A stretch of 64,000 nt of DNA from Halorubrum ruber. Lineage in GTDB: Archaea; Halobacteriota; Halobacteria; Halobacteriales; Haloferacaceae. The stretch is from assembly GCF_018228765.1 (NCBI RefSeq), contig NZ_CP073695.1, forward strand, positions 1,550,001 through 1,614,000, read 5' to 3'. Position numbers and translations under genes: made by a program. Below are positions 1 to 64,000 of the stretch, one piece after another; within the stretch, counting starts at the first letter, position 1, and the number at the start of each line of letters is the position of its first letter. Below the pieces are notes generated by a model. The model did no database searches and was not told the DNA's origin. It was given only the letters and a program-made list of their open reading frames with translations.

Positions 1-489
1 CGCCTCCCCGAGACGCCCGCCGACCGAGAGATCGAGGGCCGCGCGAGCCGCGCGGAAGTCCTCGATTGGTGGGACGAGCGGTTCGGGATCGAGAAAGAGG
101 TGTTCGAGGAATACAGCTTCTGGGAGAAGGGGGCGGGGAAGATCTGGATCTTCAACGGCGAGGCGACCGACCCGAGCGAGGTGGAGGCTGTCGGAATGAC
201 GTTCCTCCGGACGCGGCAGGAGCACTGGAAGCCGACCGGGCGTGCGGTCTCGCGGTTCGGATCGCGCGCGACGAAGAACGTGATCGAACTGGATCCGGCG
301 CAAGCGGCTACCTTCGCGGCGGGGGATGATCAGGACATCCCCGAGTGGGACGGCGACTGGGGATACCTGATCGCGACTCACGAGGTTGCTGGTGAACGCG
401 TGCCGATCGGGGTGGGGCTGTATTTATACGACGAACTGCGCTCCGTGGTCCCGAAGGGCAGTCGGGCCGACCTGCCCGTCGTGGAGTGA
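1..489 (+). CDS. C-terminal part of a DUF7122-like / RsmF-type PUA-like RNA-binding protein (5' end outside window)
   Basis: An open frame runs from base 1 to a TGA at 487-489, so only about 162 C-terminal residues are visible. Late in the frame, WDGDWGYLIATHEV and PIGVGLYLYDELRSVVPKG resemble the PUA-like RNA-binding tail found in, or next to, archaeal NOL1/NOP2/Sun RNA cytosine-C5 methyltransferases (DUF7122 in haloarchaea). The methyltransferase catalytic cysteines would lie upstream, if present at all. The start cannot be seen. An ATG at 100 is internal, because the same frame continues upstream with good codon bias. Function is inferred from family resemblance only. Confidence 0.6.
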   Translation, partial: RLPETPADREIEGRASRAEVLDWWDERFGIEKEVFEEYSFWEKGAGKIWIFNGEATDPSEVEAVGMTFLRTRQEHWKPTGRAVSRFGSRATKNVIELDPAQAATFAAGDDQDIPEWDGDWGYLIATHEVAGERVPIGVGLYLYDELRSVVPKGSRADLPVVE

Positions 490-518
490 CGGATCGCGTT
501 CGCACGTCGATTTACTAC

Positions 519-742
519 TTATAAATGGCTGATCGCGGATCGGCGGAGAACACCTCCAAAGCCATAGCCGCTCGCTTATAAATGGCTGATCGCGGATCGA
601 CGGCGAACACCGCCAAAGCCCCAGCCGCTCGCTTATAAATGGCTGATCGCGGATCGACGGCGAACACCGCCAAAGCCCCAGCCGCTCGCTTATAAATGGC
701 TGATCGCGGATCGACGGCGAACACCGCCAAAGCCCCAGCCGC
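519..742 (+). repeat. 57-bp tandem repeat, about 3.9 units
   Basis: Units begin at 519, 576, 633 and 690, a period of exactly 57. Each starts TTATAAATGGCTGATCGCGG and ends in the box CCAAAGCCCCAGCC. Units 2 and 3 are identical. Unit 1 differs in a few bases, including a GGAG/CTCC pair replaced by GGCG/CGCC in the others, which keeps a small stem. The last unit runs directly into the large hairpin of the dispersed element. The TTATAAAT core resembles a haloarchaeal TATA box, so each unit could act as a promoter. Confidence 0.95.
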
Positions 743-992
743 GAGGCCGCCGTACGCTCGTTGCGCTCCTCAGTCGCTCGCTTCGCTCGCTCCCTCCGGT
801 GCTTACGTCGCCTACGGCGGCCTCGCGGCTGCCCCTTTGAGTCCCACCCGCCCGCACAGCGACCGCACCTCACGCCTCCCCAGCCTCGTCAGTCGCCGTC
901 GCTTCGCTCCGGCGACTGACTCCCTCGCACGCGCTCCTCGCGGTCGCCGGGGGCGACCGCTCGGAGGCGCGCGCCACCGCATCGGTTTAAAT
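519..992 (+). repeat. Dispersed three-hairpin element, copy 1
   Basis: The order is the 57-bp units, then hairpin H1 with arms 738-754 and 813-829 (17 bp perfect), a conserved TGCCCCTTTGAGTCCC box, H2 with arms 888-898 and 910-920 (11 bp), H3 with arms 941-948 and 952-959, the box CGCGCCACCGC, and a TTTAAAT end near 986-992. The same order occurs in three other places in the window. It fills the space between two genes, and no protein is supported in it. Confidence 0.9.
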
Positions 993-995
993 AGC

Positions 996-2513
996 TTATT
1001 CCGATTTCTCCCGAACTGTCCCGCCGCCGAGCCCCTCCCACTCGACCCGATAGCCGAGCCGCGAGAGCGCGGCGCTCGCGTCGTCGACGCCGTACTCGTC
1101 GAGGGTCGCTTCGGCCTCCGAGAGCGCCATCCCGGCCTCGATTTCCTCGGCGAGCGTCTCTATCACCGCCGGCCGCACGAGCGTCCGCCCGATTCGCTCG
1201 TGGTCGGGGAACGACTTGTCCGCTAGCGCCTCGACGCTCACGCCGCGCTCGTCAGCGAGGTTGTCAAGGCCGATGGCGTCGGCGTCGGGCGAGAGGGTGT
1301 CGGGGAGGTCGGCGGCCGCGTCCGCGACGAACTCGGCCTCGTACTCGCGGAGCACGTCGACGACGTCCTTCACGCGCACCGTCCCGGAGTAGGTGACGAC
1401 GCGGTGGTCGCGGGCCGCGATCTCCTCGCCGACGCCGAGGCTCTCGTCGACGGCCACGAGGAGGTCAACGTCCTCCACGTCCGCGAGCTGGCCGAGCTTC
1501 TTTTCGACGTACTCGGGCGTCCAGAAGCCCATCACCTCGAAGAAGAGCCTGAAGTCGGCATGGTCGTAGTCGAAGGCGAAGTCCGGGATCATCACGCTCG
1601 CGCCGGTTTCGAGCGGCTCCGGCTCGCGAACCAGGGTCCAGTCGAGGTCGAGCCCGCGGACGCGCCCGGCGAAGTCTGCCTCGACCCCGCTGTCGAAGTC
1701 GGGCTCCGCGACGGGCTCAACGTCGGGCACCGTCACGTCGCCGTCCGAGAGGCGCATCGTGCGCTCGCGGCCGCGGTCGTCGATCGTCGCCTCAAGCGAC
1801 CACTCCGCCGACTCCGCGGCCGTCCGGAGCAGCCGCGCGAAGGCGGTCCCGTAGCGTCGCGTGCGCGAGAACAGCCGGTCCGGGCCGGTGACGACGAGCT
1901 CGCGGCCCTCCGGCGTCTTCTCGACCTCGTACATCAGTCGGAGTCGCTTGACGGCGGAGACGAGCCGTTTCGGGTCGTTCGACCGCACGCGGACCTCGGT
2001 GGCGTCGAACAGCGCGGTCTGGGCCAAGGAGAGGTCGTACTGCGCCAAGAGCGCGTCCGGGTCCCACCGCACGTCGGCGTCGACGAGGACCTGCTCGACG
2101 TCGCGGTCGGCGTACAGCGAGGCGTCCACCGCCTCGGACTCGATCCCGAGCGCGTCGGCCGCGCGCTCGACCGCGACCTCCCGCTCCGCCTCGCTCGCGA
2201 CGCCGATCGCCTCCGCCGCCTCGAACGCGGCCCGGCGGACGCGACGCGGCGGGACCGGCGCGCGCGTCTCGAACTCGCACTCGCGCTCGACGAGCGCCGC
2301 GAGCCCGCGGACGAGCTTGAAGTCGCCGTTCCGCGCGGCGGCGTCGGCCTCCAGCTCCGCCAGCGCGTCGTCGAGGTCGCCGCGCCGCTCGCCGACGTGC
2401 GACTCGAACGCCCCGAGGACGCGGGCCGCGAGCGGACGGTGTTCCCGGCCGGTGAACTGCGGGCGGTAGCCGCCGCCCGCCCGGGAGACGCGCAGGAGGT
2501 CCTTCCGTAGCAC
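996..2513 (-). CDS. bax1: Bax1-type nuclease (DUF790 family), XPB partner
   Basis: This 505-residue protein matches the DUF790/Bax1 family, an archaeal structure-specific endonuclease that binds the XPB helicase in DNA repair. The nuclease core is visible near residues 306-340: MIPDF with D311, FFEVMGFWTPEY with E326, then KK at 338-339. This is a PD-(D/E)xK-like arrangement. The start MLRKDLL fits the family N-terminus. In many archaea bax1 is beside the xpb helicase gene. Here the upstream neighbour is a dispersed repeat followed by elp3, so any XPB partner is not adjacent. The nuclease role is family knowledge, while the motif is seen directly. Confidence 0.88.
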   Translation of the reverse strand: MLRKDLLRVSRAGGGYRPQFTGREHRPLAARVLGAFESHVGERRGDLDDALAELEADAAARNGDFKLVRGLAALVERECEFETRAPVPPRRVRRAAFEAAEAIGVASEAEREVAVERAADALGIESEAVDASLYADRDVEQVLVDADVRWDPDALLAQYDLSLAQTALFDATEVRVRSNDPKRLVSAVKRLRLMYEVEKTPEGRELVVTGPDRLFSRTRRYGTAFARLLRTAAESAEWSLEATIDDRGRERTMRLSDGDVTVPDVEPVAEPDFDSGVEADFAGRVRGLDLDWTLVREPEPLETGASVMIPDFAFDYDHADFRLFFEVMGFWTPEYVEKKLGQLADVEDVDLLVAVDESLGVGEEIAARDHRVVTYSGTVRVKDVVDVLREYEAEFVADAAADLPDTLSPDADAIGLDNLADERGVSVEALADKSFPDHERIGRTLVRPAVIETLAEEIEAGMALSEAEATLDEYGVDDASAALSRLGYRVEWEGLGGGTVREKSE

Positions 2514-2570
2514 GAGGCGGGGTACGCTGCGCCCGGCCTAAAACGAGCGGGTTCGGTTCCAACCCCCGAA

Positions 2571-2918
2571 CCTGTGGTCGCGGTGGCGCGTGCCCGCGAG
2601 GCCGCATCGCGGCCGAGCGGCACGCGCGAGGGAGTCGGCGGCGACCGTCGGGAGCCGCCGACGAGGCTGGGGAGGCGCGAGGTGCGGTGCGGTCGCGGGG
2701 CTGTGCGGGGCGGGATTCAAAGGGGCAGCCGCGAGGAGACCGTAGGCGACGCAAGCACCGCAGCGAAGGAACGGAGTGACTGAGCGAGGAGCACAGCGAG
2801 CGTACGGTCTCCTCGTGGCTGGGGCTTTGGAGGTGTTCGCGGCCGATCTACGGTTAGTCATCTGTAGCCGAGCGACTGGGGCTTCGGTGGTGTCGCTCGC
2901 CGAGTTGTCTGATTTAAA
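2571..2918 (-). repeat. Dispersed three-hairpin element, copy 2 (minus orientation)
   Basis: The element lies reversed relative to copies 1 and 3. H1 arms are at 2728-2744 and 2803-2819, complementary at 16 of 17 positions, with a different sequence from the other copies. H2 (arms containing GTCGGCGGC and GCCGCCGAC) and a short H3 (GGCCGC and GCGGCC) lie before 2700. The 57-bp unit side (2820-2918) is degraded: one good unit plus one diverged unit ending in TTTAAA. It occupies most of the gap between bax1 and elp3. The remaining 2919-3087 holds only the elp3 upstream region. Confidence 0.85.
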
Positions 2919-3087
2919 CCCCTGTACAGCCGATCGGCCGAGGGGTTGGAGTTCGTTTCGTCGAGGCGGGAGACGAGGTGTCGTGTGCTCGGATCCGTGG
3001 TACCGACTCTCGCTCTGCTGCCGACGCGCACCCCTCTCACGTATTGGTGCGACACGCTTAACTCCGAAACCCGTCGATCGGAGCGTA

Positions 3088-4821
3088 ATGAGTACCGACG
3101 CGGCGGGCGACGCCGAGTCCGACGACGCCGCCGGAGACGCCGACCCCGCTGACTCCGAGGCGTTCGTCCGCACCTGCGAACACCTCGTCGACCGCATCCT
3201 CGACGGGGAAATCAAGCGCGACGACCTCGAACGCGCCAAGCTCGACGCCTGCTCGGAGTTCGGCTCGCCGAAGGTGCCGAAGAACACCGAGATCCTCGAC
3301 CACGCGCCCGCCGAACACCGCGACGACGTGATCGAGGTGGTCCAGCGGAAGCCCGTCCGGACCGCCTCGGGCGTCTCGCCCGTCGCGATCATGACCTCGC
3401 CGGAGCTGTGTCCGCACGGGAAGTGCCTCTACTGTCCCGGCGGGCCGGCCTCGGAGTTCTCCTCGGCGCAGTCGTACACGGGCCACGAGCCGGCCGCCGC
3501 CCGCGGCGAGCAGAACGACTACGACCCGTACGGGCAGGTCACGCTCCGGCTCGAACAGCTCCGGAAGATCGGGCACCCGGTCGACAAGGTCGAGCTAATC
3601 TTGATGGGCGGGACGATGACGGCCCGCTCGCACGACTACCAGGAGTGGTTCGTCAAGCGCGCGCTGCAGGCGATGAACGACTACGACCTCGACAAGGAGC
3701 CGGAGCCGGCCGAGGGGGAGTCGTTCGCGCCGGACCCCGAGGCGACCGAGTTCGAGTACCTCGAGGACGTGATCGCCGAAAACGAGACCAACGAGATCCG
3801 CAACATCGGCACTACCTTCGAGACGAAGCCCGACTGGTGTGACCCGGAGCAGATCGACCGGATGCTCGATCTCGGCGGCACGAAGGTCGAGGTCGGCGTC
3901 CAGACCACCTACGAGCGCATCAACCGCGAGATGCACCGCGGGCATGGTAACGAGGCCTCCCGCAACGCGAACCGCCGCCTGCGCGACGCCGCGTTCAAGG
4001 TCGGCTTCCACATGATGCCGGGCCAGCCGGGGATGACCCGCGAGATGTGCCTGGAGGACTTCCGGCAGCTGTTCGAGAACCCGGACTGGCGCCCCGACTA
4101 CCTGAAGATATACCCCACCCTCGTCGTCGAGGGGACCCGCGTGTACGACCGCTGGCGCCGCGACGACTTCGACCCGCTCACGAGCGAGGAGGCGGCCGAC
4201 CTCGTCGCCGACGCCATGGACCACATCCCGAAGTACACGCGGCTCCAGCGCGTCCAGCGCGACATCCCCGCGGACTTCATCGACGCGGGCGTCCAGAAGT
4301 CGAACCTCCGCCAGCTCGCGGCCCAGCGCGCCGAGGAGAAGGGGATCGTCCAGCGCGACGTCCGCGCCCGGGAGGTCGGGCACAACGACGCCGATCCGGA
4401 CCCCGACGACGTCGAACTCGACGTGCTCACCTACGAGGCCGGCGGCGGCACCGAGCACTTCATCTCCTTCGAGGACCCGGTCCGCGACCTGCTCGTCGGC
4501 TTCTGTCGCCTGCGGTTCCCCTCCTTCGCCCCGGACCAGCCCGGCGCGCCGGGCACCGAGGGCGACCCGATCCGCCCGGAGCTCGAAGACGCCGCCTTGG
4601 TCCGCGAGCTCCACGTGTACGGCAACGAGGTCGGCATCGGCGGCGACGGCGACTGGCAGCATCAGGGGTACGGGACGAAGCTCTTAGAACGCGCCGAGGA
4701 ACTGTCCCGCGACGCCGGCTACGAGAAAATCGCGGTCATCTCCGGCATCGGCGCCCGCGAGTACTACCGGAACAAGCTCGGCTACCGACAGGACGGGCCG
4801 TACGTGTCGAAGCGATTGTAG
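3088..4821 (+). CDS. elp3: Elp3, tRNA U34 carboxymethyl-modification enzyme (radical SAM / GNAT)
   Basis: This 577-residue protein matches archaeal Elp3, which makes the cm5-type side chain at tRNA wobble uridine 34 from acetyl-CoA. The radical-SAM cluster motif CPHGKCLYCPGG lies at residues 108-119 (C108, C113, C116). The C-terminal GNAT acetyltransferase domain carries HQGYGTKLLERAEE. The frame is open further upstream into the repeat, but ATG 3088 (MSTDAAGDAES) is chosen because it gives the usual length and the upstream part is repeat DNA. It is transcribed divergently from bax1. Confidence 0.95.
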   Translation: MSTDAAGDAESDDAAGDADPADSEAFVRTCEHLVDRILDGEIKRDDLERAKLDACSEFGSPKVPKNTEILDHAPAEHRDDVIEVVQRKPVRTASGVSPVAIMTSPELCPHGKCLYCPGGPASEFSSAQSYTGHEPAAARGEQNDYDPYGQVTLRLEQLRKIGHPVDKVELILMGGTMTARSHDYQEWFVKRALQAMNDYDLDKEPEPAEGESFAPDPEATEFEYLEDVIAENETNEIRNIGTTFETKPDWCDPEQIDRMLDLGGTKVEVGVQTTYERINREMHRGHGNEASRNANRRLRDAAFKVGFHMMPGQPGMTREMCLEDFRQLFENPDWRPDYLKIYPTLVVEGTRVYDRWRRDDFDPLTSEEAADLVADAMDHIPKYTRLQRVQRDIPADFIDAGVQKSNLRQLAAQRAEEKGIVQRDVRAREVGHNDADPDPDDVELDVLTYEAGGGTEHFISFEDPVRDLLVGFCRLRFPSFAPDQPGAPGTEGDPIRPELEDAALVRELHVYGNEVGIGGDGDWQHQGYGTKLLERAEELSRDAGYEKIAVISGIGAREYYRNKLGYRQDGPYVSKRL

Positions 4822-4851
4822 CCCCCAAAATCGGGGTTCGGTGACCGGCGC

Positions 4852-6183
4852 TCAGAGTGCGTCGACGACGTTGAGGTAGCCGGCGCCGTAGTACTCCTTC
4901 CCGTAGTCGTCGGGCACCTCGGCGGCCTTCTTCAGCGCGGCCTCGACCTGGTTCGCGTTGTAATCCGGATTCGCCGATTTGACGAGGGCCGCCGCGCCCG
5001 CGACGTTCGGCGCCGCCATCGAGGTTCCGGCCTTCCAGCCGTATCCTGGGACCTGCTCTGATTCGCCGTCCTCGTCTGTTTCTACCGAGAACACCGTGTT
5101 GAACACGAGGTCGTACGCGTACGCCGGGACGCCACCGACCGGATCCCCTATGGAGAGATCGTAGTCGCCGCCGGGAGCGCCCAGCGTGACCGCGTTGGTC
5201 CCGTAGTTGGTGTAGACCGCCGGGCTCTCCGCGGGGCTGTTCACGTCGTCGAGGTCGAACGAGAGGCCGTAGCCGATCGGGCCGGTAGAGGCGACCGACA
5301 CCGCCTGCGCGCCCTCGTTCGGGAGGCTGATGAGGTTCTTATCGTGCTGGAGATCGGCGCTGTCGTTGCCGGCAGCGATGACGAGCAGCGTCCCCTCCTT
5401 ATTTGCGTACGTCATCGCGCTGTTGAGGACCTTTCCGTAGAACTGCCCGTTCGCCTGTCGCGGCACGGGATACGCCCCCAGCGAGAGGTTCGCCACGTCC
5501 GCGTCGATGTTCGCGCTGTAGACGACCGCCGCGAGGATGTCACCGAACGACGCACCGTCTCCCGCCGAGAACACCCGACAGTCGACGAGGTCGGTCTTCG
5601 GGGCGGTCCCGTTGACACCGGTCCCGCCGCCGTTGTCCGCGGCGACGATACCGGCGACGTGCGTCCCGTGATCGTCGCCGCCGACGGGGTTGTGGTCGCC
5701 GCCGTCGTCGGTGAAGTTCCGGGAGAGGTCGAGGTTCAGGGGTCCCTCCAGATCGGGGTGCGTTTCGAGTACGCCCGAGTCGATTACGGCGACCCGTGTC
5801 CCTTCGCCTTCGGTTGTCTCGTGAGCTTCTGGGACGTTTTGGTCGATTTTGTCCCACTGTAGGACATCGTTGGGGCCCTCGTAGTCGGCCTCATCGAGCG
5901 TTGGAACGTCGTCGTTCACGCCCGGCGAGTCGAGTTCGATCTGTACGTCCGCCTCGTAGCTCTTGACCGACCGCTTTACCGCCGACTCGTCGCCTCGGAC
6001 GACAGAGTAGTTGATCCCGGGCATCTCGTGGACGACCGTCAGGTCGCTCAGGTCGGCCTTGCCCTTCGTCGAGACGATGAACCGATCGGTCCGCTCCGCG
6101 GCCGTGACCGTCGTTCCGGCCGCTATCCCGCCGATCAGCGATCCGCTCACCTTGAGAACGTCACGCTTGGTAACGTTGAGCAT
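4852..6183 (-). CDS. Halolysin-like secreted subtilisin-family serine protease (S8)
   Basis: The 443-residue protein has the full subtilase triad: D135 in VAVIDSG, H172 in DHGTHVAGIVAA and S388 in GTSMAAPNVAG, with oxyanion Asn near 273 (AAGND). The N-terminus TKRDVLKVSGSLIGG followed by a hydrophobic run is a Tat-like signal, with KR instead of the canonical RR. Residues about 35-90 look like an I9-type propeptide. It ends shortly after the catalytic domain, so the C-terminal extension of classical halolysins is absent. It probably digests extracellular protein. It is divergent from rqcH. Confidence 0.92.
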   Translation of the reverse strand: MLNVTKRDVLKVSGSLIGGIAAGTTVTAAERTDRFIVSTKGKADLSDLTVVHEMPGINYSVVRGDESAVKRSVKSYEADVQIELDSPGVNDDVPTLDEADYEGPNDVLQWDKIDQNVPEAHETTEGEGTRVAVIDSGVLETHPDLEGPLNLDLSRNFTDDGGDHNPVGGDDHGTHVAGIVAADNGGGTGVNGTAPKTDLVDCRVFSAGDGASFGDILAAVVYSANIDADVANLSLGAYPVPRQANGQFYGKVLNSAMTYANKEGTLLVIAAGNDSADLQHDKNLISLPNEGAQAVSVASTGPIGYGLSFDLDDVNSPAESPAVYTNYGTNAVTLGAPGGDYDLSIGDPVGGVPAYAYDLVFNTVFSVETDEDGESEQVPGYGWKAGTSMAAPNVAGAAALVKSANPDYNANQVEAALKKAAEVPDDYGKEYYGAGYLNVVDAL

Positions 6184-6337
6184 ATGAGCGTTGATTGTAC
6201 CAAATTAACATATAATTTTCTCACAACTCTTATGTAGGATAATATCAACTGCGGCGCGAAATCGCGCTGGTGTCCGCAACGCCTGGCTCGCTGCCACAAC
6301 GACACGCCTTTTTCCGGCCCGCCGGTTGCTATGGAGT
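6184..6337. promoter_or_regulatory. Divergent promoter region, subtilase / rqcH
   Basis: The region is AT-rich compared with its surroundings. On the minus strand a TATA-like AATTATATG (6209-6217) lies about 28 nt before the subtilase start. On the plus strand a T-rich stretch at about 6308-6315 lies about 25-30 nt before the rqcH ATG. Both are consistent with short or leaderless transcripts. Confidence 0.5.
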
Positions 6338-8527
6338 ATGGACCAGAAGCGGGAGCTGTCGAGCATCGACCTCGCCGCGCTCGTCACCGAGCTGAATCGG
6401 TACGAGGGCGCGAAGGTCGACAAGGCGTACCTCTACGACGACGACCTGCTCCGGCTGAAGCTGCGCGACTTCGACCGCGGCCGCGTCGAGCTCATGATCG
6501 AGGTCGGGGACATCAAACGGGCGCACGCCGCGGACCCAGACCACGTCGCGGACGCGCCGGGGCGCCCGCCGAACTTCGCGAAGATGCTGCGGAACCGGCT
6601 GTCGGGCGCCGACTTCGCGGGCGTCGAGCAGTACGAGTTCGACCGCATCCTCACCTTCGAGTTCGAGCGCGAGGACCAGAACACGACGCTCGTCGCGGAG
6701 CTGTTCGGCCAGGGCAACGTCGCCGCGCTCGACGAGACGGGCGAGGTGATCGGGGCGCTGTCGACGGTGCGGCTCAAGTCCCGCACCGTTGCGCCCGGCT
6801 CGCAGTACGAGTACCCGGCCTCGCGGCTCAACCCGCTCGACGTGAGCCGCGGCGCCTTCGACCGCCACATGCGCGAGTCGGACAGCGACGTCGTCCGGAC
6901 GCTCGCCACGCAGCTGAACCTCGGCGGCCTGTACGCCGAGGAGGTGTGTACCCGGGCCGGCGTGCCGAAGGAGACGCCGATCGAGGAGGCGACCGACGAC
7001 CAGCTCGGGGCGCTCCACGACGCGCTCGCCCGGATCGACGAGCGGCTCCGCTCGGGCGACGTCGACCCCCGCGTGTACGAGGAGGAACTGTCCGGCGACG
7101 AGGCGGACGACCGCGACCCCCGCGTCGTCGACGTGACGCCGTTCCCGCTCGCCGAGCACGAGGGCCTGCCGAGCGTCGGGTTCGACTCCTTCAACGCCGC
7201 CGTCGACGAGTACTTCCACCGGCTGGGGAGCGAGGAGACCGACGACGGCGAGGCTCCGGCGGACGCGAGCGCATCCCGCCCGGACTTCGAGGAGGAAATC
7301 GCCAAACAGGAGCGGATCATCGAACAGCAGAAGGGAGCGATCGAAGGGTTCGAGGAGCAGGCGCAGGCGGAGCGGGAGCGCGCGGAGCTGCTGTACGCCC
7401 ACTACGACCTCGTCGACGAGGTGATCTCGACGGTGCGCGAGGCCCGCGCAAACGAGGTGCCGTGGGACGAGATAGCCGAGACCCTCGACGCCGGCGCGGA
7501 GCGAGGCATTCCGGCCGCTGAGGCGGTCGTCGACGTCAACGGCGGCGAGGGCACGGTGACGGTCGAGCTCGAAGAGGAGGGCGACGACGGGGGGACGGTG
7601 ACGGTCGAACTCGACGCGAGCGAGGGCGTCGAGGTCAACGCCGACCGCCTCTACCGGGAGGCGAAGCGCGTCGAGGAGAAGAAGGCGGGCGCGCAGGAGG
7701 CGATCGAGTCGACCCGTGAGGAGCTGGAGGCCGTCAAAGAGCGCAAGCGGGAGTGGGAGGAGCAGCAGGCGGCCGACGACGGAGGTGATGGCGACGGGGG
7801 GAACGGCGAGGACGAGGAGGACGACGAGGAGTACGAGACGGACTGGCTTGCCCGCTCCTCGATCCCGATCCGGAGCCCGGACGACTGGTTCGAGCGGTTC
7901 CGCTGGTTCCACACCTCCACCGGCTACCTCGTCATCGGCGGGCGCAACGCCGACCAGAACGAGGAGCTGGTGAAGAAGTACATGGGGAAACACGACCGGT
8001 TCTTCCACACGCAGGCGCACGGGGGGCCGGTGACCCTGTTGAAGGCGTCCGGTCCGTCGGAGTCGGCCGACCCGGTCGATTTCTCGGAGGAGACGCTGCG
8101 GGAGGCCGCCCAGTTCGCCGTCTCGTACTCGTCGGACTGGAAGGACGGCCGCGGCGCGGGCGACGCGTACATGGTCGAGCCTGACCAGGTGTCGAAGACG
8201 CCCGAGAGCGGCGAGTACATCGAGAAGGGGAGCTTCGTGATCCGCGGCGACCGCACCTACTTCGAGGACGTCGCCTGCCGGATCGCGGTCGGCGTCCAGT
8301 GTGAGCCGGTCACCCGCGCCATCGGCGGGCCGCCGTCGGCGATCGTCGATCGCGCGGCCGCGCACATCACCTTCGAGCCGGGGATGTACGCGCAGAACGA
8401 CGCCGCGATGATGGCCTACCGGAACCTCAAAAAGCGGTTCAACGACCAGTCGTTCGTCCGCAAGGTTGCCAGCGCGGACCAGCTTCAGGAGTTCCTCCCA
8501 CCGGGCGGCTCTGACATCGTCGACTGA
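6338..8527 (+). CDS. rqcH: RqcH / Rqc2 (NEMF) ribosome rescue factor
   Basis: This 729-residue protein has the NFACT layout: an N-terminal domain (MDQKRELSSIDLAALVTEL..., later RPPNFAKMLRNRLSG), a helix-hairpin-helix region, a long charged coiled coil, and the C-terminal NFACT-R domain (WFRWFHTSTGYLVIGGRNADQNE...HDRFFHTQAHGGP). Family members bind obstructed large ribosomal subunits with peptidyl-tRNA and promote nascent-chain tailing. ATG 6338 is preferred over an in-frame TTG 12 nt upstream, because MDQKRELSS is the conserved start. An acidic linker of D and E residues near 480-510 is typical of haloarchaea. Confidence 0.93.
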   Translation: MDQKRELSSIDLAALVTELNRYEGAKVDKAYLYDDDLLRLKLRDFDRGRVELMIEVGDIKRAHAADPDHVADAPGRPPNFAKMLRNRLSGADFAGVEQYEFDRILTFEFEREDQNTTLVAELFGQGNVAALDETGEVIGALSTVRLKSRTVAPGSQYEYPASRLNPLDVSRGAFDRHMRESDSDVVRTLATQLNLGGLYAEEVCTRAGVPKETPIEEATDDQLGALHDALARIDERLRSGDVDPRVYEEELSGDEADDRDPRVVDVTPFPLAEHEGLPSVGFDSFNAAVDEYFHRLGSEETDDGEAPADASASRPDFEEEIAKQERIIEQQKGAIEGFEEQAQAERERAELLYAHYDLVDEVISTVREARANEVPWDEIAETLDAGAERGIPAAEAVVDVNGGEGTVTVELEEEGDDGGTVTVELDASEGVEVNADRLYREAKRVEEKKAGAQEAIESTREELEAVKERKREWEEQQAADDGGDGDGGNGEDEEDDEEYETDWLARSSIPIRSPDDWFERFRWFHTSTGYLVIGGRNADQNEELVKKYMGKHDRFFHTQAHGGPVTLLKASGPSESADPVDFSEETLREAAQFAVSYSSDWKDGRGAGDAYMVEPDQVSKTPESGEYIEKGSFVIRGDRTYFEDVACRIAVGVQCEPVTRAIGGPPSAIVDRAAAHITFEPGMYAQNDAAMMAYRNLKKRFNDQSFVRKVASADQLQEFLPPGGSDIVD

Positions 8528-8637
8528 GGCTCGTCGTCGGCTGGGGCTCGTCGGCAGCGAGGCCCCGTCGTCGACCGTGGATCGACTCCCCTCTCCCGAG
8601 CGCGACGTTTTCAAGCCTTGGCGACCGAGGCGGAGCC

Positions 8638-9030
8638 ATGAGCTTCGAATCGCTGCCGGAGGGGTGGCGGGTGTGGAACGAGGAGCCCAGCGGGCGGGCG
8701 ATCCTCGTCTACCGCCCCGACGTCTTCGGGAGCGGCGACCTCCCCGACGAGTGTCTCCCGACTATCTACCTGACGAACGGCGCTCGGAACGCGCGTCCCG
8801 GCTCCGGTCAGTACGCGACCGAGGAGTGGCACGTCGTTCTCTTCTTGGAGCCCGAGGTCGAGGCTGTCTCTGAGACCTACGAGAGCCGCGAGGCGGGCGC
8901 GGCCGGCGCGGTCGACGTCGCCGAGCGGTTCGTCGCGGGCGAGGTGGACTACCGGGGCGCGTATCAGGTGCCGCGGGAGGACTACTTCACGCGCCTCGAC
9001 GAGTTCGTCGGCGGCGAGGAGCCGGCGTGA
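8638..9030 (+). CDS. DUF5820 family protein
   Basis: A small soluble acidic protein of 130 residues that begins MSFESLPEGWRVWNEEPSGRAILVYRPDVF. I recognise this as the haloarchaeal DUF5820 family. There is no signal peptide or membrane segment, and no catalytic motif is visible. It lies 110 bp after rqcH on the same strand and 140 bp before purF. Function is unknown. Confidence 0.75.
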   Translation: MSFESLPEGWRVWNEEPSGRAILVYRPDVFGSGDLPDECLPTIYLTNGARNARPGSGQYATEEWHVVLFLEPEVEAVSETYESREAGAAGAVDVAERFVAGEVDYRGAYQVPREDYFTRLDEFVGGEEPA

Positions 9031-9138
9031 GCGGCGGCGGTCGAACCGCGTGACCGCGCGGCGACGCGAGGGCGTTTGTATCCACGATTACGCATAACTC
9101 GGCCCAACGTAGCGGCCGATACGCCACGAACACGAGGA

Positions 9139-9146
9139 TTTTTATC
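9139..9146 (+). promoter_or_regulatory. TATA box of purF
   Basis: The sequence TTTTTATC is centred about 28 nt before the purF ATG at 9171. That is the spacing of leaderless haloarchaeal promoters. Confidence 0.5.
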
Positions 9147-9170
9147 GCCGCCCGCCCCACCGTCGCGTAC

Positions 9171-10670
9171 ATGAACGCCGGTGGGGACTACGGCGGCGAC
9201 GAACCGCGGGAGAAGTGCGGCGTCGTCGGCGTCTCGCTCGAGGACCGGGAGGCCGCGCGACCGCTGTACTACGCGCTGTACGCGCTCCAACACCGCGGCC
9301 AGGAGTCGGCCGGGATCGTCACGCACGACGGGTTCCAGCAGCACAGCCACGTCGAGCGCGGCCTCGTCGGCGACGCCTTCGAGGCGGGGGACCTCGCGTC
9401 GCTGTCGGGCGGCACCGGCATCGGTCACGTGCGCTACCCGACAGCGGGGAGCCTCGACAAGAGCTGCGCGCAGCCGTTCTCGGTCTCCTTCAAGTCCGGC
9501 TCGCTCGGGCTCTCGCACAACGGGAACCTCGTCAACGCCGACGAGGTGCGCGAGGAGTTAGCGGCGGCGGGCCACGCGTTCACCTCCGACGGCGACACCG
9601 AGGTGATCGCCCACGACCTCGCGCGCAACCTCCTCGAAGAGGACCTCGTCCGGGCGGTCAAACATACGATGAACCGCATCCACGGCTCCTACTCGCTGGC
9701 GATCACCCACGACGACACCGTCCTCGGCGTCCGGGACCCGCTCGGCAACCGCCCGCTGTGTCTCGGCAAGATCGACGGCGGCTACGTCATCGCCAGCGAG
9801 TCGGCCGCCATCGACACGCTCGACGGAGAGCTGATCCGCGACGTCCGCCCCGGCGAGCTCGTCGTCCTCGACCCCGACGGCACCGGCTACGACACGTACC
9901 AGCTGGTCGAGCGCGAGTCGACCGCCCACTGCTTCTTCGAACACGTCTACTTCGCCCGCCCCGACTCCGTCATCGACGAGAGCCTCGTCTACGAGGTGCG
10001 GCGGAAGCTCGGCCGGAAGCTCTGGGAGGAGTCTGGCGTCGAGTCCGACGTGGTGATGCCTGTCCCCGACTCCGGGCGCGCGTTCGCCTCGGGCTACGTG
10101 GACGCCGCGGGCGAGACCACCGCCGACGGCGAGCCGCGGGCGGCCGACGACGGCGGCGTGGAGTTCGCCGAGGGGCTGATGAAGAACCGGTACGTGGGCC
10201 GGACGTTCATCATGCCGACGCAGGACGAACGCGAGCGCGCGGTCCGGCTGAAGCTGAACCCGATCCGCTCGACGGTGGAGGGGAAGTCGGTCACCATCAT
10301 CGACGACTCCATCGTCCGCGGCACGACCTCGACCCAGCTCGTCGAACTGGTGCGCGAGGCGGGCGCCGAGGAGGTCCACCTCCGGATCGGCGCGCCGCCG
10401 ATCCTCGCGCCCTGCTACTTCGGCATCGACATGGCGACGCGCGACGAGCTGATCGCCGCCGACGCCTCGACCGAGGAGATCCGGCAGGAGGTGGGCGCGG
10501 ACTCGCTGTCGTACCTCTCGATCGACGCGGTCGCGGAGGCGCTCGGCGAGAGCCGGGCCGACCTCTGTCTCGGCTGCGTCACCGGCGAGTACCCGTTCGA
10601 CGTCGAGGGCGAGGCGACCGACCGCGACGTCGACGCGCCGGTCTCGGACCCGACACCGGCGGACGATTAG
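9171..10670 (+). CDS. purF: Amidophosphoribosyltransferase (PurF)
   Basis: The 499-residue enzyme makes 5-phosphoribosylamine from PRPP and glutamine, the first step of de novo purine synthesis. The N-terminal nucleophile glutamine-amidotransferase domain has its cysteine at C16 (EKCGVVGV) after a short propeptide, followed by LQHRGQESAG. The C-terminal phosphoribosyltransferase domain has the PRPP motif VTIIDDSIVRGTTS. C-terminal cysteines (LCLGCVTGEYP) are typical of the cluster-containing subtype. It appears to be monocistronic. Confidence 0.96.
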   Translation: MNAGGDYGGDEPREKCGVVGVSLEDREAARPLYYALYALQHRGQESAGIVTHDGFQQHSHVERGLVGDAFEAGDLASLSGGTGIGHVRYPTAGSLDKSCAQPFSVSFKSGSLGLSHNGNLVNADEVREELAAAGHAFTSDGDTEVIAHDLARNLLEEDLVRAVKHTMNRIHGSYSLAITHDDTVLGVRDPLGNRPLCLGKIDGGYVIASESAAIDTLDGELIRDVRPGELVVLDPDGTGYDTYQLVERESTAHCFFEHVYFARPDSVIDESLVYEVRRKLGRKLWEESGVESDVVMPVPDSGRAFASGYVDAAGETTADGEPRAADDGGVEFAEGLMKNRYVGRTFIMPTQDERERAVRLKLNPIRSTVEGKSVTIIDDSIVRGTTSTQLVELVREAGAEEVHLRIGAPPILAPCYFGIDMATRDELIAADASTEEIRQEVGADSLSYLSIDAVAEALGESRADLCLGCVTGEYPFDVEGEATDRDVDAPVSDPTPADD

Positions 10671-10768
10671 CGCTCCTTTTCCGCGTCGATCCTACACACG
10701 TTCGCCGCCGGTCTGACCGCTCGGAACGTATCGGGGGCTTAAATACGCTCACGGCCAGACGTGGAGCT

Positions 10769-11446
10769 ATGACACGGAACGCCGACGCTGCCGAGGACGA
10801 CGCCGCGTCGATGAGCCGCCGCGGGTTCTTCCGCGCCGGGGCCGCCGGGGCGGCGGTCGCCGCGGGCGTCGCGGCCGGAAGCGGGACCGCGGCCGCCCAG
10901 TACGACGGGTGGCTGGAGGGCGTCAGCAACTACGACGGCACCCACGACTACCGCGGGCAAGACGAGGTCACCGTCGAGGTCGGCGCGGGCGAGAACGGAC
11001 TCCGATTCGGCCCCGCCGCGATCCTCATCGACCCGGGCGCGACCGTCGTCTGGGAGTGGACGGGCGCGGGCGGCAATCACAATGTCGTCGCGAGCGACGA
11101 GACCTTCGACAGCGGGTCGCCGGTCGGCGAGGAGGGGTCGACCTTCGAGTACACCTTCGAGGACGCGAGCGACGGCGACGCGTTCAACTACCTCTGCGAG
11201 CCGCACGAGGCGGTGGGAATGAAAGGCGTCGTCGCGGTCGGCTCCGTCGACGACGACCTCGTCGATCCGCAGGCGGAGGGCGGGTCCGGTGAGGGCGGCT
11301 CCGGCGAGAGCGGAGGCGGCGGAAGCGGAAACGGCGGCCTCTCCGCGAGCGACATCGGGACGCTGGCGCTCGGCTTCGGCTTCGCCGGCGCGCTGCTCGT
11401 CCCGCTGTTCTACGCGGCCCACCAGATGGCCGAGCGGAACGCGTAG
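10769..11446 (+). CDS. Halocyanin-like membrane-anchored blue copper protein
   Basis: The 225-residue protein begins with a Tat signal (SRRGFFRAGAAGAAVAAG) and carries one cupredoxin domain. The type-1 copper ligands are visible as H in GGNHNVV, C and H in LCEPHE, and M in VGMKG. A Gly/Ser-rich linker (about residues 170-190) leads to a C-terminal hydrophobic anchor. Its likely role is electron transfer at the outer membrane face. The start ATG 10769 follows CTTAAATA at about 10738, consistent with a nearly leaderless message. It is convergent with the DUF420 gene. Confidence 0.9.
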   Translation: MTRNADAAEDDAASMSRRGFFRAGAAGAAVAAGVAAGSGTAAAQYDGWLEGVSNYDGTHDYRGQDEVTVEVGAGENGLRFGPAAILIDPGATVVWEWTGAGGNHNVVASDETFDSGSPVGEEGSTFEYTFEDASDGDAFNYLCEPHEAVGMKGVVAVGSVDDDLVDPQAEGGSGEGGSGESGGGGSGNGGLSASDIGTLALGFGFAGALLVPLFYAAHQMAERNA

Positions 11447-11474
11447 TCGACCGGCGTCTGTCGCGGCTTTTCGG

Positions 11475-12034
11475 TCAGTACAGATGGTACAGCAGCAGGT
11501 ACACGCCGATCCCCATCGTGAAGGAGATCAGCCAGAGGACGGCGCCGACGAACCCGACCTGCGAGTGCCGCGTGTGGTAGAGTTCCTCGTACGGGCGGGT
11601 CACGGCGAGGAAGAGCGCGTGGAAGACGAACGGGACGCAGACGATCGCGAGCAGGATGTGGACCGCGAGGAACGGGAGGTAGACGTACGAGTAGACGAGC
11701 TCCGGACCGGGGAACTCGGTCGTGCCGACGTGGATCAGCCGGTAGAGGTACGCGCCGAGGAACGCGGCGAACAGCGCGAAGGAGGTTACCATGAAGTTCC
11801 GGTGGCGCTCGACGTTCCCGCGGGAGATCTCTCGCCAGCCGAGGAGGATCGTGGCGATGGCGGTCGCGGAGACGGCGGCGTTGAAATGGGGGATCGCGGC
11901 GAGGACGGCGTCGCTCGCGCGCGGCAGCAGCGAACTCGGGATGACGCCCCCACCGCGCCGAACACAAGCGCGAGCGCGACGCCGGAGGCGACGGCGGTCA
12001 GGACGGAGACGTTCTCGCGGGCCCAGTCGGACAT
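11475..12034 (-). pseudogene. DUF420 family membrane protein, interrupted by an apparent 1-base deletion
   Basis: The N-terminal part reads MSDWARENVSVLTAVASGVALALVFGAVG from 12034. The rest reads GVIPSSLLPRASDAVL...YLLLYHLY to 11475 in another frame. The switch is at a C5 run (11947-11951 on the plus strand). One more base there restores a single 186-residue DUF420 membrane protein with about five or six membrane segments, as expected for this family, which is often near cytochrome oxidase and halocyanin genes. The restored frame is free of stops, which points to a sequence error or a very recent mutation. Confidence 0.82.
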
Positions 12035-12198
12035 ACTCGTGGGGTAGGACGCGACCCCCAAACGCGTGCCGGTTGCGGTCGCCGAGTCGCGGCCGCGTCC
12101 GGCCGCTCGGCGGTCTGCGAAACCCCGCCACGCTCCCACCAAATGGAAGGGCTTTTAATTAGGGGAAGGGTACGTGGAGACGCGACAGAACACCGCGA

Positions 12199-12283
12199 GC
12201 GTGGGTAGCCAAGCCAGGCCAACGGCGCAGCGTTGAGGGCGCTGTCCTGTAGAGGTCCGCCGGTTCAAATCCGGTCCCACGCA
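12199..12283 (+). tRNA. tRNA-Leu (anticodon GAG)
   Basis: The acceptor arms GCGTGGG and CCCACGC pair, with discriminator A. The anticodon stem CAGCG/CGCTG encloses loop TTGAGGG with anticodon GAG. A long class-II variable arm (TCCTGTAGAGGTCC) follows, then the T arm GCCGG TTCAAAT CCGGT. No intron is seen and CCA is not encoded. A TATA-like TTTTAATT lies at 12153-12160. The 12284-12424 spacer downstream holds a short hairpin (GGTGTTGTC / GACAGCACC) and no gene. Confidence 0.95.
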
Positions 12284-12424
12284 TCGCACGGGGTACACCC
12301 CCACGATGCACGGTGTTGTCTACACGACAGCACCCACGCACAATTCCTTTCGATGCTACGCGAGAAGTGACAAGTACGATCGGAACGCTGTGGTCGTGAA
12401 CACCGCCGACGTCCCAGTCGATTG

Positions 12425-12827
12425 TTTATAAATGATTACTCGCGGATCGGTGGTGAACACCGCCAAAGCCCCAGCCGGGAGGGCGGCGCACGCTCGCTGC
12501 GCTCCTCGCTCAGTCGCTCACTCCGTTCGCTCCTTCGCTGTGGTGCTTGCCTCGCCTGCGCCGCCCTCCCGGCTGCCCCTTTGAGTCCCGCCCCGCCCCG
12601 CACAGCACCACCGGAAGACGGTCCTGCTTGCTCGCTCCGCTCGCTGCGCGGGCTGCGACTTCCGTACTCCCGTTCGCTCCCTCCGGTCGCTCACGGGACC
12701 GCAGCCTCACGCCTCCCCAGCCTCGCCGCTCACGCCCTGCGGGCGTTCGCGGCGTCCCTCGCGGGCTGGCTCGCGGCCGCCGGTGGCGGCCGCTCGCAGG
12801 CGCGCCACCGCACTGTGGTTTATAAAT
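12425..12827 (+). repeat. Dispersed three-hairpin element, copy 3 (cleanest boundaries)
   Basis: The copy is bounded on both sides by TTTATAAAT (12425-12433 and 12819-12827). It has one 57-bp-type unit, then H1 with arms 12474-12490 and 12557-12573 (17 bp perfect, but a different sequence from copies 1, 2 and 4), the TGCCCCTTTGAGTCCC box, H2 (CGCCGC/GCGGCG with inner ACGCCC/GGGCGT), H3 (GCGGCCGCC ggt GGCGGCCGC) and the CGCGCCACCGC box. It fills the space between tRNA-Leu and gatE. Confidence 0.92.
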
Positions 12828-12903
12828 AACGTCGCAGATTCCGGTCCCCATCGCTCGCGCGAACTGCCACCCTTTTAGTCGCGCGCCGTCGGAGTGAGGC
12901 GTA

Positions 12904-14787
12904 ATGAGTACGGACGCGACCCCCGAGTACGACTACGAGGAGCTGGGGCTCGTCGCCGGGCTGGAGATCCACCAGCAGCTCGACACCGAGACGAAGCTGT
13001 TCTGCGACTCCCCGACCGTCGAGCGCGACCCCGAGGAGTCCGACCGGTCGATCACCCGCAAGCTCCACCCGACGAAGAGCGAGTTGGGCGAGCTCGACGA
13101 CGCCGCGATGGAGGAGAGCCGCGTCGACCGCGAGTTCACCTACCTCGCGTACGACACCACCTGCCTCGTCGAGGAGGACGACGAGCCGCCGCGGCGCGTC
13201 GACGGCGAGGCGCTCGCGGTGGCGCTCCAGATCGCCGACCTGCTCGACCTCTCCGTCGTCGACCAGGCCCACGTCATGCGGAAGCTCGTCATCGACGGCT
13301 CGAACACCTCCGGGTTCCAGCGCTCGATCCTCCTCGGACAGGACGGCGAGATCGAGACGGAGTCGGGGTCGGTGTCGGTCGTCGACCTCATGCTCGAAGA
13401 GGAGTCCGCGAAGCGCGTCGAGGAGACCGACGACGGCGTCGTCTACTCGCTCGACCGGTTGGGGGTGCCCCTCGTCGAGATCGGCACGGGGCCGGACATC
13501 CGCAGCCCCGAGGGCGCGCGACAGGCCGCGGAGCGGATCGGGATGCTGCTGCGCTCGACGGGCGCGGTGAAGCGCGGGCTCGGCACGATCCGCCAGGACG
13601 TGAACGTCTCCATCGCGGACGGCGCCCGCGTCGAGGTGAAGGGGGTTCAGGACCTCCAAGGGATCGAGGACATCGTCCGCGGCGAGGTCGGACGGCAGGC
13701 CGAACTCCTGGAGATCCGCGAGGAACTCCGGGAGCGCGACGCGAGCGTCGGCGACGTCGCCGACGTGACCGACGTCTTCGCCGACACCGAGTCCGGCGTC
13801 ATCCGCGGCGCGCTCGACTCCGGCGGGAAGGTGACGGCGGTCCCCCTCTTCGGCTTCGACGGGCTCGTCGGCCGCGAGCTCCAGCCGGACCGCCGGCTCG
13901 GCACGGAGCTCTCGGACCACGCGAAGCGCCACGGCGCGGGCGGAGTCTTCCACACCGACGAGCTGCCGGCGTACGGCGTCACCGAGGCGGAGGTCGACGC
14001 CCTCCGCGACGCGGTCGGCGCGGGCGAGGACGACGCGGTCGCCCTCGTCGCGGCCGACCCGGAGACCGCCGACCTCGCGATCGAGGCGGCCGCCGAGCGC
14101 GCCGAGACCGCGATCGAGGGCGTCCCGGAGGAGACCCGCGGCGCGAACGACGACGGGACCACGCGCTACCTCCGCCCACTCCCGGGCGCGGCGCGGATGT
14201 ACCCCGAGACGGACGTGCCGCCGGTCGAGCCGGACCCCTCCGACGTGGAGACGCCCGAACTCCTCGACGAGAAGGCGGAGCGGTACGCCGAGGAGTTCGG
14301 GCTCGACGCCGGCCTCGCCGAGCAGGTGGCGTTCGGCCAGCGGTTCCCCCTCTTCGAAACCGCGGTCGAGCGCGGCGTCGACCCCACCTTCGCGGCCTCG
14401 ACGCTGGAGTCGACGACGACGGAGATCCGTCGTGAGGGGGCTCCCGTCGAGACCCTCACCGACGACCACTTCCTCGCCCTCTTCGACCTCGTCGAGGACG
14501 GCGACCTCGCGAAGGAGGGCGTCCCCGAGGTGCTGACGACGCTCGCGGAGAATCCCTCGCTGTCCGCGGCCGAGGCCGTCGAGGAGGCGGGCCTGTCGGG
14601 CGTGAGCGAAGAGGAGGTCCGCGAGGCGGTCGTGGAGGTCGTCGAGCGGAACGCCGACCAGATCGAGGCCGAGGGGATGGGCGCGTTCTCCGGGCTGATG
14701 GGCGAGGCGATGGGCGCGCTCCGCGGGAAGGCCGACGGCGAGGTCGTCTCCGACGTGTTACGCGAGGAGATCGGCAAGCGGTCGTAG
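12904..14787 (+). CDS. gatE: Glu-tRNA(Gln) amidotransferase subunit E (GatE)
   Basis: The 627-residue protein matches archaeal GatE, which with GatD converts Glu-tRNA(Gln) to Gln-tRNA(Gln). The GatB-like catalytic core begins GLVAGLEIHQQLDT and includes KLFCDSP, RQDVNVSIADG and a VEVKGVQ motif. The inserted AspRS-like GAD domain and the C-terminal helical/YqeY tail (GEAMGALRGKADGEVV) give the usual GatE length, longer than GatB. The start is MSTDATPEYDYEELGL at 12904. It is probably transcribed alone, and gatD is not in the window. Confidence 0.95.
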   Translation: MSTDATPEYDYEELGLVAGLEIHQQLDTETKLFCDSPTVERDPEESDRSITRKLHPTKSELGELDDAAMEESRVDREFTYLAYDTTCLVEEDDEPPRRVDGEALAVALQIADLLDLSVVDQAHVMRKLVIDGSNTSGFQRSILLGQDGEIETESGSVSVVDLMLEEESAKRVEETDDGVVYSLDRLGVPLVEIGTGPDIRSPEGARQAAERIGMLLRSTGAVKRGLGTIRQDVNVSIADGARVEVKGVQDLQGIEDIVRGEVGRQAELLEIREELRERDASVGDVADVTDVFADTESGVIRGALDSGGKVTAVPLFGFDGLVGRELQPDRRLGTELSDHAKRHGAGGVFHTDELPAYGVTEAEVDALRDAVGAGEDDAVALVAADPETADLAIEAAAERAETAIEGVPEETRGANDDGTTRYLRPLPGAARMYPETDVPPVEPDPSDVETPELLDEKAERYAEEFGLDAGLAEQVAFGQRFPLFETAVERGVDPTFAASTLESTTTEIRREGAPVETLTDDHFLALFDLVEDGDLAKEGVPEVLTTLAENPSLSAAEAVEEAGLSGVSEEEVREAVVEVVERNADQIEAEGMGAFSGLMGEAMGALRGKADGEVVSDVLREEIGKRS

Positions 14788-14854
14788 CGCGCTCCCCGTC
14801 CGTTAGGCCCGCTTTTTACGTGTCGCGAGGTCCTGCTTCGATCCGAGAACCACG

Positions 14855-15385
14855 ATGGCAGACTCGTCTCCGACCGACCCGTCAGACGGGCCGTCCGAGT
14901 CGGACCGGACGCCGAACCCGTCAGTCGCGAAGACGCGCGGCGACCGCGTCTCCGACGCGACGAACCGCTTCATCCACGGCGTCGAGCTGGCCGCCGCGGC
15001 GCTGTTCGCGCTCCTGTTTGGCATCGGCGTCGTGGACCTCGCCATCCAGATCGCCGAATCCGTCCCCACCGGCGAGATAACGGACCCGAACACGGTCATC
15101 GGGTTCATCGAGACGGGCCTGCTCCTGCTCATCATCGTCGAGGTGTACGAGACGGTCGTCGCCTACATCGAGCAGAGCGACACCCGGCGGATCGTCAGGC
15201 TGGTGATCTACACCGGCGTCATCGCGATGGTCCGGAAGGTGATCATCTTCCGCACCACGGAATACCCCTCGACGCAGGACGCGCTGTTCGCCGCGGTGTC
15301 GTACACCATCATCATCGGCGGGCTCGTGGCGCTCCTCTACGTCGAGCGGTCCGTCGGGTCCTCGCTGGTCCCGAACGCGGAGTGA
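14855..15385 (+). CDS. PsiE-like membrane protein
   Basis: The 176-residue protein has an acidic 40-residue N-terminus, then four hydrophobic segments (around VELAAAALFALLFGIGVV, GFIETGLLLLIIVEVYET, LVIYTGVIAMVRKVIIF, YTIIIGGLVALLYVE). The order and the RKVIIF motif match the phosphate-starvation-inducible PsiE family. The biochemical function of the family is unknown. It is convergent with the Lrp-type gene. Confidence 0.8.
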   Translation: MADSSPTDPSDGPSESDRTPNPSVAKTRGDRVSDATNRFIHGVELAAAALFALLFGIGVVDLAIQIAESVPTGEITDPNTVIGFIETGLLLLIIVEVYETVVAYIEQSDTRRIVRLVIYTGVIAMVRKVIIFRTTEYPSTQDALFAAVSYTIIIGGLVALLYVERSVGSSLVPNAE

Positions 15386-15414
15386 GTCCTGAGCGCGGTC
15401 CGTGACCCTCGCCG

Positions 15415-15897
15415 TCAGTCCGTCAGCTCCTCGATCAGCGTGTCAAGGTCGTACGTCGCCGGCGCGCGCGGCTCGTCGCGCAGCGCCGCGATGGTGAACG
15501 TCGAGTTCGTGCGCTCGACCTCCGGGATTGCCTCGAAGTCGCTGATCAGCCGCTCGACGGTGTCCGACGAGGAGAGCCGCGCGAGGACGACGAAGTCCGT
15601 CTCGCCCATCGTGAAGAACGCCTCCGTGACGCCCTCGACCGCCAGCAGCTCCTCCGCGAACTCCTCGTAGGGCCCCTCGTAGCTCGCGAGCACCTCGACG
15701 ATGACGGTGACGCCGAGCCCGAGCGCCTCGTGGTCGAGGTCGTACAGGTCGTTCTCGATGACGCCGTCCTCGCGGAGGTTGTTCAGCCGGTAGTGGATCG
15801 TCGACACCGGGATCCCGGTCTCCTCGTGGAGTCGCTCCGGGCTCCCGGTGCCGAGATCGGAGATGGCCTTCAACAGCCGCACGTCGCGCTCGTCCAT
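15415..15897 (-). CDS. Lrp/AsnC family transcriptional regulator
   Basis: The 160-residue protein has an N-terminal winged HTH (MDERDVRLLKAISDLGTGSPERLHEETGIPVSTIHYRLNNL) and a C-terminal RAM-type ligand domain (VIVEVLASYEGPYEEFAEELLAVEGV). It is divergent from a DMT exporter, and paired candidate operators lie in the shared spacer. The likely arrangement is autorepression plus control of the exporter. The TATA GTTATATATT at 15921-15930 sits 24 nt before its start. Confidence 0.92.
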   Translation of the reverse strand: MDERDVRLLKAISDLGTGSPERLHEETGIPVSTIHYRLNNLREDGVIENDLYDLDHEALGLGVTVIVEVLASYEGPYEEFAEELLAVEGVTEAFFTMGETDFVVLARLSSSDTVERLISDFEAIPEVERTNSTFTIAALRDEPRAPATYDLDTLIEELTD

Positions 15898-15920
15898 ACG
15901 ACTCTTTCCCGTGTCGATCC

Positions 15921-15990
15921 GTTATATATTGCGACCGATACGGTTGGAGTCGAGTTCAAGATTCGCTCTCATTTCGGAACCGTATCGCAC
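15921..15990. promoter_or_regulatory. Paired inverted operator-like sites between the Lrp gene and the DMT exporter
   Basis: CGATACGGTT at 15936-15945 and its exact reverse complement AACCGTATCG at 15978-15987 are centred 42 bp apart, about four helical turns. Each contains a near-palindrome (CCGATACGG or CCGTATCG). The first abuts the TATA box of the Lrp gene. The spacing suits a multimeric Lrp protein binding one DNA face. Binding itself is inferred. Confidence 0.6.
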
Positions 15991-16079
15991 GCAGTTCGTA
16001 TGTGTGATTGTTCGTTTTCGATCTCGGGGTATCTGAGAGACGTGTTTAACTATCCGCGGTAATTCTGAACTGGTAGTCA

Positions 16080-17021
16080 ATGAACTTGCGGAACCTCCTC
16101 TCTACTCCCGAATCGATCCTCGCGGCGTTCGTCCTCCTCGCGACGCTGTGGGGCACCTCCTTCGTCGCCATCGAGGCCGGGTTACACTACTTCCCGCCGC
16201 TTTTGTTCGCCGGCGTCCGCTACGCGATCGCCGGCGCGATCGTGTTGGGCGTCGCCGCGGTCGCCTCCGGCAGAACGATGCCCCGAGGCCGCGACGAGTG
16301 GCTCGGGGTAGCCGTCGCCGGGACCTTCGTGATCGCCGCGTACCACGGGCTCCTCTACGTTGCGGAGCTCCGCATCTCGGGCGGGGTCGCCGCCGTGGTC
16401 GTGAGCCTCGCGCCGGTGTTGACCGCCGTGTTCGCGGCCATCCTCCTCCCGAACGAGCGCCTCGGTCCCTTCGAGATCGGCGGGTTCGCCCTCGGAATCC
16501 TCGGCGTGATCGTGATCGCCGACCCGATGGAAGCCGGACTCGGGAGCGCCGCCCTGTTCGGCGTCGCGCTCGCGTTCGCCGGCGCGGTCGCCTTCTCGCT
16601 GGGCGCCGTGCTGCTCCGCCCGCTGCGGACCGACCTCCCGATCGCCGCGCTCCAGGGGTGGGCGATGGTCTCGGGCGCCGGACTCCTGTTCGTCGGCGCC
16701 GCCCTGCTCGGCGAGTCGCCCGCGGCGATCGTCTGGAACGCGACGTCGATCGTGTCGCTGTCGTATCTCACGCTGCTGTCGGGCGTCGTCGCGTTCCTGA
16801 TCTACTTCGCGCTGCTCGACGAGGTCGGACCGGCCCAGCTCCACCTCGTCGGCTACGCGGAGCCGGTCGTCGCCGCGGTCGGGAGCTGGGTCCTGCTCGG
16901 CAACCTGATCGAGGCGGAGGCGATCCTCGGCTTCGTCGCGATCCTCGCCGGCTTCCTCGTCTTGGAGCGCCACGAGATCGCCGCCTACGTCGGCGTCGAG
17001 GACGCGTTCCGGGCGCACTGA
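16080..17021 (+). CDS. DMT/EamA family transporter
   Basis: The 313-residue protein has about ten hydrophobic segments and two EamA repeats (first: FVLLATLWGTSFVAIEAGLHYFPPLLFAGVRYAIAG). The family exports amino acids or other metabolites. The substrate cannot be read from sequence. Its position opposite an Lrp-type regulator suggests amino-acid efflux. A TATA-like GTTTAAC lies about 32 nt upstream. Confidence 0.88.
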   Translation: MNLRNLLSTPESILAAFVLLATLWGTSFVAIEAGLHYFPPLLFAGVRYAIAGAIVLGVAAVASGRTMPRGRDEWLGVAVAGTFVIAAYHGLLYVAELRISGGVAAVVVSLAPVLTAVFAAILLPNERLGPFEIGGFALGILGVIVIADPMEAGLGSAALFGVALAFAGAVAFSLGAVLLRPLRTDLPIAALQGWAMVSGAGLLFVGAALLGESPAAIVWNATSIVSLSYLTLLSGVVAFLIYFALLDEVGPAQLHLVGYAEPVVAAVGSWVLLGNLIEAEAILGFVAILAGFLVLERHEIAAYVGVEDAFRAH

Positions 17022-17048
17022 GAGGTCGCCTCCGACGGGTTCTATCCT

Positions 17049-17633
17049 TCACTCCCCGATATCCTGACTCAGTCCCGCGCGTAGGTCCCGACCGAAGTAG
17101 TGGCCGAGCAGCGCGAGGACGAGCCCGACCCCGCCGCCGACCGCGACGAGCGGGAGCCCCCACTGCGAGAGGTAATCGATCCCGATCGGGAGGAACCCGA
17201 CGCCGAGGACGCTCGTCACCGCGCTCGCCGCGCCCGCCGCGCCGCCGGCGATCCCCGTCTCGACGTACCGGCGCGTCGAGAGGACGAGCCCGAGCAGGAA
17301 CGCGGCGAGGAACACGCCGCCCGCGGTCCCGATCGTCCCGCCGATGAGCGGGATCAGGCCGCCGACGAACACCCCGACCGCGACGGTCACGAGCGCGAGT
17401 CCGAACGCCTTCGCCGAGAACCACCGGCCCGAAACGCCGATTCGACCGGAGTCGGCGGAGCCACCGGTGTTCCCGGCGCTCCGCGCGCTCTCGGTGCCCG
17501 TGCCGGCCGCCGAGGCGTCGCCGGAATCGGCGCCGGACGACCCCTCGCCGCTCGCAAGATCATCGTCGAGGAGGTCGTCGAGGTCGTCCATCGGATCGTC
17601 GTCGGACGACTCGGACTCCTTGGAGGGTTGCAT
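17049..17633 (-). CDS. Membrane protein of unknown function with acidic N-terminus
   Basis: The 194-residue protein starts at MQPSKESESSDDDPMDDLDD. The first about 80 residues are disordered and acidic. They are followed by four hydrophobic stretches rich in Gly and Ala (ALVTVAVGVFVGGLIPLIGG, GGVFLAAFLLGLVL, GIAGGAAGAASAVTSV, LPLVAVGGGVGLVLALLGHYFG). It resembles haloarchaeal DUF456-like membrane proteins, but I cannot assign it firmly. A longer frame upstream is rejected because that part is Arg/Pro-rich like a non-coding frame. Confidence 0.7.
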   Translation of the reverse strand: MQPSKESESSDDDPMDDLDDLLDDDLASGEGSSGADSGDASAAGTGTESARSAGNTGGSADSGRIGVSGRWFSAKAFGLALVTVAVGVFVGGLIPLIGGTIGTAGGVFLAAFLLGLVLSTRRYVETGIAGGAAGAASAVTSVLGVGFLPIGIDYLSQWGLPLVAVGGGVGLVLALLGHYFGRDLRAGLSQDIGE

Positions 17634-17774
17634 ACCGGACCGTTCGGGCCCGCGGACTTGGCTTTTGTGCCGCGGCGGGCGTTCGCGCTCCCGATCGCCG
17701 CGCGGTCGCGTGTGACGCGGTAGCGTTCGCCGTTTCACCGGAAACGAGGTGTGGGGCCCGTCGGTTCGCCGCGC

Positions 17775-18200
17775 TCAGCGGCTGCCTTCCGGATTCTCCT
17801 CGTCCCGTCCGTCGGACCGACGTCCGCCCCACACGCGCTTGTCGACCAGCGCCACGGTCATGGGGCGGTCCACCGCGATCTGACAGGAGAGCCGCGGGTA
17901 CCCGAACCGGTCGGCGAGCCGGTCGTGCCAGTGGTCGGCCGACGGCCCCTCCCGGACGCGGACGCCGCAGGTGGCGCAGAGCCCCCGCCCGCCGCAGTTG
18001 AGGCGACGGGTCGCGGCCGTGTACGGCGACACCCCGGCGTCGAGTAGGACCCGCCGGAGGTTGCGACCGCGTTCGATGTCGAGTTCGACGCGCTCGTCGC
18101 CGTCGACGACGACGAGCGGGACCGTCTCGGAGCCGCCGGCGGGCCGATCGTCGCCGGCTTCGCCGCTGTTGCCGCCACCACCGCGGTCGCCGTCCCTCAT
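17775..18200 (-). CDS. 2Fe-2S ferredoxin-like protein
   Basis: The 141-residue protein contains NCGGRGLCATCGV (C-x5-C-x2-C) and a fourth cysteine in RLSCQIAV. This is the [2Fe-2S] binding pattern of ferredoxins. A Gly-rich N-terminus precedes the fold. The start MRDGDRGGGG at 18200 is chosen because the frame upstream is antisense to birA. It is divergent from birA, with a 96-bp spacer. It is a probable electron carrier with unknown partner. Confidence 0.82.
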   Translation of the reverse strand: MRDGDRGGGGNSGEAGDDRPAGGSETVPLVVVDGDERVELDIERGRNLRRVLLDAGVSPYTAATRRLNCGGRGLCATCGVRVREGPSADHWHDRLADRFGYPRLSCQIAVDRPMTVALVDKRVWGGRRSDGRDEENPEGSR

Positions 18201-18296
18201 CGGCTGCTCTTCGCGCGCCGGACACAAAGCGTCCCGGACCCGACCGGGCGTTCGAGACCCGGAACGGCTTTCGGCGCGGCCGCCGGATCGGGAAGC

Positions 18297-19286
18297 ATGG
18301 ACACGCGGCGCGCGCTGCTGGACGCCCTCGCGGCCGACGACGCCCCCGTCTCCGGCCCCGAGCTCGCCGAGTCGCTCGGCGTCTCGCGGGCGGCCGTCTG
18401 GAAGGCCGTCGAGGGGCTCCGCGAGGAGGGGTTCGCGGTGGAGTCGACGTCCGAGGGGTACGTTCCGCCCGACGACCCGGGCTACTCCGGGCCGGGAATC
18501 GCCTTCGGGCTCGACGCCCCCTACTCGGTGGAGTACCGCGACCGGATCGGCTCGACGAACGAGCGGGCCCGCGAGCTCGCGGCGGAAGGGAAAAGCGACG
18601 TCGCCGTGGTCGCCGACGAGCAGACCGGGAGCCGAGGGCGCCTCGACCGCGAGTGGATGGCGCCGAGCGGCGGCGTCTGGCTGTCGATCTTGACCCGCCC
18701 CGACGTACCGACCGCGCGGGCCCCGCTCTTCACCCTCGCGGCCGCGGTGGCGACGACCGACGCCGCCCGCGAGGTCGGCGTCGACGCGCGGATCAAGTGG
18801 CCGAACGACGTGCTCGTCGAGCGGGAGGGCAGCGCGGCGGGCGCGGACGACTCGGACGCGACCGGCCGCGGCGGTCGGAAGCTGGCGGGGATCCTCACTG
18901 AGATGGAGGGAGAGGCCGATCGCGTCGGCTGGCTCGTCGTCGGGGTCGGCGTCAACGCCAATATCGACCCCGAGACGCTGCCCGCGGGCGCGACGTCGCT
19001 GTCGGACGAATGCGGCGCCCCGGTCGACCGCCGCCGCTTCGCGGCGACGCTGCTCGAACGCTACGCGGAGCTGACCGACTCGCCCGAGGCGCTCGACGGC
19101 GTCCTCCCGGCGTGGCGCGAGCGGGCGAGCACGCTCGGGCGGCGCGTTCGCGTCGACACCGCCGACGGGATCGTTGAGGGAACCGCGGTCGACGTGGCGG
19201 AGCCGGGCGCGCTCGTGGTCGACACCGACGAGGGGCGGCAACGCGTCCACGCGGGCGACTGCGAACACCTCCGCGACGCGGAGTGA
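18297..19286 (+). CDS. birA: Biotin--protein ligase with N-terminal HTH (BirA)
   Basis: The 329-residue protein has a winged HTH at residues 1-65 (GPELAESLGVSRAAVWKAVEGLREEGF), the biotin-binding domain with STNERARELA and DEQTGSRGRLDREW, and IKWPNDVLVE, followed by the small C-terminal domain. It attaches biotin to carboxylase carrier proteins and may repress biotin genes. An insertion of about 15 Gly/Asp/Ser residues lies after WPNDVLVE. No biotin genes are adjacent. Confidence 0.93.
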   Translation: MDTRRALLDALAADDAPVSGPELAESLGVSRAAVWKAVEGLREEGFAVESTSEGYVPPDDPGYSGPGIAFGLDAPYSVEYRDRIGSTNERARELAAEGKSDVAVVADEQTGSRGRLDREWMAPSGGVWLSILTRPDVPTARAPLFTLAAAVATTDAAREVGVDARIKWPNDVLVEREGSAAGADDSDATGRGGRKLAGILTEMEGEADRVGWLVVGVGVNANIDPETLPAGATSLSDECGAPVDRRRFAATLLERYAELTDSPEALDGVLPAWRERASTLGRRVRVDTADGIVEGTAVDVAEPGALVVDTDEGRQRVHAGDCEHLRDAE

Positions 19287-19316
19287 CCCGGGGCGGAGCG
19301 GGAGTCGCGGCCGCCC

Positions 19317-19859
19317 CTATCCGGTCTCCGTCGCGTCCGAGACCGAACTCTCGACGTCGGTCCCCGCCGCGCTCGTCTCGCCCGCGCTCGCGGATTCGGC
19401 GGCGCTCGGCGGCTCCTCCCCGTCGCCGATCCGGACGGTCAATACCGGGACCGACGAGCCCCGGACGACCTTCTCCGCGACGCTGCCGAGGAGCAGTCGG
19501 TCGATCCCGCCTCTCCCGTGGGTTCCCATCACGACCAGGTCGCAGCCCGTCTCCTCGGCGTGCGTGATTATCTCGCGGCTGGGCGACCCCTCGACGACGG
19601 CCGTCTCGACGTCGACGTCGCGGTCCGCGGCCAGTTCCTCCACCGTTTCGAGCGCCGCCTCCGCGTCGTCGTACAGCAGGTCGCCGACGCCCTCCCAGGT
19701 CGTCTCCATCGGCATCCCGGCGTACCGCGCGGTGTCGACCACGTAGATCGCGCGGACCGAGGCCCCGTGGACCGCGGCGAGATCGAGCGCGTGGCACACC
19801 GCTAGCTCCCCCTCCGAGGAGCCGTCGGTCGGAACCAGAATTCGGTCGTATAGGGGCAT
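19317..19859 (-). CDS. Universal stress protein (UspA family)
   Basis: The 180-residue protein begins MPLYDRILVPTDGSSEGELAV and has the ATP-binding signature VVMGTHGRGGIDRLLLGSVAEKVVRGSSVPVLTV. An acidic Ser/Ala-rich tail of about 35 residues extends past the domain. Start 19859 is chosen over an ATG two codons upstream because MPLYDRILVPTDGS matches the family N-terminus. Its role in stress is known only at family level. Confidence 0.9.
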   Translation of the reverse strand: MPLYDRILVPTDGSSEGELAVCHALDLAAVHGASVRAIYVVDTARYAGMPMETTWEGVGDLLYDDAEAALETVEELAADRDVDVETAVVEGSPSREIITHAEETGCDLVVMGTHGRGGIDRLLLGSVAEKVVRGSSVPVLTVRIGDGEEPPSAAESASAGETSAAGTDVESSVSDATETG

Positions 19860-19992
19860 GTTCACATGTACCGTGTCACCGACGACTGATAACCCTTTGC
19901 GGTTCTTGCCGGTTTCTCGCCGCCGGAGATCTCGCCTCGCCCGGCGTCAGAACGAGGCGCGCGTTTATGCCCTATCCCGCCGAGAGGACGGT

Positions 19993-20250
19993 ATGACCGA
20001 CGAGATCAACCTCTCCCGGCTCGAACCGACGCTCGAAGACCACGAGTACCCCGCCGACCGCGAGGCGCTCACCGAGTCGTTCGCGGGCACGACGGTGCTG
20101 TTCGCCGACGGCGACGCCGACCTCGGCGACCTGATCGCGGACGTCGACCAGGAGACGTTCGCGAGCGCCGCCGACGCCGTCGCCGCGCTCCAGAACGTCC
20201 TCCCGATCGAGGCGCTCGGCGAGCCCGGGCAGTCCGACGGCGACGCCTGA
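19993..20250 (+). CDS. DUF5789 family protein
   Basis: A small acidic protein of 85 residues (MTDEINLSRLEPTLEDHEYPADREALTESF...VLPIEALGEPGQSDGDA). I recognise this as the haloarchaeal DUF5789 family. It lacks membrane segments and catalytic motifs. ATG 19993 is used because the upstream frame extension is outside the family pattern. It stands between the Usp gene and the YchF-like GTPase. Function is unknown. Confidence 0.8.
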   Translation: MTDEINLSRLEPTLEDHEYPADREALTESFAGTTVLFADGDADLGDLIADVDQETFASAADAVAALQNVLPIEALGEPGQSDGDA

Positions 20251-20375
20251 TCGGCGCGAACAGGGGACGGACTCCGACCGGCGCGGCCGGAACCTCGCCC
20301 TCGCTCCTCGTCACCGCATCCCACGCCACGGCGCGTCTCGCATCGCTTTTTACCGCGGATCGCGCACTGGTGGTA

Positions 20376-21578
20376 ATGAGCTACCGGATCGGTCTCGTCG
20401 GCAAGCCCTCGGTGGGGAAGTCGACGTTCTTCAACGCCGCGACCATGAACGACGTGCCGGAGGGCGCGTACCCGTTCACCACCATCGACCCGACCGTCGG
20501 CGAGGCGTACGTCCGCGTCGACTGCGCCGCCCCCGAGTTCGACGAGACGTGCACGCCGAGCGTCGGCGTCTGCCGCGAGGGGACGCGGTTCGTCCCCGTG
20601 AAGCTCGTCGACGTCGCCGGGCTGGTCCCGGGCGCCCACGAGGGCCGCGGGCTCGGCAACCAGTTCCTCACCGACCTCAACGAGACCGACGTGCTGATCC
20701 ACGTCGTCGACTTCTCTGGCAAGACGGACATCGAGGGCGAAGCGACCGAGGGCCACGACCCGCGCGAGGACATCGACTTCCTCGAGGAGGAGCTGGACGC
20801 GTGGTACCTCGACGTGTTAGAGAAGGGGTTAGAGAAGTTCGAGACGCGCTACCACGGCGCGGACGCCGCCATCGAGGCCGAGCTCGCCGACCAGATGTCC
20901 GCGTTCGGCATCGACAAGGACCGGATGAAGCGGGTGATCCTCGCCGAGGAGCTCGAACTCGACCCGGAGACGTGGGACGAGACGGACCGGATCGAGCTGG
21001 CCCGCGAGATCCGCAAGCGGACGAAGCCGATGGTCGTCGCCGCCAACAAGATGGATACGCCCGAGGCGCAGGCGAACTGGGAGGAGATAACGACCGACTC
21101 CGACTACGATCACCTCTCCTTCGTCCCCGCGAGCGCCCACGCGGAGAAGGCCCTCAAGAACGCGGACGACGCCGGCGTCGTCGACTACACGCCCGGCGAG
21201 AGCGGCTTCGACGTCGTCGGCGACGTCTCCGGCGAGCAGGAAGCGGGCCTCGACCAGATCGCCGAATTCGTCGACGAGTACGACGGGACCGGCGTCCAGG
21301 GCGCGCTCGAAGCCGCCGTCTTCGACGTGCTCGGCTGTATCGCCGTCTTCCCCGGCTCCGCGAACGGGAGCAAAGACGAGAAGGGCGTGTTCCGCGACTG
21401 CTTCATCCTCCCGGAGGGGTCGACCACGGAGGACTTCGCGTACCACATCCACTCGGACATCGGCGAGGGGCTCCTCCACGGCACCGACTGCCGGAGCGGC
21501 CGGCAGGTCGGGACCGACAACGAGCTCTCCCACCGCGACGTGATCGAACTGGTCTCGACGAAGCAGGCGGCGCCGTAG
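20376..21578 (+). CDS. YchF/Obg-family GTPase/ATPase
   Basis: The 400-residue protein has a G1 loop GLVGKPSVGKSTFFNAAT at its start, G3 DVAGLVPGAHEGRGLGNQFL, G4 NKMD near residue 225, and a C-terminal TGS domain (GVFRDCFILPEGSTTEDFAYHIHSDIGEG). This is the archaeal YchF-like translation-associated NTPase. ATG 20376 is preferred to an ATG two codons upstream. A T-rich box (20346-20354) lies about 25 nt before the start. Confidence 0.93.
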   Translation: MSYRIGLVGKPSVGKSTFFNAATMNDVPEGAYPFTTIDPTVGEAYVRVDCAAPEFDETCTPSVGVCREGTRFVPVKLVDVAGLVPGAHEGRGLGNQFLTDLNETDVLIHVVDFSGKTDIEGEATEGHDPREDIDFLEEELDAWYLDVLEKGLEKFETRYHGADAAIEAELADQMSAFGIDKDRMKRVILAEELELDPETWDETDRIELAREIRKRTKPMVVAANKMDTPEAQANWEEITTDSDYDHLSFVPASAHAEKALKNADDAGVVDYTPGESGFDVVGDVSGEQEAGLDQIAEFVDEYDGTGVQGALEAAVFDVLGCIAVFPGSANGSKDEKGVFRDCFILPEGSTTEDFAYHIHSDIGEGLLHGTDCRSGRQVGTDNELSHRDVIELVSTKQAAP

Positions 21579-21668
21579 TCGGGCCGACTGCGGCGCCGAT
21601 CCCGTAGCTCTCCGGCGCTCTTCGAGAACTCCGATCAGCTATTACCCGCCGGGGTCCAACTCTGACTC

Positions 21669-21971
21669 ATGGAACGGACCGTCACGGTCGAACCCGAGGC
21701 CGGCCTCCACGCGCGACCCGCCTCGAAGTTAGTACAGACGGCGAACCGATTCGACGCCGACGTGTCGATCGGCCGCGCGGACGACGGCGACGACGGCCTC
21801 GTCCGCGCCGACAGCATGCTCTCCGTCAGCGGGCTCAACGTCGAACACGGCGAGTCGGTCCGCGTCGTTGCCGAGGGCCCCGACGCCGACGCGGCGCTCG
21901 ACGCGGTCTGCGACCTGCTCACGAGCCCGGTCGAAGAGTCCGCGGACGACGACGCGGAGGACGCGCCGTGA
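21669..21971 (+). CDS. ptsH: HPr phosphocarrier protein
   Basis: The 100-residue protein contains EAGLHARPASKLV with the phosphorylated histidine H14, and the later ADSMLSVSGLNV segment typical of HPr. It passes phosphate from Enzyme I to an EIIA-like protein. Its TGA overlaps the GTG start of the Enzyme I gene (GTGA), so the two are translationally coupled. The nearby dhaM supplies the probable acceptor. Confidence 0.93.
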   Translation: MERTVTVEPEAGLHARPASKLVQTANRFDADVSIGRADDGDDGLVRADSMLSVSGLNVEHGESVRVVAEGPDADAALDAVCDLLTSPVEESADDDAEDAP

Positions 21972-23694
21972 GGACGCTCACCGGCGTCGGCAGCACGCCG
22001 CGTTCAGGGGTCGGGGCGGCGCGCTGGTACCGCCCGGACGCCGACCTGACGCTCCCCGACCGCCCCGACCCGGAATCCGTCGACGTCGACGCGGAACTGG
22101 ACCGCTACGAGGCGGCTCGCGACGCCGTCAGATCGGCCCTGCGCGACGCCCGCGACCGGACGGCCGAGCGCGTGGGCGAGGAGGAGGCCGCGGTGTTCGA
22201 GGCCCACGAGAGCTTCCTCGACGACCCGACAATAGTCGAGGACGTCGAGGCCGCGATCGGCGACGGGACGCCCGCTGTACACGCCGTGGCTGACCGCTTC
22301 GACGAGGCCGTCTCGCAGTTCGAGGGGATGGAGGGGCGGATGGCCGAGCGCGCCGACGACCTGCGCGACGTCCGCGACCGGCTGCTCCGCGCGCTTCTCG
22401 ACGCCGACGACGACGGCGGACGGGTCGCAACCGACCTCGCCACGCTCCCCGAGGGGACGATCCTGCTCGCGGAGCGGCTCACGCCGAGCGACACCGCCGC
22501 GCTCGACCCCGACGCGGTCGCCGGGATCGCGACGGTCGAGGGGGTCGCACCTCCCACGCCGCGATCATCGCGCGGTCGCTCGCGATCCCCGCGGTCGTCG
22601 GCGTCGGCGAGGCCCTCGAATCGGTCGCGGACGGCGAGACGGTCCTCGTCGACGGCGAGGCCGGCGAGGTCGTCGCCGACCCGGACGATGAGCGGCGAGA
22701 GGCGGTGCGGGAAGCCGGTCCGGACGCGATCCGCGAGCGCGTCGAGACGACCGACGGCCGGCCCGTCGAGGTCGCAGCCAACGTCGGTGGCGAGACCGAA
22801 CTGGAGCCGGCCGCCGAGCGCGGCGCGGACGGGATCGGGCTGTTCCGGACCGAGTTCCTCTTCGTCGACCGCGAGACGCCGCCGACGGAGGACGAGCAGT
22901 ACGAGGCCGTCAGGGCCGCGCTGTCGGCGTTCGACGGCCCGGACGACCGCGTCGTCGTGCGGACGCTCGACGTCGGCGGCGACAAGCCGGTCCCGTACCT
23001 CGATCTCCCCGACGAGGAGAACCCGTTCCTCGGGCGGCGCGGCATCCGGCTGTCGCTCGACGAGCACGCGGACCTCTTCGAGACGCAGCTCCGGGCGCTG
23101 CTCCGCGCCGCCGCGACCGACGCCGGCGACGGGCTCGCGGTGATGTTCCCCCTCGTGACGCGCGTCGAGGAGGTCGAGCGCGCGGTCGCCCGAGTCGAGG
23201 CGGTCGCCGACGACCTCGCGAGCGAGGGCGTCGACCACGCGGTCCCCGAGCTGGGCGCGATGGTCGAGACGCCCGCCGCGGCGTTCCTCGCGGACGCGCT
23301 CGCCGAGCGGCTCGACTTCCTGAGCGTCGGGACGAACGACCTCGCGCAGTACGTGATGGCGGCCGACCGCGGCAACGACGCGGTCGCCGACTACCACGAC
23401 CCGCTCCACCCGGCGGTGTTGCGCGCGCTCGACCGAACGACCGCGGCCGTCGAGGGGACCGACGCGTGGGTCGGGATGTGCGGCGAGATGGCGGGCGACC
23501 CGGCGCTGACGGAGCTGCTCGTCGGGCTGGGCTTCGACGAGCTCAGCATGAGCGCGGTAACGGTGCCGGACGTGAAGGCCCGCGTGCGCGAGGTCGACGC
23601 CGACGACGCCCGGTCGCTCGCGGCCGACGCGCTCGCCTGCGAGACGCGCGGCGAGGTGCTGGACGTACTCGGACTCGACGACCGCGCTGCGTAG
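21968..23694 (+). pseudogene. ptsI: PTS Enzyme I (PtsI), interrupted by an apparent 1-base deletion
   Basis: The first frame, from GTG 21968, encodes the N-terminal part (MRTLTGVGSTPRSG...PDAVAGIATVEG). The second encodes GRTSHAAIIARS and all of the PEP-binding C-terminal domain (GIGLFRTEFLF, VRTLDVGGDKPVPY, DFLSVGTNDLAQY, WVGMCGEMAGDP) to 23694. The frame changes at a G5 run (22540-22544), immediately before the catalytic histidine motif TSHAA. Adding one base gives a single 575-residue Enzyme I of normal length with no internal stop. Both halves are highly conserved, so an error in the sequence or a shift during expression is more likely than a dead gene. Confidence 0.9.
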
Positions 23695-23700
23695 ACCGAT

Positions 23701-23712
23701 CTTAAAAAAGAG
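23701..23712 (-). terminator. T-run terminator after dhaM
   Basis: On the minus strand a run of six T lies about 15 nt downstream of the dhaM stop codon, in the 27-bp space between the converging ptsI and dhaM genes. T-runs are the usual archaeal termination signal. Confidence 0.5.
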
Positions 23713-23721
23713 GACCTCGGC

Positions 23722-24132
23722 CTACAGCTTCTCGATGTCGCGGGCCGCCTCCGCCTGCTCGCGGACGGACTCGACCGTGGCCGACGGGTCGGTGGCCGCG
23801 ACCGCTGCGTTGACCGCGCCTTCGAGGACGGGCGCGTCCGCGATCACCGCCTCCGCGTCGCTCAACTCGACCGCGACGTCCGCGTTCATCACCGCGCTGC
23901 CGAGGTCGACGAGGACGACGACGCCGTCGCCGTCGCTTCTACCTCCCTCGTCCGTCTCTCCCCCGGCCGCGGCGTCGATGGCGTCTTCGATGGCGTCCGG
24001 GACGGTGCCGATCCCGCCCTTCCCGTCGCCGCCGACCGGCTCGATTCGGGTATCGCCCGCCATCTCGGCGGCGACCTCCGCGATCCCCTCGGCGGCGCGC
24101 TCGCTGTGCGAGACGACGACGATCCCGACCAT
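23722..24132 (-). CDS. dhaM: Dihydroxyacetone kinase phosphotransfer subunit DhaM (EIIA-Man type)
   Basis: The 136-residue protein begins MVGIVVVSHSERAAEGIAE with the phosphorylatable H9, and has VVVLVDLGSAVMNADVAVEL. It accepts phosphate from HPr and re-phosphorylates ADP held by DhaL. A 20-residue Asp/Gly-rich insertion sits before VVVLVDLGS. It is the last gene of the dhaK-dhaL-dhaM operon; its ATG ends at the coordinate where dhaL stops. Confidence 0.93.
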   Translation of the reverse strand: MVGIVVVSHSERAAEGIAEVAAEMAGDTRIEPVGGDGKGGIGTVPDAIEDAIDAAAGGETDEGGRSDGDGVVVLVDLGSAVMNADVAVELSDAEAVIADAPVLEGAVNAAVAATDPSATVESVREQAEAARDIEKL

Positions 24133-24902
24133 CAGTCGCCCCCCGAGTCGGCACCGGGGTCGCCGCCCGCCTCGTCGGGATCCTCGTCCGGGATCGTCGG
24201 CGAGGTCGCGTCCTTCTCGGGGACGTCGACGCCGAGCCGGTCCGCGGCGACGTCGAGGACCTCTTCGAGGATGAACAGCGTGCTCGTCGCGCCGGGGTCC
24301 TGGTGGCCGACGGAGCGCCAGCCGAGGTAGGAGGCGCGGCCCTTCCGCGCGCGGATCGGGACGGTGAACGCCACGCCGCGCTCGGCGGCGTCGACCGCCT
24401 TCGCGAGCGCCTCGATCGGCGGGAGGTCGTCGACCTCGATCGACTTCTTGAACGTGTGGACCGCGGGCGTCAGCGCGTCGACCATCGTCTGGTCGCCGAC
24501 GCGCGCGTCGCCGCGGTCCTCGACCTTTTCGAGGTAGGTCTCCGCGAACGCCACCGCGGTCTCGGGGGTGATACCCTCGTCGAGCTCGCCCGCCGCGAAC
24601 ACGAGCGACCCGCCGAACAGCGGGCCGGAGGCGCCACCGACCTCGGCCATCAGCGTCTTTCCGACCGTCTTTGCGACGGTCTCGGCGTCCGGGTCGTCGA
24701 GGTCGCCCGCGGCGTCGGCCGCCTCGGCCCAGCCGCGCGCCATGTTCCCGCCGTGGTCGGCGTCGCCGATGGCGGAGTCCAGTTGGGTGAGGTGGTCGCG
24801 CTCGGCCTCGATGCGCTCGGCGACCGCCTCGACGGCCGCGACGACCGCCGCGCCGTCGTCGGCCGCTCGGTCGCCGTCCGTCGCCGCGTCGTCGTCGCTC
24901 AT
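24132..24902 (-). CDS. dhaL: Dihydroxyacetone kinase ADP-binding subunit DhaL
   Basis: The 256-residue protein starts MSDDDAATDGDRAADDG. The ADP/Mg-binding motif LTQLDSAIGDADHGGNMARGW is clear, followed by GGASGPLFGGSLVFAAG and RKGRASYLGWRSVGHQDPGATST. It transfers phosphate from bound ADP/ATP to DHA on DhaK. An acidic C-terminal tail (DEDPDEAGGDPGADSGGD) is a haloarchaeal feature. The ATG overlaps the dhaK TGA by 4 nt. Confidence 0.94.
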   Translation of the reverse strand: MSDDDAATDGDRAADDGAAVVAAVEAVAERIEAERDHLTQLDSAIGDADHGGNMARGWAEAADAAGDLDDPDAETVAKTVGKTLMAEVGGASGPLFGGSLVFAAGELDEGITPETAVAFAETYLEKVEDRGDARVGDQTMVDALTPAVHTFKKSIEVDDLPPIEALAKAVDAAERGVAFTVPIRARKGRASYLGWRSVGHQDPGATSTLFILEEVLDVAADRLGVDVPEKDATSPTIPDEDPDEAGGDPGADSGGD

Positions 24903-25897
24903 TTGACAGTCAGCGCCGGGGTGTCGGCCGGCGCGTCGAACAGCTCCTTCAGCTCGTCGTCGACCGCGCACACCGTGATCGACGCGCCGGCCATGTCCAG
25001 CGAGGTCATGTAGTCGCCGACCCACGCGTCGTAGGTCTCGAGGCCGCGCTCGCCGAGCAGCTCCTGGAGCCGGCGGTTGAGGACGAACAGCTCCATCTGC
25101 GGGGTGGCGCCCATCCCGTTGACGACCGTGAGCACCTCCTGGCCCTCGTCGAGGTCGAGGTCGTCGAGGACCGCCTCGGTGAGGTGTTCGGTGACCTCGT
25201 CCGCGGGCATCGCCTCAGTGCGCTCGGTGCCGGGTTCGCCGTGGATCCCGATGCCGAGCTCGATCTCGTCGTCGCCGAGGTCGAAGGTGGGCTCGCCCTT
25301 TTCTGGGGTGACACAGGAGGTGAGCGCGGTGCCCATCGTGCCGACGTTGTCGACCACCTTCTCGGCGACGCGCTTCACCTCGTCGAGGTCGGCGCCCTGT
25401 GCGGCCTTCGCGCCGGCGGCCTTGTGGACGAGGATCGTCCCGCAGACGCCGCGGCGCCCGGAGGTGTACAGCGAGTCCTCGACGGCGACATCGTCGTTCA
25501 CCACGACGCTCTCGACCTCTACGCCCTCCATCTCCGCGAGCTCGATAGCGGTCTCGAAGTTCATCACGTCGCCCTCGTAGTTCTTGATGATCGCGAGGAC
25601 GCCGTCGCCCGCGTCGCAGGCGCCGATCAGTTCCTCGAACTCGTCGGCGGTCGGCGAGGAGAACACGTCGCCCGCGGCCGCCCCGTCGAGCATCCCGTCG
25701 CCGATGTACCCCGCGTGGGTCGGCTCGTGGCCGCTGCCGCCCCCGGTCACCAGCGCCACCTTGTCGTCGACCGGACCGTCGTCGCGCACGAGCACCTGCG
25801 TGTCCGGCAGGCGCCGCAGGCGGTCGGGATGCGCCGCGGTCATCCCGTCGAGCATCTCGTCGACGACGTCGTCCGGGTCGTTGATCAGCTTCTTCAT
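24899..25897 (-). CDS. dhaK: Dihydroxyacetone kinase substrate-binding subunit DhaK
   Basis: The 332-residue protein starts MKKLINDPDDVVDEMLDG. It has VTGGGSGHEPTHAGYIG (residues 51-65) and GIHGEPG with H219, the histidine that binds dihydroxyacetone covalently as a hemiaminal. The ATG at 25897 is used because the frame upstream is not family-like. It is first in the operon. With DhaL and DhaM it uses PEP through ptsI/ptsH, the usual haloarchaeal route for DHA. Confidence 0.95.
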   Translation of the reverse strand: MKKLINDPDDVVDEMLDGMTAAHPDRLRRLPDTQVLVRDDGPVDDKVALVTGGGSGHEPTHAGYIGDGMLDGAAAGDVFSSPTADEFEELIGACDAGDGVLAIIKNYEGDVMNFETAIELAEMEGVEVESVVVNDDVAVEDSLYTSGRRGVCGTILVHKAAGAKAAQGADLDEVKRVAEKVVDNVGTMGTALTSCVTPEKGEPTFDLGDDEIELGIGIHGEPGTERTEAMPADEVTEHLTEAVLDDLDLDEGQEVLTVVNGMGATPQMELFVLNRRLQELLGERGLETYDAWVGDYMTSLDMAGASITVCAVDDELKELFDAPADTPALTVK

Positions 25898-25971
25898 GAT
25901 CGTTGGTACCGACTCGCGCTGACCGGTTAAACGTAGTGGGGGCCGGCGACCGCCGCACCGCCCGCAGCGGG

Positions 25972-26334
25972 TTAGTTCGGTTCGATATCGAAGGTACCGC
26001 ACTCGCGACAGCGGAGCACGCCGGCGTCGCTCCGGTCGGGAACGCGGAATTCGTGGCCGTTCTCGCAGACGCCGCCGTCGTCGAACGCGTCCGCGACCGG
26101 GTCGAGGTCGACCGACTCGCAGGCCGGGCACGCGTACGTTCCGTTCCCTAACTCGGTCGGCGCGGCGAAGTAGTGGCCCTTCAGACAGCGGCCGCCGTTC
26201 CGGATCCCCTCGGCGCCCGGCGAGACGTTCTTCCCGTTACACCGCGGGCAGTAGTAGGTGCCGCCCCCGGTGCGTCCCGCGGACGCGAAGTAGTGACCGT
26301 TCGAACAGGTCCCGCCGTCCTCGAACATGTCCAT
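25972..26334 (-). CDS. Triple zinc-ribbon repeat protein, unknown function
   Basis: The 120-residue protein consists almost entirely of three repeats, each with a CxxGHxF knuckle and a CxxC knuckle: CSNGHYF...YYCPRC, CLKGHYF...YACPAC and CENGHEF...LRCREC. Start MDMFEDGG at 26334 matches the first repeat boundary. A TTTATA box and upstream sequence are shared with a broken paralogue at 26721-26960. It may bind zinc and contact nucleic acid or protein. No known name is assigned. Confidence 0.75.
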   Translation of the reverse strand: MDMFEDGGTCSNGHYFASAGRTGGGTYYCPRCNGKNVSPGAEGIRNGGRCLKGHYFAAPTELGNGTYACPACESVDLDPVADAFDDGGVCENGHEFRVPDRSDAGVLRCRECGTFDIEPN

Positions 26335-26442
26335 ACCCCGGCGCACGGCGAACTGCGGTATAAATTCCCGGCCTCGATTCGTTCAATTATCCCGAAACGA
26401 GTCGCGGCCGCTTGCCCTTGTGACGTCGAGGGAGGCGTCGGG

Positions 26443-26649
26443 TTACAGGGCCCAACTGGCGATGACGCCGAGCACCACCACCGCGCCGAGGACGGTCAGC
26501 GCGCCGCCGAGGAGCGGCGAGTCGGCGAGCAGCGGGACGCCGACCGCCACCGCCACGAGGCCGGCGAGCAGGAGGAGGATTTTCAGGATTATCGTGGGGA
26601 CCAGTTCCAAGATAACGTCGAAGACGAGTTCGACTATCTCGTCAAGCAT
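26443..26649 (-). CDS. Small membrane protein (68 residues)
   Basis: MLDEIVELVFDVILELVPTIILKILLLLAGL is followed by VAVAVGVPLLADSPLLGGALTVLGAVVVLGVIASWAL. It comprises an amphipathic start and two hydrophobic segments. It sits between the two zinc-ribbon genes on the same strand. Its function is unknown, and the association with its neighbours is only positional. Confidence 0.6.
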   Translation of the reverse strand: MLDEIVELVFDVILELVPTIILKILLLLAGLVAVAVGVPLLADSPLLGGALTVLGAVVVLGVIASWAL

Positions 26650-26720
26650 GGTTTGAGGGCATCTTTCGATGGTTGTTGACTGATAAAAGGATTCGGTGGT
26701 TCGGACTCGGAACTCGTAGA

Positions 26721-26960
26721 TCAGGTTCCGATGTCCGTCGACTCGCAGGCCGGGCAGGCGAACGCGCCGTGGCCCAGCTGCGTCGGCGCCTCGAAGTAGT
26801 GGCCCTTCCGGCAGCGCCCGCCGTCCGTGACGCTGTCCGTGCCCGGCGCGACGTTCTTGACGTTGCACTTCGGGCAGTAGTAGGTCCCGTCCCCGGCCTG
26901 CTTCGGTGACGCGAAGTAGTGGCCGTTCGCGCAGCTACCCCCGTTGTCGAAGGGATCAAT
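26721..26960 (-). pseudogene. Paralogue of the triple zinc-ribbon gene with lost ATG and only two repeats
   Basis: An in-frame stretch of 79 codons reads IDPFDNGGSCANGHYF...YYCPKC...CRKGHYF...FACPACESTDIGT and then TGA. It aligns with the first two repeats of the gene at 25972-26334. Upstream DNA is also related (GGGGTATGGAC in one, GGGGTATTGAT in the other), so the start codon ATG has become ATT and the TATA-like TTTATA has become TTTACA. It either uses a rare ATT start or is decaying. No other in-frame ATG, GTG or TTG lies at a sensible place. Confidence 0.6.
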
Positions 26961-27090
26961 ACCCCGTTCGACGGTAAAATGCGTGTAAACTGCTGTGGTC
27001 GGGAACGTTGCGGGGATTCGAAATGAACGCGATCCAAAATATCGGCGACTAACATACTATTATTTATCGGGGAACTGTTGAATATATAAC

Positions 27091-28218
27091 TCAGCCCCCC
27101 GTCGGAGCATCGATGTCTCCGTACAGTTCTTCTGCCTTATTTATTAGACCTCTATTAAACGACTTGCCATCACGTCCATAGTGAACTCGTCGGTGACAGT
27201 TCGGGCATATGGCGATAACATTTTCAGGATCATCTGGACCTCCGTCACCGCGGTTGTGTAAGTGGTGTACCTCAAGATAAGGTTCCCCATCAATATCCTC
27301 AAACGGTGCCGGGTTTTCACAGCCCATACAGACGCCATCGGCGACACGGCGGGCAAATTTCTTCACAATTTCAGAACGCACGTATGTTCGTCCTGAAGAC
27401 GTCGTTCCATCGGTACTCCGCTTCGGTGCGCTTCTTTTTGCTGCCTCGAACAAATCTGGTAGAGATAGTTCGTCAGGATCGCCATCAATCGTGATTTCAC
27501 GGCCTCCAACTGGTGTGAGGGTGAACCTAATCGCTTCGCGGAGGTTATTGTTTTTATCAGGCAGCGTCTCCCAGTGGTGGTCCTCGTATTGGTATTCACC
27601 ACGATACGTAGCTATCCAGGGATACTCTGTATCAGCAAAAAGATAGAGATTTTCACCGTTTTCCTGGTGGTCACGGAGAGCGATGTTCCCTTTATCCATC
27701 GTCATATCCCCTTCTTGTCCCTCTCCGGTGTATTTGAAGGATCCATCTTCCTGAAAACCGTCAGCGTAACCGTACGCATCGCCCGAGTCGCCAGTGAACG
27801 CGAGAATGAAATCCTGATCGGAGGGAGTTGCTATGCCATAGTAGCGTTGACCGCCATAGATGTCGTGAAGTTCCCACCGGTTATACCGTGACCCGATAGT
27901 GAATTGCGTAGGGTCGTCTGGTATATCCGAGACGTCCGTCTCAATTGGTTCATAGAACCAACCCTTACTAAGACGCTTTATACGCGATCCGTCCTCTTCG
28001 AGAAGACTCTGTTGGACCGTTCGCAGTCGATGCTTCCACTCTGGTTGTGTTGAATTGCTGGAACAGACCTCTCGACAAAGAATTGAATCATCGCATAATT
28101 CTGGATACTCTGTTTCAACCAGATCGTACACGTCTGACGTATCCTGAAATCCAGGAGGAACACATGCTAACTCTGTCTCTCGGAGTTGCTGATAGAGAAT
28201 CTTGTATGACTCCGGCAT
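27091..28218 (-). CDS. McrA-like HNH endonuclease with SRA-like domain (probable type IV restriction enzyme)
   Basis: The protein has 375 residues. A helical N-terminal region with several cysteines (1-100) is followed by an SRA/YDG-like module: FTIGSRYNRWELHDIYGGQRYYGIATP and YTGEGQEGDMTMDKGNIALRDH (about 106-190). The C-terminal HNH domain has C297, C300, HH318-319, N333 and C338/C341-H342 (CMGC, LEVHHLHNRGDGG, ICPNCHRRVHYG). This layout matches ScoMcrA-like modification-dependent nucleases that cut DNA with modified bases. Base composition is clearly lower in GC than the neighbours, suggesting transfer. A TATA-like TATATAATT lies about 25 nt upstream. Confidence 0.85.
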   Translation of the reverse strand: MPESYKILYQQLRETELACVPPGFQDTSDVYDLVETEYPELCDDSILCREVCSSNSTQPEWKHRLRTVQQSLLEEDGSRIKRLSKGWFYEPIETDVSDIPDDPTQFTIGSRYNRWELHDIYGGQRYYGIATPSDQDFILAFTGDSGDAYGYADGFQEDGSFKYTGEGQEGDMTMDKGNIALRDHQENGENLYLFADTEYPWIATYRGEYQYEDHHWETLPDKNNNLREAIRFTLTPVGGREITIDGDPDELSLPDLFEAAKRSAPKRSTDGTTSSGRTYVRSEIVKKFARRVADGVCMGCENPAPFEDIDGEPYLEVHHLHNRGDGGPDDPENVIAICPNCHRRVHYGRDGKSFNRGLINKAEELYGDIDAPTGG

Positions 28219-28354
28219 ATATCTGAATTGAAAAGAGCGTGTATATAATTAGGGGCGAATTCGGGGTTCCGACAAACACGAACGCATCGGACAGTAAACG
28301 CGCCAACCCGCCGCTTGCACTTCACATCCATATGGCTCATCCCCTATCTCTCGC

Positions 28355-28789
28355 TCACTCCGGCTGATACGGATTCGTCGCGACGTCGAGGCGGGAGACG
28401 CCCTCGGCGGCGTCGAAGTCGTCGTCGAACGCGTAGCAGTAGTCGAGCCCCTCGACGCGCATGTACGCGACGAGACAGGCGTCGACGAGCGAGAACCCCT
28501 CGTACCGCCGGAAGAGGCCCTTCGCCGTCGCGAACGCGTCCGCCGTCAGCGACTCGACGTGGAGCCGCGCGTTCTCCTCCACCCGGTCGAGGAAGTCGAC
28601 GGCGGCGTCGTGGCCCGCGTGCGTCGTCAGGCCGTTGAGCGTCTCCGCGAGTACGTAGTCCAAGATCACCGCCTCCGGGAGCTCCCCGGCGTCGATCCCT
28701 CTGAGGATCGGGAGCGCGTCCTCGTGCGCGCCGTCCCGACGGTACGCCGCCGCGAAGAGCACGGTCGTGTCGACGAGCGCCCGGGGCAT
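28355..28789 (-). CDS. vapC: VapC-like PIN-domain toxin
   Basis: The 144-residue PIN domain has acidic active-site candidates D7 (ALVDTTVL), E49 (VLAETLNGL), D103 (SLVDACLVAYM) and D122-D124 (FDDDFD). PIN toxins are RNases, often cutting tRNA. Its ATG directly follows the vapB stop codon (TAGATG), so the pair is one operon. It stands downstream of vapB as is normal. Target unknown. Confidence 0.88.
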   Translation of the reverse strand: MPRALVDTTVLFAAAYRRDGAHEDALPILRGIDAGELPEAVILDYVLAETLNGLTTHAGHDAAVDFLDRVEENARLHVESLTADAFATAKGLFRRYEGFSLVDACLVAYMRVEGLDYCYAFDDDFDAAEGVSRLDVATNPYQPE

Positions 28790-29041
28790 CTACTCGGGGT
28801 CGACGCCCCACGCGTCGTGCTCGGTCTCGACGTCGGTCTCCCGGTCGCCGTCGTACCCGTCGAACTCGCCGAACGTCCCGCTGCGCTGCTGAACGACCCG
28901 CACGCGAAGCGTCCCGTCGTCTTCGATCTGCCAGCGAAGCGTGTCCCCGTCGTCGATATCCATCTCTCGACGGATGTGGGCCGGAATGTTCGCCTGATTT
29001 CCCGAGACCGTGCTCTCGGAGTCGACGCGCTCGCTGCTCAT
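28790..29041 (-). CDS. vapB: AbrB/MazE-type antitoxin (VapB)
   Basis: The 83-residue protein has an AbrB swapped-hairpin DNA-binding N-terminus (ESTVSGNQANIPAHIRREMDIDDGDTLRWQIEDDG) and an acidic tail ending DAWGVDPE that likely binds the toxin. ATG 29041 (MSSERVDSES) is chosen over one 15 codons upstream, because the palindrome and TATA element lie in between. It probably represses its own operon. Confidence 0.87.
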   Translation of the reverse strand: MSSERVDSESTVSGNQANIPAHIRREMDIDDGDTLRWQIEDDGTLRVRVVQQRSGTFGEFDGYDGDRETDVETEHDAWGVDPE

Positions 29042-29071
29042 ACATGTGCGTACGTGGCCGTTTTGATAAAT

Positions 29072-29091
29072 GTAGTGTGCGTTCACACTAC
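29072..29091. promoter_or_regulatory. Perfect palindrome upstream of vapBC, candidate operator
   Basis: GTAGTGTG CGTT CACACTAC is an 8-bp perfect inverted repeat. It is 31 nt upstream of the vapB start and touches the TATA-like CATTTATC on the minus strand. The position fits autoregulation by the AbrB-type antitoxin. The rest of the 29042-29315 spacer shows no gene start. A frame on the minus strand ending at 29106 (tail ASESLTTDVALDAEE) may be a gene remnant. Confidence 0.6.
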
Positions 29092-29315
29092 TCTCAGCCC
29101 CTCAGCTACTCCTCTGCGTCCAGCGCGACGTCCGTAGTGAGCGACTCGCTTGCGTCCGGCTCGGCCCAGATATCGTCGTTCGCCGCTCCGCTCGTCTGTC
29201 CAGGGAGCGTTTCTGAAATCCCTCGTGAACCACGACCCGGGCTTTCTATCTGGACTCGTACTTGCTGAGTCCCATCCGACAGAACGCTTATTCGAGCTGT
29301 CCCCGAAAGACGGGT

Positions 29316-29576
29316 ATGGCGAGTGCGACGCGCGACGCCCACGACGGAGAGGGCGTCGAGTTCATCCACGAGGACGACGGCTCGATAACCGCCAAGGACA
29401 TCGAGACCGGTCTCGCCTCCTTCGGCGACACGAAGGCCGAAGCCCTCCGCATGCTCGCGGAGGCGATCGAACTCCATGAGGGCGGCGGCGAGCCCGTCAC
29501 CGAGGAGGACCTCGAAGAGTGGGGTCTCGAAGACTCGGAACCCGGTGACGAGGAGCTTCCCGACTTCATGGAGTGA
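29316..29576 (+). CDS. hicB: HicB-like antitoxin
   Basis: The 86-residue acidic protein contains VEFIHEDDGSITAKDIETGLASFGDTKAEALRMLAEAIEL, the partial RNase H-like fold of HicB antitoxins (a sensor-like strand pair plus helix). No separate HTH is visible. It is immediately followed by hicA (TGAATG). Start ATG 29316 fits the family, and the upstream frame is not conserved-looking. Confidence 0.85.
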   Translation: MASATRDAHDGEGVEFIHEDDGSITAKDIETGLASFGDTKAEALRMLAEAIELHEGGGEPVTEEDLEEWGLEDSEPGDEELPDFME

Positions 29577-29828
29577 ATGGTCCGGACGAGCTTCTCCGGG
29601 CGCGAGATCGCGTCTGTGCTTCACGACTTCGGCTACGGGCGCGTCGGTCGGGTCGGAAGCCATCTGAAGATGCGATACGAGTCACCGGACACGGACGAGG
29701 TTCGAGTCGTGACGGTACCGATGGCGTCGGAAGACGAGATACCGACCGGGACGCTCCAGTCGATCGCAGACCAGTGCGGCGCCGACGATTTCCACGCGTG
29801 GTGCGAGTGGATCGACGAGCATCGGTGA
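29577..29828 (+). CDS. hicA: HicA-like mRNA interferase toxin
   Basis: The 83-residue protein has the double-stranded-RNA-binding-like HicA fold: MVRTSFSGREIASVLHDFGYGRVGRVGSHLKM with the catalytic histidine H29, then VVTVPMASEDEIPTGTLQSIADQCG. HicA cleaves mRNA and is held by HicB. The gene abuts hicB with no spacer, antitoxin first. The next 253 bases (29829-30081) hold no gene I can support. Confidence 0.85.
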   Translation: MVRTSFSGREIASVLHDFGYGRVGRVGSHLKMRYESPDTDEVRVVTVPMASEDEIPTGTLQSIADQCGADDFHAWCEWIDEHR

Positions 29829-30081
29829 CCGGGGGTCACGCTCGTCGACGTCGACCACGACCTCGGCGCCACGCCCGTCCGGGCGCTGCTGCTCGACCCT
29901 GTGATCGGGTGCGACACCCCGACGTTATGGGTCAATGGCGCGAACTGGGCGAACGGACGGCATCTCTCCGACACCAAGACGAGCCGGTAGCGACCGACTG
30001 AGGGGCCGGCGCGCCGGCGAGAACCGAGCGGACCGACAACCGACCGCCGCTCTCCTGATCGGCCGCCCGCTCGTCGACGGC

Positions 30082-31281
30082 TCACGGCACCGCGTCGCGG
30101 ACCGCGTCGGGGACGTCCGCCCGGTCGACCTCCCGTACCGACGCGGCGTCGACGGCTGCGCCCCCGTACTTGTACCCCGACCCGGTCAGTATCACGGCGA
30201 CGTCGTCGTCGGAACCGAACTCCCCCGACGCGGCGAGCTCCCGGACCGCGGCCGTGGCCACGGCGCAGGACGGTTCGACGGAGACGCCGGCGTCCGCCGC
30301 GAGGCGCTCCGTCTCGTCGAGCATCGCCTCCTCGGCGACGGAGACGACGCCGCCGTCCGTCGCCGCAACGGCGGCCAGCGCCCGGTTCCCGCTCGGCGGG
30401 TCGGCGTTGTTGATCGAGACGGCCGCCGTCGGCTCCCCCTCGATTGACTCGACGCGCGACGCGCCGCGTCGGTACGCCTGCGCGATCGGGTCACAGCGCG
30501 CAGCCTGCGCGAGGTAGATCCGCGGCATCGCCGAGAGCAGTCCCGCCGCGTTCAGTTCGCGGAGCGCTTTCCAGACCCCGCTCGCCTGTCCGCCGCTGCT
30601 GACAGGTAGGACAATTGCGTCGGGCGCGTTGGGCGCGAACGCCTCGCAGATCTCGTACGCGACCGTCTTCTGGCCGGCCACCCGAAGCGGGGTGTCCGAG
30701 TTGAGGAACGCGACGCCGAGGTCGCCGTCGAGGGTGTCGTCGTAGAGCCGGCCGTAGTCGCCGCGGACCCGGAACAGGTGCGGGTCGTGTTGGGCGATCA
30801 TCGCGAGCCGCGAGTCGGGCGTGTCTTCGGCCACGAGGATGATCGCTTCCCGGTCCGCCGCGGCCGCGTGGGCGGCGACGCTCAGCGCCATGTTGCCGTG
30901 CGAGACGGTGCCGACCGGACCGTCTACCCGACAGATACCGACCGCGGTCCCCCGGTCCTTGAAGCTCCCCGTCGGGTTGACGCCCTCGATCTTGAGATGG
31001 ATCCGAGGCCCGTCCGCCGGTTCGATCGACGGCGCGCGGAACAGCGGCGTCCCGCCCGCGGCGGCAGCCAATCCGGTCGGCGTCGCAGCGGGAAGCACGG
31101 ACTCGTAGCGCCAGAGGGTGTCTCGCCCGAGGGAGACCCCGCTCCCCGTCGTACCGCTCGCGTCGGGCCAGTCGAACCCGGCGGTGTCGGTCTCGAACCA
31201 GAGCGGTTCGCCGCAGCGGCAGCGGGCCGCGTCGCCGAACGCGTACGTCTCGCCGCAGTCGTAACACTCCAGCTGCTCCAT
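30082..31281 (-). CDS. thrC: Threonine synthase-like PLP enzyme
   Basis: The 399-residue fold-type II PLP enzyme has the Schiff-base lysine K108 in NPTGSFKDRG, a Gly-rich phosphate loop region (LPVSSGGQASGVW) and ILTGSGYKY near the end. An N-terminal cysteine pair set (C6, C9, C21, C23: CYDCG and CRCG) looks like the zinc ribbon seen in archaeal threonine synthases. It makes threonine from O-phosphohomoserine. ATG 31281 is used because the extra upstream frame lacks that ribbon. Confidence 0.88.
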   Translation of the reverse strand: MEQLECYDCGETYAFGDAARCRCGEPLWFETDTAGFDWPDASGTTGSGVSLGRDTLWRYESVLPAATPTGLAAAAGGTPLFRAPSIEPADGPRIHLKIEGVNPTGSFKDRGTAVGICRVDGPVGTVSHGNMALSVAAHAAAADREAIILVAEDTPDSRLAMIAQHDPHLFRVRGDYGRLYDDTLDGDLGVAFLNSDTPLRVAGQKTVAYEICEAFAPNAPDAIVLPVSSGGQASGVWKALRELNAAGLLSAMPRIYLAQAARCDPIAQAYRRGASRVESIEGEPTAAVSINNADPPSGNRALAAVAATDGGVVSVAEEAMLDETERLAADAGVSVEPSCAVATAAVRELAASGEFGSDDDVAVILTGSGYKYGGAAVDAASVREVDRADVPDAVRDAVP

Positions 31282-31405
31282 ACCCCTCCCTCGCGGGCGG
31301 TGTACAAATGACTGGTCACGGCTCAACGACCGAGGAGCTCGGTCGACTAACGCGGATCGGGAGACAGCGGCGACTACCGACGCAATTCTTTGCTCAGACA
31401 AGACG

Positions 31406-31498
31406 CGGTAGTGGTGCCACTATCGGGGTAGAACGACGAAATTGGGTGGCTGGGGAGTCCCAGCCCACCAATCTCGCCCGGTCGGAGACCGAGCGGGC
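31406..31498. other. Three consecutive hairpins downstream of tRNA-Ile, candidate structured RNA
   Basis: Stem A at 31406-31425 is CGGTAGTGG tg CCACTATCG (one G-T pair). Stem B at 31441-31472 has 14-nt arms (ATTGGGTGGCTGGG / CCCAGCCCACCAAT) with two internal mismatches and a 4-nt loop. Stem C at 31476-31498 is GCCCG..TCGG aga CCGA..CGGGC. They lie directly after the 3' end of tRNA-Ile on the minus strand. The 31282-31504 spacer has no supported protein. Confidence 0.5.
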
Positions 31499-31504
31499 AG
31501 TAGG

Positions 31505-31578
31505 TGGGCCAACACGGATTTGAACCGTGGACCTCCCGGTTATCAGCCGAGCGCTCAACCTGACTGAGCTATTGGCCC
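31505..31578 (-). tRNA. tRNA-Ile (anticodon GAT)
   Basis: On the minus strand the acceptor GGGCCAA pairs with TTGGCCC, discriminator A. The D arm is GCTC..GAGC, the anticodon loop CTGATAA gives GAT, and the T arm is CCACGG TTCAAAT CCGTG(T). No intron, CCA not encoded. Confidence 0.96.
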
Positions 31579-31682
31579 AGGTGAGCGCATTCAGTCGTTG
31601 CGCGGGTAGGATTTTAAGGGTTTCCTTTCGGCAGTCCGCCGCCGTGTTGCGGTTTCACGGGGAACTCACGACGCCCGCGCCG

Positions 31683-32327
31683 TCAGTCGGTTCGCTGCTC
31701 TCCCTCGTCTTCGACCGTGTAATCAACGTCGACGACGTCGTCGTCCGTCGACGCGCTCCCGCCCGAGCCGTCCGCGTTCCCGCCGGCGCCCCCGTCGGGG
31801 TCGGCACCGTTGCTACCGTCGAATCCGTCCGGGCCGCCACCGGGGCCGCCGGGACCGCCGCCGGGGAACCCGCCGCCGCCCATCGAGAAGTCGCCCTCAC
31901 CGTCGTTCGGGAAGCCGCCGATGTAGACGTTCCCGGAGAGGAACCCGTCCGTCTCGCGCTCGATGTAGGGGACGACGACGTACTTCTTCAGGGCCACGCG
32001 GATGGGGACCCGCGAGAGCGGGAGCGCGAGCAGGAAGCCGACGGCGTCGGTGACGAGCCCGGGCGTGAGCAGGAACGCGCCCGCGGCGATGAGCAGCCCG
32101 CCGTCGAGCAGCTCGTCGGTCGGGGGCTTCCCCTGCGCCGCCTTGCGCTGGATACGGGCGAGGGTCGCGCGCCCCTCGGCGCGCAACAGGAGCATCCCGA
32201 GGACGGCCGTCAACACGACGAGCGCGACCGTCGCGGGCCACCCGAGCCGCGTCGCGACCACGATCAGGAACAGCGCGTCCACGAGGGGGACGACGAGTAG
32301 CAGCGCGAGCAGCGTTCGCGGGCGCAT
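31683..32327 (-). CDS. FxsA family membrane protein
   Basis: The 214-residue protein begins MRPRTLLALLLVVPLVDALFLIVVATRLGWP. The FxsA domain (residues 1-130) has membrane segments and the signature GLLIAAGAFLLTPGLVTDAVGFLLALP. A Gly/Asp-rich cytoplasmic tail of about 75 residues (GGGGFPGGGPGG...) follows. In bacteria FxsA affects exclusion of phage T7. The role in archaea is unknown. ATG 32327 is chosen over an upstream one. Confidence 0.87.
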   Translation of the reverse strand: MRPRTLLALLLVVPLVDALFLIVVATRLGWPATVALVVLTAVLGMLLLRAEGRATLARIQRKAAQGKPPTDELLDGGLLIAAGAFLLTPGLVTDAVGFLLALPLSRVPIRVALKKYVVVPYIERETDGFLSGNVYIGGFPNDGEGDFSMGGGGFPGGGPGGPGGGPDGFDGSNGADPDGGAGGNADGSGGSASTDDDVVDVDYTVEDEGEQRTD

Positions 32328-32473
32328 ACCCCCGCCTTTCCCCCGGGCGCCCATAGCCCTTTTCGTCGCGGCCGCGGGTCGGGTGGGGGTCGGTCGCTCG
32401 GTTCCTCCGCGCGCCCGCCGGCCGCGCCGGCCGCGACCGCCACGGCTTTGCCCGCCCGGTCCGAGCCGGCGGT

Positions 32474-33181
32474 ATGGACATCGTCGGCGCGCTCGGCCGC
32501 GACCCGCCGGACCGCGAGTCGCTCCCGCGGTGGGTCGCGCCGCTCCCGAAACGGCTGGAGGACGTCGCCTTCCGGTTCGCGTGGGTCATCGTCGCGATCA
32601 ACCTCGTCGGCACCGCGTTCGGCTTCTGGTACTACCGGTTCCAGTTCCAAGAGCTCCCGACCGAGATGTGGATATTCATCCCGGACAGTCCCGGGGCGAC
32701 GCTGCTCATCGCGCTCGCGCTCGGCGCGTGGGCGCTCGGGCGGTCGAGCGACACCCTTGCGGCGCTGGCCTTCTTCGGGAACGTCAAGCTCGGGCTGTGG
32801 ACGCCGTACGTCCTCGTCGTCTTCTGGCCGGAGTTCCTCGCGGTCAACGGGCCGGCACTGTACGCGTTCCTCCTCTTCAGCCACCTCGCGATGGTGGTTC
32901 AGGCGTTCGTCCTCCACCGAATTACCGACTTCCCGCTGAAGGCGGTCGCGGTCGCGACCGCGTGGTACACCGTCGACCTGCTGATGGACTACTTCGTGCC
33001 CGTGATCGGCGACGTGACCCACACCTCGCTGCCGTACGCCGACGGCGCGCCGTGGTTCACCACGACGGTCCTCCAGGTCGCGGCCGCGGGCGCGGTCGCG
33101 CTCACCGTAGTTCCGCTGTTCTGGGCGCTCGGCACGCGGATCGCGACGCTCCGAAACCGAGCGGGCGACGCCGGAGAGTGA
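32474..33181 (+). CDS. DUF1405 family membrane protein
   Basis: The 235-residue polytopic protein (about six membrane segments) contains GTAFGFWYYRFQFQELPTEMWIFIPDSP and GLWTPYVLVVFWPEF. Both are characteristic of DUF1405, found in archaea and firmicutes. Its function is unknown. It is divergent from fxsA and followed by the enolase-like gene on the same strand. Confidence 0.82.
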   Translation: MDIVGALGRDPPDRESLPRWVAPLPKRLEDVAFRFAWVIVAINLVGTAFGFWYYRFQFQELPTEMWIFIPDSPGATLLIALALGAWALGRSSDTLAALAFFGNVKLGLWTPYVLVVFWPEFLAVNGPALYAFLLFSHLAMVVQAFVLHRITDFPLKAVAVATAWYTVDLLMDYFVPVIGDVTHTSLPYADGAPWFTTTVLQVAAAGAVALTVVPLFWALGTRIATLRNRAGDAGE

Positions 33182-33240
33182 TCGGAGGGCGCCGCGGTCG
33201 CGCTCACCGATTTAAGTGATCGGGCGACCTCGACGAGAGC

Positions 33241-34287
33241 ATGAGCCACTACGAGCGGATCGCGGACCTGTCGGTGACGATCGAGTCGGTCGCGAGGCGC
33301 CGACAGACGGCGAACACGACGAGCGGGTTCGAGCGGACGACCACGGAGTATCGGCTCTCGGGCGACGGCCTCGTCGGCCGCGGCGAGGACGTGACCTACG
33401 AGACCGCCGACCACGACGCGCTCGCCGGGACCGATCCGATCGACGTCGAGGGTGAGTGGACGATCGACGCGCTGTCGGACCGCCTCGGAGAGATCGATCT
33501 CTTTCACGGACACGAGCCCGAGAGCGAGACCTCGCGGAACTACCGCCGCTGGGCGGTCGAGAGCGCGGCGCTCGACCTGGCGCTCCGCCAGCAGGAGGAG
33601 TCGCTCGGCGAGCGGCTCGGCGTCGACCCCGAGCCGGTCCGCTTCGTCGTCTCGACGCGGCTCGGCGACCCGCCCTCGACCGACCGCGTTGAGGCGCTGC
33701 TCGCGCGCAACCCCGATCTGGAGTTCAAGCTCGACCCCACGCCCGAGTGGCCAGAGGCGGCGTTCGAGACCCTCCGGAAGACCGACGCCGTGCGCGTCCT
33801 CGATTTAAAAGGGTGGTACGAGGGGACCGACGTCGACGTCGAGCCCGACCCCGAACTCTACCGGGACGTGTTCGCGGCGTTCCCGGCCGCGGTCGTGGAG
33901 GACCCGGCGTTCACGCCGGCGACGAGCGCGCTCGTCCAGCCGCAGGCCGACCGCCTCTCGTTCGACTACCCCATCGACGGCGTCGAGAGCCTGAAGTCGC
34001 TCCCGGTCGAGCCGGGGTGGTGTAACGTCAAGCCCTCGCGGTTCGGCACGCTCGAGTCGCTGTTCGAGACGATCGCCTACTGCGAGCGGGAAGGTATCGA
34101 GATGTACGGCGGCGGGCAGTTCGAACTCGCGAGCGGCCGCACCGCGATCCAGACGCTCGCCGCGCTCTGTTACCCGGACGGCCCGAACGACGTGGCGCCG
34201 CGGGCGTACAACGACCCCGACACCGAGCCGCCGTACCCGAAAAGCCCGCTCCGACCGAGCCGCGACGCTGTCGGCTTCGAGTTCTGA
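33241..34287 (+). CDS. Enolase-superfamily protein, haloarchaeal type
   Basis: The 348-residue protein resembles mandelate racemase/muconate-lactonizing enzymes. A capping-domain-like N-terminus with RRQTANTTSGFERTTTE is followed by a barrel with candidate acid/base residues in FKLDPTPEW, VLDLKGWYEG, VVEDPAFTP and CNVKPSRFG. Metal-ligand positions are shifted compared with well-known members, so the substrate is unclear. The start MSHYERIADLSV fits. It is 60 nt after DUF1405. Confidence 0.75.
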   Translation: MSHYERIADLSVTIESVARRRQTANTTSGFERTTTEYRLSGDGLVGRGEDVTYETADHDALAGTDPIDVEGEWTIDALSDRLGEIDLFHGHEPESETSRNYRRWAVESAALDLALRQQEESLGERLGVDPEPVRFVVSTRLGDPPSTDRVEALLARNPDLEFKLDPTPEWPEAAFETLRKTDAVRVLDLKGWYEGTDVDVEPDPELYRDVFAAFPAAVVEDPAFTPATSALVQPQADRLSFDYPIDGVESLKSLPVEPGWCNVKPSRFGTLESLFETIAYCEREGIEMYGGGQFELASGRTAIQTLAALCYPDGPNDVAPRAYNDPDTEPPYPKSPLRPSRDAVGFEF

Positions 34288-34322
34288 AACGACGGGATTC
34301 GGTCAAGTGACAGAATCGGACA

Positions 34323-34688
34323 TTTATAAATGGATCCGCGGTGGCGCGTGCCTGCGAGCGGCCGCCGCCGGCGGCCGCGAGACAGCACGCGCGAGGGAGT
34401 CGCTGGTCCGGAGCGCAGCGGAGGACCAGCGACGAGGCTGGGGAGGCGTGAGGTGCGGTGCCGTGCGGTCGGGCGGGACTCAAAGGGGCAGTCGCGAGGC
34501 GGGCGCAGGCGACGTAAGCACCACAGGGAGCGAACGGAGTGAGCGACCGAGGAGCGCAGCGAGCGTGCGCCCGCCTCGCGACTGGGGCTTTGGAGGTGTT
34601 CGCCGTCGATCCACAGTCATCAATTTATAAGCAAGCGGCTGGGGATTTGGAGGTGTTCGCCGTCGATCCACGGTCGACTATTTATAAA
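34323..34688 (-). repeat. Dispersed three-hairpin element, copy 4 (minus orientation)
   Basis: It begins TTTATAAAT at 34323-34331 and ends TTTATAAA at 34681-34688. H1 arms are 34491-34507 and 34566-34582 (17 bp perfect, with their own sequence). H2 has arms GTCGCTGGTCC and GGACCAGCGAC, and H3 GCGGCCGCC and GGCGGCCGC. Two 57-bp units lie at the right end, with TTTATAA at 34624 and 34681, exactly 57 apart. It fills most of the 34288-34738 gap. Confidence 0.92.
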
Positions 34689-34738
34689 CGGACGACCGAA
34701 TTCACGGAGCAATCGATCCCGCGACTAAACACGACTAT

Positions 34739-35359
34739 TTAAGAAACGAACTTCAGCAGGTCGTCGCGGTTGTGGTCGTGGAACCGGGTCCGCAGACACT
34801 CCTCCAGCGCTTCGATGTCGCCTCGCTTCGCGCAGATAGGGGCCACGCGGTCGGACCACTGCTGCCACGGCGGGTAGAGCCCCAACCGATCACAGATCGC
34901 GTCGAGCCGCTCGTCGACGTCGTCGATCTTGTCGGTCTTGTTGACCGCGACGATGGGCTCGACGCCCACGTCCTTCAAGAAGCCGAACATCTCTACGTCG
35001 TGGGGGATGTTCCCGCGCTCCGCGTGGCGGTCGATGATATCGACCGCGGCCTTCCCGTCCATCACGACGACCCCGGCCAGAATCGAGTCGGCGTTGTCCT
35101 CTAAGTACCGCACGATGTTCGTCTTGATCTGCTCGCGGTGCTCGTCCTCGACGCCGGACATGAAGCCGAAGCCGGGGAGGTCGGTGAACATGAAGCTCTC
35201 GCTGGCCCAGTCGAAGTGATTCGGCTGGCGGGTGACGCCCGGCTTGCCGCCGGTCGAGAAGTCGTGGCCCGTCAACTCGCGCATCAGCGTGGACTTGCCG
35301 ACGTTCGAGCGCCCCACGAGGACGACCTCGGCGTCGCGGTCCGGCCGGTCTTCGAACAT
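34739..35359 (-). CDS. engB: EngB-type GTP-binding protein
   Basis: The 206-residue GTPase has G1 GRSNVGKST (residues 16-24), the G2 threonine in GVTRQPN, G3 DLPGFG, G4 NKTDKID and a later CAKRGD. The family acts in ribosome assembly. The frame stops just after the short direct-repeat region of the adjacent element. There is no operon partner. Confidence 0.93.
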
Positions 35360-35429
35360 ACCCGACCGTGCGCGCCTGAGCCGTTTAAAAGGCGCGTCGC
35401 GGAGCGGACCGCGACGCCCCCCGGGCCCC

Positions 35430-35720
35430 TCAGTCGGTCGACGGCGTCATCGACCGGCCCTTGGCGACGCCGTCGGCGATCACCTTATAAATCGCGCCAA
35501 AGATGCCGGCAAAGACGACCACCGCGCCCAAAAGCCCCACGAGCAGACCGAACAGCGCCAGCCCGAAATTCGGCTCCTGCCTGAAGCCGGTCTCGGTCGC
35601 CGCGGCGACCATCCCGCCGCCGACGGCAGCGATGACTTGGCCGACGATCACCACCGCGACGTAGTAGATCATGATTCGGAAGCCGTACGTGATCCCCTCG
35701 GTCACCGAAACGGTGTCCAT
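35430..35720 (-). CDS. Small membrane protein (96 residues), unknown
   Basis: [40 protein letters not shown] and [36 protein letters not shown] form two hydrophobic parts. Start 35720 (MDTVSV) is chosen over one five codons upstream. It is divergent from the cyclo-ligase gene. No known domain is recognised. Confidence 0.65.
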
Positions 35721-35829
35721 GGGTGCGAAAAACATCAGTCACACATAGTGTTTGCTTCAAGTACATGTAATATCCGGGCGGCTCACCCGTCGGCGGAACG
35801 TTGATGCCCGCGAGCGGACAGGTCGACAC

Positions 35830-36690
35830 ATGGACAAGCAGGCCGTCCGCGAGGCGGTGTGGGACGCCTTCGACGAGGGCGACCAGGCGCGGTTCCCGTT
35901 CCCGCCCCACGACCGGATCCCGAACTTCGCCGGCGCCGACGAGGCAGCGGCGCGGCTCGCGGAAACCGAGGCGTGGGACTCGGCCGCGACGCTGAAGGCC
36001 AACCCGGACGCGCCGCAGCTCCCGGTGCGCCGGGCCGCGCTCCGCGCCGGAAAGACCGTCTACGTCGCGCAGCCGCGGCTCCGCGACCCGGACCCGTTCC
36101 TCCGGCTCGATCCAGCCGAGATACCGCCCGACGAGATCGACGACGCCACCACCGTCTCCGGAATCTCCGAGTATGGGACGCCGACCGCGCCCGAAGCCGT
36201 CGCGCACGTCGACCTGATCGTCGCCGGCTCCGTCGGCGTGACGACCGACGGCGCCCGGATCGGGAAAGGCGAGGGGTACAGCGACTTGGAGTGGGCGGTC
36301 CTCCGCGAGCTCGACGCGGTCGACAGCGAGGCGCAACGCGCCTCTGGCAGCGAGGGACGGAGTCCCTCGGGCAACCGGGCTCCGCCCGGTGACAGCCGGA
36401 CGCAGTCCGGCGATGCCGACACGACGGTCGCGACGACCGTCCACGAGCTCTCCGTCCTCGACGGGCCCGAGTCAGCGGTCGGCGCCGCCGCCGACCTCCC
36501 CGACTCCGACGACGACCTCCCAGAGCCTGACGCCCACGACGTGCCCCTCGACCTCGTCGTCACGCCGGCGCGAACGATTCGGACCGACACGCCGTACGCG
36601 CGGCCGGATGGTGTCGACTGGGACGCGCTCGACGCGGAGAAGCTGTCGGAAATCCCCGTCCTCGCGGAACGGGCGCCGGAAGAGAAGTGA
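35830..36690 (+). CDS. 5-formyltetrahydrofolate cyclo-ligase
   Basis: The 286-residue protein matches the MTHFS family, which converts 5-formyl-THF to 5,10-methenyl-THF. Visible motifs are FPFPPHDRIPNFAGADEAAARL, TLKANPDAPQLPVR, and VGVTTDGARIGKGEGYSDLEWA (nucleotide/folate loop). The C-terminus has VVTPARTIRT. Residues about 167-195 (QRASGSEGRSPSGNR...) are an unusual in-frame insertion encoded by four consecutive DNA hairpins, and make it longer than typical. ATG 35830 follows an AT-rich leader. Confidence 0.88.
   Translation: MDKQAVREAVWDAFDEGDQARFPFPPHDRIPNFAGADEAAARLAETEAWDSAATLKANPDAPQLPVRRAALRAGKTVYVAQPRLRDPDPFLRLDPAEIPPDEIDDATTVSGISEYGTPTAPEAVAHVDLIVAGSVGVTTDGARIGKGEGYSDLEWAVLRELDAVDSEAQRASGSEGRSPSGNRAPPGDSRTQSGDADTTVATTVHELSVLDGPESAVGAAADLPDSDDDLPEPDAHDVPLDLVVTPARTIRTDTPYARPDGVDWDALDAEKLSEIPVLAERAPEEK
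36328..36411 (+). repeat. Four tandem short hairpins inside the cyclo-ligase gene
   Basis: The palindromes are GAGGCGC aac GCGCCTC (36328-36344), CGAGGGAC gga GTCCCTCG (36351-36369), ACCGGGC tcc GCCCGGT (36374-36390) and GCCGGAC gca GTCCGGC (36395-36411). Each has a 7-8 bp perfect stem, a 3-nt loop and its own stem sequence, spaced 21-23 nt apart. They lie in frame in a linker and encode G/S/R/P-rich residues. Confidence 0.9.
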
Positions 36691-36894
36691 TTAGTCCGCG
36701 TGTTGCGGAGTCGGCGCGGACCGCTCTGACCGGTGGTCGGCGACGTGGCCGCACTCCGGACAGACGACGGTGCGCTCGTCGCCGTCGCTGACGACGAGCC
36801 ATCCGTCCGACAGGGCGCTCTCGAAGCGACACTCCGGGCAGAAGAGGACCGACTTCCCGCGGGAGGGCGGGGAACCGCTGGCGTCTGCGTTCAT
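36691..36894 (-). CDS. Small zinc-ribbon protein (67 residues)
   Basis: The protein has two CPEC knuckles: LFCPECRFES and VVCPECGHVADH, separated by GWLVVSDGDERT. It resembles haloarchaeal one-ribbon proteins (DUF8106-like), but that name is a guess. It is convergent with the cyclo-ligase gene and starts one base after it. The next 237 bases (36895-37131) are AT-rich and hold no gene I can support. Confidence 0.7.
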   Translation of the reverse strand: MNADASGSPPSRGKSVLFCPECRFESALSDGWLVVSDGDERTVVCPECGHVADHRSERSAPTPQHAD

Positions 36895-37131
36895 GGGAAC
36901 CGGTAGGTGCCGGAGCTATAAGGGTCTTGTTCGACCTGATCGTTCAGTATGATCGGGTTTCACACGCGTGTATGTCACGCGTTTTCAGGGATAATAGATC
37001 GATTATTTCAGAATTTAGAAGAATATTGATCGATATCTATCACCATCGTTCGGGAGTGTCCGACCGCTCGCGTCATCGGACCACTCGCGTCGATCTGATC
37101 GTTCGCGTCGGGCGTCTCGTGTGTCCGCGAG

Positions 37132-38226
37132 CTACCGCGCCAAGGGCATATTGTAGCTCGTCTCCTCGTCCATCACGTACTCCCAGGTGGCCTCGCACTC
37201 GCAGGACACCTGCTCGAAGACGCTCGGGTCCTGCCGCTTGTCGAAGTCTTTGATCGCGGTCTGGACGCGGTCGTCGCACTCGCCGCAGTTGTGCGCGCCG
37301 CGGTCGGAGCCGTGGCCGACCGGGTCGGAGACGACGATGGCGTCGACGTCGGCGGTCTCTTCTAAGACGTGCGCGACCGACCAGAGCCACGGCGGCCGGT
37401 AGCCCCCCTCGAAGAACAGCTCGTCGACCATCGTGTACCGCTGGACGTTCGTCGGGTTCATCGAGACGGTGTGACAGCCGTCGACGTCGGCGCAGCGGCG
37501 GATCGAGTCGATCATGTCGGCGGCCGCTTCCGGCTCCGCGAGGAACGGCGGCTTCATCAGGAGGTACGCCTTGATCCCCACGTCGGCGTCGAACTCGTCG
37601 TCGGCCGCGGCCGCCTCCGCGCAGGCGTCCTCGAAGTCGGCGAAGTCGAAGTACTTGTTCACGCAGTCGTGGCGCACCCGGTCCGTCGCGGTCTCTAACC
37701 CGACCGCCACGTCGGTGGCGATGCCGTGGTCCGCGAAGTCCGCGATCTTCTCGCGGTCGACGAAGTCCGGCAGCGACTCGACGACGATCCGGTCGCGGTC
37801 CGCGAACGTCTCGGCGATGGCTCGGCGAGTCTCCGCCGGCACCTCGCGCTCGTCGAGGAAGGAGCCGGAGGTGTAGATCTTGATCAGCTCGGCCGGCTCG
37901 TCCGCCTCCTCCGCCTCGTGGTCGAGGCACGCGTCGATCTGCGTCATGAGGTCCTCGTGGGCGACGCTGCCGCCCTCGACCGACTCGGCGACGTAGCCGC
38001 ACATCGTACAGCCGCCGGCGCGGGCCCACCGGCAGCCGCCTGTGTTCAGGATGATCGTGAGGGAGTTCACCACGCCGTCGGGCGTGTTGTCCTCGTCGAT
38101 CCACACGCGGGTGGGCTCCGTCGGGTCGTACGTCTCCGAGCGCTCGGCGCGGATGTCGCGCATCACGGCGTTGTGCGCGTCCATCCCGCGCCCCTGCTCG
38201 TACGCGTCGGGGCTCGGCTTGCTCAT
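37132..38226 (-). CDS. RaSEA, archaeosine-synthesis radical SAM protein
   Basis: The 364-residue protein has the radical-SAM cysteines in CRWARAGGCTMCGY and conserved IKIYTSGSFLDEREVP, GLETATD and MKPPFLAEPEA. This matches RaSEA, the partner of ArcS in forming archaeosine at tRNA G15. C-terminal cysteines (HNCGECD, VSCECEATWEY) look like a zinc or auxiliary cluster site. Start 38226 (MSKPSPDAYEQGRGMD) is chosen, because the upstream 54 codons are not family-like. Confidence 0.88.
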   Translation of the reverse strand: MSKPSPDAYEQGRGMDAHNAVMRDIRAERSETYDPTEPTRVWIDEDNTPDGVVNSLTIILNTGGCRWARAGGCTMCGYVAESVEGGSVAHEDLMTQIDACLDHEAEEADEPAELIKIYTSGSFLDEREVPAETRRAIAETFADRDRIVVESLPDFVDREKIADFADHGIATDVAVGLETATDRVRHDCVNKYFDFADFEDACAEAAAADDEFDADVGIKAYLLMKPPFLAEPEAAADMIDSIRRCADVDGCHTVSMNPTNVQRYTMVDELFFEGGYRPPWLWSVAHVLEETADVDAIVVSDPVGHGSDRGAHNCGECDDRVQTAIKDFDKRQDPSVFEQVSCECEATWEYVMDEETSYNMPLAR

Positions 38227-38407
38227 TGTCGGGGGAAGCGCCCGAGCGCGTAAAGCGGTGTCGTCATCGCGGACCGGCCCTGTCCCGTCGTTCCGGGATC
38301 GCGGTTCCGGATAGATGGTTCGAGTAGCGTTGTAAAAAGTCCCGTCAATATAAATATATACTAATCTATAGAAAGATTTTATAAACACCGCTAAGTGGAA
38401 GAAACTG

Positions 38408-40345
38408 ATGTCACGGGACCGTGACTACGGACGGCGTGACGTGCTTCGAGCGGGAGGAATCGTACTCGGCGGGTCGCTCGTTTCCGGGTCGGCGACGGCC
38501 GCGGGCGGCGACGGGTCGACGACGCTGACGCTTCTGTCGTACAACGACATTCAGACCGCGGCCGCGGAGGACAAGAAGTTCCCGCGGTTAGTGACGCTCA
38601 TCGAACAGCGCCGGGCGGCGGCCGACGGCCCCGTCGTCGTGGTCGGCGGCGGCGACGAGGTGGGACCGCACGCGCTCAGCCCGATCTCGCAGTGGCGCGC
38701 GCCGGTGGACGTCCTCAACAAGGTCGGGCCGGACGCCGACGTGATCGGCAACCACGAGTTCGACTACGGCTTCGACGCCATCTCGAACGTCACGGAAGAC
38801 TCCGAGTTCCCGTGGCTCGCCACGAACCTCGTCGACAGCGAGACGGGCGAGGCGTTCGACGGCACCGAGTCGGAGCGGATCGTCGAGCGCGGCGGCGTCA
38901 AGGTCGGCCTCATCGGCCTCGCCGACGAGGGCGCGACGACCGGGAAGACGAACATCGACTTCGAGGCGGAGGGCGTCACTATCGAGGACTTCACCGAGAC
39001 CGGCCCCGCCGAGGCGAAGCGGCTCAAGGAAGAGGAGGACGTTGACGCCGTCGTCGCGCTCGCGCACACCGGGATCGACGACGCGGAGAACCTCGCCGAG
39101 GCCGACGCGGACGACGATATCGACGTCGTGGTCGTCGGCGACGACGAGCAGTTCTACCCGCCCGAGGCGGTCGACGGGTCGATCATCTCCGAGGCGCGAG
39201 CCCGCGCGGCCTACCTCAGCGAGATCGAACTGACGATCGAGGGCGGCGAGGTGACCGCGTTTGACGGGCAGTTGATCGAGGTCACCGACGACATCGAGAA
39301 GGACCCGACCGCGTCGAGCATCATCAACGACTACCGCGCGGACGTGGGGCTCGACGAGGTGATCGTGGAGGCCGAGACGCCGCTCGACGCGACGTTCGGC
39401 TCGAACTACCACCGCGAGACCGGCTACGGCAACCTGATCACGGACGCGATGCGCGACCGCGCCGAGGCCGACGTCGCGATCACGAACGCGGGCGGTATCC
39501 GCTCGGACTCGGTGTACGGACCCGGCGAGATCACCGGCGGCGACATCTTCAACACGCTGCCGTTCCCGAACACGCTCGTCACGGTCGAGCTGACGGGCGA
39601 GGAGCTGGTCGAGACCTTAGCGAGCCAGATCGTTACGCTGGAGAGCGGCACCGGACAGGACCTCGGCGAGGAGATCTCTCAACAGACCAGCGGCGTGCGC
39701 TTCGAGTGGGTCCCCCACGAGGGCGTCGACGAGCAGATTCGGGACGTGCGCGTCGGCGGTGAGCCGCTCGACCCCGACGGGACCTACGATGTCGCCGTCA
39801 ACAGCTTCATGGCCAACGGCGGGAGCGGCTACCCGCTCGAAGACAAGCCCGTGATCGAGGCGACCGACGAGCTGCTGGTGACGCTCGTCGTCGACTACCT
39901 GCGAGAGCGCGACACCGTCGCGCCGGAGCCCGAGGGTCGGGCGCAGCGCGTCGACCGCGACCTCCCCGACGCGTCGGTCACCGTCGACGGGAACGGCAAG
40001 GTCGTCACCCAGTTCGACGCGCCCGACGATGTCCAGTCGGTCGCCGACGACACCGTCGCCGTGTGGACGCCCGACGGCGAGCACGTCGACGCGGAGCACG
40101 TCGCCTTCGGCGAGGGAGACGAGACCCTCGTCGTCCGCCTCGACGACGGCGACCTCGCGGACACGATCGAAGACGCGGCCGACGGCGACGAAGTCTCGCT
40201 TAACCTCTACGCCGAGTACGAGTCGAGCGAGTACGACCACGTTTACTTCGAGCGCTCGCGGCTGAACGCCGACGTGGCGGCGACCGTGCGACGTCGGGGT
40301 CGCGGCGCTTCCGGACGCGGCCGCGCCGCTCCGCCCGGGCGCTGA
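38408..40345 (+). CDS. Tat-exported 5'-nucleotidase / metallophosphatase family protein
   Basis: The 645-residue protein has a Tat signal (YGRRDVLRAGGIVLGG), an N-terminal metallophosphatase domain, and a C-terminal 5'-nucleotidase domain with GNLITDAMR, ITNAGGIRSD and GGDIFNTLPFPNTL. Metal-site motifs partly differ from UshA: NDIQ instead of NDxH and VGDDEQ instead of VGGHxQ, while GGD, GNHEFD and AHTG are kept. An extra acidic C-terminal domain (about 510-645) follows. It may hydrolyse nucleotides outside the cell. Activity is uncertain given the ligand changes. Confidence 0.85.
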   Translation: MSRDRDYGRRDVLRAGGIVLGGSLVSGSATAAGGDGSTTLTLLSYNDIQTAAAEDKKFPRLVTLIEQRRAAADGPVVVVGGGDEVGPHALSPISQWRAPVDVLNKVGPDADVIGNHEFDYGFDAISNVTEDSEFPWLATNLVDSETGEAFDGTESERIVERGGVKVGLIGLADEGATTGKTNIDFEAEGVTIEDFTETGPAEAKRLKEEEDVDAVVALAHTGIDDAENLAEADADDDIDVVVVGDDEQFYPPEAVDGSIISEARARAAYLSEIELTIEGGEVTAFDGQLIEVTDDIEKDPTASSIINDYRADVGLDEVIVEAETPLDATFGSNYHRETGYGNLITDAMRDRAEADVAITNAGGIRSDSVYGPGEITGGDIFNTLPFPNTLVTVELTGEELVETLASQIVTLESGTGQDLGEEISQQTSGVRFEWVPHEGVDEQIRDVRVGGEPLDPDGTYDVAVNSFMANGGSGYPLEDKPVIEATDELLVTLVVDYLRERDTVAPEPEGRAQRVDRDLPDASVTVDGNGKVVTQFDAPDDVQSVADDTVAVWTPDGEHVDAEHVAFGEGDETLVVRLDDGDLADTIEDAADGDEVSLNLYAEYESSEYDHVYFERSRLNADVAATVRRRGRGASGRGRAAPPGR

Positions 40346-40399
40346 CGCCGACGACGCGCCCGGTTCAGCGGCACTCCCGGCTCGCCGACGTCGGAGGGA

Positions 40400-40882
40400 T
40401 CAACGCTCGGCCTCGCGGTCGTTCGCCGACGCCGGCCCGCGGCCACGAACGACCGCGACCGCCGCTCCGATCACCGCGCCGCCCGCGTTGACGGCGGCGT
40501 CGCCCCACGCGAACGAGCGCCACGGGATCGGCGCCTGGACGAGTTCGATCCCGAACCCGAACGCGACCGCGACGGCCGCCGCGAGGAGCGGGCCAAGCCG
40601 GAACTCCAGAGTCACCGGAACGAGCAGGGCGGCGAGCACAGCGTAGCCGACGAGGTGAAACGGATCGGTGAGACCGATTCCGGCGGGGAGGACGTCGAGG
40701 GCGCCGGCGAGCGCGCCGCCGCCTCCGCCGGACGACGACGGAACCGGAACCACCGATCCGACGAACACGACGAGCGCGAACGCGAGCGCCCTCGTTCGGT
40801 CGCGGGCGGTCAGCTCCGGGGCGCGGGCGGTCGGCTCCGGGCCGCGTCCGGTCGCCCGCGGCCGCTCGTCTCGGTCGGTCAC
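40400..40882 (-). CDS. VanZ-like family membrane protein
   Basis: The 160-residue protein has four hydrophobic segments and the VanZ-like signature DPFHLVGYAVLAALL and EFR...GFGIELVQAPIPWRSFAWGDAAVNAGGA. It has a long acidic/Arg-containing N-terminus. The function is unknown for most members. Confidence 0.8.
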   Translation of the reverse strand: MTDRDERPRATGRGPEPTARAPELTARDRTRALAFALVVFVGSVVPVPSSSGGGGGALAGALDVLPAGIGLTDPFHLVGYAVLAALLVPVTLEFRLGPLLAAAVAVAFGFGIELVQAPIPWRSFAWGDAAVNAGGAVIGAAVAVVRGRGPASANDREAER

Positions 40883-41145
40883 GGTCGCGCTTCGTCTCGC
40901 CGCTAATTATGGGCTGCGGCTTCGGGAGATTCGGCTACTGACCCGTGATACCGACCGAAACCGGTCGTTCACACCACGACGTTGCCGAGCGATGTGTGTT
41001 GTTCACACACCGCCGCTGTCTCCGAATATTTCCGCGGCGGACGGGCGCTTTATTTATAAACATCGGCCGGACGACACGCCCCGTTCCGTAACCGGTACTA
41101 GTTGCGTTCAGAGGTGAACAACTAACACGCTGTGGGCCCACTATA
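40883..41145. promoter_or_regulatory. AOR upstream region with TATA box and inverted repeats
   Basis: TTTATTTATAAA at 41049-41060 is a strong TATA-like element 86 nt before the AOR start, so the mRNA would have a leader. GTTCA gagg TGAAC (41106-41119) lies in that leader. Upstream are TGTGTG ttgtt CACACA (40993-41009) and two copies of TTCACAC (40969 and 41003). They may be regulator sites. No protein gene is visible in the 263 bases. Confidence 0.5.
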
Positions 41146-43092
41146 ATGAACGAGCATTACATGACTGAAATGGGCGGCTACAGAGACCGTGTGGCACAGG
41201 TCGATCTCGGCGGTGGCGAGGTCAGCTACCGCGGGATCGACGACGAGGACGCGGAGAAGTACATCGGCGCGCGCGGGCTCGGCGTCAAGTACGTCTTCGA
41301 TAAGGGTCCCGACGTGGACCCGCTCGGACCGGAGAACCGACTGGCGTTCATGACGGGGCCGCTGACGGGTACCCAGACCGTGATGAGCGGTCGGATCGCC
41401 TTGGTGACGAAGTCCCCGCTGACGGGGACGGTCACCGACTCGCACCACGGCGGCTGGTCCGGCGCGCGGCTCAAGTGGGCCGGGCTCGACGGCATCCTGC
41501 TCGACGGCGCGAGCGACGAGCCGGTCTACCTGTTCGTCGAGGACGGCGACGTGGAGGTACGCGACGCCTCCCACCTCTGGGGCCAGGGCGTCCACGACAC
41601 GATCGACCAGCTCGGCGAGGAGGTCGACGGGAAGGTCGGCCGCGACGTCTCCGTGATGGCGATCGGCCAGGGCGGCGAGAACGAGGTGCGCTACGGCTGC
41701 GTCATCAACGAGGACGACCGCGCCTCGGGCCGCGGCGGCACCGGCGCCGTGATGGGCTCGAAGAACGTGAAGGCGGTCGTCGTGAAGTCGGGCACCGACA
41801 TGCCCAAGCCCGCCGACCCGGAGACCTTCCAGGAGGGCTACCAGCAGGCGATGGAGGTCATCCGCGAGTCCGACGTCACCGCGCCCAACGAGGGCGGGCT
41901 CTCGATGTACGGGACGAACGTCCTGATGAACGCGACCGAGGAGATGGACGGGCTCCCGACGAAGAACGCGCAGCACACCTCCACGGAGGCGTACAGCGAG
42001 ACCGACGGCATCGACGTGCAGGCCGAGCGCGTCTCCGGCGAGAACGTCCGCGAGAACATCCTCGTCGACGAGCCGACCTGTCACTCCTGTCCGGTGGCGT
42101 GTAAGAAGGAGGTCGAGGTCGACGTGACCCACAAGGGCGAGGACCTGAACGTCCGCATGGAGTCGTACGAGTACGAGTCCGCGTGGGCACTCGGCCCGAA
42201 CTCCGGCCACGACGACCGCGACGAGATCGCGGTCATGCTCGACCGGTGTAACGACCTCGGCATCGACACCATCGAGACGGGCAACATGATGGCGATGGCG
42301 ATGGAGATGAGCGAGGAGGGCAAACTGGAGGGCGTCGGCCACCTCGACTGGGGCGACTCCGAGACGATGATCGACCTCATCGAGGAGATCGGCCACCGCT
42401 CCAGCGACCTCGGCGACCTCCTCGCGGAGGGCCCCGAGCGCGTCGCCGACGCGAAGGACGCGCACGGCAACAAGCTCTCCGTCAAGGGCCAGACGATGGC
42501 CGCCTACGACCCGCGCTGCATGAAGGGCATGGGGATCGCGTACGCGACCTCCAACCGCGGCGCCTGCCACCTGCGCGGGTACACGCCGGCCGCCGAGATC
42601 CTCGGCATCCCGGAGAAGGTCGACCCGTACGAGTGGGAGGGGAAAGGCGAGCTCACCGCCACCTTCCAGGACCTCCACGCGGTGTCGGACTCGTTCGACA
42701 TCTGTAAGTTCAGCGCGTTCGCGGAGGGAATCGAGGAGTACGTGCTCCAGTACAACGGCATGACCGGCCGCGACCTCTCGGAGGACGAGCTGTTCGAGGC
42801 CGGCGAGCGCGTGTACAACCTCGAACGCTACTTCAACAACCTCGCCGGCTTCGACGGCGCGGACGACACGCTGCCGAACCGGTTCATCGAGGGGCACCCG
42901 GACGCCATTCCCGGCACGGGCGCCAGCGAGGGCGAACTCGTCGAACTCGACCAGCTGAAGGCCGAGTACTACGAGACCCGCGACTGGGTCGACGGCGTCG
43001 TCCCCGACGAGAAGCTCGAGGAGCTCGGCATCGACATCGGCCCCGGAACCGGCGTTTCCGCCGGCGACTCCGCGGCACCGGCCGACGACTGA
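41146..43092 (+). CDS. Aldehyde:ferredoxin oxidoreductase family protein (tungstopterin)
   Basis: The 648-residue protein matches AOR enzymes that oxidise aldehydes with ferredoxin, using tungsten-bispterin and a [4Fe-4S] cluster. The N-terminal pterin-binding domain has GARGLGVKYVFD and TGPLTGTQTVMSGRIALVTKSPLTGTVTDSHHGG. The cluster ligands are in CHSCPVACKKEV (C-x2-C-x3-C) with a fourth in FDICKFSAF. EYESAWALGPNSG is also conserved. ATG 41146 is used. An in-frame ATG at 41161 (MTEMGGYRD) is an alternative. Confidence 0.93.
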   Translation: MNEHYMTEMGGYRDRVAQVDLGGGEVSYRGIDDEDAEKYIGARGLGVKYVFDKGPDVDPLGPENRLAFMTGPLTGTQTVMSGRIALVTKSPLTGTVTDSHHGGWSGARLKWAGLDGILLDGASDEPVYLFVEDGDVEVRDASHLWGQGVHDTIDQLGEEVDGKVGRDVSVMAIGQGGENEVRYGCVINEDDRASGRGGTGAVMGSKNVKAVVVKSGTDMPKPADPETFQEGYQQAMEVIRESDVTAPNEGGLSMYGTNVLMNATEEMDGLPTKNAQHTSTEAYSETDGIDVQAERVSGENVRENILVDEPTCHSCPVACKKEVEVDVTHKGEDLNVRMESYEYESAWALGPNSGHDDRDEIAVMLDRCNDLGIDTIETGNMMAMAMEMSEEGKLEGVGHLDWGDSETMIDLIEEIGHRSSDLGDLLAEGPERVADAKDAHGNKLSVKGQTMAAYDPRCMKGMGIAYATSNRGACHLRGYTPAAEILGIPEKVDPYEWEGKGELTATFQDLHAVSDSFDICKFSAFAEGIEEYVLQYNGMTGRDLSEDELFEAGERVYNLERYFNNLAGFDGADDTLPNRFIEGHPDAIPGTGASEGELVELDQLKAEYYETRDWVDGVVPDEKLEELGIDIGPGTGVSAGDSAAPADD

Positions 43093-43186
43093 GCGAGACC
43101 GCACCGCGAACGCGGTCCGCTCCGCGCTCGCGGTCCGCCCGCACGGTCCGGTTATTTTTAAGTGAATTCCGGCGGTAGCGCCGTCC

Positions 43187-43525
43187 ATGGCGCACGACCC
43201 GCTCTCGCCCTCCGAAGCCCTCCGCACGCCGATCGGTGCCGTCCTCGCGTCCGTGAGTCTCCTCGTGTTCGTGTACTCGATCCTGATCGTCGGACAGATC
43301 CTGTTCGGCGTCTGGGTCGTCCTCGTGCTCGCCGCGGGGCCGTACCTCTCGTACCGGCTGCTCGCCGCGCTCGATTCGCTGGCCGACGGCGCGCAGCGGA
43401 TCGCCGACGCCCGCGAGCGCGAGGTCCGAGGCGACGACGGGGCGCGGTTCGACCGCCCCGTCGACCGCGACGCCTCTGAGACGCGCGAGCGGTCCGGGGA
43501 GCGCGCGACCGAGCGCGAGCGCTGA
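43187..43525 (+). CDS. Small membrane protein (112 residues), unknown
   Basis: Two hydrophobic segments (VLASVSLLVFVYSILIVGQILFGVWVVLVLAAG) are followed by a charged tail rich in Arg, Asp and Glu (DGARFDRPVDRDASETRERS). It has no recognised domain. It is 94 bp after AOR and 38 bp before a second small membrane gene, so the two may be co-transcribed. Confidence 0.7.
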   Translation: MAHDPLSPSEALRTPIGAVLASVSLLVFVYSILIVGQILFGVWVVLVLAAGPYLSYRLLAALDSLADGAQRIADAREREVRGDDGARFDRPVDRDASETRERSGERATERER

Positions 43526-43563
43526 CGCGACCGTTTATCTCCCCTCGCCACGACCGGACGGGC

Positions 43564-43932
43564 ATGAACTGGCGACTCGTCGCGACGGTGGGCGTCGGAG
43601 TGACCGCGTTCCTGGTCGCGGCCGCTGGCGTCACGGAACTGCTCGGGGCGTCGATCGAGTTCTCCGCGCTCGTCGGGCTCCCGGTCGGGGTCCTCGTCGG
43701 CGCCGCGTCCGCGGCCGCGACGCGGCTCCGACTCTGGAAGAATCCGGGCGCTCGCCCCGCGCTGCTCGGCGTCGCCGCGGTCGGCCACGCCGTCCTCGCC
43801 CTCGCGGCCGCCTCGTACGCGATCTCGTCGGTCCGGGGCTTCGTAACCGTCGAGCGCGCGCTCGTCATCGCCCTCCTCGTCGGCGTCGTCGTCTTCGCGC
43901 TCGCGAGGCGCAGCCCGGACCGGTTCGACTGA
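43564..43932 (+). CDS. Small membrane protein (122 residues), unknown
   Basis: It has about four hydrophobic segments (LVATVGVGVTAFLVAAAGV, FSALVGLPVGVLVGAAS, LLGVAAVGHAVLALAAASYA, RALVIALLVGVVVFALA). The start is MNWRLVATVG. No domain is recognised. It converges with azlD. Confidence 0.7.
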   Translation: MNWRLVATVGVGVTAFLVAAAGVTELLGASIEFSALVGLPVGVLVGAASAAATRLRLWKNPGARPALLGVAAVGHAVLALAAASYAISSVRGFVTVERALVIALLVGVVVFALARRSPDRFD

Positions 43933-43972
43933 CTCGGGCCAGTTTCTCCGGTCCGGAGTCGCTTCGCGCCCC

Positions 43973-44329
43973 TCACGCGAACACGACGAACCGGAAGAGC
44001 CACAGCGTGACCATCCCGGTCGCGATGGTCGCGAACACGTTCTCCGTCCGCCACGCGACGGCGCCGGCGACGGCGCCCGCGATCAGCCGCTCGTCGAGGA
44101 GGGTCGCGGCGACAGAGGGGCGCAGCGTCACGAGGTCGGGGAGGACGAGCGCCGCGAGGACGGCCGGGGGGACGTACCGCAGCGGCCGCTGAACGCGCGT
44201 CGGGACCCCGTCGATCCGCCCGAACAGGTGGATGAAGGAGAGCCGAATCCCGTAGGTGACGACGCCGATGACGACGATGGCGACCCAAGCGCGCGGCGAG
44301 GCGACGACCCCGGCGAGCGCGTCGGTCAC
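43973..44329 (-). CDS. azlD: AzlD branched-chain amino acid exporter subunit
   Basis: The 118-residue protein has about four hydrophobic segments, with TYGIRLSFIHLFGRIDGVPTRVQRPLRYVPPAVLAALVLPDL, the AzlD signature. It starts with GTG at 44329, overlapping the azlC stop (GTGA). This gives the family length, whereas the longer frame is antisense to azlC. With AzlC it forms a branched-chain amino acid efflux system. Confidence 0.88.
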   Translation of the reverse strand: MTDALAGVVASPRAWVAIVVIGVVTYGIRLSFIHLFGRIDGVPTRVQRPLRYVPPAVLAALVLPDLVTLRPSVAATLLDERLIAGAVAGAVAWRTENVFATIATGMVTLWLFRFVVFA

Positions 44330-45015
44330 GACGCCGTCACCTCCGTCACCAGGCCGGCCGCGATCCCGCACAGCGCGCCGACGAGCAGTCCGAGGTTGAG
44401 CGGGAGCCCGGCCGCGACCACCGCGACCGTGCCGCCCGCGACGCCCGCGACGGTGGTCGGCCGGTCCTTCATCGCGGGGACGAGGAGCGCGAGGAAGACG
44501 AGCGGCACCGCGAACGTGAGGCCCCACGCGTCGGGGACGCCGGCGCCGAGGACGACGCCGGCGACCGTCCCGATCTGCCAGACGATCCACAGCGACGCGG
44601 CCGCGCCGAGGTAGTAGCGCCACCGGCTGCGGTCCGGGTTCTCGTCGAACTCGGCGACCGAGAGCGCGTACGCCTGGTCGGTGAGCAGGTACGCGAGTCC
44701 CGCGCGGAGGCGACGCCCGTAGTCGGCGAAGTGCGGCGCGATGGAGGCCGAGTACATCAGCATCCGGAGGTTGATCACGACCGCCGTGCCGACGACGACC
44801 GCGAGGGGCGCGTTCTCGCCGAGCAGCTCCAGCGCCGCCAGCTGCGAGGCGCCCGCGAACACGATCACGGACATCCCGACCGCCTCTGCGAGGCCGAGCC
44901 CGGCGTCGACCGTCGCGATGCCGGCGACGAGCGCGAACGGCGCGATGCCTAACATTAGCGGCGAGACGTCCCGCACGCCGGCTAACAGGTCCTCGTCGAG
45001 AACGGAGCGGGCCAC
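44326..45015 (-). CDS. azlC: AzlC branched-chain amino acid exporter subunit
   Basis: The 229-residue protein (about 6-8 membrane segments) has LGIAPFALVAGI, VFAGASQLAALELL, LRMLMYSASIAPHF and YLLTDQAYALSVAEF, the AzlC family pattern. It starts one base after the trmJ stop on the same strand, so a trmJ-azlC-azlD operon is likely. Confidence 0.9.
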   Translation of the reverse strand: MARSVLDEDLLAGVRDVSPLMLGIAPFALVAGIATVDAGLGLAEAVGMSVIVFAGASQLAALELLGENAPLAVVVGTAVVINLRMLMYSASIAPHFADYGRRLRAGLAYLLTDQAYALSVAEFDENPDRSRWRYYLGAAASLWIVWQIGTVAGVVLGAGVPDAWGLTFAVPLVFLALLVPAMKDRPTTVAGVAGGTVAVVAAGLPLNLGLLVGALCGIAAGLVTEVTAS

Positions 45016-45016
45016 G

Positions 45017-45859
45017 CTATTGCTCCGTTGGGTACGGCGGCTCGTCGTACTTCGCCGCGAGGTGGTCGGCGTGCTCTAACTTCGCGTTCGCCTTCCGGAA
45101 GGTGCCGAGCAGCGAGTGGATCTCGCGCTCGGTCGGGTGCGCGCGGCCGAGCAGGCGGCGCACGAGCAGCGCGTTCTTCTCGCGGACGTGGTCGCGCTGG
45201 CCGGTCGCCGCGAGGAACTCGTCGAAGAACTCGTGGAAGCGCTCGACGTCGGCCTCGGGGGCGCGGGTCACCTCCGTGTCGGGCAGTTGCGTCTCGTCGA
45301 CGGTGAGGTCGCGGAGCTCGTACAAGAGCACGGTCGCGGCCTGCCCGAGGTTCAGGACCGGGTAGTCGTCGTCGGCCGGGATCGAACACACCTCGTCGAG
45401 CCGCGAGAGCTCCTCGTTGTTGAGCCCGCGCCCCTCGCGGCCAAAGACGATGGCGGTGGGCGCGTCGACCGTCTTCAGCGACTCGCGCAGTTCGGCGGGC
45501 GTCTTGAACGGGAAGCGCTCGTGGCTGCGGTCGTCCTCGCCGGTGATCGCGGTGGTGCCGACCGTGTGGTAGTTCGCGACGACCTCGTCGAAGGTGACCT
45601 CCTCCGCGTTCGGGAGCACGTCCTCGCGCGCGTGGCCGGCGAAGCCGTACGCCTCGCCGTCCTCCTCTATCTCCGGCGGGTCCACGAGCTTGAGGTCGGA
45701 GAGCCCGAAGTTCTTCATCGCTCGCGCGATGGTGCCGACGTTGCCCGGCGTCTCGGGCTCGACGACGACGACGACGGGCTTCCGGCGGCCGCCGCCGGAG
45801 TCGTCGCTCCCCTCGTCGGTCGCGGTCGCGCTCACCTCGCTTCCCTCGCCGCCGCTCAT
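45017..45859 (-). CDS. trmJ: TrmJ-like tRNA (Nm32) 2'-O-methyltransferase, SPOUT family
   Basis: The 280-residue protein begins with an acidic stretch, then VVVVVEPETPGNVGTIARAMKNFGLSDLKLVDPP, IVFGREGRGLNNEEL and YPVLNLGQAATVLLYEL, the three SpoU motifs with the trefoil-knot SAM site. A C-terminal helical dimer region follows. It methylates ribose at tRNA position 32. ATG overlaps the stop of the upstream gene by 4 nt. Confidence 0.92.
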   Translation of the reverse strand: MSGGEGSEVSATATDEGSDDSGGGRRKPVVVVVEPETPGNVGTIARAMKNFGLSDLKLVDPPEIEEDGEAYGFAGHAREDVLPNAEEVTFDEVVANYHTVGTTAITGEDDRSHERFPFKTPAELRESLKTVDAPTAIVFGREGRGLNNEELSRLDEVCSIPADDDYPVLNLGQAATVLLYELRDLTVDETQLPDTEVTRAPEADVERFHEFFDEFLAATGQRDHVREKNALLVRRLLGRAHPTEREIHSLLGTFRKANAKLEHADHLAAKYDEPPYPTEQ

Positions 45860-46445
45860 CGGTCCGACGGGTAGTCGGCCGAGAGGTCGATGTCGGAGTC
45901 CGCGAGCTCCGCTTCGGAGATATCCTCGCCGTCGCGCTCCTCCTGGCCGGCGAGTTCGAGGATGTCGATCCGCTCGCCCTCGAAGTCTTCCTCCAGTCGC
46001 TCTTGGACCTCCTGCTGGTCCGGCAGGTCCGGCAGCCCGTCGGGGTCTTCATCGACGTGCTCGACGGAGGCGTACCCCTCGGGGCCTCGTTGCCGGCGGC
46101 GACCCACTCGTGGAAGCGGTCGGCGAACTCGACCGACCCCTTGTACTCGCTGCCGCCTTCCTCGCGGAACCAGTAGAGCAGGTCCGGTTCGTGTTCGGGG
46201 CAGAGGAGCACCTCGCCCTCCGGCTCTCCGTACACGATCTCCGCCTGGTTACAGCGGTTGATCTCCTCTTCGCCGTAGTCGAGGTAACAGACGTCGCAGG
46301 GCTCCTCGACGAGGCTGACGAGCCGCACGAGTCGCTCCCGGGGATCTTCCGGAATCTCGTCGAGGGGCTTCAGTTCCTCGTCGTCGGTGAATATCTCGTC
46401 CTCCTCGAAGCGCCATCCGCGGAGGCCGATGCTCACTTTCGCCAT
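45856..46445 (-). pseudogene. Conserved haloarchaeal protein of unknown function, interrupted by an apparent 1-base deletion
   Basis: The first frame is MAKVSIGLRGWRFEEDEIFTDDEE...CDVCYLDYG...NRCNQAEI...LLCPEHEPDLLYWFREEGG...HEWVAAGNEAP. The second is GYASVEHVDEDPDGLPDLPDQQ...SADYPSDR. They join if one base is added in or next to the G4 run at 46081-46084, giving 196 residues ending exactly with the ATGA overlap to trmJ. Four cysteines (CxxC, C, C) may bind zinc. It is probably a real gene of the trmJ operon with a sequence error. Confidence 0.78.
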
Positions 46446-46559
46446 GTCGTAGGCTACGCTCCGGCGGCGATAAAAGCGCGTCCTTCCCGGCACGAAGCCG
46501 GTCGCTCCGCCGTCCGGCGAAACCGGCTTTTTAAATCTACGAATCACTTCGGTGTGTGT

Positions 46560-47117
46560 ATGAGACGCCGTCGCCTTCTCCGAGTGACTGCCGTTGCGAC
46601 CGCGGGTGCCGCGGCTGGCTGTCTCGGGGGCGGGAACGTGGGGAACGACGGCAGCGATTCGGACGAAGACGATACGGGTGACGGAACCAACGGTGATATC
46701 GAGTGGCCCAGCGAACCGTACGCAGACTACGAGACGACGACCGTAACCGTCGAGAGTCCGGACGGCGAGGCTCGCGGCTCGGTGACCGCCGCGATCGCGG
46801 ATTCCGGCCCTAAGCGTCGGCTCGGCCTCAGCGACGCCGAGGCGCTGCCCGAGGACGGCGGGATGCTGTTCGTCTACGACGCGCCCCTACAGAGCCTGAC
46901 GTACGTGATGCGTCGGATGAGCTTCGGCATCGACATCGTCTTCGTCGACGGCGATCGGGAGATCGTCCGGATCCACAACGCGCCCGAACCGGGACCGAAC
47001 GAGGACGGCGAGGAGCAACAGTATGACGGATCCGGCCAGTACGTGCTCGAGGTCCCCTACGAGTGGACCGACCGCCACGGCGTCGAGGTTGGCGACTCGC
47101 TGGCGTTCGACCTCTGA
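46560..47117 (+). CDS. DUF192 family lipoprotein
   Basis: The 185-residue protein has the N-terminus MRRRRLLRVTAVATAGAAAGCLGGG with a lipobox cysteine at 21 and twin arginines, an Asp/Gly-rich linker, then the DUF192 domain: AIADSGPKRRLGLSDAEALPEDGGMLFVYD, MRRMSFGIDIVFVD and YVLEVPYEWTDRHGVEVGD. Function unknown. ATG 46560 is chosen because the upstream frame is antisense to the neighbouring genes. Confidence 0.9.
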   Translation: MRRRRLLRVTAVATAGAAAGCLGGGNVGNDGSDSDEDDTGDGTNGDIEWPSEPYADYETTTVTVESPDGEARGSVTAAIADSGPKRRLGLSDAEALPEDGGMLFVYDAPLQSLTYVMRRMSFGIDIVFVDGDREIVRIHNAPEPGPNEDGEEQQYDGSGQYVLEVPYEWTDRHGVEVGDSLAFDL

Positions 47118-47126
47118 TCGCGCGTC

Positions 47127-47357
47127 TCAGCGAGGTCGTTCGGTCGCGGTCGCGTCGAGCGCGCTCAGATCCGAGCCACGGGCGACGCTCACCGCGAGGA
47201 CGACGCCCATGACCGCGAACAGCGCCACGACCGCGAGGGCGAAGACGCCGACGCCGACCGCGACGAGGAGTTGACTCCCGAGGAGTTCGGCCCCTATCGT
47301 CGTGAGCAGGGCGGCCAACGCGAGTCCGAGCAGTCGATTCTCTGATTTCGAGTACAT
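47127..47357 (-). CDS. Small membrane protein (76 residues), unknown
   Basis: MYSKSENRLLGLALAALLTTIGAELLGSQLLVAVGVGVFALAVVALFAVMGVVLAVSVARG comprises two hydrophobic segments, then a short polar tail. It has no recognised family. It converges with the DUF192 gene. Confidence 0.65.
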   Translation of the reverse strand: MYSKSENRLLGLALAALLTTIGAELLGSQLLVAVGVGVFALAVVALFAVMGVVLAVSVARGSDLSALDATATERPR

Positions 47358-47384
47358 GCTTCAGATACGTTCTCGACGGCATTA

Positions 47385-47428
47385 AGACGTGTCCGACGAC
47401 TGCCGTCGTGTCTCATACTGACACGTCT
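47385..47428. promoter_or_regulatory. Nested inverted repeat upstream of the 76-residue membrane gene
   Basis: The outer arms AGACGTGTC (47385-47393) and GACACGTCT (47420-47428) are perfect. An inner pair CGACG (47394-47398) and CGTCG (47404-47408) sits inside. It could be an operator or an RNA hairpin. The rest of 47358-47568 shows no gene. Confidence 0.5.
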
Positions 47429-47568
47429 CGCGACGTTTTCGGGGGAATCTACGGACTGTCTCCGACCGACGCTCGGGCGTCGCCCTGCGCCGACCATCAC
47501 TTGGTCGTCCTGCCTCGACGCCGGCGGTCACTCCCCCAGTTTATGTCGCTCGCGCCCGTGTTGATCGT

Positions 47569-48851
47569 ATGCGAAACGTGGACGCCGCGGGGCTGGGGAT
47601 CGGCGACGACCACCCGCCCCGGATCATGGGCGTGCTCAACGTCTCGGAGGAGTCGCCGTACGACCCCAGCGTGTACGACGACCCGGGAGAGGCCGCCGCG
47701 TACGTCGACGACGAGCTGATCGGCGAGGGCGCCGACATCGTCGACGTCGGCCTCGAATCGGCCAACAAGGACCTCGACGTGCTCTCGGCCGAACAGGAGC
47801 TCGATCGGCTCGACACCGCGGTGGAGACGTTGGAGTCGACTTCCGGCGACGCCGTCTGGTCGATCGAGACGCGCTACCACGAGGTCGCCGACGAGGCACT
47901 CTCGCGCGGCTTCGACATGGTCAACGACATCTGCGGCTTCGCCGACCCGGAGATGCCCCGCGTCTGCCGCGAACACGACGCCGCCGTCTCGAAGATGGCC
48001 TCTCCCCCGACTTAGAGCGGCCGGGCGCCGTCGAAGACGTCGACGACATCTACGAGGCGCTCTCGATGAACGGCTTCACGGACAAGACCATCCTCGACCC
48101 CGCGTTCGGCGGCTGGTCGGAGGCGAAGACCCACGACGACGACCGCGAGACGTTCCACCGGCTGCGCGAGTTCCGCGGCTACGGCCGCCCCCTGCTCGTC
48201 TCGATCAACCGCAAGAGCTTCCTGAAGACCATCGCCGGCCGCAGCACCGAGGAGGCGCTCCCGGTCTCGCTCGCCGCCACGTCGATGGCGGTCGAGCGCG
48301 GCGCCCACGTGATTCGCACCCACGACGTGGCAGAGACGCGCGACGCCGCCTTGGTCGGCGCCGAGTTCGCTCGCGACCGCCACAGCTCCGGCGGCGACTC
48401 CGACGCCGTGAGCGTCGAGGAGCTCGACGTGACGACGGTCCGCGAGGCCGAGCGCCACCTCGACCGGATCGGCGCGGCGGGGGCGAGGCAGGGCGACCGC
48501 GACGCGGCCGGCAACGCGGTCGTCCGCACCTACGAGCTCTCCGGCCTCGACGACGCGGCGGTCGGCGCCCTGCGCGCCGCGACCGTGGGCGGCGACGCGA
48601 GCGGCGCCGCGTTCGCGCTGGGCGATCCGAACCGCGCTGAGGCGCCGTCGCCCCCGTCGGCGACCGACGGCGGCACCGGCGGCTCAGCCGGTCCAGCGGG
48701 CGACGGCTCCCCCGACGACGGCCCCGCGAGCGGCCGCCGCGGACTCCTGATCGGGACGCCCGCCGCGATCGAGTCGGTCAGAGAGGCCGTATCAGGCGTC
48801 TCCGACCCGCTCGACGCCGCGATCGACGAGATCGCCCGCGACGTGAATTAA
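47569..48851 (+). pseudogene. folP: Dihydropteroate synthase (FolP), interrupted by an apparent 1-base deletion
   Basis: Frame one is MRNVDAAGLGIGDDHPPRIMGVLNVSEES...FDMVNDICGFADPEM...VSKMASPP. Frame two continues DLERPGAVEDVDDIY...ILDPAFGGWSEAKTHDDD, VSINRKSFLKTIAGRS and HVIRTHDVAETRDA to 48851. The shift is at C5 (48004-48008). One added base gives a 427-residue DHPS with a 120-residue C-terminal extension (GRRGLLIGTPAAIESVREAV). It joins p-aminobenzoate and a pterin pyrophosphate. It is followed by mptE, its expected pathway partner. Confidence 0.88.
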
Positions 48852-48894
48852 GAGAAAGTTTATGCCCTCGTGTAGACAACCGATCGACCGGACG

Positions 48895-48935
48895 CCGGAG
48901 GGGCACGCGGGTAGGGGTACTCTGTGCCACTCCGG
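48895..48935 (+). promoter_or_regulatory. Hairpin in the folP-mptE spacer
   Basis: The arms CCGGAGGGGCAC (48895-48906) and GTGCCACTCCGG (48924-48935) pair at 11 of 12 positions, with a 17-nt loop containing GGGTAGGGGTA. An AT-rich AAGTTTATG lies at about 48857-48863, so a transcript for mptE could start before the hairpin. It could be a leader structure or a processing site. Function is inferred. Confidence 0.4.
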
Positions 48936-49013
48936 TCCATACCATAATTCGCCCGGCGAGCGGCGGCGCCGTTCTGCGCCCGGCGCGACGGTTTCCCGGA
49001 GCGTGGTCCGCCC

Positions 49014-49724
49014 GTGAACTTCGACACCTTCGAGCCCGTCTACGAGGCGATCCTCGCCGACTTCGGGTTCGATCGGACGGGCGACGAACGCGCCCGCGAC
49101 GTCGCCGCCGACCTCGCGACGCCGTTCCCGCTCGACCGCCTCGGCGACTGGGAAGGGGAAACGGTCGCCGTCGCGGGCGCGGCGCCGTGCCTCGCCGACG
49201 AGGTCGCGCTCGCCCGCGACGCCGATGTCGTCGTCGCGGCCTCGACCGCCGCCGACGTCCTCGTCGACCGCGGCGTCGCCGTCGACTGTATGGTGACCGA
49301 CCTCGACAAGAACCCGGAGACGGCGGCCGAACTGACCCGCGAGGGCGTCCCCGTTGCCGCCCACGTCCACGGCGACAATATCCCCGCCGTCCGCCAGTGG
49401 CTCCCGCGCTTCGCCGACGAGTGGACGCTGGCGACGACGCAGGCGGCCCCCGTCGGCCCGGTCCAGAACACGGGCGGGTTCACCGACGGCGACCGCGCCG
49501 CGTTCCTCGCCGACCACGTCGGCGCCGGCGAACTGGTCTTCCCCGGGTGGAACTTCGACGACCCGGACGTCGATCCGATGAAGGCCCGGAAGCTCGATTG
49601 GGCCGCCCGCCTGCTGCGCTGGCTCGAACGCCGTCGCGGCGAGGAGTTCGATATTCTGGACGGCCGGCGGGAGGCGGCCGACGCCGCGCTCCGGGAGGCC
49701 CTCGGCGACCGGTTCGACGACTAA
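49014..49724 (+). CDS. mptE: MptE-like 6-hydroxymethyl-7,8-dihydropterin pyrophosphokinase
   Basis: The 236-residue protein has TVAVAGAAPCLADEVALARDADVVVAASTAADVLV, DCMVTDLDKNPETAAE, AHVHGDNIPAVRQWLP and VQNTGGFTDGDRAAF, the archaeal DUF115/MptE pattern. It makes the pterin pyrophosphate that DHPS uses. The GTG start at 49014 is the only sensible one (MNFDTFEPVY). It lies after folP and converges with the creatininase gene. Confidence 0.9.
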   Translation: MNFDTFEPVYEAILADFGFDRTGDERARDVAADLATPFPLDRLGDWEGETVAVAGAAPCLADEVALARDADVVVAASTAADVLVDRGVAVDCMVTDLDKNPETAAELTREGVPVAAHVHGDNIPAVRQWLPRFADEWTLATTQAAPVGPVQNTGGFTDGDRAAFLADHVGAGELVFPGWNFDDPDVDPMKARKLDWAARLLRWLERRRGEEFDILDGRREAADAALREALGDRFDD

Positions 49725-50506
49725 GTCGACTCCCGCTCGACTCGGGGCTCGGGGAACAGCTCCGCCTCGTCGCGGTCGCCGATCCACTCCGCTAACTGGA
49801 CGAGCTGGTCCGCAGCCGCCTCGAACAGGCGCTCGCTCTTCTCCGGCGTCACGTCGGTCGGGTCGCCGAACGCGCCGTTCGCGGAGTTGTCGACCGAGTC
49901 GTAGAACGTCCGGGCGCCGTGGACCATCGTCTCTGCGCTCTCAAGGTCGACGAGGCCGCCGTCGCGGGCGTCTTCGAGCCGGTCCTCGCGGACGAGCTCG
50001 GGCGCGAGGTGGGTGATCATCGCGGTCTCCTTCGGCCCGGCGTGCGGGCCGTTGCGCTCGAAGAGGTCGTCGACCAGCTCCGGGATCGACTCGTCCCACA
50101 TCCACTCGACGGCGTAGGCGACCTCGTCCTCGTGGAGGCGGCGGCCGACCTCCCGGAGGTGCTGGACGTTGCCGCCGTGGGCGTTGACGAACACCACGCG
50201 GTCGATCCCGTGGTACGCGAGGTTCCGCGAGAACGACTCGACGTAGTCGCGGAACTCCGGCGGGTCGACCCACATCGTCCCCGGGAACTGCCGGTGGTGC
50301 GGGCTGACGCCGACGTTGATCGTGGGCGTCCGGAACGCGTCCGATCGCTCGGCGGCCGCCGTCGCGAGCCCCTCGGCGATCAGGTGGTCGGTCGCCAGCG
50401 GCAGGTGCGGGCCGTGCTGTTCGGTCGAGCCGAGCGGGACGAGCGCGACGGAGCCGGGGTCGAGCGCGTCGCCCAGTTCCGGCCAAGTGTGGTCCGCGAG
50501 GTACAT
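49721..50506 (-). CDS. Creatininase-family amidohydrolase
   Basis: The 261-residue protein has VALVPLGSTEQHGPHLPLATDHLIAEG (metal ligands E and H, D), VVFVNAHGGN, NGPHAGPKETAMITHLAPELVRED and a C-terminal FGDPTDVTPEKSERLFE. In archaea members include the FAPy deformylase ArfB of F420/riboflavin synthesis, so a role beside the pterin gene is possible but not shown. ATG 50506 is chosen because the upstream frame is Arg-rich and non-family. Confidence 0.88.
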   Translation of the reverse strand: MYLADHTWPELGDALDPGSVALVPLGSTEQHGPHLPLATDHLIAEGLATAAAERSDAFRTPTINVGVSPHHRQFPGTMWVDPPEFRDYVESFSRNLAYHGIDRVVFVNAHGGNVQHLREVGRRLHEDEVAYAVEWMWDESIPELVDDLFERNGPHAGPKETAMITHLAPELVREDRLEDARDGGLVDLESAETMVHGARTFYDSVDNSANGAFGDPTDVTPEKSERLFEAAADQLVQLAEWIGDRDEAELFPEPRVEREST

Positions 50507-50673
50507 ACCTCCGCCTCGCGCGCGACACGTATCAACCCAGCCGTCTCGGTCGAGTTCGCCGCGATCGGGCGGAGCGGATCCTTCCGGCATCGAGCGCGCC
50601 GGTCCTCGCCGCCGCGCCGACTCTGCGCCCCGTGTCGACACCCTTTTTGTGTCGTCCGGCCGAACCGAGGACC

Positions 50674-51096
50674 ATGTTCGGAGGCGGCGGCATGAACCCG
50701 CGGAAGATGAAACAGATGATGAAACAGATGGGGATCGACGTCGAGGAGCTCGACGCCGAGCGGGTCGTCATCGAGACGGCCGACGGCGACGACCTCGTCT
50801 TCGACGGCGCCCAGGTCACCAAGATGGACGCCCAAGGGCAGGAGACCTACCAGATCGTCGGCTCGCCCGACGCGGTGGCCGACGCGGGCGCCGGCGGCGC
50901 GACCGCGGTCGAGGGGGACGAGGCGGACGACCCCGCGCTCGACGACGCTGACGACGCGGACGACGGCGACGACGGCATTCCGGAGGAGGACGTGAAACTG
51001 GTCGCCCAGCAGGCGGGCGTCTCGAAGGAGGCCGCCCGCGAGGCGCTGGAGGCGGCCAACGGCGAGCCCGCGCGAGCGATCGCCGACCTGCAGTGA
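50674..51096 (+). CDS. Nascent polypeptide-associated complex protein (archaeal NAC)
   Basis: The 140-residue protein begins MFGGGGMNPRKMKQMMKQMGIDVEELDAERVVI, then DLVFDGAQVTKMDAQGQETYQIVG of the NAC domain. After a long Asp-rich linker comes a C-terminal UBA domain (EEDVKLVAQQAGVSKEAAREALEAANGEPARAIADLQ). It binds ribosomes and nascent chains. Its stop overlaps the GTG of trmI. Confidence 0.93.
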   Translation: MFGGGGMNPRKMKQMMKQMGIDVEELDAERVVIETADGDDLVFDGAQVTKMDAQGQETYQIVGSPDAVADAGAGGATAVEGDEADDPALDDADDADDGDDGIPEEDVKLVAQQAGVSKEAAREALEAANGEPARAIADLQ

Positions 51097-51833
51097 CGGA
51101 CGCCGCGTACCTGCTCGTCCACGAGGACCGTGAGTACCTGCTGGAGCCCGGCGAGGAGTTCGGCACCGACCTCGGCGTGATCGAGGTCCCCGAAGACGTC
51201 GCGGCCGGCGACGAGGTCGAGACCCACCTCGGTACCGCCTTCGAGGTCCGCGCGCTCCGCGGTCCCGACCTCTTCAACCACCTCGAACGCACCGGCGCGC
51301 CGATGATGCCCCGCGACGTGGGGCTCGTGATGGGTCACACCGGCGCGTCAGGCGGCGACCGCGTCCTCGACGCCGGCACTGGCACGGGGATCCTCGCGGC
51401 GTACCTCGGCCGGGCCGGCGCCGACGTGACGACCTACGAGGTCGACGCCGAGTTCGCCGAGGTTGCCCGCGACAACATGCGGACCGCTGGCGTCGCCGAC
51501 CGCGTCGAGGTCCGGACCGGCGACCTCACCGACGAGTTAGACGACCTCGCCGACGCGGAGCCGTTCAACGTGCTCACGCTCGACACCGGCGACGCCCCCG
51601 CCGTCGTCGAGCGCGCGGACGACCTGCTCGCGCCCGGCGGTCGCCTCGCCGTCTACTCCCCGTTCGTCGAGGGGACCCGCGAGGCCGCCCTCGCGGCCCG
51701 GGAGGCCGGCTTCGCCGAGGTCGAGACGCTGGAGACGATCCAGCGCGAGATGGACTTCTCCGACCGCGGCTCGCGCCCCTCCACCGCCGGCGTGGGCCAC
51801 ACGGGGTACCTCGTGTTCGGGCGGGCGCCCTGA
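51093..51833 (+). CDS. trmI: tRNA (adenine-N1)-methyltransferase TrmI
   Basis: The 246-residue Rossmann methyltransferase has the SAM loop VLDAGTGTGILAAYLGRAG after PMMPRDVGLVMGHTG, the acidic residue in TYEVDAEFAEVARDN, and TLDTGDAP. The N-terminus is the small TrmI beta domain. It methylates A57/A58 in tRNA. A GTG start at 51093 overlaps the nac stop (GTGA). Co-transcription with NAC is common in archaea. Confidence 0.92.
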   Translation: MTDAAYLLVHEDREYLLEPGEEFGTDLGVIEVPEDVAAGDEVETHLGTAFEVRALRGPDLFNHLERTGAPMMPRDVGLVMGHTGASGGDRVLDAGTGTGILAAYLGRAGADVTTYEVDAEFAEVARDNMRTAGVADRVEVRTGDLTDELDDLADAEPFNVLTLDTGDAPAVVERADDLLAPGGRLAVYSPFVEGTREAALAAREAGFAEVETLETIQREMDFSDRGSRPSTAGVGHTGYLVFGRAP

Positions 51834-51962
51834 GTTCGGCGTTCACGACACCTCTCTCCCGTCGATTTCCCCCGTCGCCCTCACTCCCAGCGCTCTCCTC
51901 CCCCAGCGGCGCCCCCGTGATCGGCGCAATGCTCATTCGGATCGCGGTCGTCACCGATCGGT

Positions 51963-53021
51963 GTGACCGCGGACGACGCCGGAGCCGAGACCGACGCTGG
52001 CGCCGCCAGCGACGACGCCGCGGCGGCGACCGACGGGTCCGTGGCCGCGAGCGACGACCTCGGCGGGACATCCGAGGTCGCAGACGTCCTCCCGCGTCCC
52101 GCCGACACGCTCGCCGAAGCGGTCGAGGCCGCGCTGGCGGGGCGGTCCGCCGTCGTCGCGGTCGGCGTCCCGATACGACTGCTCCCGGCGGTGCTGGCGG
52201 CCCGCGAACGGTCGTCGGGCCCGCCGTGGCGGATCGCGTGCCGCCCCGGCGTCGTCGACGCGCTCTCACGCGCGCTCGTCCTCGGCACCGCGGTCGCCGA
52301 GGCGGTCGAGAACGACGAGATACGGGTCCGGACCGGCGAGCCGCTCGGGCACGGGACGGGCGGGACGCTTTTCGCGAGCCCGGACCGCGTCGACGCCGTG
52401 GTCGGCCCCCGCGGGGACCGCACGCTCGCGGCGACTGCGGTCGACACCGATTCGGCGGCGGCCGACACCGACCCAAAGGCAGTCGACGGCGCCCGCACGA
52501 CGGCCGAGGCGCGGTACGACGCGGCGTCGCCGGCGACCGTCGAGATGCCCTCGCGGACTCGGCTGCTCGCCGACGCGCGCGAGGTCCTCGACGACCGGTT
52601 CGCGGACGACCTGGAAGCCCTGCTGGCGTCGCTCGAACCCGGCGAGTTCGGCCGTACGACCGAGGTGCCGGACCGAACGCTCCTCGTCGCGCTCGCGGCG
52701 CGACACGACCACCTCTTCCGGGATCTGCGGACGTGGGTCGGGACCGATGGCGTCGGGATCGCCCCGGCACAGGAGTTCACCGGCGACCGGCAGGCCCTCG
52801 TCGATCGGGAGCTGATCGAGTCGATCAAGGTGCCGATGGGGCCGGGGCGGCCGATGCTCCGCCTCCGCGCGGTCGACGACGCGCTGTTGCGCGCCCGCGC
52901 CGAGGAGGTGCCGAGCGTCCTCCGGGGACGGTTCGCGCTGCCGACCGACGCGGACGGGCGGATTCGAGAGGACGCGAGCCGCGAGGGGCGGCGGCCGGTC
53001 TGGGAGCGGCGTCGGTGGTGA
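51963..53021 (+). CDS. TbsP-like / DUF5821 transcriptional regulator
   Basis: The 352-residue protein has an N-terminal domain, then a C-terminal winged-helix-like part: DRTLLVALAARHDHLFRDLRTWVGTDGVGIAPAQEF and DRQALVDRELIESIKVPMGPGRPMLRLRAVD. I recognise the KVPxxxGRPxLRL pattern of DUF5821 (TbsP), reported in Haloferax as binding gluconeogenic promoters with TrmB. The start is GTG 51963. No regulated gene is obvious nearby. It is 36 bp before an aminotransferase. Confidence 0.75.
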   Translation: MTADDAGAETDAGAASDDAAAATDGSVAASDDLGGTSEVADVLPRPADTLAEAVEAALAGRSAVVAVGVPIRLLPAVLAARERSSGPPWRIACRPGVVDALSRALVLGTAVAEAVENDEIRVRTGEPLGHGTGGTLFASPDRVDAVVGPRGDRTLAATAVDTDSAAADTDPKAVDGARTTAEARYDAASPATVEMPSRTRLLADAREVLDDRFADDLEALLASLEPGEFGRTTEVPDRTLLVALAARHDHLFRDLRTWVGTDGVGIAPAQEFTGDRQALVDRELIESIKVPMGPGRPMLRLRAVDDALLRARAEEVPSVLRGRFALPTDADGRIREDASREGRRPVWERRRW

Positions 53022-53056
53022 CAAGAACTAACCCGCGGCGGCGCTCCCTCACTGGT

Positions 53057-54178
53057 ATGACGACGTTCTCCGACAGGGTCGAGCGGATTTCGATAAGCGG
53101 GATCCGAGAGGTGTTCGAGGCGGCCGGCGACGACGCGATCAACCTCGGACTCGGGCAACCTGACTTCCCGACGCCGGACCACGCCCGGCAGGCCGCGGTC
53201 GACGCCATCGAGTCCGGGAAGGCGGACGCCTACACCGAGAACAAGGGAACCCGCTCGCTCCGGGAGGCCATCGCCGAGAAGCACCGCGCGGATCAGGGGA
53301 TCGACCTCGACCCCGGGAACGTCGTCGCGACCGCGGGCGGCAGCGAGGCGCTCCACATCGCCCTCGAAGCCCACGTCGACGCCGGCGACGAGGTGCTGAT
53401 CCCGGACCCGGGGTTCGTCTCCTACGACGCCCTGACGAAGCTGACCGGCGGCGAGCCGGTCCCCGTGCCGCTCCGCGACGACCTCACCATCGACCCGGCC
53501 GCGGTCGAGGACGCCATCACCGAGGACACGGCGGCGTTCGTCGTGAACTCGCCCGGCAACCCCACGGGCGCGGTCTCCTCCGAGGAAGACGTGCGCGAGT
53601 TCGCGCGCATCGCCGACGAACACGACGTGCTCTGTATCTCCGACGAGGTGTACGAGTACACCGTCTTCGACGGCGAGCATCACTCGCCGATCGAGTTCGC
53701 GGAGACGGACAACGTCGTGGTCGTCAACTCCGCCTCGAAGCTGTTCTCGATGACGGGCTGGCGGCTCGGCTGGGTGTACGGCGCCGGCGAGCGCGTCGAG
53801 CGCATGCTCCGCGTCCACCAGTACGCGCAGGCGTGCGCCTCGGCGCCGGCGCAGTACGCCGCGGAGGCCGCGCTTCGGGGCGACCGCGACGTCGTCGACG
53901 AGATGACCGCCTCCTTCGAGCGCCGCCGCGACATCCTCCTCGACGGCTTCGACGACATCGGGATCGACTGCCCGACGCCGCAGGGGGCGTTCTACGCGAT
54001 GCCGCGCGTGCCCGACGGGTTCGTCGACGAGTGTCTCGACCGCGGCGTGGTCGTCGTCCCCGGCGAGGCGTTCGGCGAGGGCGGCGCCGGCCACGCGCGC
54101 ATCTCGTACGCGACCGACGAGGACGAACTGCGCGAGGCGCTCGACGTGATGGCCGAGGCGTACGCGGCGGTCCGCTGA
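53057..54178 (+). CDS. PLP-dependent aminotransferase (class I/II)
   Basis: The 373-residue enzyme has INLGLGQPDFPTP, ATAGGSEALHIALEAHV, FVVNSPGNPTGAV, CISDEVYEYTVFDG and the PLP lysine in NSASKLFSMTGWRLGW. The ARISYA near the end carries the substrate carboxylate arginine. This is an aspartate or aromatic aminotransferase subfamily. The exact substrate cannot be told. Start ATG 53057 (MTTFSDRVERISISGIREVF). Confidence 0.94.
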   Translation: MTTFSDRVERISISGIREVFEAAGDDAINLGLGQPDFPTPDHARQAAVDAIESGKADAYTENKGTRSLREAIAEKHRADQGIDLDPGNVVATAGGSEALHIALEAHVDAGDEVLIPDPGFVSYDALTKLTGGEPVPVPLRDDLTIDPAAVEDAITEDTAAFVVNSPGNPTGAVSSEEDVREFARIADEHDVLCISDEVYEYTVFDGEHHSPIEFAETDNVVVVNSASKLFSMTGWRLGWVYGAGERVERMLRVHQYAQACASAPAQYAAEAALRGDRDVVDEMTASFERRRDILLDGFDDIGIDCPTPQGAFYAMPRVPDGFVDECLDRGVVVVPGEAFGEGGAGHARISYATDEDELREALDVMAEAYAAVR

Positions 54179-54202
54179 GGCGGCCGCGAAACGCCGGGTC
54201 CC

Positions 54203-55216
54203 TCAGTTACCCTCTTCGTCCAAAATTCGGAGGTAGCGCTCGTAGTAGTCGTCGCCGTACCGGATCATCTCCTCTCTGTCCTCACCGACGCCGGCGTCTT
54301 TCCGAACGTTCCCGTCGATGAAGGGCCGCGCGTCGATCGCGCGGAGCAGCTCGACGTACGCGTCGGAGTACGGGTGCGTCTCGGCGTACTCCTCCATATC
54401 CGCCTGCTCGACGATCCGCCGAGATTCCGCGGACAGGTCGTCCGGTGCGACTCTGGGTCCGACGAACGTCGCTCGGAGGATCGCCTCCATCCGCTCCGGG
54501 CTCTCGGCGACCGCCTCCGCGATCGGCCGGTACACAGCCTCGTGGAACCGCTCCCGTTCGATCTCGACCCGGTAGGTCGTGTCTCGGTAGGCGACGCGTT
54601 CGGGGCCGCCGTCCGCGAGCAGCGCGCTCTCCCCTCGCGCGGTCTCGTTGCGGTACGCGTAGCCGCCGCGTTCGACCAGTCCGACGGGGTAGCCGCCCGC
54701 GTCTCCGCGGGATCGGGCCGCAAAGTGGGCGATGTGGACCGCACGCTGGTCGGCCTGCGGCAGGTCCCCCTCCTCGCCGCCGTCGACCGCCGACTCGCCG
54801 CCGTCGTCGCTCCCGGACCCCTCGTCGTCGACGTCGAAGAGTCGGAGGACCGGGTAGGTCTCGGCGACCTCGTCGACGACGACGGAGCCGAGCCGGTGGT
54901 AGGTCCCGTCACGGAGGACGTACGCCGGGTCGTCGGGGCTCGCGAAGAACGGCTTCCGGTGCTGGGTCGTGTACGACTCGCCGGCCAGAACCGCGTTGAG
55001 GGCCGCCTCGTCCCACTCCTCGGGCGGGTCGTCGCGGCTGTGAACGTAGCGGTCGCGCAGCGACCCGTCGACCCGCGAGAGTGAGAGCCTGAGCTCCGGT
55101 CCGTCGGCCGCGTCGCCGTCGCTCTCGGTTCCGAGACAGCCGGCCGCGGCGGCGCCGATTCCGCCCGCGAGCGCGCCGACGAGGAGGCGACGACGAGAGG
55201 ATGCGAGTTCGTCCAT
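54203..55216 (-). CDS. Haloarchaeal lipoprotein, unknown function
   Basis: The 337-residue protein has a Tat-like N-terminus (ASSRRRLLVGALAGGIGAAAAGCLGTES) with a lipobox cysteine. The mature part is acidic, with RDTTYRVEIERERFHEAVYRPIAEAVAES and YAETHPYSDAYVELLRAIDARPF. I do not recognise a domain. ATG 55216 is chosen over one further upstream because it gives a proper signal peptide. It converges with the aminotransferase gene. Confidence 0.75.
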   Translation of the reverse strand: MDELASSRRRLLVGALAGGIGAAAAGCLGTESDGDAADGPELRLSLSRVDGSLRDRYVHSRDDPPEEWDEAALNAVLAGESYTTQHRKPFFASPDDPAYVLRDGTYHRLGSVVVDEVAETYPVLRLFDVDDEGSGSDDGGESAVDGGEEGDLPQADQRAVHIAHFAARSRGDAGGYPVGLVERGGYAYRNETARGESALLADGGPERVAYRDTTYRVEIERERFHEAVYRPIAEAVAESPERMEAILRATFVGPRVAPDDLSAESRRIVEQADMEEYAETHPYSDAYVELLRAIDARPFIDGNVRKDAGVGEDREEMIRYGDDYYERYLRILDEEGN

Positions 55217-55395
55217 ACGGACCGTACAGACAGGCGACTGAAAGGTATTGCCGAGACGCAAACGCTGGCTTGAGTCACCGGGATCGACGCCGACGGAGTG
55301 GGTCCGTCGACGCGGTTATAAATTACTCTTAGTTATTCGATGTCCGCGAAGAGTTTCCGCAAGTTATACCGTCGCCCGCGGCGTATCCGGCGGTA

Positions 55396-56598
55396 ATGGA
55401 CCGGAACATACAGGTCAGCCGTCTCGACCGGCAGGCGGTCGAGGATCAGGAGGTCGAGATCGTCGAGCGAAAGGGGATCGGTCACCCCGACTCTATCTGC
55501 GACGGGGTCGCGGAGTCCGTCTCGCGGGCGCTCTCGCAGCTCTACTTGGACCGCGTCGGCAAGGTGCTCCACTACAACACCGACGAGACGCAGTTAGTCG
55601 CCGGCCGCGCGGCCCCCGCGTTCGGCGGCGGCGAGGTCGTCGAGCCCATCTACATCCTCATCGTCGGCCGCGCCACGAAGGAGTACGACGGCGAGCAGCT
55701 CCCCGTCGACTCGACCGCGCTGGCGGCCGCCCGCGACTACCTCTCCGAGGCGATCCCGGAGCTGGAGTACGGCACCGACGTGGTCGTCGACGTGCGGCTC
55801 GGCGAGGGGTCGGGCGACCTCCAGGACGTGTTCGGCGAGGAGACCCAGGAAGTGCCGATGGCCAACGACACCTCCTTCGGCGTCGGCCACGCCCCGCTCA
55901 CCGAGACGGAGACCATCGTCCACGAGGCCGAGCGCGCGCTCAACACCACGTACCACGACGACCATCCCGAACTCGGCCCCGACGTGAAGATCATGGGGAA
56001 ACGCGAGGGCGATCGGATCGACATCACCGTCGCCGCCGCGATGGTCGACGCCTACGTCGACGGCCTCGACGAGTACGACGACGCGGTCGCGTCCGTCCGC
56101 GAGTACGTCGACGACCTCGCCCGCGAGTACACCGACCGCGAGGTGGGCGTCGACGTCAACACCGCCGACGACTACGACGAGGGCTCCGTCTACCTCACCG
56201 TCACCGGCACCTCCGCCGAGCAGGGCGACGACGGCTCGGTCGGCCGCGGCAACCGCGCGAACGGCCTCATCACCCCGAACCGCCCGATGTCGATGGAGGC
56301 GACCTCCGGGAAGAACCCCGTCAACCACATCGGGAAGATCTACAACCTCCTCTCGACCCGCGTCGCCGAGTCCGTCACGAGCGAGGTCGACGGCATCCGC
56401 GACCTCCAGGTCCGACTGCTCTCGCAGATCGGCCGCCCGATCGACGAGCCCCACGTCGCGGACGCGCAGATCGTCACGGAGGAGGGCGTCGCGCTGGACG
56501 ACATCGAGGCGGACGTGCTCGACATCGTCGACCGCGAGCTGGCCGACGTGACGGACGTGACCCGCAGCGTCATCGAGGGCGACGTCTCGACGTTCTGA
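55396..56598 (+). CDS. mat: Archaeal methionine adenosyltransferase (SAM synthetase)
   Basis: The 400-residue protein matches the archaeal-type [116 protein letters not shown] and [17 protein letters not shown]. It makes SAM from methionine and ATP. It has a TATA-like TTATAAATT at 55317-55325. The 55217-55395 spacer has no gene. Confidence 0.96.
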
Positions 56599-56671
56599 GT
56601 CGAGGGTGAACGCCGTACCGCGTCACCCCGCGACCGCAACGGATTTGCGCCGGCCGCTCCGAGACACATTC

Positions 56672-57124
56672 ATGACGCGGGTGTGTCTCCTCGGCGACCC
56701 TGACGTGGAGCTCTCCTACGAGCTGCTCTCCCGCGAGACGGCTCGCGACGCGCTCGCGACCTACGACATCGAGGAGCCGTTCGAGAACAGCGTCGCCGTC
56801 GACACCGTGAGCCTCGGCGCCGCCGTCTCCCTCCTCAACGACCTCGACTGGTACCTCGTCCGCTTTGTCGAGGAGGCGCTCGTGTTAGAGCCGTCCGTCG
56901 CGACCGACGAGTGGCTCTCCCGGGACCTCGCCCGCGAGGTCCGCGACGGCGACGTGCCCCCCGAGGAGACCGACCAGCGCCTGAAGGTGTTCGGGCTCGT
57001 CGACGGCCGGCCGGTCGAACCCCTCTTCGTCCGGCGGCGACAGGGCGAGACGCCGGAGTACGACCTCCGCGACGTCGACGAGACCGTGATCGTCCGCGTG
57101 AGCGAGTCGGAGTTCTCCGGGTGA
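56672..57124 (+). CDS. DUF5804 family protein
   Basis: A 150-residue soluble acidic protein: MTRVCLLGDPDVELSYELLSRETARDALATYDIEEPFENSVAVDTVSLG...LNDLDWYLVRFVEEALVLEPSV. I recognise this as the haloarchaeal DUF5804 family. No catalytic motif can be assigned. ATG 56672 is preferred to an upstream one. It follows MAT by 73 bp. Confidence 0.72.
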   Translation: MTRVCLLGDPDVELSYELLSRETARDALATYDIEEPFENSVAVDTVSLGAAVSLLNDLDWYLVRFVEEALVLEPSVATDEWLSRDLAREVRDGDVPPEETDQRLKVFGLVDGRPVEPLFVRRRQGETPEYDLRDVDETVIVRVSESEFSG

Positions 57125-57146
57125 GGCGACCGCGGCGCGCCCCGAC

Positions 57147-57692
57147 TCAGCCCTCCTCGTCGACTTCCGCGAGAATCCGCGTCCGAACCGGGTCCACGTC
57201 GACCGGCGCCCACGCCTCCACGTCGTAGGTCACGTCCGCGAGCGTCTCCAAGCGGTCGTCGTCGCCCTCGCCTATCGCCTCGACCGCCTCCTCGCGAAGC
57301 CGGTCGAGCACCGCGTCCGCGAGCGTCTCGCGGTCGACCTCGCGGTCCGGCACGTCGAGGATGTGCGGCAGGTCCTCCGCCCCCTCCGGGAGCGTCGGGA
57401 ACGCGGCCGGACCGACCGCGAGGGCGGTCGACTTGTCGGCGGGGTCGGTTTCGGCGTCCGCGACGTCGTCCGCGCCGCCGCCCGAGAGCGCGTCCGCCGG
57501 CGCCGGCACGAGCGCGTACTCCGCGACCGCGAGGTCGATGGCGGCGTCGATGGCGTCCTCGTCGACCTCGGTCCGCTGCTTGAACGCCAGCTCCGAGAGC
57601 GCGTTCGACAGCTCCGCACGCGTGAGCCAGCCGAAGAGGTCGACGACGCCGGCGAGGTCGTCGCGCGCGGCGACGCTCGGTCCGTCCGCCAT
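57147..57692 (-). CDS. DUF7109-like haloarchaeal protein
   Basis: A 181-residue acidic protein beginning with an HTH-like stretch DLAGVVDLFGWLTRAELSNALSELAFKQ and a second helical part (EVDRETLADAVLDRLREEAVEAIGEG). It resembles haloarchaeal DUF7109, named from memory. It starts 1 nt after the GT81 gene stop on the same strand, so the two are one operon. Confidence 0.65.
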   Translation of the reverse strand: MADGPSVAARDDLAGVVDLFGWLTRAELSNALSELAFKQRTEVDEDAIDAAIDLAVAEYALVPAPADALSGGGADDVADAETDPADKSTALAVGPAAFPTLPEGAEDLPHILDVPDREVDRETLADAVLDRLREEAVEAIGEGDDDRLETLADVTYDVEAWAPVDVDPVRTRILAEVDEEG

Positions 57693-57693
57693 C

Positions 57694-58878
57694 TCAGTCC
57701 TCCCCCGGGGCGGGCTCCGCCTGTCCGTCGTCGGTCGGCCGGGCGCCGACGGCGTCGATTCCGCCGGTCGCCCCGTCGCCGCGAACCGCGTCGAGGTCCT
57801 CGCGCGCCGCCTCGCGGACCTCGTCGGGGTCGACCGGCGCGTCCTCCCACGCCGGGAGCCGGGTGTCCGGCCCCGGCTCCCCGAGCGCCTCGGCGTACGT
57901 CGCCACCTGCGAGCGCTCGTCGGCCGCGTCGTACGAGAGGCCGTTGAACGCGGCGTCGGTCGCGTAGCCGTCGACCAGCGTCTCCGCCGCGTCGCGGTAC
58001 CGCTCTGCGAGCCCGTCGTAGTCGACGTCGACGCCGGCGTCCTCGACCGCGCGCAGCGTCGCCTCGCCGACCGCCCGGCTCATGTCGGCGAGGCCGGTCG
58101 GTCCGTCGACGGAGCGGTGGTCGTGTTCGTACCGACCCAGGTCGACCTGCGCGCTGTCCGCGAAGCCGGCGTGGCCGAACGCCTCGCCGAGCGTCCCGAC
58201 CTCTAACCCCCAGCCGCGCTGGACGCGGAGCCGCGAGACGAGGTCGCTCGTCGCCGCGAACTCGCCGGCGAGCGCGTAGCGGAACGCGGAGAGGTACTCT
58301 AAGACGTCGGGCGTCCGGCCGGGCGCAGCGTCACCGAGCGCGCGGACGAGCGGCCGGAAGAACAGCCTGAACAGCCGCCCGTACAGCGAGCCGTCCTCGA
58401 CCCGGGCGTAGTACCCCTTCGAGAACCGGTACCCCTGACCCAGCGGGAACAAGAGTCGGTTGACGAACGCCGGCGAGTAGGTCTTCGTGTCGGCGTCGTG
58501 GACGACGACGAACTCCTCGTTGAGCGCACGACCTAAGGCGAGCCACACGTCTCGCCCCTTGCCGCGCTCGCCGTCGAGCCCCCGCGCCTCCAGCAGCGAC
58601 GCGAGCCGGGGGCCGTCGCACCACAGTGTCTCGACGTCGAGGTCGAACTCGCCGAGCCACTCCGCGAACGGGCCGGCGCGGTCGGCGGCGGCCCGCAGCG
58701 GGACGATCACGCGGGCCGGGTCGACCGTCTCCAGCGTCGAGAGCACGCGCTCGGCCGCAAGCGTCCCGTACTCGCGCTCGGTCATCGGCACGACGACCGC
58801 GGCCCGGTCCGTGGGGGCGTCGGGCCGGTGGTCGGTCAACGCGTGAAGGGTCGTCACGCGTTCCTGAACGTACTCCAT
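57694..58878 (-). CDS. GT81 family glycosyltransferase (glucosyl-3-phosphoglycerate synthase-like)
   Basis: The 394-residue protein has an N-terminal Rossmann part (AAVVVPMTEREYGTL), the donor and metal motif EEFVVVHDADTKTYSPAFVNRLLFPLGQGY, then GWGLEVGTLGEAFG and YEHDHRS. This matches GpgS/mannosyl-3-phosphoglycerate synthase relatives, making compatible solutes in other organisms. The function in haloarchaea is unproven. The C-terminus has a low-complexity tail. Confidence 0.85.
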   Translation of the reverse strand: MEYVQERVTTLHALTDHRPDAPTDRAAVVVPMTEREYGTLAAERVLSTLETVDPARVIVPLRAAADRAGPFAEWLGEFDLDVETLWCDGPRLASLLEARGLDGERGKGRDVWLALGRALNEEFVVVHDADTKTYSPAFVNRLLFPLGQGYRFSKGYYARVEDGSLYGRLFRLFFRPLVRALGDAAPGRTPDVLEYLSAFRYALAGEFAATSDLVSRLRVQRGWGLEVGTLGEAFGHAGFADSAQVDLGRYEHDHRSVDGPTGLADMSRAVGEATLRAVEDAGVDVDYDGLAERYRDAAETLVDGYATDAAFNGLSYDAADERSQVATYAEALGEPGPDTRLPAWEDAPVDPDEVREAAREDLDAVRGDGATGGIDAVGARPTDDGQAEPAPGED

Positions 58879-58998
58879 TTACCGATCACACGGGAGCGAC
58901 GCCCAAAACAGGTGCGGTACCACCAACCGGACCGGGACGCTCTTCGCGAGCCCTTGCTTCCCGGGTCCACGCTACCCGGATCCGTCGCCGTTTCCGCG

Positions 58999-60183
58999 TC
59001 ACGCCGCCCGCGTCGCGCCCGCCGCGCCGCCGGGGACGCGCCCGAGCCGGTACAGGGCCGCGTACGCGGCGACGAGGACCACTAAGCCGCCCGCGAGCGC
59101 GAGGAAGACGGCGTCGTACCCCGCGCCCGCCTCGACCGCCTCGCCGACGACCCACGATCCGGCCGCCTGCGTGGTCATCATTCCGGCCGAGAACATCGCG
59201 TACGCCGACGCGCGCGACTCGTCCGGCAGCGACGCCAGCAGGTACGTGTCGCCGGCCGGGAACAGCATGTGAATGGCGAAGCCGACGACGACGCTCGCGG
59301 CGATCACCGCGGCGAGCCCCTCCGCGACGACGACGAGGACGACGCCCACGACGAACGAGGAGACGATGCCGAGCAGGTACGGCACGTGCGGGAGCCGGTC
59401 CGCGAGGTCGCCGGAGACGAGGAACGCGGGCACGCCGGCGGCGAAGATCACCGTCAGGAGGTTCCGCGCGGTCGCCCGCGGCAGCCCCTTGTCGATCATG
59501 TACAGCTCGTAGAAGTTGAACAGGCCCTGCCAGACGAAGCTCGTGAGTCCCATCAGCACGACGCCCGCCGCGATCAGCTTCCACTCGCCGCGGGCGGCCG
59601 CGAGGAAGTCCGTGTCGCTCGCGCCGGCGTCGGGGAGGTCGGTCCGCTTCGCGAGCGCGACGAACAGGACCGTGCTGGCCGCCGCCGCGAGCGCGAGCGC
59701 GTAGAAGGCGTACCGCCAGTCGTACCACAGCGCGACGGTGACCGCGGGCGCGGCGATGACGGCGGAGAGCTGGCTGGCCATGCCGTGGACGCCCATCACG
59801 CGCCCGACGCGCTGCGGGAACAGCTCCGAGATGAACGGGTTCGCGGCGACGAAGTAGACGCCGGAGGCCAGGCCGACCGCGAAGGCGGCGACCATCAGCG
59901 CGAGGACGCCGGGGGCGAGCGCGACGCCCAGCGCACCGGCGGTCAGCATCGCGCCGGAGACGACGATCACGCGGCGCCGCGTGAAGCGCGTGAGCGCCCA
60001 GCCGGCCGGGAGCCGCGGGGCGGCCGAGCCGAGCCACGCGAGCGTGACGATGAGCCCGGCGGTCCCCTCGCGGATCCCGAACGCGTCGATGAACTCGCCC
60101 ACGAGGGGGGCGAACACGACCCGCGCGAAATTGACGAGGAAGACCAGCGCGCAAAGCGATCCGAACAGCCTGGTCCGTGACAC
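58999..60183 (-). CDS. MFS transporter
   Basis: The 394-residue protein has about twelve hydrophobic segments. The motif A-like part is RLPAGWALTRFTRRRVIV between helices 2 and 3, and a second-half loop reads GDLADRLPHVPYLLG. The start GTG 60183 (VSRTRLFGSLCALVFLVNFARVVFAPL) is chosen, since the longer upstream frame is Arg-rich and antisense to other DNA. Substrate unknown. Confidence 0.88.
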   Translation of the reverse strand: MSRTRLFGSLCALVFLVNFARVVFAPLVGEFIDAFGIREGTAGLIVTLAWLGSAAPRLPAGWALTRFTRRRVIVVSGAMLTAGALGVALAPGVLALMVAAFAVGLASGVYFVAANPFISELFPQRVGRVMGVHGMASQLSAVIAAPAVTVALWYDWRYAFYALALAAAASTVLFVALAKRTDLPDAGASDTDFLAAARGEWKLIAAGVVLMGLTSFVWQGLFNFYELYMIDKGLPRATARNLLTVIFAAGVPAFLVSGDLADRLPHVPYLLGIVSSFVVGVVLVVVAEGLAAVIAASVVVGFAIHMLFPAGDTYLLASLPDESRASAYAMFSAGMMTTQAAGSWVVGEAVEAGAGYDAVFLALAGGLVVLVAAYAALYRLGRVPGGAAGATRAA

Positions 60184-60355
60184 GGCGGCGATTCCGCGCG
60201 CCCGGACACAAGCGTTGCGAAAGCGGCCGCGCTCGGACCTCGAACCGCGATCGTCGGGACGACGCCGGTTTCGGTCCGCCTGACGCCGATTTCGGCCGAT
60301 CGTCTGACCGATGTCGTACGGGGTTTTTATCCGCCCCGACCCCGAACGGCGGGGT

Positions 60356-60526
60356 ATGAAATCCACGCGCAAGGGGCTCCGCGACGGCGACCTGATGAAG
60401 GACACCTACGAGCGGCTGAACTGCGCCGACTGCGAGCAGGTGTTGAAAAAGGAGAACGACCCCGACGAGGTGTTCTCGGTCCGCATCTGCCCGGAGTGCG
60501 GCGCGCGGTTCAAGGAGCTTCGCTGA
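60356..60526 (+). CDS. HVO_0758-type zinc finger micro-protein
   Basis: The 56-residue protein has two CxxC pairs (NCADCEQVLKK and RICPECGARFKEL) and the family pattern MKSTRKGLRDGDLMKDTYERL, plus NDPDEVFSVRI. I recognise the HVO_0758 zinc-finger family of haloarchaea. A TTTTTATCC box lies at 60324-60332, about 25 nt upstream, suggesting a leaderless mRNA. ATG 60356 is the family start. Its role is unknown. Confidence 0.85.
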   Translation: MKSTRKGLRDGDLMKDTYERLNCADCEQVLKKENDPDEVFSVRICPECGARFKELR

Positions 60527-60595
60527 GCGGTCCCCGCTGCCGTCGCCCTCTCTTCTCTCTCCCGCCGCGGTCGATTCGTCCGCGGCCGACCGCGC

Positions 60596-61954
60596 TCAAT
60601 TCGACTCGAACGAGTCACTGACCGATTCAGTTACCGTCCGCGCTTCTCCCGTGACCGTCTCGATCCACCGGTACGCGGTGTACGCCTCGACCGTCGACCG
60701 CGCGCTTCGGTCGTCCGCCGCGAGCGCCCCGTCCGGCTCCGCGAACAGCGGGAGGAACTGCGTCGCCAGCCACCGGTCCAGCGGGTTCTCGCTCCCCGCG
60801 AGCGCCGCCGCCGATTCGATCGCTGCGCTCCGCGCCGCGCCGACCGCGGCCGCGTCGTCGGGGAACATCGCCTCACCGTCCTCGATCCGCGAGGCGAGGG
60901 CGTCGAGCCCGCGGAACCGCACGCGCGCGAGGAGCGTCCGCGTGAACGCGGTCGCCGGGTGGTCAGGCTGGTAGTCGTCGAGCGGTATCGGGTCGAACCG
61001 GAGGTCCTCGAACGCCCGGTAGCGGGCCGTCGAGAGCTGCGAGACGCTCGGCGCGTCCCGCGCGACCGGCCGAGTGTCGAGGAACGCCTCGGTCCCCGGG
61101 CTCGACCGGAGTCGGTCGGTTTCCTCCCCGTGGAGCTCACGGAGTCGTTCCCCGATCTCGGCGCCCACCCGCTCCGCCTCTCGACGGAGCGGCTCGGCGA
61201 CTGCTTCCGGATCGGCGAGCGAGCTCCGGTACCGATCGCGGAGGTACCGACCCGCCTCGACCAGCGACTGGACACGCTCGACCTCCCCCACCGACTCGCC
61301 GGTCCGGAGCGGGTTCGCTCGCGAGGCGGGGCCCGCGTTCCCGCCGACCAGCGTCCGCCGCCGCGACTCGTCGTACCAGCGCTCGATCGGCCCGTAGACG
61401 GCGGCGCCGGCGGAGGGATCCGCCGCGGTCCCCGGCAGCTCGTCCAGCGTCTCGGACGCCCGCTGTAGCACCGTCTCGATGTCGGCGGCCACCGCTTCCG
61501 GGTCGCCCTCGACGGTCACGGCCGCCCACGTGCCGACGACGGTCGCGGCGTGGCCGCGCGCCGCGGCGTACCGCTCGGCGGCTCGGAGCGGCGGGAGCGA
61601 CTCGTCGGGCCCCGGAAGCGCCTCGCGCGCCGCCGCCCGCTCCGTCTCGATCTGCTCTCGGATTTCGCCGTTCGGGAGCCGCTCCTCGGTCAGCGGCTCT
61701 GGGATCGGGGAGAGCAGGCGGTCCACCCGGTCGGCGAACGCGCTCTCGACCGCGGGCTCGACGTCGACGGGGACGAGCCGCGGCGGGTTGGGGACCGGCT
61801 GATCGAACTCGCGCGGGACGCCCTCGACGTCGAGCGACGGTGGGTCGTCCCAGAACCGCGGTTCTCTCCCCCTCCTGGAGCACCCGACGAGCGAACCGAG
61901 CGCAACCGCGCCGGCGGCGGCGAGCGCACCGCGCCGGGTCGTCCGACGCGTCAT
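60596..61954 (-). CDS. Haloarchaeal lipoprotein (452 residues), unknown function
   Basis: The signal MTRRTTRRGALAAAGAVALGSLVGCSRRG has twin arginines and a lipobox cysteine near position 25. The mature part is helical and acidic (LNDLP-free; contains LSQLSTARYRAFEDLRFDPIPL). No domain is recognised. Its ATG overlaps the stop of the next upstream lipoprotein gene by 4 nt, so they form one operon. Confidence 0.78.
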   Translation of the reverse strand: MTRRTTRRGALAAAGAVALGSLVGCSRRGREPRFWDDPPSLDVEGVPREFDQPVPNPPRLVPVDVEPAVESAFADRVDRLLSPIPEPLTEERLPNGEIREQIETERAAAREALPGPDESLPPLRAAERYAAARGHAATVVGTWAAVTVEGDPEAVAADIETVLQRASETLDELPGTAADPSAGAAVYGPIERWYDESRRRTLVGGNAGPASRANPLRTGESVGEVERVQSLVEAGRYLRDRYRSSLADPEAVAEPLRREAERVGAEIGERLRELHGEETDRLRSSPGTEAFLDTRPVARDAPSVSQLSTARYRAFEDLRFDPIPLDDYQPDHPATAFTRTLLARVRFRGLDALASRIEDGEAMFPDDAAAVGAARSAAIESAAALAGSENPLDRWLATQFLPLFAEPDGALAADDRSARSTVEAYTAYRWIETVTGEARTVTESVSDSFESN

Positions 61955-62610
61955 CCGTCGTCACCCCACGTGTCGATCGCCGTCTCGTTCCCGGGAACTG
62001 TCGCGTTCCCGTCGATCACCGCGTACTCGGTGTCCGTCGTGCGACACGGCGAGTGCCCGCTGGCGCCGGTACGGGTAAGCCGAGCGTCGAGGACGGCCGG
62101 GAGCCGGAAGAGGAGTGCCAGCGCGACCCGCTCGTCGGCCTCGCACGACTCGTCGGGCGGGCGAAGCTCGCTACAGTACTCGTACTCGACGCGCCCGGGC
62201 TGCCAGGACACCGACTCGATGTCGAGCCGCTCACACGACTCGACGCCGGCCGGCGAGACGTACACGGTCTCCGTCTCGTAGTCCGTCTCGTCGAGGAACG
62301 ACCGGACCCGCTCGCGGTCCGCGTCGGAGACGCCCTCGGCGACCAACAGCTCGTCCGCTCGGTCCGCGCTCGTGACGAGCTCGCGACCGATCCGGGCTGG
62401 CTTGTTCTCGTCGTTCGCTTCGCTCCCGTCGAGGAGGACGCTCTCGCCGGACGGGTTCCGCGGCTTCACGACTGTCGGGTCCATCTCCGTGCCTCTCGTC
62501 TGCGGTCGGGCGGACTCCGCCTGCGGGTCGCTCGCGCCGGAACAGCCGGCGAGCGCGCCGACGACGCCGAGGGCGGCGCTCCCGAGGAGGGCTCGTCGCG
62601 TGGGGGCCAT
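61951..62610 (-). CDS. Haloarchaeal lipoprotein (219 residues), unknown function
   Basis: Signal MAPTRRALLGSAALGVVGALAGCSGAS with a lipobox cysteine. The mature part has four cysteines (ESCERLDIE, YEYCSELRPPDESCEADE, HSPCRTTD) that could form disulphides. ATG 62610 is chosen because it begins the signal peptide. It is the first of a two-gene lipoprotein operon. Confidence 0.78.
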   Translation of the reverse strand: MAPTRRALLGSAALGVVGALAGCSGASDPQAESARPQTRGTEMDPTVVKPRNPSGESVLLDGSEANDENKPARIGRELVTSADRADELLVAEGVSDADRERVRSFLDETDYETETVYVSPAGVESCERLDIESVSWQPGRVEYEYCSELRPPDESCEADERVALALLFRLPAVLDARLTRTGASGHSPCRTTDTEYAVIDGNATVPGNETAIDTWGDDG

Positions 62611-62725
62611 GGAACGGGCTTGGACCGGTTCCGACAAACGCTTTGTGGCGTCCGTCGCCGGTGCCGGATCCGCGGCGTCGTGGTCGACGGGGCCGACTCC
62701 GCGGCGTCCCGTCCGTCGCCCGTGT

Positions 62726-63838
62726 TCACTCGAAGACGGCGTCGAACGCCGACGCCCCGAGCGGGTCGAAGGTGCCGGCCGCAACGTTCTCGCGGACGTG
62801 GCCGGGGTCGGTCGTCCCCACGAGCGACGAGGTGACGCCCGGGGCGCTCCGGGCGAAGTTGAGCGCGCGCTGGGCCGGCGTCTCCCCCGCGAGCGTCGCG
62901 TCGACGTCCGCGGGGATCCCGCCCTCGACGGCCAGATCCCCCTGCCCGATGCTCGCGCTCGTCACGACCGAGAGCCCGGCCTCGTGGGCGAATTCGAGGG
63001 CCGAGACTGGGCCGTCGGCGTCGGTGCCGGGCGGCGCGGGCTGGTTCCGCCGCGTGAACGCGTCTGCCATCGCGACGTTGAAGGGGAGCTGAATCGCCTC
63101 GAATCCGTGGTCGTCGTCGGGACCGACCGCCTCGCCGGCGGCCTCGGCACGGGCGAGCACTTCGGCGAGCGAGAGGTAGTCGTCGGCGTCCTCGGGGACA
63201 CGGAACGCGCTCCACGACGCGACGCCGTACGCGCCGACGTCGCCCGCGGCCCGCCGGCGTTCGAGGGCCTCGAAGGCGGCTTCGAGCGCATCGTACACGT
63301 CCGCTCGCGAGCGGGCGGCGAGCTGGGTCTCGGGGTTGTGGACGTAGAAGCAGTCGACGGAGTCGAGGTCGAGCCGGTCGAGCGAGCGGTCCAGCGACCA
63401 CTCCAAGTAGTCGGGCGTCATCGCGTGCGCCCCGTTCGCGAGGTCGTCGGGGTCGACGATCTCGGGCTCGACGAACCGCTCGCGGACGTACGCGCTCGGG
63501 TCGTCCGGGCGCTCCCCGTCGAACGGGAGGAAGCCGCCCTTCGTCGCGACGACCACCGACTCGCGGTCGACGGGGGCGTCACGGAGCGCCTCGCCGACGA
63601 CGCGCTCGGCGCGGCCGCACCGGTAGTTGGCCGCGGTGTCGACGTGGTTCACGCCCGACCGGAGCGCCAGTTCGATCGACTCGCGCGAGGCCGCGTCGAC
63701 TGCGGGCGTCGGCTCGCCGAGGTACGTCCCGATCCCGACGCTGGAGACGACGCCCGGTCCGAAGCGACGGAAGTAGGTGCGCCCGAAGGCGTCGCCGAAC
63801 CGGTTCCGGTACCCCCAGAGAGCCTCGCGAGTCGCCAT
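62726..63838 (-). CDS. Aldo/keto reductase family protein
   Basis: The 370-residue protein has the AKR tetrad: D in VNHVDTAANYRCGRAE, the Y of NYR, K in VVVATKGG and H in CFYVHNPETQ. The barrel end has SIGQGDLAVEG and RSAPGVTSSLVGTTDPGHV (NADPH binding). It has an N-terminal extension (GDAFGRTYFRRFGPGVVSSVGIGTYLG). Substrate unknown. It is upstream of the lipoprotein operon, with 115 bp between. Confidence 0.9.
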   Translation of the reverse strand: MATREALWGYRNRFGDAFGRTYFRRFGPGVVSSVGIGTYLGEPTPAVDAASRESIELALRSGVNHVDTAANYRCGRAERVVGEALRDAPVDRESVVVATKGGFLPFDGERPDDPSAYVRERFVEPEIVDPDDLANGAHAMTPDYLEWSLDRSLDRLDLDSVDCFYVHNPETQLAARSRADVYDALEAAFEALERRRAAGDVGAYGVASWSAFRVPEDADDYLSLAEVLARAEAAGEAVGPDDDHGFEAIQLPFNVAMADAFTRRNQPAPPGTDADGPVSALEFAHEAGLSVVTSASIGQGDLAVEGGIPADVDATLAGETPAQRALNFARSAPGVTSSLVGTTDPGHVRENVAAGTFDPLGASAFDAVFE

Positions 63839-63922
63839 GTGGTCGAGGTAGTCGGCTCGCGGGTAAAAGTCGCGCGGGAGATCGGGTCGCCGCGGTCCGT
63901 CCGCCTCTGTCGAGGGCGCCGG

Positions 63923-64000
63923 TCAGTCGGCCACGCGGAAGGTCCGCGTCGTGTCCCTGTCGCCGTGGACGACGTTGACCTCGACGAGGCCCAGCGAGGT
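63923..64000 (-). CDS. C-terminal end of a truncated protein, unknown
   Basis: Only 25 residues are inside the window, reading TSLGLVEVNVVHGDRDTTRTFRVAD before a TGA at 63923-63925. The rest lies beyond base 64000. The codon pattern suits coding DNA, but the fragment is too short to name. Confidence 0.45.
   Translation of the reverse strand, partial: TSLGLVEVNVVHGDRDTTRTFRVAD

Follow-up and report, generated by a model that had tools for sequence, protein, structure and literature searches.

The window, i.e. the whole stretch of 64,000 nucleotides from Halorubrum ruber analyzed here, contains four copies of a dispersed element. Read in the orientation of its box, TGCCCCTTTGAGTCCC, each copy consists of 57-bp units (one to several, reading TTTATAAAT ... 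CGGCGAACACCNCCAAAGCCCCAGYCG), hairpin H1, the box, a C-rich linker with CTCCCCAGCCTCG that joins the box to hairpin H2, H2 itself and hairpin H3, with CCCTCGCGCG located between H2 and H3 and GCGCCACCGC following H3. The strand that folds is opposite to the box strand and reads GGGACTCAAAGGGG...GGGGCTTTG, and TTTATAA motifs are found beside most copies. The features are as follows (positions in the window, strand, description; all H1 hairpins were located with a covariance model).

518..745, plus: copy 1, tandem array of four 57-bp units, all containing TTATAAAT and a CCAAAGCC(CC)AG motif, with a variant in the first
725..845, minus: copy 1, H1 hairpin, folded strand minus
831..846, plus: copy 1, box TGCCCCTTTGAGTCCC at the foot of H1
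888..920, minus: copy 1, H2 hairpin
925..980, minus: copy 1, H3 hairpin, ending with GCGCGCCACCGC
2580..2630, plus: copy 2, H3 hairpin
2634..2662, plus: copy 2, H2 hairpin
2712..2832, plus: copy 2, H1 hairpin, folded strand plus
2833..2918, plus: copy 2, remnant of another 57-bp unit
12392..12460, plus: copy 3, degenerate 57-bp unit and TTTATAAATG leader
12461..12589, minus: copy 3, H1 hairpin; its site, between tRNA-Leu and gatE, is filled in most congeners sampled
12598..12707, no strand assigned: copy 3, additional inserted hairpin module in the interval between box and H2
12725..12753, minus: copy 3, H2 hairpin with a TC/TC internal loop (G.A on the folded strand)
12761..12811, minus: copy 3, H3 hairpin
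34338..34392, plus: copy 4, H3 hairpin
34399..34433, plus: copy 4, H2 hairpin
34475..34595, plus: copy 4, H1 hairpin, folded strand plus
34596..34690, plus: copy 4, 57-bp units with ATTTATAA

The original prediction, which had placed four copies at these positions with this order of parts, is thus confirmed, with H1 scoring 118–138 bits in each of them, and the arm sequences quoted for H1 and H2 are exact. Three details require amendment: (i) eight rather than seven of the 17 H1 arm positions vary among the four copies, (ii) the common order of boxes and hairpins holds, with copy 3 carrying an extra module, and (iii) the box strand is not the strand that folds. A tRNA-Leu gene called by ARAGORN (∼12199–12283) adjoins copy 3; at the Rfam gathering cut-off the only tRNA in the window is located at 31505–31578, and this tRNA-Leu is absent. 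Small two-hairpin modules of ∼45–65 bp, which have variable paired arms of their own together with constant linkers (e.g., CGTTCGA-hairpin-TCGTGATGACGA-hairpin-TCGAACCACG), are inserted across genera at recurring points in H1 or beside H2/H3 (L011, L019, L027, L028, L048, L013, L015 and L045; in other genera L249, L270 and L298), and may represent SMR-like elements.

On the host chromosome (one contig of 3,021,820 bp) the box, allowing up to one mismatch, occurs 189 times (100 forward, 89 reverse), while a reversed-box control pattern has no match there. Detailed analyses were performed for 149 of these copies, which were taken with their flanks. The lengths of H1 are discrete, ranging from 94 to 112 nt between CAAAG and the box and being longer where inserts are present, and each copy comprises 1 to 8 of the 57-bp units, spaced by exactly 57 bp in 164 of 179 cases. 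H2 yielded 98 distinct sequences as extracted, and those cleanly cut are mostly perfect or near-perfect palindromes. Mean identity among 125 aligned copies is 82%, and 15 of the 21 model matches obtained in 64 kb of the host plus 377 kb of relatives exceed 100 bits, the remainder being fragments, insert-bearing copies or chance matches. The copies are old, diverged and mostly intact, unlike decaying MITEs.

The exact box was detected in all 32 sampled genomes of the genus and in none of 360 others. A genus-specific element must nonetheless be rejected, since the structure is order-wide: covariance model R1 identifies H1 in 140 of 214 sampled genomes of Halobacteriales, representing 54 of 73 genera, and in none of those sampled from the same phylum outside this order. 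A two-box pattern applied to 84,980 species with one genome each matched at least 120 stretches, and the 80 matches listed are all from Halobacteria. The full H3-H2-H1 architecture is likewise encountered in other families (L236, L247, L248, L252); H3 and H2 precede H1 on the folded strand in Halorubrum and some other lineages, while in many genera H1 stands alone or forms inverted doublets with a dyad spacer of ∼33 bp (18 in one orientation, none in the other), a short-spacer arrangement that is not the usual host form. The element is therefore an order-wide haloarchaeal family of non-coding elements, with H1, a hairpin of ∼100–130 nt, as its conserved core. The original statement that it belongs to no described family holds for (i) the 4227 families of Rfam, none of which matches the element at or above the gathering cut-off in the window, the other-genus loci or the plasmid leader discussed below, (ii) IMG/VR, searched with the two-box pattern, (iii) 50,697 phage records, and (iv) the open-access literature, where sequence-word searches retrieved nothing matching the element. 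A viral origin is not supported by the searches of IMG/VR and the phage records.

Selection acts on the structure of the element while its letters drift, a conclusion of which we are practically certain. In the host alignment of H1 (125 copies, not fitted to a covariance model), covariation runs from the base to the apex: 96.8% of the cells are paired and 24 of 38 pairs have changed on both sides, whereas a control with slid partners gives 29–43% and 5–7 pairs, respectively. Across genera, 33 of 38 pairs have changed on both sides and 92.6% of the cells are paired, as compared with 66% after shuffling. An R-scape-like test of our own (G-test with APC, the null being obtained by re-dealing substitutions on a FastTree tree) identified 6 pairs as significant in the host and 20 among 75 copies from other genera, whose alignment was fitted to the covariance model and thus leans towards it; all 26 are helix pairs. 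The E-values are rough, since copies that undergo gene conversion do not obey the assumption of a tree. H1 moreover folds 4–9 standard deviations better than shuffled sequences. Chance palindromes are ruled out by the slid and shuffled controls together with the tree-based null, and the selection on structure that had been proposed from four copies is thus strongly supported.

It had also been anticipated that copying of one arm from the other might mimic such covariation. Paired changes would then arise without selection, by template switching or inversion within a hairpin combined with gene conversion between copies. These events do occur: part of one arm has been converted to the complement of the other in L028, H2 modules differ wholesale between orthologous copies, and at the tRNA-gatE site of L202 (G400) and L212 (G392) the interior of H1 runs opposite to its base, which indicates that inverted arms do recombine. 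They are rare, however, and the almost constant mismatches (CCC/CCC, TC/TC and the like) would not survive such copying, nor does it account for the 6:1 excess of wobble pairs on one strand. As a general explanation it is thus very improbable.

This wobble excess also reveals which strand is selected. In the host, non-standard pairs on the strand opposite to the box comprise 44 G.U and 7 A.C, and in the other genera the folded strand likewise exhibits 77 G.U versus 19 A.C. Mutational strand bias is rejected as the source of the asymmetry, since the unpaired columns go the opposite way (on the box strand, C>T 110 and G>A 48). Calculated fold energies favor the folded strand in every copy tested; its constant internal mismatches are tandem G.A in 5'-CGAG, 3x3 GGA/GGA and GGG/GGG, and most of its loops have the form C(GNA)G or C(GNYA)G. 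A box-strand RNA with UNCG loops is rejected by the wobble asymmetry and the type of mismatch. We hence conclude with high confidence that selection keeps the fold of this strand and not that of the other.

Whether the original alternative of an RNA or a DNA hairpin recognized during mobility can be narrowed further depends on the loops, and here the answer is partial: one strand is selected, and the loop types lean towards single-stranded DNA. On the folded strand, GNA accounts for 59 of 76 triloops in host H1 and for 40 of 59 in other genera, while the complement TNC is encountered 0 and 1 times. GNRA is the usual choice for RNA tetraloops, while in DNA, GNA and GNNA are known from biophysical work as stable loop types. 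Among 40 tetraloops, 32 are GNNA, and their third base is a pyrimidine in 29 (GNYA) and a purine in 3 (GNRA), which tentatively favors a single-stranded DNA hairpin over RNA. Telomeres of Streptomyces provide a structural parallel, as their DNA palindromes fold into a series of hairpins that carry GNA loops and sheared G.A pairs and show compensatory changes in the arms (PMC7205883); those are located at replicon ends, however, and the present element is internal and dispersed. On balance, we consider DNA somewhat more probable than RNA.

Against this must be weighed a structured non-coding RNA that would correspond to the folded strand (in the order 5' H3-H2-box-H1 3'), would act in trans and would have been amplified in the way of HEARO and other repeated RNAs. 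The covariation exceeds phylogenetic expectation, as is demanded of structured non-coding RNAs, and does not by itself separate RNA from single-stranded DNA. Covariation with G.U on the folded strand, the TTTATAA motifs flanking most copies, and tandem G.A loops, which are stable in RNA too, all agree with an RNA, and with RNA energy parameters the full covarying hairpin is the minimum-energy fold, whereas with DNA parameters the apex is not fully paired. Likewise, HEARO and OMEGA RNAs resemble the element in having many copies, a complex fold and an intergenic location. Yet GNRA is nearly absent (3 of 32 GNNA loops), the observed TATA spacing would put the transcription start inside H3, H1-only copies in other genera are devoid of an evident promoter, the folded strand on plasmids is antisense to the leader of a gene, no related Rfam family exists, and an association with TnpB/IsrB was not seen at chromosomal copies. 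We thus regard such an RNA as rather doubtful.

None of the 149 host copies overlaps a called gene (using a simple gene caller of our own); they are flanked by convergent (50), tandem (38 and 32) or divergent (24) neighbors, show no bias of orientation relative to neighboring genes (82 versus 88), and do not cluster by leading or lagging orientation along the host chromosome (runs z=1.3). With only 9 of 149 copies near a tRNA, tRNA targeting is rejected, as are TTTATAAA as promoters of neighboring genes, which lie beside gene ends at least as often as beside starts. An element useful to its host in the manner of BIME/REP sequences, be it for 3' end protection, as a bidirectional terminator or as a topoisomerase or nucleoid site, would be in line with the strictly intergenic location, the twofold excess of convergent over divergent sites and the intact state of copies at conserved positions. 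It is nevertheless unlikely, for random orientation to transcription combined with selection on the fold of one strand is not what a transcript-level or strand-symmetric role predicts.

Gain and loss between species lend some weight to mobility. Congeners have between 2 and 153 exact-box copies. At the tRNA-Leu to gatE site, ∼22 of 30 congener loci contain the element, whose arms vary in sequence and remain paired in almost every case; two other sites, W1 and W2, are filled in far fewer species. Close host pairs (<1.2 kb) are inverted in 7 of 8 cases with the sides carrying the 57-bp units facing each other (e.g., 2470754/2471184 and 378410/378850), the reverse of the facing in the other-genus doublets. 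Strand-specific hairpins are usual for Y1 elements. One may hence propose a non-autonomous mobile element, similar to PATEs, REPINs or MITEs, with hairpins that are recognition sites for a transposase and with no gain for the host. The inverted H1 doublets recall REPINs, which are dispersed extragenic palindromes often forming inverted doublets with a short spacer (PMC3116915), although H1 has 100–130 nt and free arm sequence in place of a conserved ∼20-nt word, and no RAYT (Y1 transposase) neighbor flanked by the element was found in the host genome. Haloarchaeal PATEs and SMR-A are likewise short, non-coding, rich in palindromes and devoid of a transposase, and small elements insert into their palindromes (PMC3119063). 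SMR-A in particular (∼110 bp, terminal inverted repeats, no target duplication, located in PATE palindromes; PMC3119063) resembles solo H1 in length and inverted ends; both families were compared by description only. The palindromes of PATEs resemble IS605 ends, and the ends of the host IS605 are unlike the element. The single host Y1 transposase belongs to this IS605 tnpA/tnpB pair, near which no H1 box is located, so that an IS605 origin in the host is not supported. The neighbors that recur look like ordinary shared synteny with no transposase recognized, many copies are common to several species, and at the loci compared no parent transposon, exact empty site or target duplication was recovered, their flanks being too diverged. 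A subclass of copies with much longer common flanks on both sides (TACGTCGTGAGTG..., ...GATCTGCGATACTCACTCCC) and hints of inverted ends, found in the host near 530428, 650809, 1166818, 1324456, 1614934, 1879202 and 2568039, possibly represents a larger mobile unit. The non-autonomous mobility suggested originally is therefore consistent with gain and loss between species, while the rarity of decayed copies does not fit it and a mobilizing enzyme was not found. As a full account, mobility without host gain appears no more probable to us than the RNA; it can be compatible with a single-stranded DNA fold.

A further indication comes from plasmids. A query with solo H1 retrieved 31 plasmid records, haloarchaeal among the matches listed, with nearly all matches in unannotated gaps. 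On all seven annotated plasmids, from the seven genera Halobaculum, Halomarina, Halorarius, Haloprofundus, Halopiger, Halobiforma and Natribaculum, H1 is located 477–559 bp upstream of a gene for a conserved protein of 286–298 residues. For the C-terminal OB fold of this protein, matches were obtained with replication factor A (NF005553, E 2e-15; the score is under the curated cut-off) and with solved OB folds, among them that of an archaeal SSB (1o7i, E 0.0015). High-coverage matches to the gene occur on 150 plasmid records, and 179 of 293 Halobacteriales genomes contain it. It is absent from the host genome with its 189 element copies, and the protein is thus not needed in the same cell. Among 29 further loci with enough flank, the leader is conserved in all, and H1 or a diverged H1 was recognized in 22 (20 by the model, with several matches weak singly at E 0.001–0.03, and two by eye). 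Across plasmids of many genera, H1 or its diverged form lies 435–600 bp upstream of the RPA/SSB-like gene, and at every site with H1 (7 of 7 and 22 of 22) it is on the template strand. The leader itself (∼450–560 nt; L394–L400, L402–L431) is highly structured, conserved and devoid of an Rfam family, and for the H1 strand of the 637-nt leader of L394 the fold is 7.0 standard deviations below shuffled sequences, as compared with 4.9 for the opposite strand. An archaeal TATA box was not recognized inside H1.

This geometry is that of Frpo/ssi, single-stranded DNA promoters and priming sites upstream of SSB genes on conjugative plasmids (PMC11541004, which cites work of Masai and Arai 1997), where a template-strand hairpin is likewise located upstream of the gene for a single-strand-DNA-binding protein on large plasmids. 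The present element differs in being archaeal, in having no -35/-10 mimic and no recognized TATA box, in its distance from the gene, and in possessing hundreds of chromosomal copies without SSB-gene placement. The resemblance, which concerns the plasmid copies only, is therefore a lead and not a demonstration, and we put forward an Frpo/ssi-like role tentatively.

Taken together, the best explanation, which we hold at slightly less than even chances, is that the folded strand acts as a single-stranded DNA hairpin recognized by its shape, which on plasmids has the placement of Frpo/ssi sites, the chromosomal copies being shape-selected relatives. Several observations weigh against it: the full covarying fold is obtained with RNA and not with DNA parameters, the chromosomal copies have no preferred orientation relative to genes or along the chromosome, the host lacks the RPA-like gene, no TATA box was recognized in H1, and no insertion with exact ends was recovered. 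A strand exposed by transfer, replication or a mobile intermediate would form hairpins with G-N-A caps and stacked sheared G.A pairs, whose shape a protein may recognize for priming, for transcription start on single-stranded DNA, or for cutting and joining. The dispersed chromosomal copies would have spread long ago, and selection on shape together with exchange between copies might have maintained them since.

It is then tempting to speculate, though with considerably more doubt, that haloarchaea have their own kind of start site on single-stranded DNA, strand-specific hairpins at which synthesis on plasmid strands entering the cell is primed or promoted, and that up to ∼190 scattered copies per genome are still being selected for shape. 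We know of no archaeal site at which single-strand synthesis starts on plasmids, and this step would thereby become accessible to experiment. The covariance model can be used to annotate thousands of loci. If our reading is true, the element would rank among the most abundant non-coding elements of a whole archaeal order, hitherto unnamed, and would provide a clear case of covariation that may indicate a fold of DNA instead of RNA.
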